Of a stretch of DNA of 64,000 nt, positions 1-64,000 are shown in pieces. Source of the stretch: Clostridiales bacterium (GTDB taxonomy: Bacteria > Bacillota > Clostridia > Saccharofermentanales > Saccharofermentanaceae); contig JAFWPB010000058.1 in assembly GCA_017545245.1 (NCBI GenBank), forward strand, positions 1 through 64,000. The letters are read 5' to 3'. Every line of letters starts with the position of its first letter. Positions within the stretch are counted from its first letter, which is position 1. Below the pieces are notes generated by a model that searched no databases, had not been told where the DNA came from, and worked only from the letters and a program-made list of their open reading frames with translations. A program made the translations under genes and the position numbers.

Positions 1-930
1 AGTCGGTGTATTGGTCGGCTTGGGAGTCGGCGTATTTGTCGGCTTGGGAGTCGGTGTATTGGTCGGCTTGGGAGTCGGCGTATTTGTCGGCTTGGGAGTC
101 GGTGTATTTGTTGGCTTCGGGGTCGGCGTATTTGTCGGCTTCGGAGTCGGTGTATTGGTCGGCTTTCGAGTCGGCGTATTCGTCGGCTTTTTAGTCGGCG
201 TATTCGTCGGTTTCGTAGTCGGAGTATATGTCGGTTTTTTGGTCGGCGAGATGGTTGGCTTAGTTGTATTGGTAGGCCTCGGAGTTGGTGTATATGTTGT
301 TTTTTTCGTTGGAGTCGGAGTAGGAGCAGCACCTACATATATTATATTTCCACTTATAGCATCACTAGCAACATTGGTAGTTCTGTACAAATAAAAATTC
401 GGTCGATTGTACGAAGTATAGAAAGCCTTTGACTCAATTTTCTGAACCGATTCAGGGATATGTACTTCTTGGAGAGAAGAACAATATGAAAAAGCTCCTG
501 CTCCAATCAATTTCAATGTATTAGGGAAAGTGATCGTCACAAGATTATCAGCTCTTGTAAAAGCATTCGCTTGAATACCGACAATTCCTTCCGATATAAC
601 AACAGAACTATAAAAATTCTTGTAACCAAAGACGTTAGATCCAATAGAGGTTACCTTATATCCATCAATATTGCTGGGAATAACCAGTTCATGTCCATAT
701 CCGGTCGAATAATGGATCATTTCATTAAAATACACGATCTCATATGTTCCGTCCGAAAGCATCTGTAATGTGTATTCATTATCGTGACTATAAACATATT
801 GGGCTTCCGTAACAAAGTCATCGTCGTCTTCTGCCAAGACTGTATGTGATTGATTTACACTTAGTGACGATAAAAGAACAGCAATAACAGCAAGCGCGCA
901 TCCCAAACGCTTCCATCTCATTTCAACCAT
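1..930 (-). CDS. BspA-like leucine-rich-repeat surface protein with Pro-Thr repeat tail, C-terminus cut by window edge
   Basis: Reading from 930 down to the edge gives 310 codons without a stop. The start ATG at 930 follows an AAGGAG ribosome-binding site by 7 bases. Residues about 5-30 look like a signal peptide (hydrophobic ALAVIAVLL, then a likely cleavage near TVLAED). Residues about 75-185 match the BspA/LRR_5 pattern ([46 protein letters not shown]). From about residue 205 the protein is a Pro/Thr/Lys linker that turns into a regular NTPTPKPT repeat running off the edge. The family is secreted or wall-attached and often binds host or polymer ligands; the anchoring domain, if any, lies outside. 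The function is inferred only at family level. Confidence 0.8.
14..253. repeat. Tandem 24-bp repeat array encoding NTPTPKPT
   Basis: Ten consecutive 24-base units run from 14 to 253. The first four are nearly identical, and units 14-61 and 62-109 form an almost perfect 48-base duplication. Units become more diverged toward 253, i.e. toward the N-terminus of the encoded protein. The array continues beyond the left edge. Confidence 0.9.
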
Positions 931-1030
931 AATACATCTCCTTCAATTATCCTGCTCACGATTATACAATACTTCAGAAAGAAATACACTCGTTTTCAAA
1001 ATTATCAAAGAAAAAGTAGAATGTAATTAA

Positions 1031-2182
1031 TCAACGAAAAGAAGCGTATTTACGGAGCCATGCCGGATTCTCATATGTTCCGTCAGAACTCATCAGACAG
1101 CCATAGCAAAGATCGTCCGCAATCTCAAGGATCAGATCTGAAACCTCAAGATCATCTTTCCATTTACTATCTATTGCCGAATACCCTATCCAGGAACCAA
1201 GAATATTACCGGTCAGTGCCCCTGTAGAATCGCTGTCACCACCGTGATTTACCGCAGCGATAATCGCCTTGGAAAAATCGTTCTGGTAACGCAAACTGCA
1301 ATAAATGGCAATACAAAGCGCTTCATCACCACACCAGCCATCACCGATATAGGAAATGTTTTCCTCATCAGGATCGGAAGTGTTGTCAGCCAAAGACACA
1401 GCCCGGTCGACCAGATCCAGGAAAACACCAAGGTGTTTCCGCTCCGGGAAAAGTTTCGCGATCATCTTCTTTCCATCCAGAATGATCTCACGAAGACTCA
1501 TCTTATTGTCCGGATCTACACAATGCTTGATAATATGGGCCAGGAATGCCGCCGGCATGAAGCCCAAAGAATGAGAATGCGTAAGCGCAGCAATCTCCGC
1601 AGCTTCCATATCTACAAATTCATCTTCTTTATCGTGATAAAGCAATGCAATCGGAGCAACACGCATGACTCCGCCACATCCTTTACTATGATTGATCCTT
1701 CGTGATGTTGAACCCTGCTCACCGCTTGAAAGCGCGTCAAGGCAAGTCGCACCAGGCGCACGACAATCCCACAGTTCTTTTCTTTCTGTGATCCAGCAAA
1801 GGTTTTGTGCATTGGCAAAAGAACTTCTCTGCGTCTTGAGCCAGTCCAGATATGCAAGATATACATACGATCTGGGGCTGCCGGAAAAACCACGGAGCGC
1901 CGCACGTGTCTGCCCGACCAGAAGGCCATTGGCAGTAAACAGACTCATCTGTGTATCGTCAGAGATTCTTGCTTTACCATAAGAAGGGTCGATCTTGTAT
2001 TCCGAAATACCTTCCTGACCATAGTTCCCTATAATCGTCTCATACGAACTGAATTCTACTGGAAACCCAAGTGCATCTCCTGCCGCACCACCGATCATAC
2101 ATCCGCGGATCTTATCCAGGGATGCCTCACGATACTCAACGATTTTCAACACTTCAGCCGGAAGCTTTGACTTATCCAACAC
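1031..2182 (-). CDS. ADP-ribosylglycohydrolase family protein (DraG/ARH type)
   Basis: This protein of about 383 residues has the ADP-ribosylglycohydrolase fold signatures. GGAAGDALG followed by PVEF near residue 32 and ISDDTQM near residue 74 form the N-terminal metal site, and HGGDSDSTGALTGN near residue 313 supplies the second pair of metal-binding aspartates. Such enzymes remove ADP-ribose from proteins, nucleic acids or small molecules in the cytosol using two Mg/Mn ions. No ATG is in frame at the start: TTG at 2185 or GTG at 2182 are the candidates. GTG is preferred because GAAGG lies 7 bases upstream. No ADP-ribosyltransferase or antitoxin partner is adjacent, so the substrate is unknown. 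It probably has its own promoter (extended -10 at 2214-2222). Confidence 0.88.
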   Translation of the reverse strand: MLDKSKLPAEVLKIVEYREASLDKIRGCMIGGAAGDALGFPVEFSSYETIIGNYGQEGISEYKIDPSYGKARISDDTQMSLFTANGLLVGQTRAALRGFSGSPRSYVYLAYLDWLKTQRSSFANAQNLCWITERKELWDCRAPGATCLDALSSGEQGSTSRRINHSKGCGGVMRVAPIALLYHDKEDEFVDMEAAEIAALTHSHSLGFMPAAFLAHIIKHCVDPDNKMSLREIILDGKKMIAKLFPERKHLGVFLDLVDRAVSLADNTSDPDEENISYIGDGWCGDEALCIAIYCSLRYQNDFSKAIIAAVNHGGDSDSTGALTGNILGSWIGYSAIDSKWKDDLEVSDLILEIADDLCYGCLMSSDGTYENPAWLRKYASFR

Positions 2183-2213
2183 CAAACCACCTTCTTCCCA
2201 TTAAGGTGATTCT

Positions 2214-2222
2214 ATTATATCA
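2214..2222 (-). promoter_or_regulatory. Extended -10 promoter for the ADP-ribosylglycohydrolase gene
   Basis: The minus strand reads TGATATAAT, a perfect extended -10 element (TGnTATAAT), about 32 bases upstream of the GTG start. No convincing -35 hexamer is visible, as is common for extended -10 promoters. Confidence 0.55.
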
Positions 2223-2248
2223 GATACGACACTATCCCGCGAGGCGAA

Positions 2249-2593
2249 TTACTTATCCAGCTTATCCTTCACCGACTCAACTGCGCTCTGGACCGTTTCT
2301 TTCACGTTTCCGACATCCTTGATCTCGCTTGAAATCACGCTGGCCACTGTCGTCTTTGCATCATCTACAGCACCCACAACGCTTTCTTTCACACTCTCAA
2401 CCGCGCTCGACGCCTTCTCCTTAACATCATCGACAATTGATTCCTTCTTCGATTCTACAAAGCTTTCCGCACCCTGCGAGATCTCTGAAACCTTTTCCTC
2501 TGCTTTTTCCTTCAGGTTCCAACAGCCATAGCAATTCACAAGGATTACCAAGGCAAATACGACTAATGCAGTTCTTTTCAAAAGTTTATTCAT
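2249..2593 (-). CDS. Small membrane-targeted protein with amphipathic helical repeats
   Basis: The start is MNKLLKRTALVVF at 2593, with GGAAG about 8 bases upstream; a longer reading is less likely. The product is 114 residues: a basic N-terminus, one hydrophobic segment at about residues 7-22, then a Lys/Glu/Val/Ala-rich region without prolines. That region repeats the pattern VESVKE..V..AV and resembles LEA or YtxH/apolipoprotein-type amphipathic helices. Two cysteines (NCYGC) follow the hydrophobic segment, but neither forms a clean lipobox. The ATG overlaps the stop of the upstream zinc-ribbon membrane gene by 8 bases, so the two are probably co-translated. The function is unknown; a role in envelope stress or in organising the partner protein is speculation. 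Confidence 0.7.
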   Translation of the reverse strand: MNKLLKRTALVVFALVILVNCYGCWNLKEKAEEKVSEISQGAESFVESKKESIVDDVKEKASSAVESVKESVVGAVDDAKTTVASVISSEIKDVGNVKETVQSAVESVKDKLDK

Positions 2594-3218
2594 GACTGAT
2601 ACTTCCTTTCTTAAATGAAACAATGTCCTTCCATGAGTAGGAAACACGCTCAACTCTTATCATAAAAATCAGCTTGATAACATTAAATACCACAAACCAT
2701 ATCATCGCTCCGGAATATATTACGGAAAAAGCACTTAGGACGCCACAGATCAGGCAAGCCAGCATGATCTGTCTGAAATATCTGTCTTTGGTAAAAAACA
2801 GGCTGACTGCGGCAATGAGCGCCAGCTGGATAAATGAAGCCGGCATACGGATGCACTTTTGTGTAAATGTCATATCACCCAGAAATGAGTATAGCGCAAA
2901 CAACACACAGATGACAGATTCAGCAATACAGACATATTGGAGCTGTTTCTTGATCCTGTCCTTCTCCGCTTTTTCCTTTCGGAGTTTTTCTTCGAGTTCT
3001 CTCTGACGGATCGCCTCTTCTCTTTCCTGCTTCCACTTCGCTTCCGTATCGCGCTGCGCCTGAATGCGCCCCATCTCGCGATCGTAACCTTCCGCATACT
3101 CGCCGCTAAGCTCGATCCAGACATTTTTCCCGCAAACAGAGCAGACAGCTGTTCTGTTTTCAGGTTGGATCTTCATATTCGCGCCACACCCCGGGCAACT
3201 CATATCAACCAGCTTCAT
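2586..3218 (-). CDS. Zinc-ribbon, coiled-coil, multi-pass membrane protein of unknown function
   Basis: The 210-residue product begins with a zinc ribbon (CPGC at residues 8-11 and CSVC at 26-29). A highly charged Glu/Lys/Arg coiled coil follows at about 45-93, and then about four hydrophobic segments fill residues 94-190. The tail is short and basic. The start ATG has AAAGGAG 8 bases upstream. It forms an overlapping pair with the small amphipathic protein downstream. A cytoplasmic zinc ribbon tethered to a membrane domain suggests a scaffold or sensor, but no family name can be assigned from sequence alone. Confidence 0.75.
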   Translation of the reverse strand: MKLVDMSCPGCGANMKIQPENRTAVCSVCGKNVWIELSGEYAEGYDREMGRIQAQRDTEAKWKQEREEAIRQRELEEKLRKEKAEKDRIKKQLQYVCIAESVICVLFALYSFLGDMTFTQKCIRMPASFIQLALIAAVSLFFTKDRYFRQIMLACLICGVLSAFSVIYSGAMIWFVVFNVIKLIFMIRVERVSYSWKDIVSFKKGSISHE

Positions 3219-3269
3219 ACTGCGGCTCCTTTCGTCGCTTCGGCAAGAATATTTTTATCTTTCGTCTGA

Positions 3270-3278
3270 ATTATATCA
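3270..3278 (-). promoter_or_regulatory. Extended -10 promoter for the zinc-ribbon membrane gene pair
   Basis: The minus strand reads TGATATAAT, the same 9-mer seen upstream of the ADP-ribosylglycohydrolase gene, about 52 bases before the ATG at 3218. No good -35 is visible. Confidence 0.5.
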
Positions 3279-3295
3279 CACGCTTCATTTTGTTA

Positions 3296-3304
3296 TGTTA
3301 TTAT
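3296..3304 (+). promoter_or_regulatory. Weak candidate extended -10 promoter for the lipoprotein gene
   Basis: TGTTATTAT on the plus strand fits TGnTATAAT with one mismatch and lies 37 bases before the ATG at 3342. It would fire away from the minus-strand promoter at 3270-3278. Support is from pattern only. Confidence 0.3.
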
Positions 3305-3341
3305 TCTGTCATGAATAATGAAGAATAATTCGGAGGAAATT

Positions 3342-3953
3342 ATGAGAAAGAGACTCTCATTGATCGTAACACTGATTTTTCTGGCTTCCAGCCTTCCTGC
3401 CTGCCAATCCAAGGCCAAACTTGATCTGGCCAGTTTTGAAAAGTACGCGCTCCAGGATCTTCATTTGGAAAAAACCGACAGCACAACATGGTTAAATAAC
3501 GCTTATTATGACTTGGACCATACAATCGACCCTGCTTCAGAAGAATCATTGAAGCTTGACCACACTGCACAGGTCTATTCGACCGCAGACGGAAATGTTG
3601 CCAGCGCAATGGCTGTGGTCTACAACGATTATCAGGACAAAAAAGAAGCCAAAGCGTATTTTGAGTCCCTGGTGGCCAGTGAAAAAGAAATGCTTTCAAG
3701 CGAAACGAAAGATCATGTAATCAAAGAAGGAAGCGGTTATCTTCTGGTCCTGACTGTAGAAAACCGGTCAAACTGGACATTCGAATGCTTATATTACCAG
3801 AGTGATGTAATTCTTTTTGTTTCCATCAATATTGGTGCAAGTGATGTGCGGAAAATCAATCAGGAATGGTTGAAAAACGTAAAAACATTCTTTTCAGATC
3901 TGAACCTGACGTCTCCGTTTACATTGTCTCCGGATATCGACAAACTCGCTTAA
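3342..3953 (+). CDS. Predicted lipoprotein of unknown function
   Basis: The start at 3342 is chosen because CGGAGGA precedes it at good spacing; an upstream ATG at 3318 lacks this. Residues 1-22 are a lipoprotein signal with lipobox LPAC. The mature 180-residue domain has alternating strands and helices (for example NVASAMAVVYNDYQD and VILFVSIN) and resembles small extracytoplasmic lipoproteins of Clostridia, but I do not recognise the family. Its stop shares the bases TTAA with the stop of the convergent psd gene, a 4-base overlap that leaves no room for a terminator between them. Confidence 0.75.
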   Translation: MRKRLSLIVTLIFLASSLPACQSKAKLDLASFEKYALQDLHLEKTDSTTWLNNAYYDLDHTIDPASEESLKLDHTAQVYSTADGNVASAMAVVYNDYQDKKEAKAYFESLVASEKEMLSSETKDHVIKEGSGYLLVLTVENRSNWTFECLYYQSDVILFVSINIGASDVRKINQEWLKNVKTFFSDLNLTSPFTLSPDIDKLA

Positions 3954-4816
3954 GAACGGCTCGCACTCCCGATCGTTTCATGGTAACGAAGCTTCACTTC
4001 CAGTCCTTTTTCCAGATGCTCCGAAATATCCGGTTCAAGGACGAGTTGTCCATCTTTAACAAGAACGACGATCGTTGATCCGCCGAGACGGAAATGCCCT
4101 TTTTCCTGTCCTTTGGAAAAGCTCTGCAAATCGTGATTGACGATACGGCCGACCATCAGTGCACCGACCTCAATTACGATCATCTCACCGAAATGATCTG
4201 TTTCCAGTACGGTTACGACACGACTGTTCTCCTGATACACCTTGTAATTGCTGGAAATATCGCAGACGGTGTGCAGCCTGCCTTTGATCGGATACGTTTT
4301 CTTGATCCTTCCACTATCCGGGAAACCATATCGATGGTAATCATCGACGGAAAGACGGAATACCAGGCACTTTCCTCCTTCATAGCCGGACAGGTCCACC
4401 TTATCGCCTACGAGTTCAGGGACCGTATAGAGATTCCCCTTGATTTGGATCTGATTCTTTTCATCGATCGGATAACAGGAAAGCTTGCTGTCTGCAAGGG
4501 ATACAAAAGAATCCTCCGAAACATCCATCGGGCGCTTTTCCGCCTTGATCTCACGGGTAAAGAAATCATTGAGCGACTTATACTTCTTCGGAACATACTC
4601 ACTCATATCGATCTTGTTCTTCGTGATAAAACCCTTGATTGCAGGTTTTGAGAAGAAAGTATCTGTATAGACCCCACCGATCTTCGAGATCGGACGTGAA
4701 AGCACAAGTGGCATGATAAATCTGCCGAAAGCCGTTCCGTAGAGTTTCTTTAGAAAACCTCCACCATACTGCACATCCTCGTAATAAGACTTGTTTTTCC
4801 GATCGTACACTTGCAT
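3950..4816 (-). CDS. psd: Phosphatidylserine decarboxylase proenzyme
   Basis: This enzyme decarboxylates phosphatidylserine to phosphatidylethanolamine at the membrane. The autocleavage motif LGGST is present; its Ser (about residue 247) would become the pyruvoyl group, leaving a short alpha chain. The Asp of SLADSK (about 109) and the His of DDYHRYGF (about 161) fit the Asp-His-Ser autoprocessing triad. The start MQVYDRKN at 4816 is preferred because it aligns with the usual clostridial N-terminus and has AGAGG 6 bases upstream; longer readings only add an Arg-rich stretch overlapping the preceding acyltransferase gene. The upstream gene is a membrane acyltransferase. No phosphatidylserine synthase gene is in the window; CdsA at 33.7 kb supplies the precursor CDP-diacylglycerol. 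Confidence 0.9.
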   Translation of the reverse strand: MQVYDRKNKSYYEDVQYGGGFLKKLYGTAFGRFIMPLVLSRPISKIGGVYTDTFFSKPAIKGFITKNKIDMSEYVPKKYKSLNDFFTREIKAEKRPMDVSEDSFVSLADSKLSCYPIDEKNQIQIKGNLYTVPELVGDKVDLSGYEGGKCLVFRLSVDDYHRYGFPDSGRIKKTYPIKGRLHTVCDISSNYKVYQENSRVVTVLETDHFGEMIVIEVGALMVGRIVNHDLQSFSKGQEKGHFRLGGSTIVVLVKDGQLVLEPDISEHLEKGLEVKLRYHETIGSASRS

Positions 4817-4844
4817 CTTCAACCTCTGTACCAGCATGAAATAG

Positions 4845-6122
4845 TCACGCAGGAACCTCTTCCTTTTTCTTCTTCTTCGGGAAAAGAACTTTCTTAATGA
4901 AGTAGGTAATGTAATATTCTGCAACACCCAGGATCACAGTCACGGCAAATACGCCTAAAGCATAAATCAGGAGATTATACTTATTGGCCTTGATCGGCGA
5001 TGTGGAATTCTTCTGGAGGAAACGCATCATCTCGATCGCCATCAGGTTCATAAGATATGTATCCAGCGAGAATTTTCCGAAGAATCTCGTGACCGGATTG
5101 CTTGCGTGATACTTCATTAACAGAAGGACCGCAAGGAGAGCAACCAGAATAAAAAGTGGAAGCTGGCAGAAATACGTCTTCATTTTCGCATAGACGCCAG
5201 GACCCTTTCCCATGTACTCGGTCCAATATCCGATGTTCGACTGTGCCCAGTCAGACAGCTTATACGCAACCAGGGCAAGGACCATGACTATATGCAGCTT
5301 AAGAGCATAGAACTTCTGGAAGAAGCCCACAAGTGCTTTTTCATAATTCGCAAAGATAAGTCCGACAAGGAACGCGATGGAGGAATTGACCCACCATTCT
5401 CCGTTAAACCACAGCACCTTCTGCTGTTTCCACCATGTCGTATCTGGATGGTTCCAGTCCAGCCACCAGTTTTTCGAACCACTCCACCATGCAAAGTGGC
5501 CGTTATAGCTGAAGGCAAGCCCCATACCAATGATCACAAGGAAGATAACCGCGAAGCAGATCGGACGTTTCTTGATAAACCGGAAAGTAAAGAAAAAGGC
5601 AAAATACAATATCGTCAGAACGATGGGGAACCATGCATACTGGTTCATCATGGTAAGGCCTGTAAAGTTGCAGATCCACTGCGCGGCCGGCATTTTCACC
5701 TTGGAAATATAAAGATAAAGGCCATAGATAAGAACATTCACATAGAACGGGAGCATGATCGATTTAACGATACGGTTCTTCACAAAGCCTTTCAGATAAT
5801 TCTCTTTCGTGTTCAGGCTCTTGATCAGGCCATAGCCGGAGCAAAAGAAGAATAAAGCAACAAAGTAGGCACCAGCATTTACAAAACCGGAGAGCACTTT
5901 AGATTCCTGGAAAAGCGTTTCCTGGGAAATGTGATGCAGGATAACACCGATCGCAGCAAAGCCCCGCAAAGACTTCATGGTGTCTAAGCTTGCATAATCA
6001 TCGTGAAACTCTTTCGTTCCGAATTTATTCTTTCCGCCCCAAAGAACCAGGACAAATAAAAAATAGTATGCGCACTGTTTTAATATCAGCCACACACTCA
6101 TCCCCTTCATGAAATCGAACAT
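4845..6122 (-). CDS. Membrane acyltransferase, family 3 (OafA/YrhL-like)
   Basis: The 425-residue product has about ten hydrophobic segments. The family's N-terminal motif is recognisable: RGFAAIGVILHHIS near residue 55, followed by a membrane segment and FFFCSGYGLIKS. The catalytic His of acyltransferase-3 proteins corresponds to one of the HH pair. The family moves acetyl or other acyl groups from the cytoplasm to surface sugars, peptidoglycan or lipids. The C-terminus is a run of lysines and glutamates (KKKKKEE). The RBS (GGAGG) is about 12 bases from the ATG, rather far. The gene lies 28 bases before psd, so the two are probably co-transcribed and may both act on envelope composition. The acyl acceptor is unknown. 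Confidence 0.8.
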   Translation of the reverse strand: MFDFMKGMSVWLILKQCAYYFLFVLVLWGGKNKFGTKEFHDDYASLDTMKSLRGFAAIGVILHHISQETLFQESKVLSGFVNAGAYFVALFFFCSGYGLIKSLNTKENYLKGFVKNRIVKSIMLPFYVNVLIYGLYLYISKVKMPAAQWICNFTGLTMMNQYAWFPIVLTILYFAFFFTFRFIKKRPICFAVIFLVIIGMGLAFSYNGHFAWWSGSKNWWLDWNHPDTTWWKQQKVLWFNGEWWVNSSIAFLVGLIFANYEKALVGFFQKFYALKLHIVMVLALVAYKLSDWAQSNIGYWTEYMGKGPGVYAKMKTYFCQLPLFILVALLAVLLLMKYHASNPVTRFFGKFSLDTYLMNLMAIEMMRFLQKNSTSPIKANKYNLLIYALGVFAVTVILGVAEYYITYFIKKVLFPKKKKKEEVPA

Positions 6123-6317
6123 ACTAATACAATTCCTCCATTACCCTCATTGCATCCTATATTTTCGCACACTTGTTATCGATTGAAAACCTGAGAAACA
6201 CAAGAAAAATCCGATTTCTTCCCGATTTATTCATAATTTCGTAAATATATACATAAATTTGTTCCGTAAACTAATCAATAAGAATACGGAGTACCCTCTT
6301 TGTAGTTTCTTTATAGG

Positions 6318-6358
6318 AAGCGCCCCTTCAAATTTATTGAAAGGGCGCTTGCTTTTTT
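6318..6358 (+). terminator. Rho-independent terminator oriented on the plus strand, no matching gene
   Basis: A 14-base stem (6318-6331 with 6337-6350, one mismatch) and a 5-base loop are followed by GCTTTTTT on the plus strand. Read on the minus strand, as would be needed for the citrate synthase gene ending at 6367, there is no U-tract after the hairpin. The surrounding region 6123-6366 holds no other gene that I can support. Confidence 0.6.
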
Positions 6359-6366
6359 ATCTGAAA

Positions 6367-7749
6367 TTACACTTCCGGATCCTCATCACATCTTCTGTCG
6401 TCCATCGAGATATAACCTCTTCTCTTTCGGACAGATTTATATGCCGGACGCATGATACGCCCACCCGAAACCAGTTCTTCGATACGGTGTGCGCTCCATC
6501 CTGCAATTCTGGCGCAGGCAAACAACGGCGTAAACAGTTCCGGTGGAAGTCCGAGCATCGAATAGATGAAACCGGCATAGAAGTCAACATTCGCGCAGAC
6601 GATCTTCTCACTGTTCTTCACACGCTTGAAGACTTCCGGCGCCAGGCGCTCTGTTAATGTATAAAGCTCATACGCATCTTCTTTTCCGCACTCGAACGCC
6701 AAGGATCTGGCATAGTCGCGAAGAAGTCTTGTTCTCGGATCAGAGAGTGTATATACCGCATGACCGATACCATAGATCAGTCCGGAGCGGTCGAATGCCT
6801 GCTTGGTCAGGATCTTCTCAAGATAAGCACTGACTTCAAGTTCATTTCTCCAATTGGAAACATTCTCCATCAGATCCTGCATCATTGCATATGCCTTATT
6901 ACTTGCACCACCATGCTGCGGGCCTTTGAGAGAACCGATCGCTGCAGCAATAACAGAATACGTATCCGAACCAGTCGAAGATACGGCATGCGTCACGAAA
7001 GACGAGTTATTACCACCGCCATGCTCAGCATGAAGGACCAAAGCCAGATCAAGGGTTCTCGCCTCCAGCTCCGTGAATTTTCCGTTCTCACGGATCATGT
7101 GAAGGATATTCTGGGCCGTGTTATATTCCGGAACCGGCGCATGGATAAAAAGGCTCTTCTTCTCTACATAATGGCGTCTTGCCATATACGCGTAGGAAAC
7201 GATCACCGGGAATCTTGCGATCAGCTGGATACATTGACGAAGCACGTTATCGACCTGAATCGAATCCGGATTCTCATCGTAAGAATACAAAGCCAGAACC
7301 GAACGGGCAAGTTTGTTCATGATATCCGGACTTGGTGCTTTCAGGATCATGTCCTCGGTAAAGCCTTCCGGAAGTGCCCGGCAGGAAGCAAGCAATTCGG
7401 CAAAAGAACTCAGCTGCTTTTCTGTCGGAAGTTCACCAAACAACAGAAGATACGCCGTTTCTTCATAACCGAATCTCTTATTCTCGTAGAAACCATGAAC
7501 GATATCAGAAATCTCGATGCCCTGGTAAAAAAGTCTGCCTTCTACCGGAATACGCTCAGCATCATCGACAATATAACTCATAACCTCACCAACTTCAGTA
7601 AGGCCGACAAGTACACCCGTACCATCACGGTTACGAAGGCCGCGCTTAACGTTATACCGCTCATAAAGGAATGGATCGATCTTAGATTTTTCCGTTGCCT
7701 GCGAGGTAAGATCAGCGATCAGTCTTTTTTTCTCTACATCGTCGAACAC
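6367..7749 (-). CDS. Citrate synthase (citrate/2-methylcitrate synthase family)
   Basis: It condenses acetyl-CoA with oxaloacetate to citrate in the cytosol. The three catalytic residues are visible: His243 in HAEHGGGN, His330 in GIGHAVY and Asp388 in NVDFYAG. KGPQHGGASN, typical of the family, is at about 275-284. At 460 residues it is longer than the 370-430 residue bacterial average, with an N-terminal extension of about 45 residues as in clostridial homologues. The start codon is GTG at 7749 with AGGAGG 8 bases upstream. A separate promoter (7783-7812) lies directly at the end of trkH, so it can be expressed independently of the infC operon. Citrate versus methylcitrate specificity cannot be decided from sequence. 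Confidence 0.93.
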   Translation of the reverse strand: MFDDVEKKRLIADLTSQATEKSKIDPFLYERYNVKRGLRNRDGTGVLVGLTEVGEVMSYIVDDAERIPVEGRLFYQGIEISDIVHGFYENKRFGYEETAYLLLFGELPTEKQLSSFAELLASCRALPEGFTEDMILKAPSPDIMNKLARSVLALYSYDENPDSIQVDNVLRQCIQLIARFPVIVSYAYMARRHYVEKKSLFIHAPVPEYNTAQNILHMIRENGKFTELEARTLDLALVLHAEHGGGNNSSFVTHAVSSTGSDTYSVIAAAIGSLKGPQHGGASNKAYAMMQDLMENVSNWRNELEVSAYLEKILTKQAFDRSGLIYGIGHAVYTLSDPRTRLLRDYARSLAFECGKEDAYELYTLTERLAPEVFKRVKNSEKIVCANVDFYAGFIYSMLGLPPELFTPLFACARIAGWSAHRIEELVSGGRIMRPAYKSVRKRRGYISMDDRRCDEDPEV

Positions 7750-7782
7750 TCGAGATTCCTCCTGTCCTTGTCATAGGCATAT

Positions 7783-7812
7783 ATTATCCGCTAGTGTGAA
7801 AAGTTTTGTCAA
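7783..7812 (-). promoter_or_regulatory. Sigma-70 type promoter for citrate synthase
   Basis: The minus strand has TTGACA (7807-7812), an 18-base spacer and GATAAT (7783-7788). The -35 begins one base after the trkH stop codon. Confidence 0.65.
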
Positions 7813-7813
7813 G

Positions 7814-9265
7814 TTAACCAAGATGGATCTTCGCTTCCGGATAGATGCTCTGGTACGATTTACGTTCTTTCGTAACCAGTCCCATTGCGAAGGTCAGAGG
7901 ACCGACACGGCCAAGGAACATGACCGGAATGATTGCAAGTTGTCCCCAGAATGAGAATTGCGGCGTCGCGGCTGAGGAAAGACCTACTGTACCAAAGGCA
8001 GATGCACCTTCAAACAAAACATCCAGGAAAGAGAACTGTCCTGATGCGATCAATTGTCGTTCTGTCACTGACAGAATACAAGTTAGGATCAATACCAATG
8101 AAAATCCAAGTGCAAAGATCGTCAATGCTCTCTGCACGGTCGAACGCGTAACACGATGATTTCGGATCACGACTTCATTCTTACCCATAATATCGTTCTT
8201 TACTGAACTGATCAGGAGAGCAAACGCCTGAACCTTAATACCACCACCGGTAGACCCTGCACCGGCACCGATAAACATCAAAATGACACATACCACCTTG
8301 GTGCAGTCACGCATCTTCAAAAGATCGATCGAATTCATACCCGCCGTACGAAGCGACATGGACTGGAACAAGGAAGCATTGAGCTTCTCACTGATCGAAA
8401 GGTTTCCAAGCGTTAATCCGCTTTCGTTACTCCACTCCATCACAAGGATCAGAACCGTACCGATCGCCAGAAGTGCAATCGTCATGAAGAAAGCCAGGCG
8501 CGTATGGAACTTCATATGGATATTCGTACGTTCCTTCTTATCGTGCTTAATGATCGTTTTGATCTTTTGTATGGAGTAGTCGATAAGATCTTTCCAGACA
8601 TGAAAACCCAGACCACCGGAAAAGATCAGGAAAGTACAGGTCAACATCACAACAACATTTCCATTGTAAGCTGTAAAACTGCTGTAAGGACCTGTCGCGG
8701 TGTCCCCCATAAGGTCAAATCCAGCATTACAAAAAGCCGATATTGATGAAAAGAGCGCCTTAAAAAGGCCTTGCCCATAACCGAATTCCGGAACAAACTG
8801 GGTGGCAAGCATAATAAAACCGATCATTTCAAAACCGAAAGTCATCAGAATGATGGTCTTCAACAGGCCTTTTAATTCTCCATATGAGAAACTGCCACTG
8901 TTTTCCTGTGCCAGTACACGGGTACGGACAGTAACTTTTCTGCGGAAGATGCTCACGGCAAAGGAATAGATCGTCACCAGTCCAAGTCCGCCGACCTGGA
9001 TCAGGATCAGTAATATTACTCGTCCGAAATCATTAAACGTAGTCGCCGTATCCCGAACTACCAGACCAGTCACACACGTTGCTGAAACGGTCGTAAAAAG
9101 AGAATCGAAAAAACCGATACTCTCCCCTGAATTTGTCACCCAGGGCATCATCAGTAAGATCGTACCAAAAAGCATGATCAGCACAAAACTCGCGATAATG
9201 ACTCGCGCTGGCCGGTCGAGCATCCATTCGACTAACTTTTTCGTTTTCCTTCTACGAACAAGCAT
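7814..9265 (-). CDS. Potassium uptake transporter, TrkH/KtrB family membrane subunit
   Basis: The 483-residue integral membrane protein has four TrkH-type pore repeats; TVSATCVTGL and AGAGSTGGGIKVQAF are typical family sequences, the latter near the third/fourth repeat. It moves K+ (possibly with Na+ or H+) across the cytoplasmic membrane and is gated by the cytoplasmic TrkA/KtrA ring. The ATG directly follows the stop of the trkA gene upstream, with no intervening base, so translation is likely coupled. Two TrkA-type subunits are encoded immediately upstream, making a complete transporter operon. Ion coupling cannot be told from sequence. Confidence 0.93.
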   Translation of the reverse strand: MLVRRRKTKKLVEWMLDRPARVIIASFVLIMLFGTILLMMPWVTNSGESIGFFDSLFTTVSATCVTGLVVRDTATTFNDFGRVILLILIQVGGLGLVTIYSFAVSIFRRKVTVRTRVLAQENSGSFSYGELKGLLKTIILMTFGFEMIGFIMLATQFVPEFGYGQGLFKALFSSISAFCNAGFDLMGDTATGPYSSFTAYNGNVVVMLTCTFLIFSGGLGFHVWKDLIDYSIQKIKTIIKHDKKERTNIHMKFHTRLAFFMTIALLAIGTVLILVMEWSNESGLTLGNLSISEKLNASLFQSMSLRTAGMNSIDLLKMRDCTKVVCVILMFIGAGAGSTGGGIKVQAFALLISSVKNDIMGKNEVVIRNHRVTRSTVQRALTIFALGFSLVLILTCILSVTERQLIASGQFSFLDVLFEGASAFGTVGLSSAATPQFSFWGQLAIIPVMFLGRVGPLTFAMGLVTKERKSYQSIYPEAKIHLG

Positions 9266-9922
9266 TTAGCAAACCATCGCTTTCCAGATTGCTTCGATAT
9301 CTTTCTTATCACAAACCATCATGATCTGATCACCGGCATGCATTACAGTAGAACCGACAGGTGTAATCGTTTCACCATCTTCCCCGGCCATTACAACGAC
9401 ACGGGCACCATGGATGAACTTATACTCCATCATCGTTTTTTCACAAGCGTCTGAATTCTCAGACAAAACAAACTCGATAAGGACATGATCGGAGTTCTTG
9501 ATACGATGCACGATACGAAGGCCTTGGAAATCGATTTCCTGCTCGATCATCATCGCCAGGATCTCCGTTTCGGAGAAAGCACGGTCTACACCGAAACGCT
9601 CCATGATCGGTCTGTTTTTCGGATTATTCACGCGTGCGATCGCCTTCTTCACGCCAAGGTGCTGCTTTGCGATCTGGCATGCTATCATGTTGGTCTCATC
9701 CTGGTTTGTCAGGGCTACGATCATTTCCGCATTATCATCACAAGCTTCACGGAGTACAGGATAAGACGATCCGTCACCATTTATGACCTCGGAAACAAGG
9801 TCATCTGCAAACTTCGTTGCTGCCTGCGGATCCTTGTCGATAATTACGATCTCATTCGCGGATTCCAATTCACGGATCACATAATAAGCCAGTTTGCCCG
9901 CTCCGACTATAACGATCTTCAT
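9266..9922 (-). CDS. Trk/Ktr potassium uptake regulatory subunit, first TrkA-type protein
   Basis: The 218-residue cytosolic regulator has an N-terminal RCK/Rossmann domain (MKIVIVGAGKLAYYVI, then IVIIDKDP with the acidic residue that binds the nucleotide ribose). A C-terminal TrkA_C domain occupies about 140-218. Proteins of this family form a ring beneath TrkH and gate it in response to NAD(H) or ATP/ADP. It is one of two adjacent paralogues; this one keeps a nearly normal glycine loop (GAGKLA). The gene abuts trkH. Confidence 0.92.
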   Translation of the reverse strand: MKIVIVGAGKLAYYVIRELESANEIVIIDKDPQAATKFADDLVSEVINGDGSSYPVLREACDDNAEMIVALTNQDETNMIACQIAKQHLGVKKAIARVNNPKNRPIMERFGVDRAFSETEILAMMIEQEIDFQGLRIVHRIKNSDHVLIEFVLSENSDACEKTMMEYKFIHGARVVVMAGEDGETITPVGSTVMHAGDQIMMVCDKKDIEAIWKAMVC

Positions 9923-9933
9923 ACTTTATATCC

Positions 9934-10563
9934 TCAGACCTTCTTCTCAGCGAGAACCAGTCTGTCCCCTTTCTCCAGTCTCATATTTGGAAGTGTCGTA
10001 ATCAGATTATCATGACGGACTACACCAAATACATGACGTCCTTCCGAATCTTCCACATCACGGATACGGGCGCCGACAAACTCATTATCGATTTCAAGAA
10101 GTGTAAAAGCAATACTGTTGCCGAAAATATTGGTCATGCACTGACCAAGATAATCTTCTTTTTTGATTTTGCCATCTATTGCACGCATAAAAGCATCCGC
10201 AGTCAGTGCAGTAGAAGAGATGGACAGGAATCCGGCATCATCAAACAGATGGTAATCTTCAGCAGCAAACACGCGTGTGATAACGCTCTTTACGTTAAAA
10301 ATATCACGAGCAATTTCAGAAGCCATCAGATTCTGGTTTTCGCTGTCGCTCATCGCACACACGATATCCATGGATCCAATATCCGCCTCTTTCAATATAT
10401 CCACATCAATGATAATACCATTGATCGTTAATACTCCAAGATGCAGCTGCTGCTCCAGTTCCTGAGCACGCGGGTCAACCAGAACACAAGTGTGACCCTT
10501 CTCAATCAACCTCTTCATCAACGAAACACTGGCACGCGAAGCACCAAGAATCATTATCTGCAT
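9934..10563 (-). CDS. Trk/Ktr potassium uptake regulatory subunit, second TrkA-type protein
   Basis: The start MQIMILGASRAS at 10563 is chosen because GGAGG lies 8 bases upstream; a longer reading would overlap the preceding methylase gene. The 209-residue protein again has an RCK_N domain followed by RCK_C. Its nucleotide loop reads GASRAS, missing two of the three glycines of the GxGxxG motif, although the acidic ribose-binding position (VLVDPRAQ) looks shifted rather than clearly kept. Together with the adjacent paralogue it may form a hetero-oligomeric gating ring in which only one subunit binds nucleotide normally; this is inference. Confidence 0.88.
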   Translation of the reverse strand: MQIMILGASRASVSLMKRLIEKGHTCVLVDPRAQELEQQLHLGVLTINGIIIDVDILKEADIGSMDIVCAMSDSENQNLMASEIARDIFNVKSVITRVFAAEDYHLFDDAGFLSISSTALTADAFMRAIDGKIKKEDYLGQCMTNIFGNSIAFTLLEIDNEFVGARIRDVEDSEGRHVFGVVRHDNLITTLPNMRLEKGDRLVLAEKKV

Positions 10564-10582
10564 GAATATGGCCTCCAAAAAA

Positions 10583-11386
10583 CTATTCTTCTGCAGAAAA
10601 AGCAAGAAGATAGCCGAGTATTGATGCTGCCGAAGCAGCGTTCAGTGATTCCGCCCGACCAGGCATTGGAATCTTTATAAGTATATCACAACCAGACGAA
10701 GCCGATTCACTTAATCCATTCGCTTCATTACCGATCCACAAAGCGGCATTTTTCGGGAAAGAAGCTTCCCTGATATCGTTTCCGGCAAGATGTGCGCCAA
10801 GTGAAACGATATTATGCTCATGAAGAACATCGAAAATAGCTTTCTCATCACGGAAAGAAAGAACGGGAATGTGAAAACAAGACCCCATCGAGGCACGAAG
10901 TGCTTTTTCATTGAAAGGATCCACACAATCTTCCGTAATCAGCACCGCCGTATAGGCAAAAGCATCCGCCATCCGGATGACCGTTCCCATGTTGCCGGGA
11001 TCCTGAAGATGTTCCAGTACAATATACCGGCTGTTTTCTCCATCAGAAGGAAAAGAACCGGAATAGTCAGGAGATTTCACGACCAGCGCGACACCCTGTG
11101 GATTGATCGTCTGCGCCAGCTTGGAAAACAGATGATCACTGAATACAAGAACATCGGAAGACGCCGCTTGCGGAAAACGTGCTTTCCATTCATCGGCCAC
11201 GGATTCTTTGCCGGACCGAAGCAGGATGCACTCCGGAACAAGTCCGCTCAAAAGTGCATCTTCGCACAAACGCAAACCCTCGATAAAGACCTTTCCCTGG
11301 GCTCGCGCGACCTTGCGGTCATGCAGGGCAACAAGTGATCGGTATCGAGGGTTTTCTTTGCTTTTTATCTCTAAATAGCGGTCCAC
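10583..11386 (-). CDS. SpoU/TrmH-family 23S rRNA or tRNA 2'-O-methyltransferase
   Basis: The 267-residue protein has an N-terminal substrate-binding domain (about 1-100) and a C-terminal SPOUT knot. The three family motifs are clear: DPGNMGTVIRMADAF, LWIGNEANGLSE, and IPMPGRAESLNAASAASI. The family methylates ribose 2'-OH groups of rRNA or tRNA with S-adenosylmethionine. The location next to rplT matches many Clostridia, where an rRNA methylase follows infC-rpmI-rplT. The start codon appears to be GTG at 11386, 9 bases after the rplT stop, with no evident ribosome-binding site, so translation may depend on termination of rplT. The target nucleotide is not predictable. Confidence 0.9.
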   Translation of the reverse strand: MDRYLEIKSKENPRYRSLVALHDRKVARAQGKVFIEGLRLCEDALLSGLVPECILLRSGKESVADEWKARFPQAASSDVLVFSDHLFSKLAQTINPQGVALVVKSPDYSGSFPSDGENSRYIVLEHLQDPGNMGTVIRMADAFAYTAVLITEDCVDPFNEKALRASMGSCFHIPVLSFRDEKAIFDVLHEHNIVSLGAHLAGNDIREASFPKNAALWIGNEANGLSESASSGCDILIKIPMPGRAESLNAASAASILGYLLAFSAEE

Positions 11387-11395
11387 GGAACGGGA

Positions 11396-11749
11396 TTAAA
11401 GTGCAGCCTTAGCCTGCTCGCAAAGCTTTGCGAAACCGTTCGGATCAGAAATAGCGATATCGGAAAGAACCTTACGGTCCAAAGCGATGTCAGCCTTCTT
11501 CAGACCATTCATGAAACGGCTGTAGGAAAGACCATTGATACGGCAAGCCGCATTGATTCTCTGGATCCAGAGCTTACGGAAATCTCTCTTCTTAGCCTTT
11601 CTGTCACGGTATGCATAAGCACCGGACTTCATGACCTGCTGGTTAGCAACCTTGAAAAGCTTGCTCTTGTGACCGAAGTAACCCTTCGCCTGCTTCAAAA
11701 TCTTATGATGACGCGCTCTTGTACGCATTCCTCTTTTTACTCTAGACAT
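11396..11749 (-). CDS. rplT: Ribosomal protein L20
   Basis: The 117-residue protein is full length and very typical: [28 protein letters not shown], and [21 protein letters not shown]. It binds 23S rRNA early in large-subunit assembly. In several bacteria L20 also represses its own operon by binding the mRNA leader. The ATG follows AGGGAGG. It is the third gene of the infC-rpmI-rplT operon. Confidence 0.99.
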
Positions 11750-11791
11750 GGAAATATACCTCCCTGATTATCTTTCAATTACGACCATCGA

Positions 11792-11989
11792 TTATTTGTA
11801 CGGGATCATCGTTCTGATGACCTTAGCATTTGCTTCTGCGCATACAGCTGTATGACGGAGATGTCTCATTCTCTTGGACGGTCTCTTGCTCAAGATGTGG
11901 CGACGGAAAGCCTGGGAGTACAATACCTTACCGGTACCCGTTACCTTAAATCTTTTCTTTGATGAACTGTGTGTTTTCTGCTTAGGCAT
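11792..11989 (-). CDS. rpmI: Ribosomal protein L35
   Basis: The 65-residue basic protein starts MPKQKTHSSSKKRFKVTGTGKV and contains the family's KR..RHLRHTA region. It is a large-subunit protein near the exit tunnel. AAGGAGG precedes the ATG. It is flanked by infC and rplT as in nearly all bacteria. Confidence 0.99.
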   Translation of the reverse strand: MPKQKTHSSSKKRFKVTGTGKVLYSQAFRRHILSKRPSKRMRHLRHTAVCAEANAKVIRTMIPYK

Positions 11990-12014
11990 TTTTCTATTTC
12001 CTCCTTAATCACAA

Positions 12015-12536
12015 TCAGTTTTTCTTCGGAGCCAGGAACATGACCATGTTTCTGCCCTCAATCTTGGCCGGCTTATCCACCTGACCGAACTCTGCACAAA
12101 GCTGTGCAAACTTCTCCATTACAGCATAACCTTGATTCTGGTATGCCATCTCACGTCCACGGAACTTCACGAGTACCTTGACCCGGTTTCCGTCTTTCAG
12201 GAAACGACATGCGTTCTTCGTCTTGACATTCAGATCGTGATCTTCTGTCGTCAGCTTCATGCCGATTTCCTTCGTCTCGATCACTTTCTGATTCTTACGG
12301 GCTTCCTTCTCTCTTTTAGCCTGTTCGAACAAATACTTGCCGTAGTCCATAACCTTGCATACAGGGTTATCCGGGTTATTTGCGATCAGGACAAGATCAA
12401 GTCCACTCAACTCTGCGGCTTTTCTAGCCTGCTCGATCGGAACGATACCGACCATTGTACCATCTGCATCAATCAATCGAACCTTCTCAAAACGAATCTC
12501 TTCGTTGATGGGCTGCCCATTAGTCTGTCTAGCGAT
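12015..12536 (-). CDS. infC: Translation initiation factor IF-3, starting with a rare AUC codon
   Basis: IF-3 binds the 30S subunit, prevents premature 50S joining and proofreads the start codon. The conserved N-terminus INEEIR..KVRLID lies upstream of any ATG, GTG or TTG. Reading back in frame gives IARQTNGQPINEEIRFEKVRLI, beginning at an ATC at 12536 with GGAGG 9 bases upstream. A TGA in frame at 12552-12554 closes the frame, and the intervening codons are AGG AGG TGT GTT CTT ATC. The initiator must therefore be ATC, or the protein would have to start at TTG 12476 and lose 20 conserved residues. This gives 173 residues, the normal IF-3 length. AUU or AUC starts are known for infC in other bacteria and allow IF-3 to limit its own synthesis. 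Confidence 0.95.
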   Translation of the reverse strand: MARQTNGQPINEEIRFEKVRLIDADGTMVGIVPIEQARKAAELSGLDLVLIANNPDNPVCKVMDYGKYLFEQAKREKEARKNQKVIETKEIGMKLTTEDHDLNVKTKNACRFLKDGNRVKVLVKFRGREMAYQNQGYAVMEKFAQLCAEFGQVDKPAKIEGRNMVMFLAPKKN

Positions 12537-12557
12537 AAGAACACACCTCCTTCAATA

Positions 12558-12591
12558 CAAAAACGGAGCGAAACTTTCCGCTTCACTCCGT
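12558..12591 (-). terminator. Intrinsic terminator/attenuator in the infC leader
   Basis: On the minus strand a stem forms between ACGGAGTGAA (12582-12591) and TTTCGCTCCGT (12563-12573), with one G-U pair, followed by a run of five to six U. It lies 22-55 bases upstream of the infC start codon and downstream of the promoter, so it can stop transcription before the operon. Confidence 0.75.
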
Positions 12592-12657
12592 CATAACTTA
12601 CTTTCGATAAGCCACATTCGTGAACCTCTTCGCATAACTTGAGGTGAGAAGCGGAAA
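12563..12657 (-). promoter_or_regulatory. Antiterminator/terminator leader of the infC-rpmI-rplT operon (L20-leader-like)
   Basis: The minus-strand segment TTTCCGCTTC (12648-12657) is perfectly complementary over 10 bases to GAAGCGGAAA (12575-12584), which spans one arm and the loop of the terminator. The two pairings exclude each other, as expected of an attenuation switch. Leaders ahead of infC in Firmicutes are often controlled by L20 or L4. The placement supports such a role, but which protein binds here is not shown by the sequence. Confidence 0.65.
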
Positions 12658-12680
12658 CTCCTACTTGCTGTAACTCTGAT

Positions 12681-12709
12681 ATGATAACCATGAAAAGAAC
12701 TGTTGTCAA
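12681..12709 (-). promoter_or_regulatory. Sigma-70 type promoter of the infC operon
   Basis: The minus strand has a perfect -35 TTGACA (12704-12709), a 17-base spacer and -10 TATCAT (12681-12686). Transcription would start near 12674, giving a leader of about 140 bases before the AUC start. Confidence 0.8.
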
Positions 12710-12751
12710 GCGCTTTTTGCTGAAAACATATGAATTTCTATTCATTAACTA

Positions 12752-12760
12752 TGATATAAT
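12752..12760 (+). promoter_or_regulatory. Extended -10 promoter for the aminotransferase gene
   Basis: TGATATAAT on the plus strand is a perfect extended -10, 45 bases upstream of the ATG at 12805 and divergent from the infC promoter. No good -35 is visible. Confidence 0.55.
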
Positions 12761-12804
12761 TGTTTTCATCGTTTAGATTATACCCGAAAGAAGGAAGTGA
12801 TACC

Positions 12805-13977
12805 ATGATTTCAAAAGAGATCGAAGCAAAAATATCCGGCGGTTCCCTGATCCGTAAGATGTTTGATGAAGGCACACGCCTCAAGAAGATATATGGTGAG
12901 GATAAGGTATTCGATTTTTCCATCGGAAACCCTGACCTGGAACCTCCAAAGGAAGTAAAAGACGCCATCATCGAGCTGGCAAATGCAGATATCCCGGGCA
13001 TGCATGGTTACATGGCCAATGCCGGTTATCCGGAAACAAGAAAAGCCATCGCAGATAAACTTTCCAAGGAGAGCGGCATGGAAATCGGAATTGATTCCCT
13101 TTGCATGACCTGCGGCGCTGCTTCCGGCATGAACAATATCCTGCGTGCGATCATGGAACCAGACGACGAGATCATCCTTCTCGCTCCTTTCTTCCTTGAA
13201 TACCTCAACTACATCAGCAACGTAAAGGGCAAGCCGGTCATCGTCAATACTGATCCGGATACCTTCCTTCCTGTTATGGATGAGATCGAAAAGGCAATCA
13301 CACCGAAAACAAAGGCGATCATCATCAATTCCCCGAACAACCCGAGCGGCGCGATCTATCCGAAGGAAGTGCTCTGTGAACTGAATGCGCTTCTTAAGAA
13401 ACAGGATCACGTCATTCATGTGATTTCGGACGAACCATATATCGATCTGGCTTATGACGGCATGACGGTGCCTTCTTCCCTGACCTGCTTCGACAACCTG
13501 ATCATCTGCTTTTCCTGGAGTAAATCCCTTTCTCTTCCTGGCGAGCGTATCGGTTACACATGTGTCAGCCCGAAGCATGAGGATTTTGAGATCCTGACAC
13601 AGGCTCTCGTTCTCTGCAACCGTATCCTCGGTGCCGTAAACGCTCCGGCGCTCATGCAGCGGGTCGTAGCTAAGGCCCTGAACGCGAAAGTGGATGTACC
13701 CAATTACGAAAGAAGAAGAAATCTGCTTTATAACATCATCACCGAAGCCGGATTCACCTGCACCAAGCCGCAGGGCGCGCTGTATCTCTTCATGAAGACA
13801 CCGATCGAGGATACTGCATTCTGTGAAGTATGTGCGAAATATAACGTACTTGTCGTTCCGGGTTCCGCTTTCAAGCGTGAAGGATATGTAAGACTTGCTT
13901 TCTGCGTCTCTGAAAAGACGATCCTGGGATCGAAAGAAGCATTTGAATCTATTGCAAAAGAACTTGGCCTGAAATAA
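12805..13977 (+). CDS. Pyridoxal-phosphate aminotransferase, class I/II (aspartate-aminotransferase-like)
   Basis: The start MISKEIEAKISGG at 12805 has GGAAG 7 bases upstream; 390 residues follow. Fold-type I features are clear: the ligand loop CGAASGMNNILRA, INSPNNPSGAIYP, SDEPYIDLAY with the PLP-binding Asp, and SWSKSLSLPGERIGY with the Schiff-base Lys. The C-terminal Arg that binds the substrate carboxylate is probably in EGYVRLAFC. Sub-family members in Clostridia are usually annotated only as PLP-dependent aminotransferases, and the amino acid used is uncertain. The gene is convergent with thiN (2-base gap) and not part of an operon here. Confidence 0.92.
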   Translation: MISKEIEAKISGGSLIRKMFDEGTRLKKIYGEDKVFDFSIGNPDLEPPKEVKDAIIELANADIPGMHGYMANAGYPETRKAIADKLSKESGMEIGIDSLCMTCGAASGMNNILRAIMEPDDEIILLAPFFLEYLNYISNVKGKPVIVNTDPDTFLPVMDEIEKAITPKTKAIIINSPNNPSGAIYPKEVLCELNALLKKQDHVIHVISDEPYIDLAYDGMTVPSSLTCFDNLIICFSWSKSLSLPGERIGYTCVSPKHEDFEILTQALVLCNRILGAVNAPALMQRVVAKALNAKVDVPNYERRRNLLYNIITEAGFTCTKPQGALYLFMKTPIEDTAFCEVCAKYNVLVVPGSAFKREGYVRLAFCVSEKTILGSKEAFESIAKELGLK

Positions 13978-13979
13978 GC

Positions 13980-14633
13980 TCAGACTTTTGGAGTGATCAT
14001 CAAGAGCATGGCACCGTCTTTCATGACGAAGCCGTGCTCTTTTTTCGTCATATCATATTCGTTGCTGACAGTAAGTGAACTTCCCCAGACAAGATCCCTG
14101 TTTTCAAGAGGATACTTCATTCCAATCGTAGAGACACCCTTTGCCCCTTCTCCCAGAGGAATCAAAGAGCATGTAATATTCTCCCGGACATGCATATCTG
14201 GAATAATAAAGCGCTGCTCCTGGAAAAGCGGATAGACCCATGTCACGCCATCTGTCACAGTGATCAGATATCCTTCCATAGTAAGACGCATGGATAAAAG
14301 AAGATTACTCATCACGTGATCAGGACGACCGGAAAGCGAGGTCACAAAGAGGATCTCCTCCCCTTTATTCATGGAGCGGAGACACAATTCGGAATCCGTC
14401 ATATCTTTTTCAACAGGAAAAATACGGTTTTCTACCTGATGCTGTTTCAGCCATTTCATGGTCGTTTCGGAAATCGAATCCATATCGCCCCAAACCACAT
14501 CCGGAACGATATCATAGGAAAGAAGCGCGTCGGCACCACTATCCGCACAGATCACTTTCTCCGCACTCCTGATCTTCGGAAGAATCGGAGACAGATTTTT
14601 ATTCGGTCCACCGGCAATTACAACGACACACAC
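13980..14633 (-). CDS. thiN: Thiamine pyrophosphokinase
   Basis: It transfers pyrophosphate from ATP to thiamine to make the cofactor TPP. Family motifs seen in the 217 residues: VVVIAGGP at the N-terminus, ICADSGADALL, VVWGDMDSI, and EKDMTDSELCL. The start is GTG at 14633 with AAGGAG 8 bases upstream; the gene overlaps the rpe stop by 16 bases. It is the last gene of the long superoperon, the same position as in Bacillus subtilis (prpC-prkC-rsgA-rpe-thiN). Confidence 0.94.
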   Translation of the reverse strand: MCVVVIAGGPNKNLSPILPKIRSAEKVICADSGADALLSYDIVPDVVWGDMDSISETTMKWLKQHQVENRIFPVEKDMTDSELCLRSMNKGEEILFVTSLSGRPDHVMSNLLLSMRLTMEGYLITVTDGVTWVYPLFQEQRFIIPDMHVRENITCSLIPLGEGAKGVSTIGMKYPLENRDLVWGSSLTVSNEYDMTKKEHGFVMKDGAMLLMITPKV

Positions 14634-15277
14634 GAGATCAGCTCCTTGATCGCCTTGGCATGATCATCATTGGAGAATACGGCACTTCCGGCGACGAGCA
14701 GATTTGCGCCTGCTTTTACGACGCGATCGATCGTTTCCGTACAAATTCCGCCATCTACCGAGATGATCGTATCCAGTCCTTTTTCATTAACGATTTCACG
14801 GACACGGGTAATACGATCCAGTGATTCCTCCATGAAGTGCTGACCGCCGAATCCCGGACGGACAGACATGATCAGGATGAGATCACACTTTTCGACATAC
14901 GGAAGGATCTTCTCGATCAGTGTATCCGGATGGATCGACATACCGGCCCTTTTTCCCAGAGAATGGATCTTTTCGATCAGCGGGATCGGATCCTCGACCG
15001 TTTCCACATGGAAAGTGATCATATCGGCACCGGCATTTGCAAAGGGTTCAATAAAATCCATCGGATTTGTGATCATAAGATGCACATCGAAGATCATATT
15101 GGTCTGAGGACGGATCGCTGCAACGACCGGAACGCCGAACGTGATATTCGGAACATAATGACCGTCCATAACATCAATATGCAAAAATGTTGCATCGTTC
15201 TCCACTTTTTTGATTTCATCTGCCAGATGTCCAAAATCTGCAGAAAGGATAGATGGATTGATTTCAAAATCCTTCAC
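14618..15277 (-). CDS. rpe: Ribulose-phosphate 3-epimerase
   Basis: This TIM-barrel enzyme interconverts ribulose 5-phosphate and xylulose 5-phosphate in the pentose phosphate pathway. The 219 residues carry ILSADFGHLADE, the metal-site motif HIDVMDGHYVPN, MSVRPGFGGQ and SVDGGI. It is placed 17 bases after rsgA and overlaps thiN. Confidence 0.97.
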   Translation of the reverse strand: MKDFEINPSILSADFGHLADEIKKVENDATFLHIDVMDGHYVPNITFGVPVVAAIRPQTNMIFDVHLMITNPMDFIEPFANAGADMITFHVETVEDPIPLIEKIHSLGKRAGMSIHPDTLIEKILPYVEKCDLILIMSVRPGFGGQHFMEESLDRITRVREIVNEKGLDTIISVDGGICTETIDRVVKAGANLLVAGSAVFSNDDHAKAIKELISCVSL

Positions 15278-15294
15278 TTCAAAAAACCCTCTTT

Positions 15295-16182
15295 CTATTT
15301 TCCGTATCTTTTTGACTTCTCAATCATTATATCTAAAAATTCACGATAGCGAGACAATCTTCCATCGCTGATCGTGCTCTCTTCTATTTTACATCCGAGT
15401 TCGCCTTTATGGCGACAATCCATAAAACGGCACTTTCCGGAGATGGCAAGAAGTTCCGGGTACCCGCCGATCACATCTTCCAGTTCAAGACCGACCTCAC
15501 CGATATCCAGCGAAGAAAAGCCGGGCGTGTCGATCAGAAATCCGCTCCGATACGGGAAAAGCTCTACATGACGTGTCGTATGCTTTCCTCGTTTCAAACG
15601 GTCACTGATGTCACCTACTTCTATATGATCCATTCCGGTAAGCTTGTGGCACAGCGTGGATTTGCCAACGCCGGACTGCCCTGCGATCCCGACGGTCCTC
15701 TCGTGGAAGATCTCTTCGATCACCTCATCAGGCAAGGTCTCTTCTTTGGAAGAAGTAAGGATACGGATACCGGCACTTTTATACTCCTCTTCCAGGACTT
15801 CGACCTTTTCAGGGTCCAGATCAGTCTTGGTAAAGAGAATGATCGGCTCAATATCCAGTTTCTTACAGATAATAATCAGCTTATCCAGAAGCTTCAGATC
15901 CGGATCCGGATCTACAACAGAGATAGCAATAACAAGAACATCGATATTCGCCACGCTCGGACGGATCAGGATATTCTTTCTCGGCATGATCTCCGAAATC
16001 GTATACGGGATATCCGGATCACCCGATTTCTCGATCTGACAGTAATCGCCAACCGTTGGCTTCATATTCCGCTTACGGAAGACGCCACGAGGCTTGGCCA
16101 ATACTTCTTCTTTATCAGGAAGAAGTATGGTGTACTCACCTCCCACGCCTTTTATGATCCTGCACTCACCGTTATGCGTCAT
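15295..16182 (-). CDS. rsgA: Small ribosomal subunit biogenesis GTPase RsgA
   Basis: RsgA is a circularly permuted GTPase that checks late 30S assembly. The order in the 295 residues is an OB fold (about 1-65), the G4 motif TKTD, then the P-loop GQSGVGKST and DTPGFSS. A C-terminal zinc motif (C..DC.H..E.GC, around residues 250-265) closes the protein, as expected for the family. The start ATG shares one base with the stop of prkC (TGATG). In Bacillus this protein is phosphorylated by PrkC, whose gene is immediately upstream here too. Confidence 0.96.
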   Translation of the reverse strand: MTHNGECRIIKGVGGEYTILLPDKEEVLAKPRGVFRKRNMKPTVGDYCQIEKSGDPDIPYTISEIMPRKNILIRPSVANIDVLVIAISVVDPDPDLKLLDKLIIICKKLDIEPIILFTKTDLDPEKVEVLEEEYKSAGIRILTSSKEETLPDEVIEEIFHERTVGIAGQSGVGKSTLCHKLTGMDHIEVGDISDRLKRGKHTTRHVELFPYRSGFLIDTPGFSSLDIGEVGLELEDVIGGYPELLAISGKCRFMDCRHKGELGCKIEESTISDGRLSRYREFLDIMIEKSKRYGK

Positions 16183-18527
16183 CAGTTCGCCCCTTCAGTG
16201 TCGATGAAGCCCTCTATCTCCGGCTCACTCGGCTTTGGTGGATCAGGCTGCTTACCCGGGTCATCGGACGGCTTCGTATCCGAAGGTTCCGTAGGCTTGG
16301 GCTCTGGTGTTGGAGTCGGCGCGGATGTCGGTTCCGGAGTCGGGGTCGGTGCAGCTGTCGGTTCCGGCGTAGGTGTCGGTGTAGCAGTCGGCTCCGGTGT
16401 AGGAGTCGGTGTAGCTGTCGGTTCCGGCGTTGGTGTTGCCGTCGCTGCCGGTGTAGGTGTTGGAGTCGGCGTGGCTGTTGCCGCCGGCGTCGGCGTTGGA
16501 GACGGCGTCGGTGTCGGTGTCGCCTCGTTCATCGCAAATACGGCTGTCAGAAGAATATCTTCTCCTGGCATCAGGAATGTATATGTCTCGGTATAACCGA
16601 CACTGGTTCCGTAAATATCTACCCATGCAACGAAGTGGAAGCCCATGCTCGGAACTGCCGAGATCGTTACCGGCGTATTAACAGGGAAAAGACCTTCACC
16701 GGAAACAGTACCATCGCCCTGTGCCTGAAGCATCAGGTTATAACCGACAACTTCCGGAGTCGGAGTCGGCGTACCACCACGATTCTTATCTTCCTGTGTA
16801 CCGACAAATACCTTGATCGCTGATTTTCTCTGCACGACTGTACTCGGAGACGGGTCTGTCAACATGACGAACAGCTGTGCCTCCGGCAGATTCTGGGCAG
16901 CAAGTTCAGGACTGATCTCGATAGTTCCCAGTACCAGATCCGCCTTATCGATCTCTTCTCTGGCCTTGTCCAGAGACATGCCGATGATGGACGGAACAGC
17001 GATTTCCGTCGACTTCTGGCTGAAGATGATCAAGATATCTCCACCAGGATTGACTGGTGTTCCAGCTTCCGGTTCAGTACGGATGACGATACCTTCTTCT
17101 TTTTCGTTATTGATTTCGGGTCGTATCGATACGTTATACCCCTCATTCCTGAGTTTGGTAAACGCCTCCGAATACTTCATTCCGGCAAAATCCGGAAGAT
17201 TTACGGCATCCGGCGCCTTACTTACGGTTAACTCAAGTATATTGACCGTACTGTTATTCCGTATCTCCATACCTTCCTGGATATTCTGCTTGATGACCAC
17301 ACCCGGAGCATAATCCGTACGGACTTCATATCCGACGATCTTATATGCCGTAAAGTGGTTATCTTCAAAGTTTTTCTGCACTTCGGCTATGGTCTTACCG
17401 ACATAATCCTGCACGACAAAGACACTGTTCGTCTCGCGCTGGACAGTCTTCTTCAAAGTATCAGCAACCAGGACAGTGATTCCGATCAGGAAACCGAATA
17501 TCAGAAGTACGATGGCAATAACGATCAGATTATCCTTCAAACGGGAATGACGTCTTGTCTTGATCGATCTTTCGATATCCTTCAGTTTTCCATAGTTCGG
17601 CTCTTGTCTGATGGAAGCCGCATTGTTGCTGGCCACCGCCTCTTTTGGAGCATCCTGGCTTGGCTCTACGATACCGTAGGAACCATTCGGATCGACCATC
17701 AAGGCATCGAGTTCGCTGACCATTTCACGGATCGACTTATAACGAAGCTTCGGATCCTTCTGCATCGCCTTCTGGATGATCGCATCGAGACCTTGCGGAA
17801 CACCCGGTACGAACGAAGAAGCATAAGGTACCGGTTCCTGCAGATGCTTCACTGCTATGGAAACAGATGTTTCTCCGTCAAAAGGAACGCGGCCTGTTAC
17901 CATTTCAAAGAGTGTTACGCCCAGAGAATAGATATCGGAACTCGGACTGACTACACCGCCTCTTGCCTGTTCCGGAGAAAAATAATGTACTGAACCCAGT
18001 GCGCCTCCGGAAGTCAATGTGATCGTATGATTCGTCGAAGCATGCGCAATACCAAAGTCTGTAACCTTAGCGATACGGTCACGTGTGATCAGAATATTAT
18101 GCGGCTTGATGTCACGATGCACGATACCGTTCTGATGCGCAGTATCGAGCGCCATACCTACCTGGATCACGATCGGAACGGCTACCTTCCAGTCCAGATG
18201 ACCATTCTGAAGGACAAGTTCTTTTACAGTAATACCTTCGACGTATTCCTGAACCATATAGCGGATGCTGCCTTCCTGGCCGACACCGAACACATGCACG
18301 ATGTTGGCATGCGAAAGCGACGAAGCTGCTTTCGCCTCTGTATCGAAACGCTTGATGAATTCCACATTGTTTGCAAATTCCGGCTTCAAGATTTTGATGG
18401 CAACATTCATACCGGACGAAAGGTCCGTTGCCAGATAAACATCGGCCATACCGCCGCTGCCGATCAACTTAATGACCCTGTATCTTCCACCTAAAATCAT
18501 GCCCTCCGGGCTCATTGTCGTACTCAT
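16182..18527 (-). CDS. prkC: Ser/Thr protein kinase with PASTA domains (PrkC/Stk1) plus an extra repeat domain and Pro-Thr tail
   Basis: The product has 781 residues. The kinase domain is residues 1-275, with GSGGMADV, Lys45, HRD at 137-139 and DFG at 157-159, all intact. A transmembrane helix spans about 333-356. Three PASTA domains lie at about 370-436, 440-505 and 507-578; these normally bind peptidoglycan fragments or lipid II. Unlike the usual PrkC, a further domain at about 595-665 follows. Its [27 protein letters not shown] and LTAVF fit the bacterial repeat (Flg_new/InlB B-repeat-like) pattern. Residues about 669-781 are a low-complexity Thr-Pro/Ala-Pro/Glu-Pro tail. The start overlaps the stop of the phosphatase gene by 4 bases (ATGA). 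The kinase and phosphatase therefore form a co-translated reversible switch for envelope and growth control. Confidence 0.96.
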
Positions 18528-19279
18528 GCTTTCTCCTTATTCTTACGAGTCTCGCATTCTGCAAGGATCATCGATATATTATCTTCTCCGCCTGCACCCA
18601 TGGCCAGGTCCAGAAGAAGCTGTGCACAGTAATCCAGATTCTTGTGTTTACGGAGCACAGCACGTATTGTTGAATCCGCTACATAGCCATAAAGGCCATC
18701 CGAACACATAAGTATAACATCTCCGTTGGCAATTTCAACCGAGAAGGTGTCCGGGCTGACATATTCATTCACGCCAAGTGATTTGAGAAGCACATTTCTC
18801 TTCGGATGTGTCCGCGCTTCTTCTTTCGTGATCATCCCTTTATCGACCATCTCCTGGACCAGGGTATGGTCAGAAGTCAAAGCACTCATGTGCTGACCAT
18901 GGAGGAGATAGATCCGGCAGTCTCCGATATGCGAAACAAAAAGCGTCTTATCGCGGATCACGGCTATCGTAAGGGTCGTACCCATACCACGGTAACGGAA
19001 ACTTCCCAGAGACTGCAGATAGACTTTTACATTCGCTTTCTCAAGAGTAAAAGACAGAAGCTTTTTCAGTTTTTCGGGGTCATCTGCCTCAAAGAGATAA
19101 TCATTTAAAGCTTGCGTGACATATTCGACAGCGGTTCTGCTTGCCAGTTCGCCGGCCGCATGACCGCCCATACCGTCTGCGATGACGAAGCATTCGTCCT
19201 TTCCTACGGTAAAAGTCGCCAGACAATCCTCATTATTTGTGCGCACCAGACCTTTGTCAGATACAGTCACAACTTTCAT
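18524..19279 (-). CDS. stp: PP2C-family Ser/Thr phosphatase (PrpC/Stp)
   Basis: It reverses phosphorylation by the adjacent kinase. The start [18 protein letters not shown] at 19279 overlaps the rlmN stop by 4 bases; the longer reading lies inside rlmN. The 251 residues contain the PPM motifs [17 protein letters not shown] (metal Asp), [23 protein letters not shown] and GGEDNISMI, so all the metal-binding aspartates appear present. Cytosolic and dependent on Mn or Mg by family. Confidence 0.96.
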
Positions 19280-20316
19280 GTCGTCTTCTTCTCCTGCAAA
19301 CCTCTTCTTAGCTGGCCGCATGCAGCCATGATATCCGTTCCCATTTCGCGTCGGAGCGTCACCGTCATCCCGTTCTTCTCAAGGTTCTCCTGAAACGAAC
19401 GGACCGAAGCCGCTTTACTTCTTTTAAAAGGACTGCCGTCAAATTCATTGGCAGCGATCAGGTTGATATGGCAGTGTATCCCGCGAAGGACTTTTGCCAG
19501 TTCCCTGGCACACTCATATGTATCGTTCACACCGTCAAATAACGAGTATTCAAAGGTGATACGGCGGTTTGTCTTCTTCTCATATGTCCGGCACGCATCC
19601 AATACCTCTTTGATCGAATACCGATTGGCGATCGGCATCAATTCCTGACGCAAAGTATCGTTCGGAGCATGCAGAGAAACCGACAGATTCACCTGCATAT
19701 CAATCTCTGCAAATTGTAACATTTGAGGTACAAGTCCGCAAGTTGAGACCGTAATATGGCGGGCACCGAGGTTCAGTCCTGCCTCGTCATTTGCCGCATG
19801 CAGGAACCCGATGAGATTCTCATAATTGTCGAAAGGTTCGCCGATTCCCATGACGACCACGCTATGAATTCTTTCCTTGGCAAAAGCACCTGCGAGAAGT
19901 ACCTGGCCGAGCATTTCACCGGATGTCAGATTTCTTCCGAAACCGGCATGCGCCGAAGCACAGAACCGGCAGCCCATCTTGCATCCGGCCTGCGAAGAGA
20001 TACATATCGAAAGACCGGTCTTATAGCGCATCAGCACAGTTTCGATGCAATGACCGTCATACAGGCGGAATACAAACTTCTGGGTGCCATCGATCTGCGA
20101 AACGAGATGCTTTTCGATTGACATGCTTTCCACGATCAGATCTTCCGAGACTGCTTTCTTGATATCGTTTGGTACATTCGTCATCTGAGAAAGATCCAGC
20201 GTACCTTTCATCAGCCATTGATAAATCTGCTGTGCACGGAACTTCGGAAAACCCTTTTCTTTCATATAGGCTTCCCAGTCTGCCAATGTCAGATCAAACA
20301 CGAAGCGCTTTTCCAT
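19276..20316 (-). CDS. rlmN: Dual-specificity 23S rRNA A2503 / tRNA A37 C2-methyltransferase
   Basis: This radical-SAM enzyme makes 2-methyladenosine in the peptidyl transferase centre and in some tRNAs. The cluster motif CKMGCRFC lies near residue 115, and the C-terminal catalytic cysteine is in ACGQL about 12 residues before the end; both are needed for the family's mechanism. Its 346 residues are the normal length. It is coupled to rsmB by a TGATG junction, and its stop overlaps the stp start. Confidence 0.97.
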   Translation of the reverse strand: MEKRFVFDLTLADWEAYMKEKGFPKFRAQQIYQWLMKGTLDLSQMTNVPNDIKKAVSEDLIVESMSIEKHLVSQIDGTQKFVFRLYDGHCIETVLMRYKTGLSICISSQAGCKMGCRFCASAHAGFGRNLTSGEMLGQVLLAGAFAKERIHSVVVMGIGEPFDNYENLIGFLHAANDEAGLNLGARHITVSTCGLVPQMLQFAEIDMQVNLSVSLHAPNDTLRQELMPIANRYSIKEVLDACRTYEKKTNRRITFEYSLFDGVNDTYECARELAKVLRGIHCHINLIAANEFDGSPFKRSKAASVRSFQENLEKNGMTVTLRREMGTDIMAACGQLRRGLQEKKTT

Positions 20317-21692
20317 CAGTCTTTCCTCCTTAATCTGGCCATAAAGAATCCGTCAAAAGGACCCTCATCAGGAAGTAGTGTCATATAACCTTTTGCCGAC
20401 TCTTCCCTGATCCTCCCGTTGCTCTGAAGCATTTCGGAAAGGAGCTCCGTAAATGCGATCCGCTCAAATTCAGGATGAGTATCCAGGAAAGCATCGATCT
20501 GTTTTTCGTTTTCATCAGGATCGATCGTACATGTACTGTAGATCAAGGTGCCGCCTCTTTTCACACGTTCGCAGCTATTTTCGAGGATCTCTTTCTGTAC
20601 AGCGATCAAAGCCTGCATCTTCTCATATGTCATAGTAAGACGGATATCCGGTTTTCTATGCAAAAGCCCTAGTCCGCTGCACGGAACATCGCACAGCACC
20701 AGATCATACTCTTTTAGAAGTTTTTCCTTTTCTTCTTTCAGATAAGTGCAGTCATACGGCATGGTACGAATGCAGGAAAGCCCGAGTCGTTCTGCTGTCT
20801 CAGACACCATCCGTAGACGGACTTCATTGGCATCCAGTGCATCAATATGGCCGGTATTTCCCATAAGCTCTGCCATATGGGCAGTCTTTCCGCCTGGCGC
20901 ACTGCAGGTATCGAGAATATCCATTCCGGCTTGGGGACAAGCAATGTGTGCGACCAGCATGGCCGAGAGACTCTGCACGGAACAGGCGCCGGACGAATAG
21001 AGCTCCGACTCGGAGATATCGATATTTCCTTCTTTCAGGGAATATGCGTATGGCAGTACGGGAGAAGAAGAAACGGAAATCTTTTCTGCCTCCGCCTTCT
21101 TGAGGAAGTCCTTTTCGCTCGGGAAAAGGAACGTATTTCTTCGTAACGTCACGCCTGGCTCGGAAAGCATGGCTTCTAATACTGAGGAAGCCTTTTCTAA
21201 TCCAAACCACTTTACAAAACACCCGGCAATCTCGCTTTTCAGCGAATAGCGTACCGCCACATTTTTCGGATTGAGCTGGGAAAGATAGTCTTTTCCTTCT
21301 TTTGCGGCTTTTCTCAATACGGCATTGACCAGGCCCGCTGCGCCTTCATTACTGACGTTTTTGGTAAGCGCAACGATGGAATCGACGGCCGCATAGTCTT
21401 TCATACCAAAAGAATACAGCACCTGCCATGCACCCATGCGAAGACATGTTCTGACTTTACTGTCGAGCTGGGAAATGTCCTTTTTCAAATACCGGTTCAG
21501 GACTGCATCAAGCGTAAAAGAACGCGTGATCGTCCCATAAAAAAGCGCTGTCACAAAGGCCTTATCCTGGGAAGACAAGGACTTCTTTCTAAATTCCTGT
21601 TTCAATACAAGATTGGAATACGCCCCGTTTTCAAAGACTTCGTAAAGACAGCGGTATGCCGCATTTCTGGCCTCGTCACAAAAGACGCTCAT
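20316..21692 (-). CDS. rsmB: 16S rRNA (cytosine 967-C5)-methyltransferase
   Basis: The start MSVFCDEARNAAYRCLYE at 21692 overlaps the fmt stop by 4 bases (ATGA); the longer reading lies in fmt. An N-terminal NusB-like domain (about 1-140) is followed by a SAM-methylase domain with DTCSAPGGKTAHMAEL, DVPCSGLGLL (PC dyad) and YSTCTIDPDENE (second catalytic Cys). Full length at 458 residues. Confidence 0.96.
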   Translation of the reverse strand: MSVFCDEARNAAYRCLYEVFENGAYSNLVLKQEFRKKSLSSQDKAFVTALFYGTITRSFTLDAVLNRYLKKDISQLDSKVRTCLRMGAWQVLYSFGMKDYAAVDSIVALTKNVSNEGAAGLVNAVLRKAAKEGKDYLSQLNPKNVAVRYSLKSEIAGCFVKWFGLEKASSVLEAMLSEPGVTLRRNTFLFPSEKDFLKKAEAEKISVSSSPVLPYAYSLKEGNIDISESELYSSGACSVQSLSAMLVAHIACPQAGMDILDTCSAPGGKTAHMAELMGNTGHIDALDANEVRLRMVSETAERLGLSCIRTMPYDCTYLKEEKEKLLKEYDLVLCDVPCSGLGLLHRKPDIRLTMTYEKMQALIAVQKEILENSCERVKRGGTLIYSTCTIDPDENEKQIDAFLDTHPEFERIAFTELLSEMLQSNGRIREESAKGYMTLLPDEGPFDGFFMARLRRKD

Positions 21693-22657
21693 GCAAGATG
21701 TTCCTCCATGCATCGACCGACCTCAAAATTATGGGCACAGTCAATGACCTTCATGCGCTTTCCGGATGCAGGCTGCACTTCAAGAAGATAGAGAGGTCTG
21801 TCCTGGCACATAACCGCCAGAACGCCCTTCTTTGCTGCCAGCACCGTACCCGGAGCAGCTTCACCGTTTGCTGCCTGATAATCCTCAAGCAGTTTTTCAC
21901 CATTGGGATCCACATAGGCATCGTAGATCTTGAGCTTTCCGCCCTTCCAGAAAGTCGAAGCACCCGGCCACTGTGAAAGTGCACGGATCTGCGCGCAGAT
22001 TTCTTTCGCCGTCTTTGTCCACGAAATCTCACCTTGTTCTTTCGTGATCGGAGGAGAAACCGTCGCCTCATCATTATTTTGGGGAACCGGCGTGATCTCA
22101 CCGGCAATATATTTCGGAAGCGTGTCGATAAGGAGCTCTGCTCCGGCTTCCGCCAGCTGCTCCATAAGTTGCGGAGTGTGAACGCGCTCATCGATCGCAA
22201 CTTCACACTTGGTCAGAATATCACCTGTATCCATTCCGACATCCATATTCATGATCGTCACACCCGTGACTTTATCAAGATTCAGGATCGCCCACTGGAC
22301 CGGAGCTGCACCACGATATTTCGGAAGCAAGGAACCATGCACATTGATGCATCCGTATTTCGGAAGATCCAGCATCTCTTTCGGCAGGATCTTTCCGTAT
22401 GCGGCCGTAATGATCATGTCCGGCTCAAAGGAAGCAATATGCTGCAAAGCCTCTTCCGTACGAAGTGAGGAAGGCTGGTATACCGGGATTCCGTTTTCTT
22501 CTGCCTTCACTTTGGCAGGCGGCGCGGTCAGGACCATCTTACGTCCGACCGGCTTGTCCGGCTGCGTTACACACAGCACGACTTCGTACTTTTCAGAAAT
22601 CAGTTTACCCAGCACAGTAGCCGCCAGTTCCGGCGTGCCCATAAAAACGATCCGCAT
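21689..22657 (-). CDS. fmt: Methionyl-tRNA formyltransferase
   Basis: It formylates initiator Met-tRNA using 10-formyl-tetrahydrofolate. The 322 residues start MRIVFMGTPELAATVL and carry the catalytic region GCINVHGSLLPKYRGAAPVQWAI and DTGDIL; a C-terminal tRNA-binding barrel follows from about 205. The gene comes 2 bases after def, which encodes the deformylase acting later on the same formyl group. Confidence 0.98.
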   Translation of the reverse strand: MRIVFMGTPELAATVLGKLISEKYEVVLCVTQPDKPVGRKMVLTAPPAKVKAEENGIPVYQPSSLRTEEALQHIASFEPDMIITAAYGKILPKEMLDLPKYGCINVHGSLLPKYRGAAPVQWAILNLDKVTGVTIMNMDVGMDTGDILTKCEVAIDERVHTPQLMEQLAEAGAELLIDTLPKYIAGEITPVPQNNDEATVSPPITKEQGEISWTKTAKEICAQIRALSQWPGASTFWKGGKLKIYDAYVDPNGEKLLEDYQAANGEAAPGTVLAAKKGVLAVMCQDRPLYLLEVQPASGKRMKVIDCAHNFEVGRCMEEHLA

Positions 22658-22659
22658 AA

Positions 22660-23154
22660 TTATGACTCCGCTTCTTCCTCGTCTTCAAAATCTTCCTCTT
22701 CTACACCTTCGACGATCTTGTCGATAAAGAGAATGCCATCGAGATGGTCATACTCATGGCAGATGCAGACAGCCAGAAGTCCCTCGGCTTCGAGATCGAA
22801 CCATTCTCCGTTACGGTCCTGTGCACGGACTTTGATTCTTGTCGGGCGTTCCACATAGCCGTTTTTACCCGGACAGGAAAGACAACCCTCTATGCCGAGC
22901 GCTGCGCCTTCTCTCTCATAGATTTCCGGATTGACAAACTCAAGTTTGCCGTTTTCATCCCCGACATCGACTACAAAAGCGCGACGCAGTATACCGACCT
23001 GGACAGCGGCAATACCAATACCACGATTTTCAAAATACATTGTTTCGGCCATATCATCCAGAAGTGTGGCCAGTTTCTGATCAAACTTTTCTACCGGACG
23101 GGAAGTTTTCCGAAGGATCGGATCACCGTCAATCACTATTTCTCGTAAAGCCAT
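22660..23154 (-). CDS. def: Peptide deformylase
   Basis: This metalloenzyme removes the formyl group from nascent proteins. Its three motifs are intact: GIGIAAVQVG, EGCLSCPG (metal Cys) and HEYDHLDG (metal His pair and catalytic Glu). In motif I the usual Leu-Ala is Ile-Ala. The 164-residue protein ends in a strongly acidic tail (VEEEDFEDEEEAES). Confidence 0.97.
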   Translation of the reverse strand: MALREIVIDGDPILRKTSRPVEKFDQKLATLLDDMAETMYFENRGIGIAAVQVGILRRAFVVDVGDENGKLEFVNPEIYEREGAALGIEGCLSCPGKNGYVERPTRIKVRAQDRNGEWFDLEAEGLLAVCICHEYDHLDGILFIDKIVEGVEEEDFEDEEEAES

Positions 23155-23190
23155 GTTTTACTCCTATAAATTGATTCATGTGAATCTATT

Positions 23191-25446
23191 TTACCACATT
23201 GTGTCTATATCTACAGATAGGGAATACCCGTATCCGGCATAAGCCTTCTGAAGTTTCATAAATCCGTCGGAAAGCAGCGCCTTATTTTTCGCCCGTACCA
23301 CGATCTGATACCGGTAGCGGTTCATGATCTTCGGCATATTCGCCGGACATGGTCCAAGTATCAGCATGTCGGTTCCAAGATCTTTTGCCATCTCACGAAG
23401 CGTGCCTGCCACCATTTCCGCCTGATTCCTGCATGCCTCCTCGTCATCGTGGGTGATCAGGATGCCTCCCAGCGCCCGAAACGGAGGATACGCCAGATCT
23501 TCACGGTAGCGGATCTCGCTTTCGAAGAACTTGTCATAGTCCTGGGCCGCCGCCATCTGGTAGATCGGCGAATCCGGACAGAACGTCTGGATGAACACAT
23601 GCCCTTCCACTTCACCTCGGCCCGCTCTTCCGCTTATCTGTGCCAGTAATTGAAAAGCTCTTTCCCTTGCCCGGTAATCACTTTGGAAAAGCACTGTATC
23701 CGCGCCCAGAATGCCGACAACCGAGACTTTTGGGAAATCATGTCCTTTTGCGATCATCTGTGTGCCGATCAGGATATCAGCTTCGTGGTTACGGAACTTC
23801 TCCAGGATCTGCGCATGCGCATGCCGGGTCGAGGTCGTATCCTGATCCATGCGAAGCACCTTCACACCGGGGAAATCTTCCGTGACCCAGTCTTCCAGTT
23901 TCTGTATGCCATCCCCACGCTCACCGATATATTCACTGCCACAGGAAGGGCACCGGTCTGGTACCGGCGTGATTTTTCCACAGTAATGGCAGATCAGGAG
24001 ACGTCTTCCTCCCAACGTCTTCGTGTGCAGCGTCATCGGGACATCGCAGTCCGGGCATTGCACCATCGAACGGCACGAATGGCAGAACACATTCCTTGCA
24101 TAGCCGCGCCGGTTCAAAAGAAGAATGACCTGCTCACCTTTCGATACGGCCTGCTTCATGGCGGTATAGAGTTTCCTGCTGAAAAGCGACTGGTTTCCTG
24201 CCTCGAGTTCCTGCTGCATGTCGATCAGTTCCACTTTCGGAAGTATCGCCCCACCGACAGCACGGTTACTCAGTTTAAGAAGCTGCATATATCCAAGTTT
24301 GGCTGCATAATACGTTTCGATCGAAGGAGTCGCCGATCCGAGAAGCAGCTTGATTCCCGCTTTTCTGGCACGATATCTTGCGACATCCCTGGCCGAATAA
24401 CGAAGCATGGTATCTGCCTTATAAGAAGCATCGTGTTCTTCGTCCATAATGATCAGCTGGAGATCACAGACCGGCGCAAATACTGCCGAGCGTGCACCCA
24501 CAACGATTCGCACCTCGCCCTTCTGGATCTTTTTCCAGGAATCGTATCTTTCTTTGGCCGTAAGCCGGCTGTGCAGAACGGCGATTTTCTCAGGGAAACG
24601 TGACTTGATCCGCGACACGGTCTGTGGCGTCAGTGAAATCTCCGGAACCAGATACAAGACACTTCCGCCCCGCTTCAAGATTTCTTCCGTAACCTGGAGA
24701 TAGACTTCGGTCTTTCCACTTCCGGTCACGCCGTAAAGAAGAAACTCTTTATTTCCTGTTGCTTTCAATATCTCGTCCACAGCGACCTGCTGTTCCGCAT
24801 TTAATGAAAGCTTCTCGGATCTGGGGCTTATTTCTTCTTGTGTCTCTTCTCCGGAACCAGCCAGCTGTTCCGCCGAAAAATGCACACTTTGAATCGTAAC
24901 AAATCCATTCTTCGCCAGTGTATCGATTGGCGATCTGGAGATGGATAACTCCTGCATCAGGTCAGCCAGCGGCATCTCTTTCACATCCATGAGCCATTGT
25001 AGAGCACGAAGCTGGGGAAGTGACGAGATCGATTCGGAATCGATCGCATCCTGCGCCTTTTCAAGAGAAACCAGGGATACCATAAGCTGGCTCCTGCCGG
25101 TCCTTTTCGTAACTAAAGCCGGCACCATCTGATGCATCGCCGAGCCATAGGTCGAAGCATAGCGCTTTGTCAGAAAGTGCAGTATCTCCAGTTGTTCGGC
25201 ATTCAGGACCGGCTCTTCTTCCACGATGGAAAGCAGGCTTTTCATGCGGAAGGATTTCCCTTCTGTTAGTTCGCTTTGTTCCTTGATTCTCAATACCAGC
25301 GACACGCACGGACGGTTTCCGTTTCCAAAAGGCACGCGGACATACTGCCCTACCCGTACCTTTCCAGTGAGTTCTTCCGGAATCAGGTAGTCGTAAGGCT
25401 TGTTCGTATTCCAAACACTTTCTCGTAATACGACTTCTGCAACCAT
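23191..25446 (-). CDS. priA: Primosomal replication restart helicase PriA
   Basis: The 751-residue SF2 helicase reloads the replisome at repaired forks. The order is an N-terminal 3'-end-binding domain, Walker A GVTGSGKTEVYL near residue 240, the Walker B box DEEHDASYK, and a double zinc site made by four CxxC pairs (CHSC, CPDC, CHYC, CPSC). The helicase motif GTQMIAKGHDFPKV, the Gln/Arg motif and a C-terminal domain follow. The start ATG has GGAGG 5 bases upstream. It lies between polC and def, as in many Firmicutes for def. Confidence 0.97.
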   Translation of the reverse strand: MVAEVVLRESVWNTNKPYDYLIPEELTGKVRVGQYVRVPFGNGNRPCVSLVLRIKEQSELTEGKSFRMKSLLSIVEEEPVLNAEQLEILHFLTKRYASTYGSAMHQMVPALVTKRTGRSQLMVSLVSLEKAQDAIDSESISSLPQLRALQWLMDVKEMPLADLMQELSISRSPIDTLAKNGFVTIQSVHFSAEQLAGSGEETQEEISPRSEKLSLNAEQQVAVDEILKATGNKEFLLYGVTGSGKTEVYLQVTEEILKRGGSVLYLVPEISLTPQTVSRIKSRFPEKIAVLHSRLTAKERYDSWKKIQKGEVRIVVGARSAVFAPVCDLQLIIMDEEHDASYKADTMLRYSARDVARYRARKAGIKLLLGSATPSIETYYAAKLGYMQLLKLSNRAVGGAILPKVELIDMQQELEAGNQSLFSRKLYTAMKQAVSKGEQVILLLNRRGYARNVFCHSCRSMVQCPDCDVPMTLHTKTLGGRRLLICHYCGKITPVPDRCPSCGSEYIGERGDGIQKLEDWVTEDFPGVKVLRMDQDTTSTRHAHAQILEKFRNHEADILIGTQMIAKGHDFPKVSVVGILGADTVLFQSDYRARERAFQLLAQISGRAGRGEVEGHVFIQTFCPDSPIYQMAAAQDYDKFFESEIRYREDLAYPPFRALGGILITHDDEEACRNQAEMVAGTLREMAKDLGTDMLILGPCPANMPKIMNRYRYQIVVRAKNKALLSDGFMKLQKAYAGYGYSLSVDIDTMW

Positions 25447-25461
25447 ATTCTTCCTCCGGGT

Positions 25462-28400
25462 TTACAAAAGGTCAAACAGATCCAGCTGTCTCGAACGCGG
25501 GAGTCCGGCCAGAAGACCCTCTTCCTCAAGTTTCTGCATAGAAGACGGACCTAAGTGTGCTCTCGTCTGCAGGTCATCCTGTGTGGTAAAAGGTCTTTCG
25601 TTTCTGGCTTCTACGATGCCCTCGGCAATCGATGTACTGATCGATGCGATAACATTCAAAGGCGGCAGGATCTTTCCTTTTTCCACCTTGATGAACTTCA
25701 CCGAATCCGATTTGTTCAGATCATAAGGAACAAAGGAGATACCACGAAGATACATTTCCTCGACCAATTCACAGAGGTAGAACAGCGCCTTCTCATTCGG
25801 CTTTCTCCGGCCAAGACCATTGTCAAGTTCTTTTCGCTTGGCAGTAACATATTCGATACCCTTACAGAGAAGGTCTCCGTCAAATTCATCGGCGCGGATC
25901 GTAAAGAATGAGCAGTAATACTCCTCCGGATAATTGACCTTGAACCAGGCAATACGTAGCGAAGAAATCGCGTACGCCGCCGCATGGGCTTTCGGGAACA
26001 TGTACTTGATCTTCTTACAGGACTCGATATACCAGTCAGGTACATTCTTTTCGCGCATCAACGCCTCGTGCTCCGGAGTCAGACCTTTTCCTTTACGAAC
26101 CTTCTCCATGATCTGGAATGCATCCGAAGAAGGCACGTTCCAGTAAATCAACTGCGTCATGATCGAGTCACGGCAGCCGATAACCGTATTGAGCGTACAG
26201 GTTCCATCGTGAATGAGATCCTGGGCATTGCCCTTCCATACGTCAGTACCATGGGAAAGACCCATCAGCTGTACCAGATCATAGAACTGGGACGGCTTCG
26301 TCTCATGGATCATGTCACGGGCCATTTTCGTACCAAGCTCGGAAAGGCCCAGCGTCGCAGCTTCGGCAGGCGAAGTGCCATCCGGAATGCCGAGTGCTTC
26401 TGTTGAAGTAAACAAAGACATGACTTTCGGATCCGGGATCGGTATGGTATGTACATCGATTCCCGTCAGGTCACTGAGCATACGGAGCATGGTAGGGTCA
26501 TCGTGTCCGAGAATATCAAGTTTTAAGATCGTATCGTGCAAAGCATTGAAGTCATAGTGAGTCGTGATCGTACCACAGTCCATCTTGTTGGCCGGGTGCT
26601 GTACAGGGGTAAATTCGTAGATATCCATCTCCTTCGGGAGAACAACGATACCACCCGGGTGCTGTCCGGTCGTTCTCTTTACGCCATCAATTCCGCTGGC
26701 CCGGCGTGCAAGTTCGGCTTTGGTGATCGTTTCCCCTTTCATCTCACAGCAATTACGGATCAAGGCTTCCGCATTCTTTTCCGCATAGCATCCGATCGTT
26801 CCTGCGCGGAAAGTGTGCTCACTTCCGAAAAGCTCTTCTACGTATTTATGCGCACGGCTCTGGTATTCACCGGAGAAATTCAAGTCGATATCCGGCTGTT
26901 TGTCGCCCTTGAATCCGAGGAAGGTTTCAAAAGGAATATCCTGTCCGTCCGACTTCATCAGCGTGCCGCATTTCGGGCAAGGCTCGATCGGAAGGTCGTA
27001 TCCTGAACCATATGTACCGGACAGATCAAATTCGGAATACCGGCAATTCGGACATCTTCTGTGCGGCGGAAGCGGATTGACTTCCGAGATACCGGAAAAA
27101 GTCGCAACTACCGAAGAACCGACGGAACCTCGGGAACCAACAACATATCCGTCAGAATTGGATTTATTTACCAGTTTATAGGCAATGTAGTACATGATCG
27201 AGTAGCCATTACCGATAATACTGTCGAGTTCTTTGTTTACACGGTCAAGCACCAGCTGAGGCACTTGTCCCTCATATTCATACATCTCGTGCATCGTCTT
27301 ATTTACGATCTCACGCAGGTCGTTCGGTGCAGAAAGGATGACCGGAGGATAGGTACCATCCGGGAACGGCTTGATCTTGGAAGAAATCTTATCTGCAATC
27401 GACTTTGGTGCAGTAACGACCACTTCCTTACATCTCTCTTCACCAAGATACGAGAACTCCTCAAGCATCTCATCTGTCGTACGGAAATACAGATCCGCCT
27501 GCATTTCCGCATCTTTAAAGCCCATGTCCATGAGCATGTATTTACGGAATTCACCATCGGATTTTTCCAGAAAGTGCGCGTCTGTCGTCGCACAGCAAGG
27601 CTTCCCTGTCCGCTCGGCCATCTTGGAAATGATGATATTGATATTGATCAGATCCTGTCTGGTAGTAAGGCCGCTCTCCGGATCCCGCAGATAGAATTCG
27701 TTATTGCATATCGGCTGGATCTCGAAGTAATCATAAAGACGGATCATGCGCATGAATTCAGAAGATGAGCTCAGGAACTGAAGCGTCTTCTCTGTATCAT
27801 TTCCGCATTTCACATAAGTATCCCTCACAAAGGAGAAGATCTGTCCTCTTTCGCAAGCACCGCCGACCAGAACACCAGGACTCAGATACATGACCTCCGA
27901 CTTTGGGATTCGCGGACGCATGCAAAAATACTCAATATGTCCTTCCGAAACGATGCGGTAAAGGTTATAAAGACCAACCGTATCTCTTGCAAGGAAGATA
28001 ATATGATACGATGGCGTCTTTCTCTTCGTGACCTCGCTCTTTGGCAAAAGCCCGACATGTGCATTCATCTCCGCACATGTTTTAAAACCAAAATCATTTA
28101 TGCAGCGGATCAGGATCTGCGCACATGCACGAGCATCTCCCATCGCACGATGATGACGTTCATTTTCGATTCCCAGATAAGCGCATGCATCGGCAAGACC
28201 ATGCTTCTCCATCTCCGGATAAAGATATGTCACCGCGGAAACCGTGTCGATCTCGACATGGTGGAACTTTACGCGGTATGGGTGGTGTTTTTCTTCATCA
28301 AGCTGTTCGATATCGATCTGGAATCCTGCTTCCTGGATAAAACCCATATCAAAGAAGACATTATGGCCGACGAGCGGTTCTCCCTTCTTCAGGAAAGCGA

Positions 28401-30057
28401 AAAGCTGCGTTGCCATCTCAAAAGGCGTCGGTGCACCCTCAAGCATATCCTCCGTGATCCCGGTCAGTTCTTTTGACTTATCCGAAATCTCCACACCGGG
28501 AGCTACCATCGTGGTAAAGGTATCTACTTCCTCGTATTGGCCTTCTTCATTTTTCGCATAACGGATCGCGGCGATCTCCAGGATACCGTCCTTTGTGCAA
28601 TCAAGTCCTGTCGTTTCAACATCGATGGCCACAAAAGAATCCAGCGGGACCGGATCCTCGTCTTTCACGTGATACGCGATACAATTCCCGTCATCGACAA
28701 GATAGCCTTCCATACCGAAGATCACCTTAAAATCAGGGTTATCCCCGCTCTTCTTGCAATCCTTATATGCCGCATAGGCATCGTTAAATCCCTGAACAAC
28801 ACCATGGTCCGTAATGGCGCATGCAGGATGCCCCATACGATACGCAGTCGCGATCAGATCTTTTGGAGACGTCACCGCATCTTTTTCACTCATCTTCGTA
28901 TGGGCATGAAGCTCCACACGCTTCTCTTCCGCATAATCCTTCCGCTTCGCCGGCGGTTCGGCCTTATACATGCCTTTGACAGATGCTTCGATCTGTCCGG
29001 AAAAAGAACTGAAGGACAGCGTGCAGACTATGCCGATATAGCCGCCCTTCTTATACGTTTTAAAGAAAAGGTCCGCATCTTTCGGCTGCATGAATGTGAT
29101 ACACTCCACACTGGAAGTAGCGTCAGTCAGATAAAACTTCAGAAGCACCTTGTTTTTGCTTTGGCCAACAAGACGCATTTCTTCTTCGAGGACTTTGATA
29201 TTTCCCTCAAAGCGGATCTGTTCACTATTTCCCTCTGGGGAACCTGCCGCATCAGCAACCGCATTCATGATCTTTTTCTTCGGCACATCCGGCGGCACTA
29301 CGCCCCAGATCACATCGCCGTTTTCTTTGGCCTCTTCGAAATTCTGCCCGCCTTTTCTGAACTCTTTCTTTTCCTTCTTGATATTCTGCTTTTCCATGAT
29401 GGATTTATACTGCCAGGAATCTTTGTCGAGATTCTCGAGGACCGCTTCCTGCTTCTCGCCCTTTTTCTCCGGCTTCGGCGCTTCCTCCTCTTCTTCCGGC
29501 ACTGCCATACTGTTCAGGCGTTTCTTCATCTCCTGAAGATAGTAGTCCGCATCCTTCACTTCAGAAGGCTCTGCGATCTCGATCGTAGCGATCTTATCTT
29601 TCAGCGGGAAGCATTTCATAAGATAACGCGAAGTAAAATCGTTCAGAGTATTATGGATCTGCTCTTTGTAGGATTCCGGCAAGGAAGAAAGATAGCTGAT
29701 CTCCAGTGCGTCCTCAACATAAGTGATGCGGTCAAGCACATGCTGGAAACCACAGCGGTTCTTCATGACCCACGTGATCCAGTTACAGATGGCGGTCATG
29801 GATTCCTTTCCATACTCACTGTCTGCATTTACGAAATAAATACGGACATGCGAAAGATGGAGGATCTTCCGGAAATACTCTTCAAGGAAAATGATGGCTT
29901 GAGGACTTTTTACCGCGCCCTGAAGTTCGAGAAGCAGTTCCATACCAAGAAAGCGATGATCGAGGCGTACTTCCACGATCTCACTTGGTATTCTCGAAAC
30001 TATTTTAATCAGACGCTCATCTGACGACATGTCAGATGCAAAATCGTACAAAGTCAT
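25462..30057 (-). CDS. polC: DNA polymerase III PolC (Gram-positive type alpha subunit with proofreading)
   Basis: The main replicative polymerase of low-GC Gram-positives, 1531 residues. N-terminal domains (about 1-270) lead into an OB fold, then a PHP domain starting ELHAHTKMSEKDAV near residue 390. This is interrupted by a DnaQ-like exonuclease (AIDVETTGLD near 483, ending with HHRAMGDARA). A zinc-binding insert (CPNC and CPKC) follows, and the catalytic palm aspartates are in QPDIDLNFSG. Length and order match PolC, not DnaE. The ATG has AAGGAG 7 bases upstream. Confidence 0.98.
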   Translation of the reverse strand: MTLYDFASDMSSDERLIKIVSRIPSEIVEVRLDHRFLGMELLLELQGAVKSPQAIIFLEEYFRKILHLSHVRIYFVNADSEYGKESMTAICNWITWVMKNRCGFQHVLDRITYVEDALEISYLSSLPESYKEQIHNTLNDFTSRYLMKCFPLKDKIATIEIAEPSEVKDADYYLQEMKKRLNSMAVPEEEEEAPKPEKKGEKQEAVLENLDKDSWQYKSIMEKQNIKKEKKEFRKGGQNFEEAKENGDVIWGVVPPDVPKKKIMNAVADAAGSPEGNSEQIRFEGNIKVLEEEMRLVGQSKNKVLLKFYLTDATSSVECITFMQPKDADLFFKTYKKGGYIGIVCTLSFSSFSGQIEASVKGMYKAEPPAKRKDYAEEKRVELHAHTKMSEKDAVTSPKDLIATAYRMGHPACAITDHGVVQGFNDAYAAYKDCKKSGDNPDFKVIFGMEGYLVDDGNCIAYHVKDEDPVPLDSFVAIDVETTGLDCTKDGILEIAAIRYAKNEEGQYEEVDTFTTMVAPGVEISDKSKELTGITEDMLEGAPTPFEMATQLFAFLKKGEPLVGHNVFFDMGFIQEAGFQIDIEQLDEEKHHPYRVKFHHVEIDTVSAVTYLYPEMEKHGLADACAYLGIENERHHRAMGDARACAQILIRCINDFGFKTCAEMNAHVGLLPKSEVTKRKTPSYHIIFLARDTVGLYNLYRIVSEGHIEYFCMRPRIPKSEVMYLSPGVLVGGACERGQIFSFVRDTYVKCGNDTEKTLQFLSSSSEFMRMIRLYDYFEIQPICNNEFYLRDPESGLTTRQDLININIIISKMAERTGKPCCATTDAHFLEKSDGEFRKYMLMDMGFKDAEMQADLYFRTTDEMLEEFSYLGEERCKEVVVTAPKSIADKISSKIKPFPDGTYPPVILSAPNDLREIVNKTMHEMYEYEGQVPQLVLDRVNKELDSIIGNGYSIMYYIAYKLVNKSNSDGYVVGSRGSVGSSVVATFSGISEVNPLPPHRRCPNCRYSEFDLSGTYGSGYDLPIEPCPKCGTLMKSDGQDIPFETFLGFKGDKQPDIDLNFSGEYQSRAHKYVEELFGSEHTFRAGTIGCYAEKNAEALIRNCCEMKGETITKAELARRASGIDGVKRTTGQHPGGIVVLPKEMDIYEFTPVQHPANKMDCGTITTHYDFNALHDTILKLDILGHDDPTMLRMLSDLTGIDVHTIPIPDPKVMSLFTSTEALGIPDGTSPAEAATLGLSELGTKMARDMIHETKPSQFYDLVQLMGLSHGTDVWKGNAQDLIHDGTCTLNTVIGCRDSIMTQLIYWNVPSSDAFQIMEKVRKGKGLTPEHEALMREKNVPDWYIESCKKIKYMFPKAHAAAYAISSLRIAWFKVNYPEEYYCSFFTIRADEFDGDLLCKGIEYVTAKRKELDNGLGRRKPNEKALFYLCELVEEMYLRGISFVPYDLNKSDSVKFIKVEKGKILPPLNVIASISTSIAEGIVEARNERPFTTQDDLQTRAHLGPSSMQKLEEEGLLAGLPRSRQLDLFDLL

Positions 30058-30090
30058 ATAGATGCTCCTTCATTCTCTTCTTGAAAAGAA

Positions 30091-31155
30091 CTAGATATTG
30101 TCGTTAAGCTTATGGATCATCTGCACCAGTTCATCCACGGCTGCATCTTTGGAAACCTTCTTGACTGGCTGTCCCTTGCAGAAAAGGAGAAATTCATCTG
30201 TTCCTCCCGCAATACCGATATCTGCCTCTCTGGCTTCTCCCGGTCCGTTTACGGCACAGCCCATTACGGCTACAGTCATTTCATAAGGAAGGTCTTTGAT
30301 TTTTTCTTCGACCTCTTTGGCTACCTGGATCAAGGGCACCTGTGTTCGTCCGCATGTCGGACAGGAGACCAGTCTCATTCCCTGTTTACGAAGTCCCAAA
30401 GAACGGAGTATGGAAATACCGGCTTTTACTTCTTCTTTCGGTTCATCGGTCAGACTGACACGGATCGTATCACCGATTCCCTCAGAAAGAAGTGCACCGA
30501 TTCCTACACTGGATCGGATAATGCCTTCCCGTAGTGTACCGGCTTCAGTGACGCCGACATGGAAAGGATAAGGTACTTTGTCACGTAATAGACGGTAACT
30601 CTCGATCGTAAGGACCGGATCGGAAGACTTCATGCTCACGACGATATCATGAAAGCCCTGTTTTTCCAGTAAACCGATGGAGGACAGTGCACTCTGTGAC
30701 AAAGACTGCGCATTTACGCCTCCGTATTTTTCCAGCATATCTTTTCCGATCGATCCGGAATTCACTCCGACACGGATCGGGATCCCGCGTTCTTTTGCCG
30801 CATCCGCAACACTTCTTACACGGTCTTCTCCTCCGATATTTCCCGGGTTGATACGGATCTTCGCCGCACCATTTTCGATAGAAGCCAGCGCCAGACGGTA
30901 GTCAAAATGAATGTCTGCCACGACCGGAAGCGGACTTCTCTTCGTGATTTCTTTCAGTGCTTCTGCCGCTTCCATATTCAGGATCGCCACACGTGTAATA
31001 TCACATCCGCAAGAAGCCAGTTCTTCGATCTGCTTTAGAGTCGAAGCAACATCTCTTGTGTCGGTATTATTCATGGACTGCACGGAAACAGCGGCATCAC
31101 CACCGACTCCTATACCACCCACCATAACTTTTTGAGTCTTATAGCGTTCCAGCAT
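30091..31155 (-). CDS. ispG: 4-hydroxy-3-methylbut-2-en-1-yl diphosphate synthase (GcpE)
   Basis: This is the sixth step of the MEP isoprenoid pathway, using a [4Fe-4S] cluster. Cluster cysteines are visible in SCPTCGRTQ and VMGCAVNGPGE; the TIM-barrel N-terminal half starts RYKTQKVMVGGIGVGG. The start is taken at the ATG 31155 with GAGGTGAG 7 bases upstream; a GTG at 31167 overlapping the rseP stop is an alternative. The window also encodes Dxr and IspH of the same pathway. Confidence 0.96.
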   Translation of the reverse strand: MLERYKTQKVMVGGIGVGGDAAVSVQSMNNTDTRDVASTLKQIEELASCGCDITRVAILNMEAAEALKEITKRSPLPVVADIHFDYRLALASIENGAAKIRINPGNIGGEDRVRSVADAAKERGIPIRVGVNSGSIGKDMLEKYGGVNAQSLSQSALSSIGLLEKQGFHDIVVSMKSSDPVLTIESYRLLRDKVPYPFHVGVTEAGTLREGIIRSSVGIGALLSEGIGDTIRVSLTDEPKEEVKAGISILRSLGLRKQGMRLVSCPTCGRTQVPLIQVAKEVEEKIKDLPYEMTVAVMGCAVNGPGEAREADIGIAGGTDEFLLFCKGQPVKKVSKDAAVDELVQMIHKLNDNI

Positions 31156-31163
31156 AGAAAAAC

Positions 31164-32474
31164 TCACCTCGACAAACGTATGATATCTGAAACTAGTGCA
31201 AAGAGGACAAGCGCAATGATCATGACGAATCCGATCACGTTAATGATCTGCTCCGCCTTGCGTGATAATTTCTTTCCACGGATCATCTCTACGACAGTAA
31301 GCACGATCGCATTACCATCCAGACCCGGGATCGGAAGCATATTGGTAAATGCCAGGCCGGTAGAAATACCACCTGCCAAGATCAAGAGTGTCTCTACTTT
31401 AATACTGCTCTTTACTTCCGGAGCATCCACCACTTCGGAAACGACGGAAGCGATGCCGACCGGACCGGAAAGAACGTCATATGCCGCCACTTTTCCCGCA
31501 AATACTTTTGCAAGTGAATCGATAGAAATACGGATGAATGAGAACGGGAAAACGACTGCTTCACGGAAGCACTCCCAGAATCCTCTACCGTCATCCAGAT
31601 AAATACCACGGAGATTTGACGTTTTTACCTTGATTGCATTCATCTCCAGCGTCATTTCTTCGCCACCACGGATGATCTTCACCTGCAGTTTTTCTCCGTT
31701 TGAATTACGGACCACATCCGTAAAGCCCGGATCAGTGACCGGTACATCATTTACGGCAAGCACGGAATCATTGACCTTCATGACAGGAGAATCATTATTC
31801 TGCCTGGAATCAACTGTCGTGACTGTCCAGCCGCCATTTGCATCCAGTTCGGAATAATGCGAAAAGCCCAGCATATACTGTTCCGAGATATCCGGAACGA
31901 GAGAAACGTCATACTTCTCTCCAGTTTTCCCGGAACGCATCGTCAATTCGATCGTATCTTTGTTGCTGACTTCATCCAGATAATAGGAAAGATCCATCTG
32001 GCTGAGGATACGTGTTCCGTTCAAGGAAACGATAGAATCCCCGACCTCGATCTGCGTCTGCGCCACCTGTGTGCCTTCCACGATAATGCCCTGACGCAGG
32101 GAAAGGAACCCGAATGTCGAAAAGCAGATCATGAAAATGATAATGCCGAGCACGATATTCATGAAAGGACCGGCCAAAGATACAAGCAATCTCTTCCATC
32201 TGGCCTGATTAATAAGGTTTTCCGGGTTATCGTCTTTCAGTTCACCCGTTTCTTCATCGATCTCAGAAAAGCGAACATACGCACCCAGCGGAATCATGCG
32301 GATATAGTATTCCACATCCTTCTTCTTCCAGGAAAAAAGCTTCGGTCCCACAAAAATAGAAAGCTCATATACTTTGATCTTGAGAATGCGCGCCATAATG
32401 AAGTGGCCGATCTCATGCACGGCTGCCAACACGCCTAATCCCAGTATACAGATAACTATGCTTAATGGTGACAT
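31164..32474 (-). CDS. rseP: RseP/RasP-type intramembrane site-2 zinc metalloprotease
   Basis: The 436-residue membrane protease cleaves anti-sigma factors and signal-peptide remnants within the bilayer. HEIGH (residues about 20-24) is the zinc motif in the first helix, and NMLPIPGLDGN near residue 375 supplies the third ligand (LDG). A PDZ domain lies between, around 130-280. ECF sigma and anti-sigma genes lie 6 kb away (37.6-39.1 kb), and that anti-sigma factor is a possible substrate by inference only. Confidence 0.95.
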   Translation of the reverse strand: MSPLSIVICILGLGVLAAVHEIGHFIMARILKIKVYELSIFVGPKLFSWKKKDVEYYIRMIPLGAYVRFSEIDEETGELKDDNPENLINQARWKRLLVSLAGPFMNIVLGIIIFMICFSTFGFLSLRQGIIVEGTQVAQTQIEVGDSIVSLNGTRILSQMDLSYYLDEVSNKDTIELTMRSGKTGEKYDVSLVPDISEQYMLGFSHYSELDANGGWTVTTVDSRQNNDSPVMKVNDSVLAVNDVPVTDPGFTDVVRNSNGEKLQVKIIRGGEEMTLEMNAIKVKTSNLRGIYLDDGRGFWECFREAVVFPFSFIRISIDSLAKVFAGKVAAYDVLSGPVGIASVVSEVVDAPEVKSSIKVETLLILAGGISTGLAFTNMLPIPGLDGNAIVLTVVEMIRGKKLSRKAEQIINVIGFVMIIALVLFALVSDIIRLSR

Positions 32475-32509
32475 TCTTTTCTCCTGTCTTCTTTTATCTA
32501 TCTAGTGTA

Positions 32510-33676
32510 TCATTCTTTTTTCGAAGTAGCCATGTCTCTTGCCCAGCGGTCTACTTCAAAAATATCATCGAGGGATGGTGTCTTGATCACGCCCTCTTTT
32601 TCGTGCTGATTCATGACACGGGCGACAGTCCGCTCTATATCTGCAAACTTCACTTTACCGGCAAGGAAGTCAGCAACGACCGTCTCATTGGCGGCATTCA
32701 TGGCTACCGGAAGCGTTCCTCCGGTATGACCGGCATGGTAAGCCATATCCACCAGTCCGAATACTTTTCTGTCACAAGGCTCAAAGGTCAGATTCGCACT
32801 TTTTTCCGAAAATGGAGAGAACTTCTCCACCACACGGCTTGTTCTTTCCGGATAGAAAAGAGCAATCTGAATGGGAAGCATCATGTTCGGGAACCCCATC
32901 TGTCCCAGAACCGAGCCATCTGACAGCTCGATCATGGAATGGATGATGCTCTGCGGGTGGATCACCACCTCGATATTCTCGACCGGAACATCAAAAAGCC
33001 ACGACGCCTCGATGATCTCAAGTCCTTTATTCATCATGCTGGCAGAATCGATCGTGATCTTGCCGCCCATTTTCCATGTCGGATGGGCAAGAGCCTGCTC
33101 TAAAGTAACATTTTCAAGCATCTCCCTGCTGTATCCACGGAAAGGTCCACCGGATGCAGTAAGAAGGATCCTGTTCAGTGCGCCTTCCGGCTGTCCCCAC
33201 AGGCACTGCCAGATCGCCGAGTGCTCAGAATCAACCGGCAAAAGCGCTACCTTCTTTTCTTTAACCAAAGGCATAACGACCGAACCGCCGGAAACCAATG
33301 TCTCCTTATTGGCTAAAGCTATGTCTTTACCGCAACGGATCGCATTCACTACGGACGGAAGCCCACGCATGCCGACCATAGCCGCAACCACGCATGTCAC
33401 TTCGCTGTGTGTTGCGCAAGCAATATTGCCGTCGTCACCGACCAGCACTTCGACTTTCTGATCTGTTGGTAAAAGAGAGAGCAGTTCCTCTCTCTTCTGC
33501 TCGGTCGAAACACTGACAAGTTCAGGAGAAAACTCCTGGATCTGTTTGGCAAGAAGAGTAACATTTCCCCCGCAAGTCAAAGCAACAACGGATAAGCGGT
33601 CCGGAAAATTCCTTACCACTTCGAGAGTCTGTGTGCCAATCGAACCGGTAGAACCTAAAATACAAAGTTTCTTCAT
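32510..33676 (-). CDS. dxr: 1-deoxy-D-xylulose-5-phosphate reductoisomerase
   Basis: The first committed enzyme of the MEP pathway converts DXP to MEP with NADPH. The 388 residues start with the NADPH loop ILGSTGSIGTQTLEV and carry LLPVDSEHSAI, TASGGPFRG and the substrate loop HPTWKMGGKITIDSASMMNKGLE split across normal positions. Full length, no missing motif. Confidence 0.98.
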   Translation of the reverse strand: MKKLCILGSTGSIGTQTLEVVRNFPDRLSVVALTCGGNVTLLAKQIQEFSPELVSVSTEQKREELLSLLPTDQKVEVLVGDDGNIACATHSEVTCVVAAMVGMRGLPSVVNAIRCGKDIALANKETLVSGGSVVMPLVKEKKVALLPVDSEHSAIWQCLWGQPEGALNRILLTASGGPFRGYSREMLENVTLEQALAHPTWKMGGKITIDSASMMNKGLEIIEASWLFDVPVENIEVVIHPQSIIHSMIELSDGSVLGQMGFPNMMLPIQIALFYPERTSRVVEKFSPFSEKSANLTFEPCDRKVFGLVDMAYHAGHTGGTLPVAMNAANETVVADFLAGKVKFADIERTVARVMNQHEKEGVIKTPSLDDIFEVDRWARDMATSKKE

Positions 33677-33677
33677 A

Positions 33678-34538
33678 TTACACCCCCAGCATCACGACAA
33701 AGGCCAGCCCCAGTGCTACAGGCAATGTGAAAAAAGCACTGTCAAACCGGTCCATGATTCCGCCGTGTCCGGGCATGAGCTTTCCAAAGTCCTTGATGCC
33801 GACCATCCGCTTGATACTGGAAGCGAGCCAGTCTCCAAGCTGGGAAACAACAGAAAGAAGGAAACCGAAGACAGCCGCTAAAGAGACAAACGCCCAGAAC
33901 GGAATTCTCACTTCGATGACCTGTGACATGACAAATGCAAAGAAAAGCGCAGTGAGCACCGAACAGAAGACGGCACCTCCGATACAACCTTCCCACGTCT
34001 TCTTCGGGCTGATATGCGGCACGATCTTGTGCTTTCCGAAGCAGACTCCGGTGAAGTAGGCAAATACATCGGAGATCCAAGGTGCAAAAAGCCCGAGTAC
34101 GAAGAAAAACCAGCCCTTCGGGAAAAGAAGCACCATCGTATTGGCACAGGCGATCGGGAAAGATACATAGATGATGATCAAAGACTGAGCCAGTCCGGAA
34201 TGAAGCGCTTCCGGATCTTCTTTCAAAATAGGCGGGAACATGGTCGTCACAAAACAGTATGTCAGCACGGAAAGGCCATACAATGCAAACGCTTCTGCCG
34301 CCGATCCATGAAGTCCCCAGGTAATGACCGGCAGAAACCCAAGAAGGCCGCCCAGATAAGTAAGCGGAACGGAAATCTCTTTTGTCTTAACACGAGCAGC
34401 TTTCACCAGTTCATCTATGGCCATCAGCAACACAACGACTGTAAACAGAAGGACCGAGAATGGATAAAAATATGCGGGAACGACCATTGCGAGCACAATG
34501 ATCGTAAATATCGTTCCTGTTATAATTCTTTGCTTCAT
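33678..34538 (-). CDS. cdsA: Phosphatidate cytidylyltransferase (CDP-diglyceride synthase)
   Basis: The integral membrane enzyme makes CDP-diacylglycerol, precursor of all phospholipids. The start MKQRIITG at 34538 follows AAAGGATGG; longer readings fall inside uppS. The family signature is complete near the C-terminus: SSIKRMVGIKDFGKLMPGHG then GIMDRFDS. There are about seven or eight membrane segments in 286 residues. Confidence 0.97.
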   Translation of the reverse strand: MKQRIITGTIFTIIVLAMVVPAYFYPFSVLLFTVVVLLMAIDELVKAARVKTKEISVPLTYLGGLLGFLPVITWGLHGSAAEAFALYGLSVLTYCFVTTMFPPILKEDPEALHSGLAQSLIIIYVSFPIACANTMVLLFPKGWFFFVLGLFAPWISDVFAYFTGVCFGKHKIVPHISPKKTWEGCIGGAVFCSVLTALFFAFVMSQVIEVRIPFWAFVSLAAVFGFLLSVVSQLGDWLASSIKRMVGIKDFGKLMPGHGGIMDRFDSAFFTLPVALGLAFVVMLGV

Positions 34539-34549
34539 AGATCCATCCT

Positions 34550-35332
34550 TTACTTTTCTTCTGAAAGTCCGCCGAAACGACGGTCTCTCTTGGTATATGC
34601 AACAAGTGCTTCCGTAAGTTCTTTCATACCGAAATCCGGCCAAAGAACATCTGAAAACCACAATTCCGAATATGCCCCTTCCCAGACAAGGAAGTTCGAT
34701 GTTCTTTCTTCACCACTTGGACGAATGATCAGATCCGGATCAGGAACATCAGGAAGATAGAGATTTTTCGCAAACATGTCTTCCGTGATTTCGTCTTCCG
34801 TAATCGTTCCCGCTTTTACCTGCTGAGCCAGTTTCTGCGCAGCCTGAACGATCTCGCGTCTTCCTCCATAGTTAAAGGCAACGATCAAGGTCATGCGGGT
34901 ACGGTGCTTGGATCCTTCTTCCGCACGCTTACATACGTCCTGGATATTCTGGGGAAGCCCAAGAAGATCCCCCGTGAAACGGACACGGATCCCTTCCTGT
35001 TCGAGCTCAGGATCATATCTGTCAAAATACTCGACAAAAAGCTCCATCAACGTATGCACTTCGCTCTCCGGACGGGACCAGTTCTCCGTAGAAAAAGCAT
35101 AAACAGTAACGTATTTGATGCCATAGTGGCCGCAGTTCTTACAAAGCGTCTTCAGATTATCCGCACCGGCACGATGGCCTGCGGAACGCGGAAGCATACG
35201 CTTCTTCGCCCACCTTCCATTGCCATCCATGATCACGGCAATGTGCTGCGGGATCTTCAGCTTTGACTCGTCAATGACTGGTGTTTTCTTTCTTGAGAAA
35301 AAAGAAAACTTTGATTCTTCGTTACTACTCAT
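34550..35332 (-). CDS. uppS: Isoprenyl (undecaprenyl) diphosphate synthase
   Basis: It extends farnesyl diphosphate to the C55 lipid carrier for wall synthesis. HIAVIMDGNGRWAKKR with the catalytic Asp is near residue 30, and RPSGEERTSNFLVWEGAYSE is the C-terminal substrate motif. The product has 260 residues, with a lysine-rich N-terminal extension of about 25 residues. The RBS GGAGAG lies directly after the U-tract of an intrinsic terminator at 35342-35387. Confidence 0.97.
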   Translation of the reverse strand: MSSNEESKFSFFSRKKTPVIDESKLKIPQHIAVIMDGNGRWAKKRMLPRSAGHRAGADNLKTLCKNCGHYGIKYVTVYAFSTENWSRPESEVHTLMELFVEYFDRYDPELEQEGIRVRFTGDLLGLPQNIQDVCKRAEEGSKHRTRMTLIVAFNYGGRREIVQAAQKLAQQVKAGTITEDEITEDMFAKNLYLPDVPDPDLIIRPSGEERTSNFLVWEGAYSELWFSDVLWPDFGMKELTEALVAYTKRDRRFGGLSEEK

Positions 35333-35341
35333 ACTCTCTCC

Positions 35342-35387
35342 AAAAAAAGAGGCGGCCTACTTCCAAGAAGTTTTAGGCAACCTCTTT
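35342..35387 (-). terminator. Intrinsic terminator between frr and uppS, abutting the uppS ribosome-binding site
   Basis: On the minus strand AAAGAGGTTGCCTA pairs with TAGGCCGCCTCTTT (one G-U, one mismatch) around a 14-base loop, followed by seven U in total. The next bases are GGAGAG, the uppS ribosome-binding site. It should reduce read-through from pyrH-frr into uppS-thiN. Confidence 0.75.
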
Positions 35388-35409
35388 GTTTTTCTATCAA
35401 AATGACAGG

Positions 35410-35982
35410 TCAGATCTCCATAAGATCCTTTTCCTTCACCTCACAGCACTTATCCACTTCTTTGATATAGCGGTCAGTGATCTTCTGGATCTGCTCTTCA
35501 AAATCAGCCAGATCATCCTCTGTGATTTCCTTTTTCTTGTGGATTCCACGATACTTATCAATACCCTCACGACGGATATTACGGATCGCAACTTTCGCTT
35601 CTTCACCGTACTTCTGTACGTTCTTAACGAGTTCTTTACGACGTTCCTCAGTAAGGATCGGGAAAACCAGACGGATAACCTTACCATCGTTGCTCGGGTT
35701 GATTCCCAGATCAGATGCCTGGATCGCTTTTTCGATTTCACGGAGCATGGACGGATCCCAAGGAGTCAACGTGATCATTCTCGGTTCCGGAACCTGAATA
35801 TTTGCTACCGCATTCAGCGGAGACGGTGCACCATAATAATCTACTGTGATGCGGTCCAAAACGTGCGGATTAGCACGACCGGCACGGATGGAATTGAAAT
35901 TCTCCGTAAGGTTATTAATGGTTTTCTTCATTTTCTCTTCGTAAGAAGCATATACTTCTTTCGTGATCTCCTGCATTGCCAT
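35410..35982 (-). CDS. frr: Ribosome recycling factor
   Basis: The factor splits post-termination ribosomes with EF-G. The start [18 protein letters not shown] at 35982 has GGAGG 7 bases upstream. The 190 residues contain [31 protein letters not shown] and the C-terminal helix typical of RRF. A terminator follows 23 bases after the stop. Confidence 0.98.
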
Positions 35983-36001
35983 ATTCAAGCCTCCTTTACT
36001 A

Positions 36002-36709
36002 TTAACAAACTATTGTTCCTATATCTTCACCAAGGATGACCCGGACGATATTCTCCGGATCTTCCATGGAAAATACCATGATTTTTGTATGATTATCTCG
36101 GCAAAGCGCTGCCGCGGTTGCATCCATGACTTTGAGATTCTTGGCAAGGACCTCATCATGAGAGATGGTCTTATACTTGACTGCATCCGGGAACTTATGC
36201 GGATCTTTGTCATAGACACCATCGACCATCGTGGCCTTGCAGAAGATATCTGCCTCGATCTCCGTCGCACGAAGCGCACCTGCCGTATCTGTCGAGAAGA
36301 ACGGGTTTCCGGTACCACATGCGAAAATCACGATTCTTTTCTTCTCCAGATGACGTACAGCACGCTTACGGATATACGGTTCTGCCATCTGACGGATCTC
36401 CACAGCAGAAAGAACTCTCGTTACTGCGCCTTCCTGTTCGAGCGCATCGGAAATAGCCAAAGCATTCATCATGGTAGCCAGCATACCCATATGGTCAGCC
36501 GTAACGCGGTCCATACTCTCGCTTGTTCTGCCGCGCCAGAAGTTTCCGCCTCCGACTACGACCGCTACTTCTACTCCAAGATCGGATACTTTCTTTATCT
36601 GGGAACAGATGCTCTTTACTGTAGCATCGTTGATTCCGACCTTCTTGTCTCCTGCCAGCGCCTCACCGCTGATCTTGAGAAGGATCCTCTTATACACAGG
36701 TTGACTCAT
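36002..36709 (-). CDS. pyrH: Uridylate kinase
   Basis: UMP kinase of the amino-acid-kinase fold makes UDP for nucleotide and wall-precursor synthesis. Family motifs: [11 protein letters not shown] near the N-terminus, [13 protein letters not shown], and [14 protein letters not shown]. The start is taken as MSQPVYKR at 36709 with GGAGG 10 bases upstream; the ATG at 36718 is nearly touching the ribosome-binding site. 235 residues, normal length. Confidence 0.97.
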
Positions 36710-36742
36710 ATCGACCATTCCTCCAACATTGTTACTTCAATT

Positions 36743-36771
36743 ATTGTATCGTTAAATCGTCCATCTGAAAA
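36743..36771 (-). promoter_or_regulatory. Candidate promoter for pyrH-frr
   Basis: The minus strand has TTTTCA (36766-36771), a 17-base spacer and TACAAT (36743-36748), 33 bases upstream of the pyrH start. It would let pyrH-frr be transcribed independently of the sigma-factor genes upstream. Confidence 0.5.
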
Positions 36772-36797
36772 GACAAACTAAGACAACATTTTCTGTT

Positions 36798-37520
36798 TTA
36801 GTCCATTCTTTCCCAGTCATTCGTGTAGCACTCGCGGAAACGTCCGGAAAAAGACGGCTCCACTCCGGCAGCATAAAGATGTGAAGTATCTCCAAAAGAA
36901 AGCATACGGAACTGGGCAATTCCCTCTCTTCTCTCTTCCGTGACAACTGTTGTGATCGAAGTCGGAGCCGCGATCGTCGAATGCCACAATACGACCGGCG
37001 GCAGATTTAGAAGATAAGAAAGCAAGATACATTCCAGGCCGAAATGGCAGAAAAACACGATCGTATCGTTGTTCGGACGGATCGCGCGGAAAATCTTTCC
37101 ATCTTTCTTATATCCATGTTTTTCCAGAAAAGCATCGAATTCACGATAGATCCAGTCCCGTTCCTGTCCCACCTTTGCATCGGTATATGGCGGGAAATCC
37201 GGCCAGCGTTCCAGATCAAATGCATGAGGCATATTCGTCCAGTCCATCGGAACGAAATCCCAAGCTACACCAAGTTTTTCCGGGCGTTGCACTTTGGGTG
37301 CAAACTCTCGAAGCCATAAAAGCTCCTCCGCCTGCATATTCATTTTTTCAAGTGAATAGGACGCCGTTTCTTTTGCCCGTCCAAGAGGCGATACATAACA
37401 CTCATCCGCGTGGATCATCTTCATGCGCTCTGAAAGAAGTTTAGCTTCTTTCTTTCCTTGCTCGGTCAGCCGGTCATTCTGGTAGTCCGGATCACCATGC
37501 CGTACGATCAATAACTTCAT
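36798..37520 (-). CDS. Histidine phosphatase family protein (phosphoglycerate-mutase-like)
   Basis: The catalytic motif LLIVRHGDPDYQNDRLTEQG is at the N-terminus (phospho-accepting His in RHG) and the second catalytic His is in VFFCHFGLE near residue 178. The 240-residue length fits branch-1 phosphatases such as cobalamin or alpha-ribazole phosphatases and broad sugar-phosphate phosphatases, but no pathway neighbour points to a substrate. It sits between the anti-sigma gene and pyrH, where most Firmicutes have no gene. Confidence 0.87.
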   Translation of the reverse strand: MKLLIVRHGDPDYQNDRLTEQGKKEAKLLSERMKMIHADECYVSPLGRAKETASYSLEKMNMQAEELLWLREFAPKVQRPEKLGVAWDFVPMDWTNMPHAFDLERWPDFPPYTDAKVGQERDWIYREFDAFLEKHGYKKDGKIFRAIRPNNDTIVFFCHFGLECILLSYLLNLPPVVLWHSTIAAPTSITTVVTEERREGIAQFRMLSFGDTSHLYAAGVEPSFSGRFRECYTNDWERMD

Positions 37521-37561
37521 TTTTTCCCCTGCTTTCTTACCGTCAGATTAATATCTTAAGA

Positions 37562-38431
37562 TCATTTATGCGAATTTAAAGAATTGATCTCCTCGATCAG
37601 TTCTTTAAACGCGTCCAGTTCTTCGCCCTGAAGTCCACCCAACGATGATAGAACGTTATAGTACTGCCCGTCAAACCAGTATCCATTGGTATAGAGAATA
37701 CTCAAATCGCCTTCTTCTCCGTACTCTTCCCCGGCTAGGGCAACAGGAGTCATGTCACTTAGAACATATCCGGCTACGGTCGTTCCAGATATGTTTTCCA
37801 AAGCTACATCATTTTTCGAAGTAATTACCCAGTCATAGATTCTGGTATTTTCTGTCAGCACCACGTTGTTTCCATGTATATATTCGATATCAACTGCACC
37901 ATTTTTTAAAAGATAATAGTTTTTCTCATCGACCACAAAAGGAATACCTTCCGGTTCCTTTAAATTCATGCCAAGCGCTTGATTCAGTGCCTCAAGATTC
38001 TCAAAAGTCTGCTCTACATCCTCTCTCTCTCCAACTGCAAGAAGAACATCAATCGGTATCCCGTTCGTGATTTGTCCTCCCGCAATGGGTATATTGGATA
38101 CCGGGTCCAGATTCACAGTCGAAATAGGCATTGAATTATTTATATATGACTTCTTTATCGTCATAACAAAGCCAAAAACAAAAAACAGTACTGCTGCCGC
38201 AAGAGTTACTACAGTAAAGACAAAGCCACCGTTCACAATATTTTTCGGAACCCTATCCCGTTTTTTACTCATAATTTGTGTTAAAGAAGACTGAGCGGTC
38301 TCATCGTGTTTTTCCAAAGATGATTCAGAAGCGGAAGAAGACTCCATCGCCGAAGCTGTTTTTTCCAGCATACGCTCTCGCATTTCGTCCGTAAGCTCGA
38401 TTTTTTTCATAATGTCATTATACTTACTCAT
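37562..38431 (-). CDS. Putative membrane-anchored anti-sigma factor
   Basis: The 289-residue protein overlaps the end of the ECF sigma gene by 8 bases, the classic sigma/anti-sigma arrangement. Residues about 1-75 are charged and helical (IELTDEMRERMLEKT), suited to bind sigma in the cytoplasm. One membrane helix (about 80-103, VTLAAAVLFFVFGFVMTI) follows, then a 180-residue extracytoplasmic domain. The outer domain has a beta-rich pattern (NVVLTENTRIYDWVIT, NGYWFDGQYYNVLSSLGG) that I do not recognise. No zinc-binding ZAS motif (HxxxCxxC) is visible in the N-terminus. The role is inferred from context. Confidence 0.7.
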   Translation of the reverse strand: MSKYNDIMKKIELTDEMRERMLEKTASAMESSSASESSLEKHDETAQSSLTQIMSKKRDRVPKNIVNGGFVFTVVTLAAAVLFFVFGFVMTIKKSYINNSMPISTVNLDPVSNIPIAGGQITNGIPIDVLLAVGEREDVEQTFENLEALNQALGMNLKEPEGIPFVVDEKNYYLLKNGAVDIEYIHGNNVVLTENTRIYDWVITSKNDVALENISGTTVAGYVLSDMTPVALAGEEYGEEGDLSILYTNGYWFDGQYYNVLSSLGGLQGEELDAFKELIEEINSLNSHK

Positions 38432-39107
38432 CGAAATCGTACTCCTCTTTCAAAATCTCTTTCAGTTTCTCTCTTGCCCGCTTCAGACGAGTCCGGATAT
38501 TAGCACCACTTTCACCAAGAATGCCGGCGATTTCCTCTGTCTGGTAACCTTCTTCATAAAACAGGTGGATGACCTCACGATAGTTCTCAGGCAAAGACTT
38601 CACCGCTTCCCAGATAAAGGAAAGGTCCTCTTTCTTTTCTGCAACCAGTTCCTCATTCAGTTCATCTGTATCACGAAGTTTATTATACTCGATCCGGTTC
38701 TTGCTAAGATTGGCCGTCACACGGAGTATCCATGCCTTTTCATGCTCAGCACTCTCAAAAGCCGGAGCCTGATCGATCAGTTTCAGCAGTACATCCTGAA
38801 GGATCTCTTCACTATCCTCCATATTATGCACATAAGAATAGGCCAGTCGAAGAATCCGGTTACCATGCTTGTCCAAAACACCCCGCAAATATTCATTCTG
38901 CTTATCTTTACTGATCTTCGGATCATTTCCTGAAGCTCGACGATCCTTCTCCCCCTGCTCCGAGGCACTTGAAGACGAATCCCCGACCTTACGGATCCAG
39001 GAAAAGAGCACGCCCGTCTTTTGCATGATGCCAAGAAAATACTGACGTACACTCTTTTTAAATACGGTATCTGTTGAAATTGCCGTCTGCTTGAAGCAAA
39101 GCTCCAT
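38424..39107 (-). CDS. ECF-type RNA polymerase sigma factor
   Basis: Sigma region 2 is at about 80-140 (RILRLAYSYVHNMEDSEEILQ, then WILRVTANL) and region 4 at about 170-220 (LPENYREVIHLFYEEGYQTE, IAGILGESGANIRTRLKRAR). No region 3 is present, so it is of the ECF group. The N-terminus carries an unusual polar extension of about 70 residues before region 2. The start is supported by AGGAG 5 bases upstream. It is followed by the overlapping anti-sigma gene. Confidence 0.9.
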   Translation of the reverse strand: MELCFKQTAISTDTVFKKSVRQYFLGIMQKTGVLFSWIRKVGDSSSSASEQGEKDRRASGNDPKISKDKQNEYLRGVLDKHGNRILRLAYSYVHNMEDSEEILQDVLLKLIDQAPAFESAEHEKAWILRVTANLSKNRIEYNKLRDTDELNEELVAEKKEDLSFIWEAVKSLPENYREVIHLFYEEGYQTEEIAGILGESGANIRTRLKRAREKLKEILKEEYDFDE

Positions 39108-39148
39108 GTTGTTCTCCTACTTCTTTTTTCCGTGATTCTCCATCGGAC

Positions 39149-39177
39149 ATTGTATCATGGTTTCCGTTTTTTGTCTT
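39149..39177 (-). promoter_or_regulatory. Candidate promoter for the ECF sigma operon
   Basis: The minus strand has AAGACA (39172-39177), a 17-base spacer and an extended -10 TGATACAAT (39149-39157), 41 bases upstream of the ATG. This looks like a housekeeping promoter rather than an ECF self-promoter. Confidence 0.4.
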
Positions 39178-39254
39178 ATATACTATATACAGCCACGAAG
39201 AACAATTTGTGACAGATACGTTGTTCAACCCTGAAAAAGTTTTTCCGGATATAG

Positions 39255-39281
39255 AAAAAGGACTGCTCTTTCGAGCAGTCC
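39255..39281 (-). terminator. Terminator of the rpsB-tsf operon
   Basis: A perfect 9-base stem GGACTGCTC/GAGCAGTCC with a 4-base loop (39260-39281) is followed on the minus strand by UUUUU. It begins 28 bases after the tsf stop. Confidence 0.9.
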
Positions 39282-39309
39282 CCTGTAAATCATTATTATG
39301 CCGGAAGCA

Positions 39310-40248
39310 TTACTTGATCTGCTTCATAACCTCTTCTGCGAAGTTCTCTTCCTTCTTAGCAATACCTTCGCCCATTTCGAAGCGGGTAAAGCGGCGGATG
39401 GAGATGTTCTGACCCAAAGCAGAAGATCTTTCCTTTGTGTATGTAGCGATAGACTTGGAATCATCCTTAACGAATTCCTGCTCTACGAGGCAGTTCTCCT
39501 TGTAGAATTTCTCGATGTTACCAGGAAGGATTCTCTCTCTGATGATCTTCTCCGGCTTACCTTCGTTGAGGTTCTTGTTGATGATGATTTCTGTTTCTTT
39601 CTCGATTTCAGAAGCAGGAACATCCTCACGTGTGAGCCACTTCGGATTAGCAGCAGCGATCTGCATTGCGATATCCTTAGCAAAGTCAGCGAACTCGGAC
39701 TTAGCGATAACGGAATCGTCTTCTGTTGCGAGATCAACGAATACACCGATCTTACCACCCATGTGGATGTAAGAAGCAACAGCACCGTTGCCCTCTACTT
39801 CGTAAACTACGAATCTTCTGATAGAAGTATTCTCTCCGATATCAGCGATTGCTTCCTTCTGGAAGAGCTCAACTGTCTTGGAATCATCATTGAAAAGTGT
39901 CTGAGCCATAAGATCTTCAACAGAAGCCGGCTTCTTAGCAAGAATGTGAGTAGCAACTGTATCTGCAAAAGCCTTGAACTTATCTGTGTTAGCAGCAAAG
40001 TCTGTCTCGATGTTGATCTCAACGAGAACACCGGACTTCTTGTCGTCTGCGATCTTAGCGATTACTGCGCCCTCTGCAGCGACTCTAGTGGACTTCTTCT
40101 CAGCCTTAGCGATACCCTTTTCACGAAGCCATGCAACTGCCTTCTCAATATCACCTTCAGACTCCTGAAGAGCTCTTTTACAATCCATAATACCGGAACC
40201 AGTCATATCACGAAGTTCCTTGACCTGTGCAGCACTAATGTCAGCCAT
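39310..40248 (-). CDS. tsf: Translation elongation factor Ts
   Basis: The nucleotide exchange factor of EF-Tu. The start MADISAAQVKELRDMTGSGI at 40248 has GGAGG 9 bases upstream. The N-terminal UBA-like domain (MTGSGIMDCKRALQESEGD, IEKAVAWLREKGIAKAEKK) is textbook, and the core domain has VEINIETDFAANTDKF and VASYIHMGGKIGVFV. 312 residues, normal. Confidence 0.99.
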   Translation of the reverse strand: MADISAAQVKELRDMTGSGIMDCKRALQESEGDIEKAVAWLREKGIAKAEKKSTRVAAEGAVIAKIADDKKSGVLVEINIETDFAANTDKFKAFADTVATHILAKKPASVEDLMAQTLFNDDSKTVELFQKEAIADIGENTSIRRFVVYEVEGNGAVASYIHMGGKIGVFVDLATEDDSVIAKSEFADFAKDIAMQIAAANPKWLTREDVPASEIEKETEIIINKNLNEGKPEKIIRERILPGNIEKFYKENCLVEQEFVKDDSKSIATYTKERSSALGQNISIRRFTRFEMGEGIAKKEENFAEEVMKQIK

Positions 40249-40314
40249 AGTTATATCCTCCATTAAAATTATTGATTAATAGTTTTGATTGATTCTCGTG
40301 AAAAGAACCTGAGA

Positions 40315-41088
40315 TTAAGCCTCTGCCAGAGCTTCTACTGCCTCAGCAGCTTCCTCAGCTACTTCCTCAGCAGCCTCTTCCTCAGCAGCAGCCGGAACGT
40401 CGAGCTGTTCGCCCTGACGGCCTTCGAGTACTGCATCAGCAATGTGACCAGCAATGAGCTTTACTGCACGGATCGCATCATCGTTACCCGGAATTACATA
40501 ATCAACTTCTTCCGGATCGCAGTTTGTATCAACGATAGCAACTACCGGGATACCCAGACGCTTTGCCTCAGCAACAGCCAGGTGCTCCTTCTTTGTATCA
40601 ACAACAAAGAGGCAAGCCGGCAGGTTCTTCATGCCCTGGATACCACCAAGGTTCTTCTCGAGCTTTTCCATCTCGAGCTTCAGCTTAGCAACTTCTTTCT
40701 TTGTGCGGAGTTCAAAAGAACCATCCTCGCTCATGATCTTGAGTTCAGCCAGACGAGCGAGACGCTTTTCGATTGTCTTGAAGTTTGTGAGTGTACCACC
40801 GAGCCAACGGTTGTTGATGAAGAACATGTTGCAGCGAACTGCTTCCTCAGAGATGGAATCCTGAGCCTGCTTCTTTGTACCAACGAAAAGAATGTTGCCA
40901 CCGTCTGCAGCGATAGAACGAACGAAGTCATAAGCCTCTTCGATCTTCTTTACTGTCTTCTGCAGGTCAATGATGTGAATGTTGTTGCGCTCCGTAAAGA
41001 TGTACTCAGCCATCTTCGGGTTCCAACGACGGGTCTGGTGTCCAAAATGTACACCTGCTTCAAGAAGCTGTTTCATAGAAATAGACAT
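40315..41088 (-). CDS. rpsB: Ribosomal protein S2 with acidic Ala-Glu tail
   Basis: The start [20 protein letters not shown] at 41088 has AGGAGG 7 bases upstream. The 257 residues contain [21 protein letters not shown] and [20 protein letters not shown], all typical. The last 30 residues are almost only Ala and Glu with a few Val ([20 protein letters not shown]). The promoter is at 41177-41205, giving a leader of about 85 bases. Confidence 0.99.
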
Positions 41089-41176
41089 AAAAAATCCTCC
41101 TGTTTTGTAACTTCCACAGGTCCGACTCCTTGATCCGGAGAACAAAAGATACGCCTGTGTGTTTTTTAGCCATCTA

Positions 41177-41205
41177 ATGTTACAATAAAGAAGCATTGTT
41201 GACAA
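41177..41205 (-). promoter_or_regulatory. Sigma-70 type promoter of rpsB-tsf
   Basis: The minus strand has TTGTCA (41200-41205), a 17-base spacer and TAACAT (41177-41182), about 89 bases upstream of the rpsB ATG. The remaining bases up to the divergent peptidase gene show no clear plus-strand promoter, only a loose TTGACA without a matching -10. Confidence 0.65.
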
Positions 41206-41267
41206 GAGCTTTTTGATAAGAAATTGCCAAAAATCAGTATATTTTCCTAGTTTCAGGAGGTTTTTCC

Positions 41268-42602
41268 ATGGACATGTTAACAGATATCGAGAAAAAACGC
41301 TACGATGAGATCCTTTCCGACCTTATCTCTATTAGAAGTGTAAAGGGCGAGCCCGCTGTGGACGCGCCGTACGGGACAGCCCCCAAGCAGGCCCTCACCT
41401 ACTTTCTGGATATGGCACAAAAGGACGGCTTCATCACTGCTAATATCGGAAACAAAGCCGGATACGTCCAGTGGGGAGACCACGGACCGCTCGTTGCCGC
41501 ACTCGGACATCTGGATGTCGTTCCAGAAGGATCCGGCTGGCAGACCGAGCCTTTCCAGCTCGATACCAGTGACGGCTTTTTTACTGGACGTGGCGTCGTC
41601 GATGACAAAGGTCCTGTCATCAGCACATATCTTGCACTCTGCCGTCTGAAAGAAAAATACCTGCAGCCCGAATGCCGTTTCCGCCTGATCGTCGGCACTG
41701 ACGAAGAACATGGTTCGTCCTGCATGGAGAGATACTGCGAGACCGAAGAACTCCCTGATATCGGTTTTACACCGGACGCCGAGTTTCCCTGCATCTATGC
41801 AGAAAAAGGAATCTATCAGATGCACTTTGTCGGAAAGACCCAGTCAGATTTTACTTTGCACGGAGGAAATGCAGCGAATATGGTGCCACCTTATTGTGAA
41901 TGCATCGATCTGACCACCATGCGTGGCATCTCCGCTGACGGTCTTCAGGCACATGCTTCCCACCCGGACATGGGTATCAATGCGATCGATCTGATGCTGG
42001 ACAAGATGCCTTCCGCTTTTGTCGAAGGTTCAGATCTTCTTTCTCTTATGAAAAAGCACTTCAGCAAGAGCGCATCGGAACCTTTCGCTTCGTTCTTCCC
42101 GGAAGATGAGTCCGGCAGAATGACCACGAATGTCGGTATCGTTTCGATCAACAAAGAAGAGGCCCGCTTACATGTAGATATCCGTTTCCCTGTCACTGTA
42201 AAAACAGAGGAAGTCCGCAAAAAGCTGGAAGAGATTGCTTCCGCTTTCGGTTGCTCCGTTGTGGATGATTCTGTTCTTGCCCCGCTTTATAAAGAGAAAG
42301 ATTCCAGCCAGATCAAGATCCTCTCTGAGATCTATGGAAAGTATCGCGGAGAATTCGCGTATCTTGATGAGGAAGCAGAATCAAGAAGCAAGGCTTTGGC
42401 AGAAACACCCGAAGCCATCGCAATCGGCGGTGGAACCTACGCCAGAACCATGCCGAACATCGTCGCTTTTGGCCCACAGCTTCCATGGAACAAAGACCAG
42501 TGCCACCAGGCGAACGAGAAAATCCTCAGAGAAAATTTGTACCTCCTCGTACCGATGTACGAAGAGGCACTGGAAAAGCTTTCTCAGATCGTGCGTTCTT
42601 AA
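41268..42602 (+). CDS. Dipeptidase, M20 family (PepV/Sapep-like)
   Basis: The 444-residue cytosolic metallopeptidase has the di-metal motifs [19 protein letters not shown], and [13 protein letters not shown] with the catalytic Glu. A later insertion region and [17 protein letters not shown] typical of PepV/Sapep proteins follow. These cleave dipeptides, often with an N-terminal beta-Ala or D-residue. The ATG follows CAGGAGG at 7 bases. It is a single plus-strand gene between minus-strand blocks and converges with the NlpC/P60 gene with an 11-base gap. Confidence 0.92.
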
Positions 42603-42613
42603 ACGCAACTTCT

Positions 42614-44362
42614 TTAGATAAACCGTCTTACTGTAACTGTATAGCCCATCGGCAGACAATCCTCTACAATGCAGCCGTTACTTGATGACGCATGCACGAT
42701 AACCGAATTTCCGCAATACAGGCTTACATGGTCTACACGTCCATCTGAGTTATAGTCGTGGCAGAGAACGTCGCCGGCCTTCAAAGACTGACCGGAAACA
42801 TCGGTTCCCATCTCCGCGATCAATGCGGACTGATGCGGGAGCGATATGCCGTAGTAATGTGCATATACATACATAACAAATCCGGAGCAATCAAATCCAT
42901 CCGTAGGAGAAGCATTCTCATACACATATGGGATTCCGATGAAAGAACGGGCATACTCAACCAGCGTGCAGGATGACGGATCTTTCAGTTTCACCGGTTT
43001 CGGTGTCGGCTTCGGAGTCGGAGTCGGTGTCGGGTCCTCAGGTTCCTTCGGTTCCGGTGTTGGTGTCGGCTCACTCTTCTCCTGTACAGGTGTCGGAGTT
43101 GGTTCTGCTTTTGCCGGTGTCGGTGTTGCTTCCGGAAGGTTCGGTTCAGCAAGAACTAACTCAGAGGATACATATCCTCCGCCGGAAAGCTTATACCAAC
43201 CGTCAGATGTCTTTGCTACGACTTCAACTTTGTCATTTTCAGAAAGTTTTCTAAGCACGTCATAATCCGTACCCGGACCCTGACGCACATTTACTTCACC
43301 AACAGAATAGAATGTACCATAGAACTCGCTCTCTTCTGCCTTCTTCGGAGCCGGTGTAGGTGTGTTTTCTTTTTCAACAGGTGTCGGCGTTGCCGGAACT
43401 TCTGTAGGTGTTGGTGTAGGTGTCGAAGTGGCTTCTGGAGTCGGTGTCGGTGTTGCGGTGACCGGCGGCTGGACAGGTTCAGAAACCAGAAGATTGCCAC
43501 TTACATAGCCTCCGCTTGTGATCTTGACCCAACCATTTTCCGTCTTGGCAGCAGCTTCAACTTTTTCATTTTCCATCAAACGTCCGATTACTTCATAATC
43601 TGTGCCCGGGCCGCTGCGGATATTGACTTCACCGGCAGAATAGAATGTGCCTTCGTAAGCATATTCCGGAGCCGGAGTAGGTGTAAATGTCGGAGTCGGT
43701 TCTACCGTAGGGGTAGGAGTATTTGTTGTCTCTGGAGTAGGTGTCGGCGTCAACTCAACACTCTCCTCTTTCATCTCTTCATCTTCCGGCGGTACAGATG
43801 TAAGGTAACCGCTGAAAACGTAACCCTTTACTGTTTCATCACTTTCAGGAATGGAATACTGTACATAAGACCAGGACGTACCCATGCTTTCTCTTTCCAG
43901 CTTGGCGTGGGAAGGCGCAACATAGATCACCTGGCTCTTGTTGTCTGGTTTCACGTGGATTGCAACGTTTTCATCTTCTGCGTACATCACGTCTTTTACG
44001 ACGGTAAAAGAACTTTCGTCGAGCATTTCCATGACCATACCATCACGGTCCTTCTGCTCGATGATCATGAAAGTATTCTCTTTGACGATCTCACTTGCAG
44101 ATTCGGCATCCTCGGCTTTCAAATCAAGAAAGCGTACCTTTGAAGACGTATTCTGTGTATTGGAATCGGGAAGTGTTTCCTCCTGCGGTACCTGAAGGCA
44201 GATGTCAGAAGCATGACCGATGGAAAGCACCGGAAAAGACAGAGCAAACAAGGACGCAACCAAAACTAACGTCACAACTTTAAACGCCCGACGGAACTTT
44301 CTTACAAGGAGTCTTTTTTCAACTTCTCTATCTAATTCTTCATCGACTATGTGTTTCTTCAA
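42614..44362 (-). CDS. Exported SH3b-NlpC/P60 cell-wall hydrolase with Pro-Thr linkers
   Basis: The 582 residues start with a charged 27-residue cytoplasmic part and a hydrophobic segment (about 30-50) acting as signal or anchor. A divergent SH3-like domain (about 105-195) and two clear SH3b domains follow, each with the pattern GEVN(I/V)R.GPGTDY. They are separated by Pro-Thr linkers. The C-terminal NlpC/P60 domain has catalytic Cys492 (FDCSGF), His545 (VDHVSLY) and a third polar residue His557 (VIVHAS). Such enzymes cut gamma-D-Glu-diamino acid bonds in peptidoglycan peptides. The gene is monocistronic and faces the dipeptidase gene. Confidence 0.93.
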   Translation of the reverse strand: MKKHIVDEELDREVEKRLLVRKFRRAFKVVTLVLVASLFALSFPVLSIGHASDICLQVPQEETLPDSNTQNTSSKVRFLDLKAEDAESASEIVKENTFMIIEQKDRDGMVMEMLDESSFTVVKDVMYAEDENVAIHVKPDNKSQVIYVAPSHAKLERESMGTSWSYVQYSIPESDETVKGYVFSGYLTSVPPEDEEMKEESVELTPTPTPETTNTPTPTVEPTPTFTPTPAPEYAYEGTFYSAGEVNIRSGPGTDYEVIGRLMENEKVEAAAKTENGWVKITSGGYVSGNLLVSEPVQPPVTATPTPTPEATSTPTPTPTEVPATPTPVEKENTPTPAPKKAEESEFYGTFYSVGEVNVRQGPGTDYDVLRKLSENDKVEVVAKTSDGWYKLSGGGYVSSELVLAEPNLPEATPTPAKAEPTPTPVQEKSEPTPTPEPKEPEDPTPTPTPKPTPKPVKLKDPSSCTLVEYARSFIGIPYVYENASPTDGFDCSGFVMYVYAHYYGISLPHQSALIAEMGTDVSGQSLKAGDVLCHDYNSDGRVDHVSLYCGNSVIVHASSSNGCIVEDCLPMGYTVTVRRFI

Positions 44363-44560
44363 TTGAACCTCCAGTCAATAAATTCTTTTCCCAAACTTTC
44401 TTATTTTCAATTATATCGCACATACCTGCAATCTGGGCATTTTGTGACACAAATGTAATATAACGCCCGATTGTTCACAAAATGTACATGATTGAAGAGC
44501 ATTCTTCGGACACTCATCCAGTACTAATCAAAAACCAAAAGTGCATCTGCCAACGAGCAC

Positions 44561-44597
44561 AAAAAATGGGAGTTGCCGTTTTGGACAACTCCCATTT
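44561..44597 (-). terminator. Terminator after the ispH-rpsA gene
   Basis: A perfect 12-base stem AAATGGGAGTTG/CAACTCCCATTT with a 10-base loop is followed on the minus strand by three more U (a run of six). It starts 23 bases after the stop and closes the long minus-strand block. The rest of 44363-44560, upstream of the NlpC/P60 gene, shows only a loose TATAAT near 44415 without a -35. Confidence 0.92.
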
Positions 44598-44619
44598 CGA
44601 ATAATCATTGATTTTCGGA

Positions 44620-46740
44620 TCAAGCCTCTGTAGAAGCCTCTTCAACCTGCTCAGCAACAGCCTCAACTGCTTCTTCTGCAGCAGCCGGTGCTTCTTCCAC
44701 TGCAGCTTCTACTTCAGCAGCAGCTTTCTCAACCGGAGCAGCTACTTCTTCTACCGGAGCGGCTTCCTCTTCAACCTCATCAGAAGATGTAGGATTGATT
44801 GGAGCAACATCCTTGATAGAGATGCTGATACGACGGGATGCAGCATTGACATCCAATACCTTTGCTTCTACTTCCATGCCTTCCTTAAGAACATCCTGTG
44901 GCTTGTTCAGACGGACATCCGAAATCTGGGAAACATGGCAGAGAGCGTCAAGGTTCGGCTCGAGCTCAACGAATGCACCAAACTGGAACATACGGACAAC
45001 CTTACCACGAACGATTGCACCAACCGGGATACGCTCTTCGATGTTATAGAAAGGATCATCTTCCGGCTTCTTGTAGCCAAGAGAGATTCTCTTCTTCTCT
45101 GGATCAAATTCCTTAACATAAACATGTACCGGATCGCCAACGGAAACCACTTCCGAAGGATGACGGATACGGTTCCAGGACAGTTCGGAAACGTGGATGA
45201 GTCCGTCTACACCGCCGATGTCAACAAATGCACCGAAATCGGTAAGGCTTCTAACTGTACCATCGTACTCTTTGCCTTCCTCGATAGAATTCCAAACTTC
45301 TTCTGCCTTAGCCTTACGCTCGTTGTTCAGAAGAGTACGTCTGGAACCGGAAACTCTCAGGCGGCGCTTCTCAGCGTCAAACTGTGTGATCAATACTTCG
45401 ATCGTCTTGCCCTTGTAAGCTTCCAGATCATTTACTGTATTCAGTTCCAACTGTGTTCTGTGGATATAAATGTCCACTCCACCGTAATTACCGATCACGC
45501 CGTCCTTAACAACGTTGGTGATCTTAACTGTAACCGGTGTCTTATTCTCATAAGCGGCTTCGATTTCAGCCTTGTTCTTGCTGAAGTCTACATGGGACTT
45601 GGAAAGTACGATTTCTTTTCCCATATCTGTGTTGCGGATGCTACGTACAAATACTTCGATTTCTTTACGTTCTGCAACTGCTGCGTCAAAGTCAAAATCA
45701 GGTTCGAACTCGTCTTTTGGAATCCGGCCTTCCGACTTATCATGGACATCTACATATACGAAATCGCCATCGTAGGACGTTATTGCTCCCTTCACTGTAG
45801 CGTTCTTTCTGAGCTGTGGAATACTCTCAATGTAATCGCCAAAATTAATGTCATTCGACTCTGGATTCGTGTTTACCCCGTTCTCACTCATGGTTTGGAT
45901 AACCTCCCTGATAATACTCACCGGCGTCGACGCCCCTGCCGTGACCCCGATTCGCTTGACGCCTCGTTCCCTCCACACCGGAACCAGAGGTCTCACTTCA
46001 TCAGGTGTACCAACAAGATATGTCAGCGCACAACGATCCGAACACACGTCAAAGAGCTTCATCGTATTGGAGCTTGTCTTCGATCCTATGACTACCATAA
46101 CATCGGAAACGCCCGCCAATTCTGCAGTTTCCCTCTGCCTATTTTCGGTCGTACTACATATTGTACCAAAAATTTGCTCTTTTGCAATTTTTTTCTGCAC
46201 GAATTCACAAATTTTTTGGAATTCCTTACTGGAAAATGTTGTTTGGGAGACCCAAACCGAGTCTTTTTCGATATCAGGGAGCGCAAGACATTCCTCGTAA
46301 GACGAGACAACATGGGCTTTTTCCCCGCATTCTCCGCAGATTCCGACCACTTCCGGATGGCCTTTCGTACCGGTGATGTATACCGGGTGATCCTCCTCTG
46401 CTGCTTTTCTGACGATCTTATGAATCTTATTTACAAAAGGACATGTACAATCGATGATCTCACAGTTCTTAGCTTGAAGCTTTTCGATCACGGCAGGCGT
46501 CACGCCATGTGCACGGATCAGGACCAGACTATCTTCACTCACTTCTTCCGGCTCATGGACCAGAAGCATGCCTTTCGACAAAAGATCACCCACAACGGTT
46601 TCATTGTGTGTGATCTCTCCAAGCATGAATATTTTCCGGTCCTGCTTATTCTCCAGAACCGAATAGGCTGTTTTCACGGCATTTTCCACTCCGAAACAGA
46701 ATCCCGAAGATTTCGCCGACTGGATCGTCCAACTTGCCAC
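44620..46740 (-). CDS. ispH: Fused IspH (HMBPP reductase) and ribosomal protein S1
   Basis: The 706 residues join two proteins. Residues about 1-285 are IspH, the last enzyme of the MEP pathway, with its three cluster cysteines in GFCFGV, IDCTCPFV and GTICSTT. Residues about 310-650 contain four S1 RNA-binding domains (for example VRSLTDFGAFVDIGGVDGLI and VVRMFQFGAFVELEPNLDAL). The last 60 residues are a Glu/Ala/Val acidic tail. The fusion is found throughout Clostridia, and the S1 part is thought to act in translation. It follows cmk by 21 bases, the same order as cmk-rpsA in most bacteria. No internal start for a separate S1 was seen. Confidence 0.97.
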   Translation of the reverse strand: MASWTIQSAKSSGFCFGVENAVKTAYSVLENKQDRKIFMLGEITHNETVVGDLLSKGMLLVHEPEEVSEDSLVLIRAHGVTPAVIEKLQAKNCEIIDCTCPFVNKIHKIVRKAAEEDHPVYITGTKGHPEVVGICGECGEKAHVVSSYEECLALPDIEKDSVWVSQTTFSSKEFQKICEFVQKKIAKEQIFGTICSTTENRQRETAELAGVSDVMVVIGSKTSSNTMKLFDVCSDRCALTYLVGTPDEVRPLVPVWRERGVKRIGVTAGASTPVSIIREVIQTMSENGVNTNPESNDINFGDYIESIPQLRKNATVKGAITSYDGDFVYVDVHDKSEGRIPKDEFEPDFDFDAAVAERKEIEVFVRSIRNTDMGKEIVLSKSHVDFSKNKAEIEAAYENKTPVTVKITNVVKDGVIGNYGGVDIYIHRTQLELNTVNDLEAYKGKTIEVLITQFDAEKRRLRVSGSRRTLLNNERKAKAEEVWNSIEEGKEYDGTVRSLTDFGAFVDIGGVDGLIHVSELSWNRIRHPSEVVSVGDPVHVYVKEFDPEKKRISLGYKKPEDDPFYNIEERIPVGAIVRGKVVRMFQFGAFVELEPNLDALCHVSQISDVRLNKPQDVLKEGMEVEAKVLDVNAASRRISISIKDVAPINPTSSDEVEEEAAPVEEVAAPVEKAAAEVEAAVEEAPAAAEEAVEAVAEQVEEASTEA

Positions 46741-46761
46741 CTGCTCTCGTCCGCCTTCCCT

Positions 46762-47430
46762 TCAATCTTCGTTCACACGGAAAAGAACTGTGTCGATCAT
46801 CTCATCGATCGTGATGTGTGTCGTATCGATCTCCACGGCGTCCTCTACCTTGACCAGTGGCGAAGAAGCACGTGTTGTATCCTGATGATCACGATAACGG
46901 ATATCCTTAAGGACATCTTCAAATGTTGTATCCGTTACGCCCTTTGCCTGAAGCTCAGCAAGTCTTCTTCTCGCACGTTCCTCTGCATCGGCAATCAGGA
47001 AGAACTTATACTTCGCATCCGGGAACACCTTCGAACCGATATCACGGCCATCCAGGATGACATTCTTTCCTTCCGAGATCTTTCTCTGCAGATCGACCAT
47101 TGCTTCACGAACACACGGGATCGCGGAAACATCCGATGCAGCAGCAGAAACCTCGAGCATGCGGATTTCTTCCGAAACATCTTCCCCATCGAGCATGACA
47201 TGCTGGGTTCCATCCTCATGCGTAATATCGATCTTGATATCCTTCATCATTTTCTCGACTGCTTCCGCATCCTTGGTAGAAATACCAAGCTTCAATGCTT
47301 TTAGACCACAGGCACGATACATCGCACCAGTATCAAGATACAGGATTCCGAGCTTTGCTGCGACACCCTTTGCCAACGTTGATTTTCCCGATCCGGAAGG
47401 TCCGTCGATCGCAATCTGATAGTATTCCAT
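46762..47430 (-). CDS. cmk: Cytidylate kinase
   Basis: The 222-residue CMP/dCMP kinase has the P-loop AIDGPSGSGKST, LDTGAMYRA, and DGRDIGSKVFPDA. It is 12 bases after hutP and upstream of ispH-rpsA. Confidence 0.98.
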   Translation of the reverse strand: MEYYQIAIDGPSGSGKSTLAKGVAAKLGILYLDTGAMYRACGLKALKLGISTKDAEAVEKMMKDIKIDITHEDGTQHVMLDGEDVSEEIRMLEVSAAASDVSAIPCVREAMVDLQRKISEGKNVILDGRDIGSKVFPDAKYKFFLIADAEERARRRLAELQAKGVTDTTFEDVLKDIRYRDHQDTTRASSPLVKVEDAVEIDTTHITIDEMIDTVLFRVNED

Positions 47431-47442
47431 GTTGAATCCTCC

Positions 47443-47862
47443 TTAAATCGCTCTGTGGCCAAGTCCGATCGCAATCTCATTGAGATGCAGAAGGCCGATG
47501 CCAAAGTAAACACAAACGCTGATATGGTCGTTATAACGGGCAATACCGATTTTTCCGCCGACATTCAGACCAATGGCTTTGGATGTGATCTGGGAAATGG
47601 CTTCACGTGCCGCACCTGCCAGAGCACCCTCTTCGTTGTGGCTGCTTCCGATGATTCCTTCTCTCTGTGCAGCAACTACACAGCGCTCGATGATTTTGGA
47701 AACGGAAGAGATAAACTCACCGCCAAAATCCGCGGCTGTAGCATGAATATTCTGTTCCCGAAGTTCCTTCTTCAGTTCCACTTCTTCTTCTCTCGTATTC
47801 GTCAACGCGATCCGGATCGAAGCCGAAGCGGTTAATTTACTGCTTGCAATCAGTTCTTTCAT
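47443..47862 (-). CDS. HutP-family RNA-binding regulator homologue
   Basis: The 139-residue length and the C-terminal half (AIGLNVGGKIGIARYND, then LNEIAIGLGHRAI) match the HutP family, hexameric antiterminators that bind RNA with L-histidine and Mg2+. In Bacillus HutP the metal is held by two histidines four apart plus a C-terminal His. Here the C-terminal His136 is kept, but the two others align with Gly79 and Gly83 (a single His75 lies nearby). No histidine-utilisation genes are in the window. The gene is in the scpA-scpB-rpiR-hutP-cmk string, 4 bases after rpiR. It may regulate an RNA by another ligand; this is inference. Confidence 0.72.
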   Translation of the reverse strand: MKELIASSKLTASASIRIALTNTREEEVELKKELREQNIHATAADFGGEFISSVSKIIERCVVAAQREGIIGSSHNEEGALAGAAREAISQITSKAIGLNVGGKIGIARYNDHISVCVYFGIGLLHLNEIAIGLGHRAI

Positions 47863-47866
47863 AGCA

Positions 47867-48790
47867 TTATTCCTCCTGTTTCTCTTTTACCGGAAGATTT
47901 CTGTCTTTACCTGTATCATATACTTTATACTCTGCCCACAGAGATTCGAGAGATTCGAACGACTCCTCGATATGGCTCTTTCTGTGCATGCCAAGTGCAA
48001 CAAGAAGCGCATTGATCAAGGACAGCGGCGCCGTCAAAGAATCGACGAACGATGCCATATCCGACCGTGCAAAAAGCGCTACATCCGCATGTTCTGTCAT
48101 CGGTGTATCGGCTTTATCCGTGATAACGATCACGTTCGCACCACGTGCTCTTGCGTACTGCATGGACTGGATGGTTCTTGTAGAGTATCTTGGGAAACTG
48201 ATGCCGATCATGACGTCTCCCGGGCCGATCGGCAGGATCTGCTCAAATACTTCGTTTGCACTGTTACTATGAATATGGCGTACATCATCAAAGAGAAGCG
48301 TCATATAAAAATGCATAAAAGAAGATAGTGGCGAAGAACTTCTCAAACCCATGAGATAGATTTTCTTGGCGTTCAGGATCATCTTGACCGCTTTTCCGAA
48401 TGCTTCCGCATCCAGGTTTTCATATGTATGCTTCAAGCTGTCCAGATCGGCCTGCATGATTGATTTCAATACCGATGCATCATCCGTGAAACGGCTGGCC
48501 GCATTTAGTCTCTGCACAGAAGTCAGCTTGACTTTCAGTTCCTCCTGCAGGACCTTCTGGAAATGCGGGTATCCGTCATACCCGAGTTCCATCGAAAAGC
48601 GCACGACCGTAGATTCACTCACACCCGTTGCTTCGCCGAGCTTGGCAGCGGTCATATATGCCGCACTTTCATAATTCGAAAGGATATAATTAGCAATTGC
48701 TTTCTGTCCTTTACTCATGGAACCGATTTCTTCCGCGATACGCTCCACTACGCCGCTGGAAGGTTCGATCCTCTTCTCATCAAGACTCAT
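47867..48790 (-). CDS. RpiR/MurR-family transcriptional regulator with SIS domain
   Basis: The start MSLDEKRIEPSS at 48790 is chosen because GGAGAUGAUGAGG precedes it, overlapping the scpB stop by 11 bases. Residues 1-90 form the RpiR helix-turn-helix domain (KGQKAIANYILSNYESAAYM, LGEATGVSESTVVRF, LGYDGYPHFQ). Residues about 120-260 form a phosphosugar-binding SIS domain (LMGLRSSSPLS, GDVMIGISFPRYSTRT). Regulators of this family sense sugar or amino-sugar phosphates. No sugar pathway gene is adjacent, so the regulon is unknown. Confidence 0.9.
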   Translation of the reverse strand: MSLDEKRIEPSSGVVERIAEEIGSMSKGQKAIANYILSNYESAAYMTAAKLGEATGVSESTVVRFSMELGYDGYPHFQKVLQEELKVKLTSVQRLNAASRFTDDASVLKSIMQADLDSLKHTYENLDAEAFGKAVKMILNAKKIYLMGLRSSSPLSSFMHFYMTLLFDDVRHIHSNSANEVFEQILPIGPGDVMIGISFPRYSTRTIQSMQYARARGANVIVITDKADTPMTEHADVALFARSDMASFVDSLTAPLSLINALLVALGMHRKSHIEESFESLESLWAEYKVYDTGKDRNLPVKEKQEE

Positions 48791-49448
48791 CCTCATCATC
48801 TCCTTTTTGACCATCCATCCAGCTTTCAATCGAGATCTGACGGTCATCGTGATTGCCCGCCGCCTCATCGAGTGAATCTTCCAGATCACGGATAGTCTTA
48901 TACATCATCAATTCCATTGCAGGCATTTCCGATACAGAGGAAATACCAAACTCAAGAAGAAACTGCTGTGTCGTACGGAAAAGCGCCGGCCTTCCGGGCG
49001 CCTCCAGAGTTCCGCATTCTTCCACAAAACCACGCTCGATCAATCGGCTCACGATCGAATCCGAACTGACACCACGTACCGCCTCGATCTGGGCACGGGT
49101 CACCGGCTGGTTATATGCGATCACCGCCAGCGTCTCATATGTCGCCTGTGACATCGGCGGACGGTTTTTCGGCGCAAACATTTTCTCCAAAACCGGCTTC
49201 ATTGCAGGTTTTGTGCACATAACATAATCTTCATCTGCTTTACGGATCAGAAGACCTCCCCACGGATTGGTCTCATATTCTTTCATCATGCGGTCCAGCG
49301 TCTCTACCAGAACTTCCTTAGGCATGTCCGTAATCTCAGCAAGACGGGAAAGCGAGATCGGATCACCATGCGCAAACAAGATTGCCTCCAATGCAGACGG
49401 CAATTCTTGTACAGTAAGCTTGGATTCTCTTTCAAGACCGTCAGTCAT
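48780..49448 (-). CDS. scpB: Segregation and condensation protein B
   Basis: The 222-residue SMC partner has two winged-helix domains. Its family sequence ALEAILFAHGDPISLSRLAEI is near the N-terminus and TYETLAVIAYNQPVTRAQIE with RGVSSDSIVSRLIERG follows. It overlaps scpA by 8 bases. The C-terminus is Asp/Glu rich and overlaps the rpiR start. Confidence 0.97.
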   Translation of the reverse strand: MTDGLERESKLTVQELPSALEAILFAHGDPISLSRLAEITDMPKEVLVETLDRMMKEYETNPWGGLLIRKADEDYVMCTKPAMKPVLEKMFAPKNRPPMSQATYETLAVIAYNQPVTRAQIEAVRGVSSDSIVSRLIERGFVEECGTLEAPGRPALFRTTQQFLLEFGISSVSEMPAMELMMYKTIRDLEDSLDEAAGNHDDRQISIESWMDGQKGDDEDES

Positions 49449-50262
49449 ATGCGCGCAGCTCCTTCGTTTCCTCTCTCTGATTCAACCCGAAACGCTCCTC
49501 GTCCAGATCTTCTTTCTTCGGCTCGATCAGGATAACGTCAAAAGGCTTATCCTGCTCCGCTACGATCTGGTCGCCACGCAAAAGCTCCAAGACGGCCAGA
49601 AATCCTACGATCCTGTCCATCTTATCCACCTTGTGTGCAGGGAAGATTTCATGAAAGAAGATTTTTCCCTTGCTCTTCAGGCTGTTCCATACAAACCTTA
49701 TTTTATCACGAATCGAAAATTTGTCGCGCTTAAGGATATGCGTGATCTTTGCCGCAATATCTGCAAACCGGATCTCATTTCTCTTACAAACAGTTTCCAC
49801 ACCGGAATATAAAGCATCATCATCGACCGGAGACGGAGCATATTCGACAGTAATACCAAGAGACGCAGGAGTCTGCGGCAGACGATACATACATTTGGAA
49901 TAGTCGCGGTAACGGTCTTTCAAGTCACCGGCCAGAAGCTTGCAGCGACGATATTCAAGAAGCCGTACGACAAGTTCTTCACGAGGATCTTCCTCGTCGG
50001 ATGTCTCACTCAAGCGGCGGTCAGGAAGCAGCATTCTTGACTTGATATGTACCAGAGTTGCCGCCATAAGAAGGAATTCAGAAGCCACTTCCATATCGAG
50101 GGAACTCATCTTATCCAGGTATTCCATATACTGGTCAGTCACTTCTGCGATCGGGATATCGTAGATATCGATATCGTTTTTTTCGATCAAATGAAACAGA
50201 AGGTCCAGAGGACCTTCGAATTTCCTTAGTCTGACTTCAGGATTTGGATGCGCTGCCGACAT
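49441..50262 (-). CDS. scpA: Segregation and condensation protein A (kleisin)
   Basis: The 273-residue kleisin bridges SMC heads. It opens with VRLRKFEGPLDLLFHLIEKN and has DIYDIPIAEVTDQYMEYL, both family-typical. The C-terminal winged helix has FLAVLELLRGDQI. It is coupled to scpB. Confidence 0.97.
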   Translation of the reverse strand: MSAAHPNPEVRLRKFEGPLDLLFHLIEKNDIDIYDIPIAEVTDQYMEYLDKMSSLDMEVASEFLLMAATLVHIKSRMLLPDRRLSETSDEEDPREELVVRLLEYRRCKLLAGDLKDRYRDYSKCMYRLPQTPASLGITVEYAPSPVDDDALYSGVETVCKRNEIRFADIAAKITHILKRDKFSIRDKIRFVWNSLKSKGKIFFHEIFPAHKVDKMDRIVGFLAVLELLRGDQIVAEQDKPFDVILIEPKKEDLDEERFGLNQREETKELRAYD

Positions 50263-50297
50263 GTACGATTCCCTTCCCAGAAGAACTGTTCTTCGCC

Positions 50298-51296
50298 TTA
50301 CTCGTCAAAACCGATCTTCATCGCTTTTCTGACTTCACGGATCGTCTCTTCTGCCTTCTTGGAAGCCTTTTCTCTACCCTTTTTCAGGATTTCAAGGAGA
50401 TTTGCCTCATCTTTCAAAAGCTCTGTACGCTTCTCGTAGATCGGTGTATGGAATTCGGCGATCTTTTCCTGCAGCATACGCTTACAAGCGACGCATCCGA
50501 TGCATCCGCCCTTACACTGTGTCTCGATTTCCGGAACCTGATCTTCGTTAAATACTTTATGGAAAGCAAATACCGTGCAGATATCCGGGTGACCCGGGTC
50601 ATCCTTACGGATACGGGCAGGGTCAGTGATCATGCTCATGACCTTCTTCTTTACTTCATCCGGAGTGTCTGCCAGAGCAATCGTATTGCCATAGCTCTTG
50701 CTCATCTTACGTCCATCTGTACCCGGCAGTACTTTTGCCTTGGTAAAAAGAGGCTGTGGCTCAGGGAGCACCTCACTCTTATACAGGAAATTGAAACGAC
50801 GGGCCATCTCACGGGAAATCTCCAGATGTGCCGCCTGGTCTTCGCCAACCGGAACATAAGAAGCACGGTACATAAGAATATCTGCGGCCATCAAAGCTGG
50901 ATAACCAAGGAAGCCATATGTAGCGATATCCTTCTCCGAAGAAAGGTTCGCCATCATGTCCTTATATGTCGGACATCTCTCCAGCCAGGAAAGCGGAGTA
51001 TTCATGCCCAGGAGCAGGAAAAGCTCTGCATGCTGCTTGATGTCGGACTGCAGGAAAACCGTGCACTTATCCGGATCCACGCCGCTCGCCAGTATATCCG
51101 CCAGAAGTCCGAGCGTATTCTTACGCAGTACATCTGTTTCTGCATAACCGGTCGTCAGCGCGTGCCAGTCTGCAATAAAGAAATAGCATTCATACTGATC
51201 CTGAAGGCGTACCCAGTTTTCAATGGCACCAAAATAATTGCCAAGATGGATGTTGCCTGTCGGACGTGTTCCTGATAATACGATTTTGTTTTCCAT
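50298..51296 (-). CDS. trpS: Tryptophanyl-tRNA synthetase
   Basis: This class I synthetase of 332 residues has the HIGH-type motif GTRPTGNIHLGNYFGA at the N-terminus, the Trp pocket around IADWHALTT, and the KMSKS motif intact (DGRKMSKSYGN). A short GAAA-loop hairpin (51314-51327) lies just upstream of its ribosome-binding region; no T-box element is visible. Confidence 0.98.
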   Translation of the reverse strand: MENKIVLSGTRPTGNIHLGNYFGAIENWVRLQDQYECYFFIADWHALTTGYAETDVLRKNTLGLLADILASGVDPDKCTVFLQSDIKQHAELFLLLGMNTPLSWLERCPTYKDMMANLSSEKDIATYGFLGYPALMAADILMYRASYVPVGEDQAAHLEISREMARRFNFLYKSEVLPEPQPLFTKAKVLPGTDGRKMSKSYGNTIALADTPDEVKKKVMSMITDPARIRKDDPGHPDICTVFAFHKVFNEDQVPEIETQCKGGCIGCVACKRMLQEKIAEFHTPIYEKRTELLKDEANLLEILKKGREKASKKAEETIREVRKAMKIGFDE

Positions 51297-51336
51297 GTTT
51301 ACCCCTCTTATTCAAGGCTTTCGCCTTATAGTCATT

Positions 51337-52080
51337 TTATAGTCTGAAGAACGCAGGGACCTTCAGCAGATTATAGATACCACTCTCCAGGAAAGAAACC
51401 GGATAGCGGAATGGCCATGCCACGATATCAATGATCTTGGAAAGAAGACTTACGTTGCCGACTCTTCCCATGATGAGCAATGCGAAAAAGATATAATAGC
51501 TGTACTTCGAAAAACTCTCAAAAGACCTGCGCCACTTATACGGAATAAATGTCGAAACAAAACGGTAGCCGTCAAGAGGCGGAACAGGCAGCAGGTTAAA
51601 TGCGAGGAACATGAAACTGTACTCACGAAGATAATAGAAAAACTTCAAAACCAGAGTGATGGCAAGCTGTGTCTTCTCGCTGCTGTCAGCACTATGCCAA
51701 AACCAGTTCACGATCAGCGGAACGATGCAGGAAGCAACGATCGCCGTCACATAGTTTGCCGTAACACCTGCAAGACTGATAAACCGCTCACAGGTAACTC
51801 TCTTATACTTATGAAGATTATTCGGATTGTACTGTACTGGTTTCGCCCAACCGAATCCTGCAATGAGCATCATGATCGCACCCATCGGGTCAATATGTAC
51901 CAGCGGATTCAGGGTAATACGTCCCTGACGTCTCGGCGTATCATCCCCGCATCGCTCCGCGACCCAGGCATGCATGAACTCATGGCTGGAGAAAGTAAAA
52001 GCCAGGACCATGATCAACAGGGTCAGCTCCATGATCTTCTCGGCCATCGAGACATCCGAATTAAAAATCGAAAACAGCAT
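51337..52080 (-). CDS. Site-2 protease-like M50 family membrane peptidase
   Basis: The 247-residue membrane protein has the zinc motif HEFMHAWVAERCGD near residue 33 and LPVPPLDGYRF near residue 165 with the third ligand. It has several hydrophobic segments. This is the compact M50B type found in many Clostridia (often near scpA or trpS), whose substrates are not known. The ATG follows GTAGGAAG. Confidence 0.9.
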   Translation of the reverse strand: MLFSIFNSDVSMAEKIMELTLLIMVLAFTFSSHEFMHAWVAERCGDDTPRRQGRITLNPLVHIDPMGAIMMLIAGFGWAKPVQYNPNNLHKYKRVTCERFISLAGVTANYVTAIVASCIVPLIVNWFWHSADSSEKTQLAITLVLKFFYYLREYSFMFLAFNLLPVPPLDGYRFVSTFIPYKWRRSFESFSKYSYYIFFALLIMGRVGNVSLLSKIIDIVAWPFRYPVSFLESGIYNLLKVPAFFRL

Positions 52081-52096
52081 TCTTCCTACCTAACTC

Positions 52097-55000
52097 TTAT
52101 ACTTTTTTCAAAGACAGACTGATCTTCTCTCCGTTGATATCCCAGTCTTTGGCATTCTCGTCTGTTCCCTCGCTGATCGATGTCGCGAGAACATCAGAAG
52201 CGATCTGCTCGCCATACTTGGCAAGTACAGCCTTCAGCTTCTCATCGCAGGTATACTTTACAACGATGCGGTCGGTTACTTCAAAACCGGAACTCTTACG
52301 CTGATTCTGGATCTTGGAAACGATCTCACGGACATAACCTTCTTCGATCAGTTCGTCGTTCAGCTTCGTATCCAGGGATACTGTGAAGCCCTTGTCAGCC
52401 TGCGTGGAAAGGCCTTCCGGCTGGACATTCTCGACCAGCAGGTCTTCAGTCAGAAGTTCGAAGGTCTCGCCTTCTACTTCGATGTTGATCTTTCCGTCTG
52501 CTTCCAGAGCCGCCATGGTTTCCTTACCCGGGAGAGCTGCGATGACTTCCTTAGCTGCATTCAGCTTCGCACCGAGCTTTCTACCCAGTGTTCTCAGCTG
52601 TGGCTTGAACTTATAATCCAGAAGCGATGAAGCATCCTTCAGGAAAAGCACTTCATGCACATTCAGTTCTTCTTTAATGATCGTGCTGTACTCTTCTGGC
52701 AGCACATCTTCGCAAACGGCATAGAGCTTGCTGAGAGGCTGACGGTTCTTAAGGTTCGCAGCCTGACGGCAGGAACGTCCAAGAGCAACGATCTTCTCGA
52801 CATCATCCATGTCACGCTCGAGTTCCGGCAGGATCCATTCCTTCTTGGCAACAGGATAGTCGCACATGTGGATGGAAAGCGGAGCATCAGAGTTAACAGA
52901 ACGTACGATGTTCTGGTAGATCGACTCAGTCATGAACGGGATGAACGGTGCAGCCAGTCTCGAGAACTGCTCAAGCACTGTATACAGCGTCATGAACGCA
53001 TTGATCTTATCCTGTGTCATCTCCGGACCCCAGTATCTCTCACGGCCGCGGCGTACATACCAGTTGGACAGTTCATCCACGAATGTCTCCATGAGACGGG
53101 AGGAACCGGTGATATCGTATGCCTGCATCTTATTGTCAACGGTTTCGATCAAAGAATTCAGGCGGGACAGGATCCACTTATCCATAACGGAAAGCTTGTC
53201 GTAGTCCAGAGAATACTTGGTCGGATCGAACTGGTCGATCTCAGCATACATAACATAGAATGCATATGTATTCCAAAGTGTTCCCATAAACTTACGCTGG
53301 ATCTCATCCACGTTTGCATGGTCAAAACGGGACGGCAGCCACGGTGCATTAGCACTGTAGAAATACCATCTTGCTGCATCGGCACCCTGGCGGTTCAGGA
53401 TATCCCACGGGTCAACAACGTTGCCCTTATGCTTACTCATCTTCAGGCCGTCCTTATCCTGGACAAGACCCATAACGATAACGTTCTCGAAAGGAGATCT
53501 TCCGAAAAGCTGCGTGCTGATCGCAAGGAGCGAATAGAACCAGCCACGTGTCTGGTCAAGTGCCTCAGAGATGAACTGGCACGGATAGTGCGAATCGAAG
53601 AATTCCTTGTTCTCAAAAGGATAGTGGAACTGGGCAAACGGCATCGCACCAGAGTCAAACCAGCAGTCGATTACTTCCGGAACACGTGTCATCGGCTTAC
53701 CGCACTTCTCGCAGGTAACATGTACGTTATCTACATAAGGCTTGTGCAGCTCGATGTCATCCGGACAGTCGGTAGAGTTCTTTTTCAGTTCTTCGATGGA
53801 ACCGATGCACTGACGGTGTCCACACTCGCACTCCCATACCGGAAGCGGTGTACCCCAGTAACGCTCACGGGAGATACCCCAGTCTACAACGTTCTCAAGG
53901 AAGTTACCCATACGGCCGTCACGGATCGTTTCCGGATACCATGTTGCCATGCGGTTGCTCTTTACAAGTGCATCCTTGACCTGGGTCATGGCGATGAACC
54001 AGGAAGATCTTGCATAGTAGATCAACGGAGTATCACATCTCCAGCAGAACGGATAGTCATGCTCATAAGGCATCTTCTTCAGAAGTTTGCCTTCCATGTT
54101 GAGTTTCTTGATGATGAGCGGATCAGCATCCTTCACGAAAAGACCTGCGAACTCGCCGCAATCCTCCGGAAGCGTACCATCTTCCTTAACCAGCTGTACA
54201 AACGGAAGATCGTTGTCACGGCCGACACGGGCGTCGTCTTCACCGAAAGCCGGTGCAATATGAACGATACCGGTACCATCGCTCATGGTAACGTAGCTGT
54301 CTGCACAAACCTTGAATGCTTCTTTTCTGCTCTTCTCCACACTTGCTGCGGAATACGGAAGCAGAGACTCATACTTCTTACCAACGAGTTCCGTACCCTG
54401 ATATCTCTCCAGGATCTCATACTCATCGAAAAGCTGCGGCACGAGGCATCCGGCCATATAGTACATGACCTTCTTCTCTGTACCATCAAGATCCTTCGGA
54501 ACTGCAATCTTTACATACTCATCCGTCGGGCTTACGCAAAGAGCGACGTTGGACGGAAGTGTCCATGGTGTGGTCGTCCATGCAGCAAAGTAAGTATCTT
54601 CTTCTCCGACCGCCTTAAAGCGTACGAATACAGAATTCTCTTTAACTGCCTTATATCCCTGAGCCACCTCATGGCTGGAAAGCGCTGTACCACAACGCGG
54701 ACAGTACGGGACGATCTTATGGCCCTTATAGAGCATGCCCTTGTCCCACATGGTCTTCAACGCCCACCACTCGGACTCGATGTAATTGTTATCGTAGGTA
54801 ACGTACGGGTTTTCCATATCGGCCCAGAAACCAACGCGGTCCGACATCTGCTCCCACTCCGTCTTATACTTCCAGACAGATTCCTTACACTTCTTGATGA
54901 AAGGCTCTACGCCATATTCCTCGATCTGGGGCTTACCATTGATGCCCAGCATCTTCTCGACTTCCAGTTCAACCGGAAGACCGTGTGTATCCCAGCCCGC

Positions 55001-55249
55001 CTTAAACTGGACGTGCTCACCTTTCATTGCATGATATCTCGGAACCAGGTCCTTAATGACTCGGGTCTTAATATGTCCAATATGTGGTTTGCCGTTAGCT
55101 GTTGGCGGACCATCATACAGGGTAAAACTCGGGGTGCCGTCCTTCTCCGGGCGGATCGACTTCTTCTGGATGTCATTCTCTTTCCAGAAAGCCAGCACTT
55201 CCTTCTCGCGATCGATAAACTTCATATCCGGCGATACTTTTTTATACAT
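52097..55249 (-). CDS. ileS: Isoleucyl-tRNA synthetase, type 2 (eukaryote-like, long form)
   Basis: The 1050-residue enzyme has the signature HIGH in PPTANGKPHIGHIKTRV, GWDTHGLPVE, and GLKMSKHKGNVVDP (KMSKS class). The length and the ANGKPHIGHIKTR version of motif 1 fit the IleS2 subgroup, in contrast to the shorter IleS1 of Bacillus (about 920 residues). By family knowledge IleS2 enzymes are weakly inhibited by mupirocin. An editing domain (CP1) lies at about 190-400, and zinc ribbons CECGH and CEKCGKPM are inserted in the middle. A short leader without a T-box precedes it. Confidence 0.97.
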   Translation of the reverse strand: MYKKVSPDMKFIDREKEVLAFWKENDIQKKSIRPEKDGTPSFTLYDGPPTANGKPHIGHIKTRVIKDLVPRYHAMKGEHVQFKAGWDTHGLPVELEVEKMLGINGKPQIEEYGVEPFIKKCKESVWKYKTEWEQMSDRVGFWADMENPYVTYDNNYIESEWWALKTMWDKGMLYKGHKIVPYCPRCGTALSSHEVAQGYKAVKENSVFVRFKAVGEEDTYFAAWTTTPWTLPSNVALCVSPTDEYVKIAVPKDLDGTEKKVMYYMAGCLVPQLFDEYEILERYQGTELVGKKYESLLPYSAASVEKSRKEAFKVCADSYVTMSDGTGIVHIAPAFGEDDARVGRDNDLPFVQLVKEDGTLPEDCGEFAGLFVKDADPLIIKKLNMEGKLLKKMPYEHDYPFCWRCDTPLIYYARSSWFIAMTQVKDALVKSNRMATWYPETIRDGRMGNFLENVVDWGISRERYWGTPLPVWECECGHRQCIGSIEELKKNSTDCPDDIELHKPYVDNVHVTCEKCGKPMTRVPEVIDCWFDSGAMPFAQFHYPFENKEFFDSHYPCQFISEALDQTRGWFYSLLAISTQLFGRSPFENVIVMGLVQDKDGLKMSKHKGNVVDPWDILNRQGADAARWYFYSANAPWLPSRFDHANVDEIQRKFMGTLWNTYAFYVMYAEIDQFDPTKYSLDYDKLSVMDKWILSRLNSLIETVDNKMQAYDITGSSRLMETFVDELSNWYVRRGRERYWGPEMTQDKINAFMTLYTVLEQFSRLAAPFIPFMTESIYQNIVRSVNSDAPLSIHMCDYPVAKKEWILPELERDMDDVEKIVALGRSCRQAANLKNRQPLSKLYAVCEDVLPEEYSTIIKEELNVHEVLFLKDASSLLDYKFKPQLRTLGRKLGAKLNAAKEVIAALPGKETMAALEADGKINIEVEGETFELLTEDLLVENVQPEGLSTQADKGFTVSLDTKLNDELIEEGYVREIVSKIQNQRKSSGFEVTDRIVVKYTCDEKLKAVLAKYGEQIASDVLATSISEGTDENAKDWDINGEKISLSLKKV

Positions 55250-55281
55250 AGTAAAACCTCGACTTCTTAAAAACTCCCGTC

Positions 55282-55290
55282 ATTATAACA
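55282..55290 (-). promoter_or_regulatory. Extended -10 promoter for ileS
   Basis: The minus strand reads TGTTATAAT (TGnTATAAT), 33 bases upstream of the ileS ATG. The whole interval 55250-55358 is only 109 bases and holds no T-box hallmark or terminator. Confidence 0.5.
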
Positions 55291-55358
55291 TACGATGCAA
55301 GTTCGGAGTATATTTTTTATATTATAAAGAGAATTTCGTCAAAACCTCTAAATCAGGC

Positions 55359-57353
55359 TCACATTTTATACTCTTCCTTTGCCTCGGCAAAAGGACCTGC
55401 AATCGATACTACACCGCGGTCTTTGCCGTAATAGTCATAGTTGAAGATGATATCGGAGCCGTCTACATTTTCGAATCTCTGGTCAGGCTGGAATGCCTTA
55501 CCGAGGATTTCCGTGTTGATGATGCCAAGCTTAAAGTCTGCCACCTTCTTGTAGACATTGGTAGAAAGATAGTATTCTCCATCCTTTTCAACTACCTCCG
55601 CCTGAGCCTTAAAGCGCTTCACAACGAGATTCTTCTCTTCTTTCTTGTAAGGCTTTGCACCGTTGAAGTAAACGTTTCCGTTGATCCAGACCGGAAGATG
55701 CTGGAAATGCTTCTCCATGATCTTGAACTCATAGGACATCGGCTCATCAAGATGGAACGAATCGATCCACTCATCGTAAGTAGGATACTCATCGAAAATA
55801 AATGTACCTGCTTCCTGCTTATCGAAGAATCTCGGATCTTCATCTTTCGGGCACTCCTCGATCGGCCACTTCTGGATGAAAATATTGTTATAGATACGGT
55901 CATCGCCATGAAGGATGCTCATGAAACCCATGACCTCGGTTCTGTGATGGAAGTGATACGGTGTATATCTCGGCTGGTTCTTGCCGGAGATCACATCATC
56001 TGTTCCTTCGCCGATAGCCTGGAAGGTACCGCAGATCAGGTTATTTACGACTGCCACACCTTCTGTAGCAAGACGCAGCGAAGCCTTCGACAGCATGACA
56101 TTGTTGTCGATCAGCGTCGGACCATGGCCGACTTCGATAAAGATATCCTGGCTCATGATCGTACCGCGGATACGCTTGGCGAAAGACGGTGTATGGTTGT
56201 CGTGCAGGAAGTTCTGGGAAAGGATCGTGCCCTGTGCCTGCCAGTCACACCAGAGTCCCATCGTACAATGATGGACATGGTTTCTTCTGATGATGACATC
56301 GATCGCCGCATGAAGCTTGATACCAGCGATCTCCGCACCACCGACTTCCATCATGTTATTGATGTTATGGATATGGTTGTCCTCAATGATTGAGAATACA
56401 CATCCCATACGTCCTACGATACCGGTCTGCTCACAGTGATGGATATGGCAGCGGCGTACGATATGGGAACCGATCCGCTCCTTCAGCCATCCGTGATACT
56501 GGCCACGGCAGACGGCATCGCGCTCCATCTGTGTCGGGCTCTTGACACGGTATTTCGTAAAATAATGATCATTTTTCGGATCGAGGTACTTACCAAGCGA
56601 GATACCGCAGCAACGGCTATGAGATACTTCGCAGTCCTCGATGATCCAGCCGCGGCTCCAGTGCGGACCGATCATACCATCCTGGAAAGCTGCCGGAGGG
56701 GCCCATGTTGTCGCCGCTTTGCAAACCGTAAATCCGGAAAGCGTAATATAGCCGACACCGGTTCTGGATGGGAAGAAACAGTTTCTTCTGACATTGATCT
56801 CGATTTTCTCTTTATTCGGATCTTTCTTCTGGAAGTTTGCATAAAGGATGGTCTTCCCGTCCTTCTGCTCGCAATACCACTTATAGATGGAGTTTTCCGG
56901 CTCCCAGGAAGCCTCATCTTTCTTGCCCTTCAGGCAGTCGTCCAGGGTATCCGTCTCGTAAAGTGCGATATCATTCATATAGACACAGCCTGTGTGCGGA
57001 TGACGATGCCAGAAATACCAGTCGCCGCCGATCCTTGTGTCATATGGATTGTACTTTCCGAAGATCCCGTTATCGATCTCGACCTTCCAGGTCGTTCCTT
57101 TATATTTTTCCCAGCCGGTCACAAGTTCTGCACCGGTGATCACTGCTTTCAGCGGTTCCACGGAACGATAGGTGATGCGTGCATCTTCCGTACCCGCATT
57201 TTTCGGGTCAACATATTCACGGTAAACACCAGGCAAAACCAGGATCTCATCACCTGGTTTTGCAATCTTCGCTGCTGCAGATATTGTTAAAAATGGATGT
57301 TCCTTGGTTCCGTTTCCTTGGGATTGTGTGTTCTGGTCAACGTAGTAGATCAT
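55359..57353 (-). CDS. Right-handed beta-helix glycoside hydrolase, GH120 beta-xylosidase-like
   Basis: The 664-residue protein begins with a Pel-like parallel beta-helix start (MIYYVDQNTQSQGNGTKEHP). It shares the distinctive signatures that I associate with GH120 (XylC of Thermoanaerobacterium): FGKYNPYD, EINVRRNCFFP, GWIIEDCEV, AGIKLHAAID, GLWCDWQAQGT and DIFIEVGHGP. The proposed nucleophile and acid/base are conserved here as Asp370 and Glu407. No signal peptide is present, so it would act on xylo-oligosaccharides or other beta-glycosides inside the cell. The start overlaps the HD gene stop by 4 bases (ATGA). No xylose transport or catabolic genes flank it, so the substrate remains an inference. 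Confidence 0.8.
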   Translation of the reverse strand: MIYYVDQNTQSQGNGTKEHPFLTISAAAKIAKPGDEILVLPGVYREYVDPKNAGTEDARITYRSVEPLKAVITGAELVTGWEKYKGTTWKVEIDNGIFGKYNPYDTRIGGDWYFWHRHPHTGCVYMNDIALYETDTLDDCLKGKKDEASWEPENSIYKWYCEQKDGKTILYANFQKKDPNKEKIEINVRRNCFFPSRTGVGYITLSGFTVCKAATTWAPPAAFQDGMIGPHWSRGWIIEDCEVSHSRCCGISLGKYLDPKNDHYFTKYRVKSPTQMERDAVCRGQYHGWLKERIGSHIVRRCHIHHCEQTGIVGRMGCVFSIIEDNHIHNINNMMEVGGAEIAGIKLHAAIDVIIRRNHVHHCTMGLWCDWQAQGTILSQNFLHDNHTPSFAKRIRGTIMSQDIFIEVGHGPTLIDNNVMLSKASLRLATEGVAVVNNLICGTFQAIGEGTDDVISGKNQPRYTPYHFHHRTEVMGFMSILHGDDRIYNNIFIQKWPIEECPKDEDPRFFDKQEAGTFIFDEYPTYDEWIDSFHLDEPMSYEFKIMEKHFQHLPVWINGNVYFNGAKPYKKEEKNLVVKRFKAQAEVVEKDGEYYLSTNVYKKVADFKLGIINTEILGKAFQPDQRFENVDGSDIIFNYDYYGKDRGVVSIAGPFAEAKEEYKM

Positions 57354-57979
57354 AGTTTTTCCTCCAAAATGTATGCTGATTCAATGTCTGACGTATAGAT
57401 AGCTACCACTGACGGAAAGAGTTTTGCCGTTTCGGAAAAAGGATCCGGGTAGGCATTTTTGTCCGGCCCCATATGAAGTCGGATCATGGCATATTCTTCC
57501 TGCTTCAGACGGATAAAATTCTGTATATACCAGCAGGACTTCTCTCCATGACCGACCGGGAAAGTATCTTTAATTCCCCACACCTCCTTTTCGACCCAGT
57601 TGGGGACCTCTTTCCCGAATTGATTGATCTTGGTCCCTTCCTTCACGTTTTTTGTTTCTTTTACATAAAAGTTTACTTTGCAGAGATCATGAAGAAGCGA
57701 TGTGATGATCACGGTATCTTCTGCAATCTCGATCAGACCGGATTTGACTTTTTCAGACAAACGCTGATACACATGCAGGCTGTGCAAAGCAAGCCCGCCC
57801 TCACAATGCAGGTGATATTTGGTAGAAGCCGGCGCACTGAAAAAATCTGTCCTGGTTTCGATCCATTCCACAAGACGTTCCATGCCCGGACGTTTCGTTG
57901 AAAGAAGGAGCTCCGTGATCTTCTTTCGGTTTGCCTCTTGCTCTTCTTTCGTAATTACAAATTCATTTTCCACGCGCAT
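57350..57979 (-). CDS. HD-domain hydrolase family protein
   Basis: The start MRVENEF at 57979 forms a TGATG junction with the rluA-like gene stop. Of the 209 residues, about 50-150 are an HD fold: LHCEGGLALHSLHVYQR supplies the first His, TSLLHDLCKVNFYV the HD pair, and GHGEKSCWYI a further metal residue. HD proteins are metal-dependent phosphohydrolases, often on nucleotides. The target is unknown. It sits between a pseudouridine synthase and the beta-helix glycosidase. Confidence 0.8.
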   Translation of the reverse strand: MRVENEFVITKEEQEANRKKITELLLSTKRPGMERLVEWIETRTDFFSAPASTKYHLHCEGGLALHSLHVYQRLSEKVKSGLIEIAEDTVIITSLLHDLCKVNFYVKETKNVKEGTKINQFGKEVPNWVEKEVWGIKDTFPVGHGEKSCWYIQNFIRLKQEEYAMIRLHMGPDKNAYPDPFSETAKLFPSVVAIYTSDIESAYILEEKL

Positions 57980-58683
57980 CACTCCTTTATAAATTGGTTC
58001 CATGGCTCTTCCTGGGAGAGCGGTATTTCAAAAACCATCCTCTCTTTACTGACAGGATGTTCTAATTCAAGATGATAGGATTCCAGAAGGATATCTCCTG
58101 CAAAACGGTTTGGTCCCGACCCGTATTTTCTGTCGCCGACGATCGGATGTCCGATGGATGCAAGCTGTGCACGGATCTGATGGGATCTTCCTGTGTGAAG
58201 CGTAACAGAAAGAAGCGTGACCGGAACGCCCGCAATCCTTCCATTTCCCTGGACCTCATATTCCAGGAAACACTCCTTCGCATCTTTCGGTGCCTTCTCC
58301 TTTTCCGGAAATACTTTGACGAGATTGGTCTTGGCATCTTTCAGAAGATACGACCGGATCTCACCCTTTTCTTCATTAAAAACCCCGTAGCAGACCGCAC
58401 GGTATTTCTTTCCGACTGTCCGCTGCCGGATCTGTTCGCTGATCCTAGACGCACACTTACTGGTTTTGGCAAACACCATCACGCCCCGGACCGGCCGGTC
58501 AAGGCGATGCAGAAGGCCGAGATACGCCTGTCCCGGCTTCTGGTATTTCTCCACCAGGTATTCCTTCAGAATAGTCAGCATATCCGGCTCTCCGGAACTG
58601 TCACTCTGTGAGAGCACACCGGCAGGTTTTACCGCAACAAGAAGATGATTATCCTCAAAAAGAACTGTCGGTGTATACGTCAT
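57979..58683 (-). CDS. RluA-family RNA pseudouridine synthase
   Basis: The 234-residue enzyme has motif II with the catalytic Asp in LLHRLDRPVRGVMVFAKT, and RSHQIRAQLASIGHPIVGD near the C-terminus. No S4 domain is present, so it is of the short RluA/TruC type. The exact RNA target (23S rRNA or tRNA) cannot be told. It is followed by the overlapping HD gene. Confidence 0.92.
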   Translation of the reverse strand: MTYTPTVLFEDNHLLVAVKPAGVLSQSDSSGEPDMLTILKEYLVEKYQKPGQAYLGLLHRLDRPVRGVMVFAKTSKCASRISEQIRQRTVGKKYRAVCYGVFNEEKGEIRSYLLKDAKTNLVKVFPEKEKAPKDAKECFLEYEVQGNGRIAGVPVTLLSVTLHTGRSHQIRAQLASIGHPIVGDRKYGSGPNRFAGDILLESYHLELEHPVSKERMVFEIPLSQEEPWNQFIKE

Positions 58684-58684
58684 C

Positions 58685-59593
58685 TCATGCCTCCGTCGGG
58701 GTCCATCTTCCCGTAGAACCGCATGGCAGGATCAGGTCCATTTTTGAACAAGGAAGTCCTAATTCTTCCGACACGACTGTTCCACCATGTCTGGTACGGA
58801 TCGCAAGACGAAGGATATCTTCGATCACCATCGAAGATAATCCGGTAGTATAAGAATTGATCAGGAAAAACAGCGGATCATCCGAGATCAGTTTTTCACA
58901 CTTTTCCACCAATGGGAAAAGCGCATCTTCCAGTTTCCACATTTCTCCGGAAGGTCCTCGTCCGTAGGCCGGCGGGTCCATGATGATTCCATCGTAAGTA
59001 CGTCCGCGCCGGATTTCCCTTTCGACAAAACGGTTACAGTCTTCCACGATAAAACGGATGTAGCAGTCTTCCAGTTTCGATGCAACCATATTCTCTTTGG
59101 CCCTTCCGACCATGCCTTTACTGGCATCAACATGTACGACTTCCGCCGCACCTGCTGCAGCAAATGCCATCGTCGCGCCTCCAGTATAGGCGAAAAGATT
59201 GAGGATACGAGGTTTCTTACCTTGTTTTACCGCTGTCTGGATCTTCTTTCCGCAGAAATCCCAGTTTGCTGCCTGTTCCGGGAATAATCCGGTATGCTTG
59301 AAACTGGTTGGTTCGATAATGAATGTCAGCGGACGGCCGACCGCATCGTAATGGATCTCCCACTTCTGAGGCATAGGTTTTTCCTTGCTCCAGTGGCCAC
59401 CACCGCTCTCACTCCGATGATAAACAGCATGTGGTTTCGGCCAGTATTTTTCCTGCATGCCGGCATAACCCGTCTTCGGCCAGATAGCCTGGGGATCCGG
59501 CCTTTGGAGATAGATATCTCCCCAGCGCTCATACTTTTCCCCTTCACCACTGTAAAGCAGTTCGAAATCCGTCCATCTGTCCGCTAAAAACAT
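58685..59593 (-). CDS. Class I SAM-dependent RNA methyltransferase (RlmI/RlmK-like)
   Basis: The start MFLADRWTDFELLYSGEGE at 59593 has GAGGAG 6 bases upstream. The 302 residues have the SAM-binding RILNLFAYTGGATMAFAAAG, EVVHVDASKGMV and the DPPAYGRGPSGEMWK catalytic motif of the RlmI/SAM_MT_40 group, which methylate 23S rRNA. No N-terminal PUA domain is seen. It heads a minus-strand run with one base between its stop and the RluA-like gene. Upstream 59594-59809 is 216 bases with only a loose plus-strand TATAAT at 59765-59770. Confidence 0.9.
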   Translation of the reverse strand: MFLADRWTDFELLYSGEGEKYERWGDIYLQRPDPQAIWPKTGYAGMQEKYWPKPHAVYHRSESGGGHWSKEKPMPQKWEIHYDAVGRPLTFIIEPTSFKHTGLFPEQAANWDFCGKKIQTAVKQGKKPRILNLFAYTGGATMAFAAAGAAEVVHVDASKGMVGRAKENMVASKLEDCYIRFIVEDCNRFVEREIRRGRTYDGIIMDPPAYGRGPSGEMWKLEDALFPLVEKCEKLISDDPLFFLINSYTTGLSSMVIEDILRLAIRTRHGGTVVSEELGLPCSKMDLILPCGSTGRWTPTEA

Positions 59594-59809
59594 ACTGTTC
59601 TCCTCTTTTACGATATCTAAATCAGTATACCATTTCAAAGATATGGAAAAAAGATGAATCTTTTTCCGCGATCTCCTTCGCACTTCAAATTACTGTGTTT
59701 CAGGGAAACTATTATAATTTTGAAAATATAATCAAATTTCTGTTCCAAATCGGTTTAGATATACTATAATATATTGTAATGTGACTAATTATGATTGAGG
59801 TAAGTAGAA

Positions 59810-60499
59810 ATGGCTATAGCTCCACATATTCTGATTTGTGATGATGACCCGGTCGTACATGAATCCCTGGGTCTGTATTTTGAAAATGAACACTTTACCT
59901 ATTCCAGCGCCTATGACGGACGTGATGCATTGGCTCACGTTGCTTCTGATAAGCCGGATCTGATCATTCTGGACGTTATGATGCCTGAGAAGACCGGTAT
60001 CGAAGTATGCCGTGAAATCCGTAAGACTCTGTCCACACCTATCATCATCCTTACCGCAAAGGGCGAGGAGATCGACCGTGTACTGGGACTGGAGTTAGGT
60101 GCGGATGACTATATCGTTAAGCCTTTCTCTCCAAGAGAAGTTATCGCCCGTATCAAAGCGGTACTCCGTCGTATCAACGAGCCGCAGGACAACTCTTCTC
60201 TCCTTCGTTTCGAGGGTCTTGAAATCAATCTGGATAACTATCAGGTCAAGGTCAAGGGCGAGCTTGTTCCATGCACTCCGAAGGAAGTTGAGATCCTGCA
60301 TCTTCTGGCTTCCCATATCGGCCAGGTCATGGACCGTGAGCAGATCCTCTCCCAGGTTTGGGGCTACGACTATTTCGGTGATACCCGTACAGTAGATACA
60401 CATGTAAAGCGTATCCGTCAGAAAGTTTATTACGAAGGCGCTCCATGGTCTTTGATCACAGTTTACGGTGTAGGTTATAAATTCGAGGTCAATCAATAA
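59810..60499 (+). CDS. OmpR/PhoB-family response regulator (WalR-like)
   Basis: Residues 1-120 are a receiver domain with the acidic pocket at ICDDDP, phosphoacceptor Asp55 (LIILDVMMPE) and Lys in YIVKPFSP. Residues 130-229 form the winged-helix DNA-binding domain (VEILHLLASHIGQVMDREQI, TRTVDTHVKRIRQKV). The ATG has GAGGTAAG 5-9 bases upstream. Its stop overlaps the kinase start by one base, so the two form a co-expressed two-component system. Length and order resemble WalRK, but the usual yycHI genes are absent, so the signal is undefined. Confidence 0.93.
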   Translation: MAIAPHILICDDDPVVHESLGLYFENEHFTYSSAYDGRDALAHVASDKPDLIILDVMMPEKTGIEVCREIRKTLSTPIIILTAKGEEIDRVLGLELGADDYIVKPFSPREVIARIKAVLRRINEPQDNSSLLRFEGLEINLDNYQVKVKGELVPCTPKEVEILHLLASHIGQVMDREQILSQVWGYDYFGDTRTVDTHVKRIRQKVYYEGAPWSLITVYGVGYKFEVNQ

Positions 60500-62322
60500 T
60501 GTTCCGCAGCGTCTTTTTAAGAAAGATGGTTACTTTAGTGCTGGTAGCGCTCTGCGCTTCGGCACTTCTTTCTGCGTTCCTTTTTTCTATTGCTGCCAAT
60601 GCCAGTTTCCGGACCCAGTCCGAAAATGACATGAAGGACAAGGCGACCTCGCTTTCGATTTTTCTTTCGTCCTATGTCCGGGACAACTCGACAAGCTCGA
60701 AAGATTATCTCGACACTTTGCTCGGCGCGACCCATTCCTATACTGACCCGTCCATACTGGGAGCGTATTTTCTCCTGTATAACAAAGACGGCAGTCAGTT
60801 GAAACTGGAGACTCCGGCCAATGTGGAAGATGTCGAGAACGTCACATCGATACACACTCATGCAACCACATACATGCTCAATCACAATCAGAACCCACAT
60901 CTCATCAGCCGTATTCCGCTTGATGAGAAAAAAACCACACTCTTCATTGTACAGGTTCCTGTCATGGTCAATGATGAACTGATTGCGTATCTGGTGATCG
61001 GATCCGAGATCGCTCAGCAAAGTGATATTGTTAAGAGCTTCAGCAATGTGCTACTTCTCTCAACATTCGTTGTTGCGTTTTTCATGATCATCCCGGTGTA
61101 TTTCGCTTCCAAGCGGCTCGTCCGTCCTCTCAACAAAGTCGCAGACGTCGCTATCGCTTTGGGACAAGGCGACTTTACCAAGCGTGCGGATGACTCGACC
61201 CGAGGTGAGATCGGTGATCTTGCTGCTTCCATCAACGAACTGGCCGAGCGTCTTTCCAAATCGATCACCAGTGTTACCAATGAACGTAACCGACTGAAAG
61301 AAATCTTCGATATCATTTCGGAAGGTATCGTTTCTGTCGACATCAACCTCCAGCCTGACTATGCAAATAACGCTATCGCCACACTCTTTGAGAAGGTACC
61401 GCGTAAGAATCTTTTCACCGAGAAACTCCAGCTCATTCCTTTCGAAGAAGTCTGGGAAGATTTTGAAAACTGCATCAAGACCGGTGAATCTCTGGAGAGA
61501 ACGATCGAGGCAAAAGATTGTGCGTACCAGTCCACGATCGTGCCTACCCTCGATAGTGACAAGATGATCATCGGTGCAACAGGCTTCTTCCGCGACATCT
61601 CCGAGCAGGAGCGTCTGGAGCAGACACGTCGTGATTATGTTGCGAACGTTTCTCACGAGCTGCGTACTCCTCTCACCGCCATGCGTGGTCTGGTTGAACC
61701 TTTGGCCGACGGCATGGTTAAGAAAGAGGAAGACCGTCAGCGTTACTACGGAATCATCCTTCACGAGACGATGCGTCTTTCCCGTCTGATCGATGACATG
61801 TTGGAGCTTTCCCGTCTCCAGGCCAGGACGCTCGCATTTAAGACTTTCCCGTTCGATCTGAACAAGCTTCTGTCTGAGTTCGAGACCAAGTTTGCGCCTG
61901 TTATGGAAGAAGCGGAACTGGACTTCTCTGTAGAGTTTAAGACCGGACCTCTTCCAACGGTTATGGGTAATCCAGACCGTGTCGAGCAGATCATCGTTAT
62001 TCTTCTTGATAACGCGAAGAAGTACACTCCTGCTGGCGGAAGCATCACGATCTCGACAGAATATAATGATGAGACAGATCAGGTTCTTGTTTCGGTAAGC
62101 GATACCGGACAAGGCATCCACGAATACGATATCGACCATATCTTCGACCGTTTCTACAAAGCCGACCGTGCACGTGGTAAGAAGGGCACCGGTCTTGGTC
62201 TTGCTATTGCAAAAGAACTGTTGAGCTACATGGGCGAGACGATCACGGTTACAAGTGAATATGGCGAAGGCACCACCTTCACATTCACACTCAAGCGCGT
62301 AACCGGTACAGTCTGGTACTAA
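60499..62322 (+). CDS. Membrane histidine kinase with HAMP and PAS domains (WalK-like)
   Basis: The 607 residues show a membrane helix at about 10-32, an extracytoplasmic sensor (about 33-180), a second helix (about 182-204), a HAMP linker, and a PAS-like region (about 262-365). HisKA follows with His386 in VSHELRTPL. The ATPase domain has its N box in IVILLDNAKKYT and its G boxes in VSDTGQGI and KGTGLGLAIAKEL. It would phosphorylate the upstream response regulator. The external domain shows no recognised ligand fold. Confidence 0.93.
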   Translation: MFRSVFLRKMVTLVLVALCASALLSAFLFSIAANASFRTQSENDMKDKATSLSIFLSSYVRDNSTSSKDYLDTLLGATHSYTDPSILGAYFLLYNKDGSQLKLETPANVEDVENVTSIHTHATTYMLNHNQNPHLISRIPLDEKKTTLFIVQVPVMVNDELIAYLVIGSEIAQQSDIVKSFSNVLLLSTFVVAFFMIIPVYFASKRLVRPLNKVADVAIALGQGDFTKRADDSTRGEIGDLAASINELAERLSKSITSVTNERNRLKEIFDIISEGIVSVDINLQPDYANNAIATLFEKVPRKNLFTEKLQLIPFEEVWEDFENCIKTGESLERTIEAKDCAYQSTIVPTLDSDKMIIGATGFFRDISEQERLEQTRRDYVANVSHELRTPLTAMRGLVEPLADGMVKKEEDRQRYYGIILHETMRLSRLIDDMLELSRLQARTLAFKTFPFDLNKLLSEFETKFAPVMEEAELDFSVEFKTGPLPTVMGNPDRVEQIIVILLDNAKKYTPAGGSITISTEYNDETDQVLVSVSDTGQGIHEYDIDHIFDRFYKADRARGKKGTGLGLAIAKELLSYMGETITVTSEYGEGTTFTFTLKRVTGTVWY

Positions 62323-62344
62323 GTTCTTTTGGCGGAGAATCGAA

Positions 62345-63082
62345 ATGGCAGAGGAAACACCGTTCAAGAACACTACCTCCACCCGTATCAATAAATACAT
62401 CAGTTCCAGTGGTTTTTGTTCACGCAGGAAAGCCGATGAATATGTGGAAAGCGGCCGGGTAACGATCGATGGCGTCGTAGCACAGTCAGGAAGCCAGGTC
62501 TTCCCTGGTCAGACTGTTCTTGTAGACGGAAAGCCGGTCCTTCCCAGCGAAGACTATATCTATATTGCTTTTCACAAACCACTCGGCGTCACCTGTACTA
62601 CGGACAGACGCGACAAGGATAATATCATTGACTATATCAATTACCCGAAGCGCATCTTCCCGATCGGAAGACTGGATAAAAATTCATCCGGGCTCATCCT
62701 TCTTACAAATGATGGCGATATAGTAAACCGTCTTCTTCGTGCCGAAGGAAGACATGATAAAGAGTATATCGTTGAAGTCAACCGGCCGATCACACCGGAT
62801 TTTAAATCCGGCATGGAAAATGGCGTTCCGATCCTGGATACGGTGACTCTCCCCTGTAAGGTCGAAGTGACAGGCAAGCGGACGTTCCACATCATTTTGA
62901 ATCAGGGCTTGAACCGTCAGATCCGAAGAATGTGTGAGTATTTCGGCTACCGTGTTGTGCGCTTAAAGCGGATACGCATTCTGAATATCGTTCTTGGTTC
63001 CCTGCCACTGGGTCAGTACCGTGACCTGACACCTAGGGAGCGAAAAGACCTGATGGCCATCTTACAACAGGAAAAAGAGTAA
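62345..63082 (+). CDS. RsuA/RluF-family 23S/16S rRNA pseudouridine synthase
   Basis: The 245-residue product opens with an S4 RNA-binding domain (RINKYISSSGFCSRRKADEY). The catalytic motif GRLDKNSSGLILLTNDGD follows and ends with NRQIRRMCEYFGYRVVRLKR. It is most like RluF (target U2604 of 23S rRNA), but related enzymes differ in site. It is 22 bases after the kinase gene and probably the last gene of that operon. Confidence 0.92.
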   Translation: MAEETPFKNTTSTRINKYISSSGFCSRRKADEYVESGRVTIDGVVAQSGSQVFPGQTVLVDGKPVLPSEDYIYIAFHKPLGVTCTTDRRDKDNIIDYINYPKRIFPIGRLDKNSSGLILLTNDGDIVNRLLRAEGRHDKEYIVEVNRPITPDFKSGMENGVPILDTVTLPCKVEVTGKRTFHIILNQGLNRQIRRMCEYFGYRVVRLKRIRILNIVLGSLPLGQYRDLTPRERKDLMAILQQEKE

Positions 63083-63085
63083 ATT

Positions 63086-63123
63086 GAACAGGGCTCTCGA
63101 GATTTCTCTCAAGAGCCCTGTTC
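63086..63123. terminator. Inverted repeat between convergent genes, likely two-way terminator
   Basis: GAACAGGGCTCT and AGAGCCCTGTTC form a perfect 12-base stem around a 14-base loop. There is no run of U on the plus strand side and only a weak, interrupted one on the minus side, so termination efficiency is uncertain. It separates the pseudouridine synthase from the beta-galactosidase gene. Confidence 0.6.
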
Positions 63124-63134
63124 ATATAGTGAAA

Positions 63135-64000
63135 TTAAAACTTTGGAGCAAAGTATACAGATTGTTCATACCGGACATTCTTTGCGAGGCCGCGCCTTGC
63201 CACCACATCCGGACTTCGTTCGATTCCTTTCATGTAGAAATCCAAATATAAGTGCTTCTCATTCTCGACCGGTATCAGTTCCTGATGGGAATAATCATCG
63301 AGGTCTTCCGGTACATAAGGAATACATGAGAACGAGAATGGTTCTTTCTTTTCTTTATAGATCGTGATTGCCGGCGCATCTTTCTGCTGGAGTACCAGTA
63401 CCCTTGTATCCGCATGTCCACCGTTTTCGGAAGGACGCGCATACTCATGGTATAAAGGTGAATCCAGAGATGTAAACCAGCCGATCTTCTGCGATTCTTT
63501 TCTATCGACATAAGACTCGCCGTTACCCCGGCCATACCATCCGACCAGTTCAGACGAATAGATCGGTACACGGAAACCGTAACGGACTAGATCAAACTTC
63601 GGAACAAAGCTGAGAAGCGCTTCCAGTTCCCCATTCGGTTTAACGCGATAGTTTACATATATCGGTCCACGCATACCTGAAGATTTATATCTGCAGATAA
63701 GATTAAACACATCTCCATCCATCTCATAATGGCTTCCTTCAAAACGGATCTCACTCTGGATCGTTCTCCAGTCGGTCTCATGGGAGAATACCGTTTGGGA
63801 AAGGACATAGGATTTATCTGCACGGTCGATATTTGTCGCGGCACGATAAAAACTAGGTATAAAGAGTCCATCAAAGTACTCCACACCATTTACGCGGATC
63901 GAGCACAGACCGCCTTCCTGACGGCTGAAGCCATAGGATACTCCGCCTGCCTTCACATAGATAAAGGCAGGAGCAGTCAAGATCTCGACCTTCTCATCTT
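63135..64000 (-). CDS. GH2 beta-galactosidase-like protein, C-terminal part (cut by window edge)
   Basis: An open minus-strand frame runs from the right edge to a stop at 63135, 288 codons. The text WYGRGNGESYVDRKES and GWF, the preceding LVRYGFRVPIYSSELVGWY and the closing SFSCIPYVPEDL match domain 5 (small-chain barrel) of LacZ-type beta-galactosidases. The catalytic barrel lies outside the window. Residues at the edge (DEKVEI) continue in frame, so no start is in this window. Substrate beyond beta-galactosides is not determined. Confidence 0.85.
   Translation of the reverse strand, partial: DEKVEILTAPAFIYVKAGGVSYGFSRQEGGLCSIRVNGVEYFDGLFIPSFYRAATNIDRADKSYVLSQTVFSHETDWRTIQSEIRFEGSHYEMDGDVFNLICRYKSSGMRGPIYVNYRVKPNGELEALLSFVPKFDLVRYGFRVPIYSSELVGWYGRGNGESYVDRKESQKIGWFTSLDSPLYHEYARPSENGGHADTRVLVLQQKDAPAITIYKEKKEPFSFSCIPYVPEDLDDYSHQELIPVENEKHLYLDFYMKGIERSPDVVARRGLAKNVRYEQSVYFAPKF

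Follow-up and report, generated by a model that had tools for sequence, protein, structure and literature searches.

Organization of the infC leader locus

The window, by which we mean the whole stretch of 64,000 nucleotides that was analyzed, carries an infC-rpmI-rplT cluster on its minus strand and a divergent aminotransferase gene upstream of it. A leader lies between the two, and the leader, its promoter and its terminator are all on the minus strand. Since the aminotransferase gene is read away from the leader, the leader terminator does not mark that gene's 3′ end. The features of the locus are as follows.

12760-13977, plus strand: PLP-dependent aminotransferase gene, pointing away from the leader
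12681-12709, minus strand: sigma-70 type promoter TTGACA-17-TATCAT, with TTGACA from 12709 and TATCAT ending at 12681
12554-12672, minus strand: whole leader, 119 nt, aligned to L20_leader (RF00558) model positions 1-127
12647-12662, minus strand: helix H1, part of the putative L20 site, from folding
12648-12657, minus strand: antiterminator 5′ segment TTTCCGCTTC, overlapping the H1 loop and 3′ arm
12624-12645, minus strand: helix H2, likewise part of the putative L20 site, with outer pairs 12645-12624, 12644-12625, 12643-12626 and 12642-12627
12593-12615, minus strand: helix H3, spacer hairpin, from folding; sequence variable in the alignment
12575-12584, minus strand: antiterminator 3′ segment GAAGCGGAAA, top of the terminator 5′ arm plus loop
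12559-12592, minus strand: intrinsic terminator H4 with U tract, from folding and pattern search
12546-12552, minus strand: infC Shine-Dalgarno sequence AAGGAGG
12015-12536, minus strand: infC (IF3), TIGR00168 equivalog, 218.9 bits
11792-11989, minus strand: rpmI (L35), TIGR00001
11396-11749, minus strand: rplT (L20), the proposed effector gene, TIGR01032, 171.3 bits

The reading frame and the AAGGAGG sequence indicate that infC starts at an AUC codon (12536-12534), the same start as in relatives. Across 100 infC leaders of the family Saccharofermentanaceae, this one included, a broad Shine-Dalgarno-like pattern is present in every case and the start codon is AUC in 94 and AUA in 6. Published accounts give an ATT start for infC of B. 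subtilis (PMC6097659) and an AUA start for that of S. aureus (PMC13009471), and E. coli infC is described as regulated by IF3 (PMC10931766). Because AUC is a non-AUG start of the kind disfavoured by IF3, translational self-control of infC by IF3 is likely to form a separate second layer of regulation here, by analogy with E. coli.

Two repeat regions were seen elsewhere in the window. At positions 1-234 a 24-base unit is repeated in tandem up to the window start, with 9.8 copies and 87% matches. Degenerate tandem repeats with periods of 18-60 occupy 16312-16520, near the 5′ side of an rsgA-like ORF (15295-16182, minus strand, named by eye), and on the plus strand these repeats contain a long GVGVG-rich ORF.

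Promoter

The promoter matches the consensus at 11 of 12 positions, and transcription would start near 12674-12672. Shuffles of the 1.7-kb region yield 2.4 promoter-like and 1.4 terminator-like sites compared with two of each in the real region, so that consensus matches alone prove little. Its recurrence among relatives confirms the promoter that the original prediction had named: TTGAC-N16-19-TANNNT lies just upstream in 99 of the 100 infC leaders of the family, with a mean of 0.54 per 100 in shuffled sequences (200 rounds). The sole exception (L006) is on a contig that starts 18 bases upstream.

Match to the L20 leader model

A scan of the window against Rfam at default settings reported nothing. 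The L20_leader covariance search that had been proposed for this locus, run with permissive filters on the leader and its flanks (281 bases in all), returned a full-length RF00558 match at 12672-12554 (model positions 1 to 127, not truncated; 37.7 bits, E 3.7e-6), under the gathering score of 58.7. This is the only RF00558 match at E <= 0.001 in the leader's own genome (E 1.0e-5), and the consensus of the model has the same order of elements as the leader: H1 and H2, then a spacer, then a U-tailed hairpin. In relatives, matches that precede genes other than infC score as high as 38.1 bits; the score alone is therefore no proof, and the surroundings decide. Among the control genomes RF00558 matches were found in Thermotoga maritima, B. 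subtilis, Lactococcus lactis and, in one run, Bacteroides ihuae, with two control genomes exceeding the cut-off.

Distribution in the family and order

RF00558 matches at E <= 0.001 were present in 104 of 115 genomes of the family, none over the cut-off. We fetched 131 matches: the best one from each of these 104 genomes, plus 27 of the 30 secondary ones (those of G050, G068 and G076, at 29.5-29.8 bits, were left out). infC lies in line downstream of 100 of the 131, one per genome and thus in 100 of the 115 genomes, and 31 matches are without infC; these counts assess downstream infC alone. Fifteen family genomes have no infC-linked match, and no infC at all was found in 12 of them, probably because the assemblies are incomplete. 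A clear L20-type leader ahead of infC in G043 (L214, 1250-1500) went unreported by the search, so genuine members escape the RF00558 model even at E <= 0.001. The leader ahead of infC is interrupted by a contig end in G055, and G084 has infC with merely 31 nt of sequence upstream.

The two-stem motif CTC[AG]CCT-N7-35-A[AG]AGG[TC], taken from the putative L20 site, occurs in 100/100 infC-linked family matches, a count that is partly built in because the motif was derived from that set, and in 0/31 of the other fetched matches, a count that this derivation leaves unaffected. We also identified the same-genus genome G093 as Candidatus Scatonaster coprocaballi: 1,325 bases of locus L163 recur unchanged in JAGHVD010000070.1, whose organism NCBI taxonomy places in Saccharofermentanaceae, Saccharofermentanales.

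The order sample comprised 148 genomes, 75 of them from the leader's own family, and overlaps the 115-genome family sample. Matches at E <= 0.001 were found in 134 of the 148, and since none of the 148 exceeds the Rfam cut-off, that cut-off omits these leaders. Outside the family, 61 of 73 genomes have a match; we fetched the best match for 60 of these 61 (G115 was left out) and found infC following 58 of them. The family-derived motif is present in 56 of these 58, a fraction likewise unaffected by how the motif was obtained, and in 0/2 of the matches without infC. Both exceptions (L228 and L256) are infC-linked and carry close variants.

The 31 family matches without infC were considered as further L20 targets and rejected, none having the L20-site motif; we treat them as U-rich spacers and terminators. 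Seven of them (L171, L180, L186, L194, L195, L200 and L210; 29.5-38.1 bits) precede a rimP-like ORF; in these a promoter-like element and a U-tailed hairpin accompany an A/T-rich stretch, and the L20 site is missing. Profile searches with two of the seven ORFs gave RimP for all best families (E 4.3e-30 and 2.3e-36, below curated cut-offs), and scans of two of the loci (L186 and L194) returned no other Rfam families. This element is possibly an undescribed rimP leader. Another six of the 31 start in the apparent end of rpsO, ahead of an NAD-synthetase-like ORF (both named by eye).

Conservation of the putative L20 site

We compared 41 leaders with mutual identity below 90%. The four outer pairs of H2 are present in 41/41 leaders and three of the four are invariant. 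Two adjacent G-C pairs, C12644-G12625 and C12643-G12626, are invariant in all 41, and both A residues of the AA dimer at 12630-12629 are invariant in a 40-row alignment that leaves out L015, whose cut-off point was misplaced. Two elements are described as common to L20 leaders and 23S rRNA, an AA dimer and two G-C pairs in direct succession (PMC7247131), and by our assignment from the sequence A12630-A12629 would be that same dimer. H1 is paired in 88.3% of cells over the 41 leaders, and two of its pairs show two-sided changes. When the H1-H2 partners are slid by 1-3 columns, no more than 56.8% of cells pair, compared with 93.1% in the proper register. In the number of pair types H1-H2 does not exceed shuffles (190/500 reach it).

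Terminator and antiterminator

The original prediction rested on mutually exclusive stems ahead of infC, built from a 10-base perfect pairing and a U-tailed terminator at 12558-12591. The pairing holds exactly: TTTCCGCTTC (12657-12648) is complementary to GAAGCGGAAA (12584-12575) over 10 bp. When the 119-nt leader was shuffled with its dinucleotides kept, 34 of 20,000 sequences had two complementary 10-mers separated by 30 bases or more. The terminator is also present, its boundaries differing by no more than a base or two: H4 has a 13-pair stem from 12592 to 12562, with T12563-12559 at the stem's 3′ end. Including the terminator, the leader folds with a z-score of -3.03 (2/200 shuffles equal it); truncated ahead of the terminator loop, it is no more stable than its shuffles (z 0.13). 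From each non-redundant leader we folded the last T run's first two T (runs of at least five T) together with the 42 bases that precede them; a terminator hairpin formed in 41/41, at -9.4 to -20.6 kcal/mol.

A fixed-column alignment of the terminator in this species' register failed, with H4 pairs in 279 of 527 cells. Because the terminator register differs between genera, we used an alignment-free duplex test, in which each terminator 5′ arm was paired in silico with an H1 segment. Over the 41 leaders the mean is -14.25 kcal/mol for an arm with its own H1 segment and -10.85 kcal/mol for swapped arms, and the own-arm mean was reached in 0/10,000 permutations and 0/200 H1 shuffles. Fixing the terminator at the last T run gave -14.04 versus -10.76 kcal/mol, again with 0/10,000 permutations. 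In this second test weak antiterminators were found in L027 (-6.8), L177 (-7.3), L009 (-7.8) and L121 (-8.0 kcal/mol); L115 reached -8.3 kcal/mol, its -2.9 in the first test having come from the wrong hairpin.

In the aligned antiterminator columns 77.5% of cells pair and 22.5% are unpaired. The covariation score is 0.207 versus 0.152 in shuffles (0/500 reach it), and all slid registers are lower in both pairing and covariation score. The counts of two-sided-change pairs and of pair types are not above shuffles (463/500 and 52/500 reach them). Had the paired segments not been conserved in relatives, this would have spoken against the mutually exclusive stems; the comparison showed the opposite, and co-variation together with this conservation supports the stems.

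Predicted energies favor different folds at different lengths of the window's RNA. For the nascent RNA of 98 nt the antiterminator is predicted at -26.5 kcal/mol versus -19.3 for the L20-site fold, and for the complete leader the L20 site plus terminator is predicted at -37.6 versus -34.4 kcal/mol for the antiterminator. Over the 41 leaders, nascent folds have the antiterminator (six or more pairs) in 37 and H1 instead in 1, and full-length folds have the antiterminator in 27 and H1 instead in 11. As the modeled nascent folds favor the antiterminator, antitermination looks like the default during synthesis, with read-through the outcome, and termination would follow once the L20 site is held.

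A proposed L20-responsive attenuator and its alternatives

We propose that the leader is a transcription attenuator through which L20 turns off the operon that encodes it, infC-rpmI-rplT, and give this reading a probability of about 0.9. During synthesis the H1 loop and 3′ arm would pair with the future terminator 5′ arm, forming the antiterminator and allowing read-through into infC. Free L20, in excess over new 23S rRNA, would bind the H1-H2 junction. H1 would then stay folded and the antiterminator partner would be withdrawn, so that the terminator could form and RNA polymerase would leave before infC. The leader anatomy, its conservation, the co-variation and the predicted energetics were established in this analysis, and from the B. 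subtilis system we infer L20 as the ligand, the direction of control and termination in vivo.

The effector had been left between L20 and others when the sequence alone was considered; the RF00558 match, the position ahead of the operon and the features of the L20 site now favor L20, which appears the most likely effector. The same two folds could instead answer to L35, IF3 or a small molecule, given that ligand binding is invisible in sequence and that L35 and IF3 are also encoded in the operon, but we consider this unlikely in view of the full-length RF00558 match, the known L20-leader elements that are conserved here (as described in PMC7247131) and the B. subtilis leader of the same architecture, which is reported to answer to L20 (PMC6097659). 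Selection of the fold by a ribosome stalled on a short leader ORF is very improbable. The window's leader does contain a 14-codon ORF, MRRGSRMWLIESKL, but it begins inside H2 without a purine-rich Shine-Dalgarno sequence, and among 14 leaders compared the place, frame and length of such ORFs differ, with L003 and L007 having no ORF of at least six codons. We rejected the leader-peptide reading on this comparison. The chance is equally slight that H4 is a fixed partial terminator that sets a basal level, the antiterminator being incidental. This species' full-length leader is predicted to prefer the terminator even without ligand, which would suit such an element, but a passive terminator would need neither the co-varying antiterminator arms (0/10,000 permutations) nor a putative L20 site that hardly varies.

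The leader is thus a real, conserved and otherwise ordinary L20-type attenuator below the catalogue threshold, with a probable mechanism already known from B. subtilis. We lean, by a small measure, toward regarding these leaders as a divergent, order-wide L20-leader subtype under the Rfam threshold, with a terminator register in this genus shifted such that terminator and antiterminator have just part of an arm in common, and with dual control by L20 at transcription and by IF3 through the AUC or AUA start. Among the open-licence papers searched, we found no description of this leader in Saccharofermentanales. With these leaders, a ribosomal feedback switch already studied in depth reaches into an order of Clostridia from gut and rumen, most of them uncultured, and the 41 non-redundant leaders could seed a better RF00558 model.

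Comparison with known L20 systems

The closest counterpart is the B. subtilis infC leader, which by one account may take up either of two folds, the terminator being promoted when L20 binds (PMC10931766). The operon, an H1-H2 junction that is the binding site in B. subtilis and would be so here, an optional H3, the terminator H4, the two alternative folds and a non-AUG infC start are alike in both (PMC6097659, PMC10931766). The start is AUC here and ATT in B. subtilis. In contrast to B. subtilis, the genus studied here has a shifted terminator register, with the top of the arm plus the loop as the antiterminator partner. Relative to RF00558, the present leader scores 37.7 bits where the cut-off is 58.7 and has 119 nt where the model has 127 positions.

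The E. coli rpmI operator is described as a site at which L20 represses rpmI-rplT, while IF3 regulates infC in the same cluster (PMC10931766), in likeness to the two layers considered here. Unlike the present leader, it is presented in that source as exerting translational control via a pseudoknot and a hairpin, with infC outside L20 control (PMC10931766). A deltaproteobacterial L20 leader candidate has both G-C pairs and the AA dimer in common with the present leader, but as described it differs in structural scaffold, lineage and gene context (PMC7247131).
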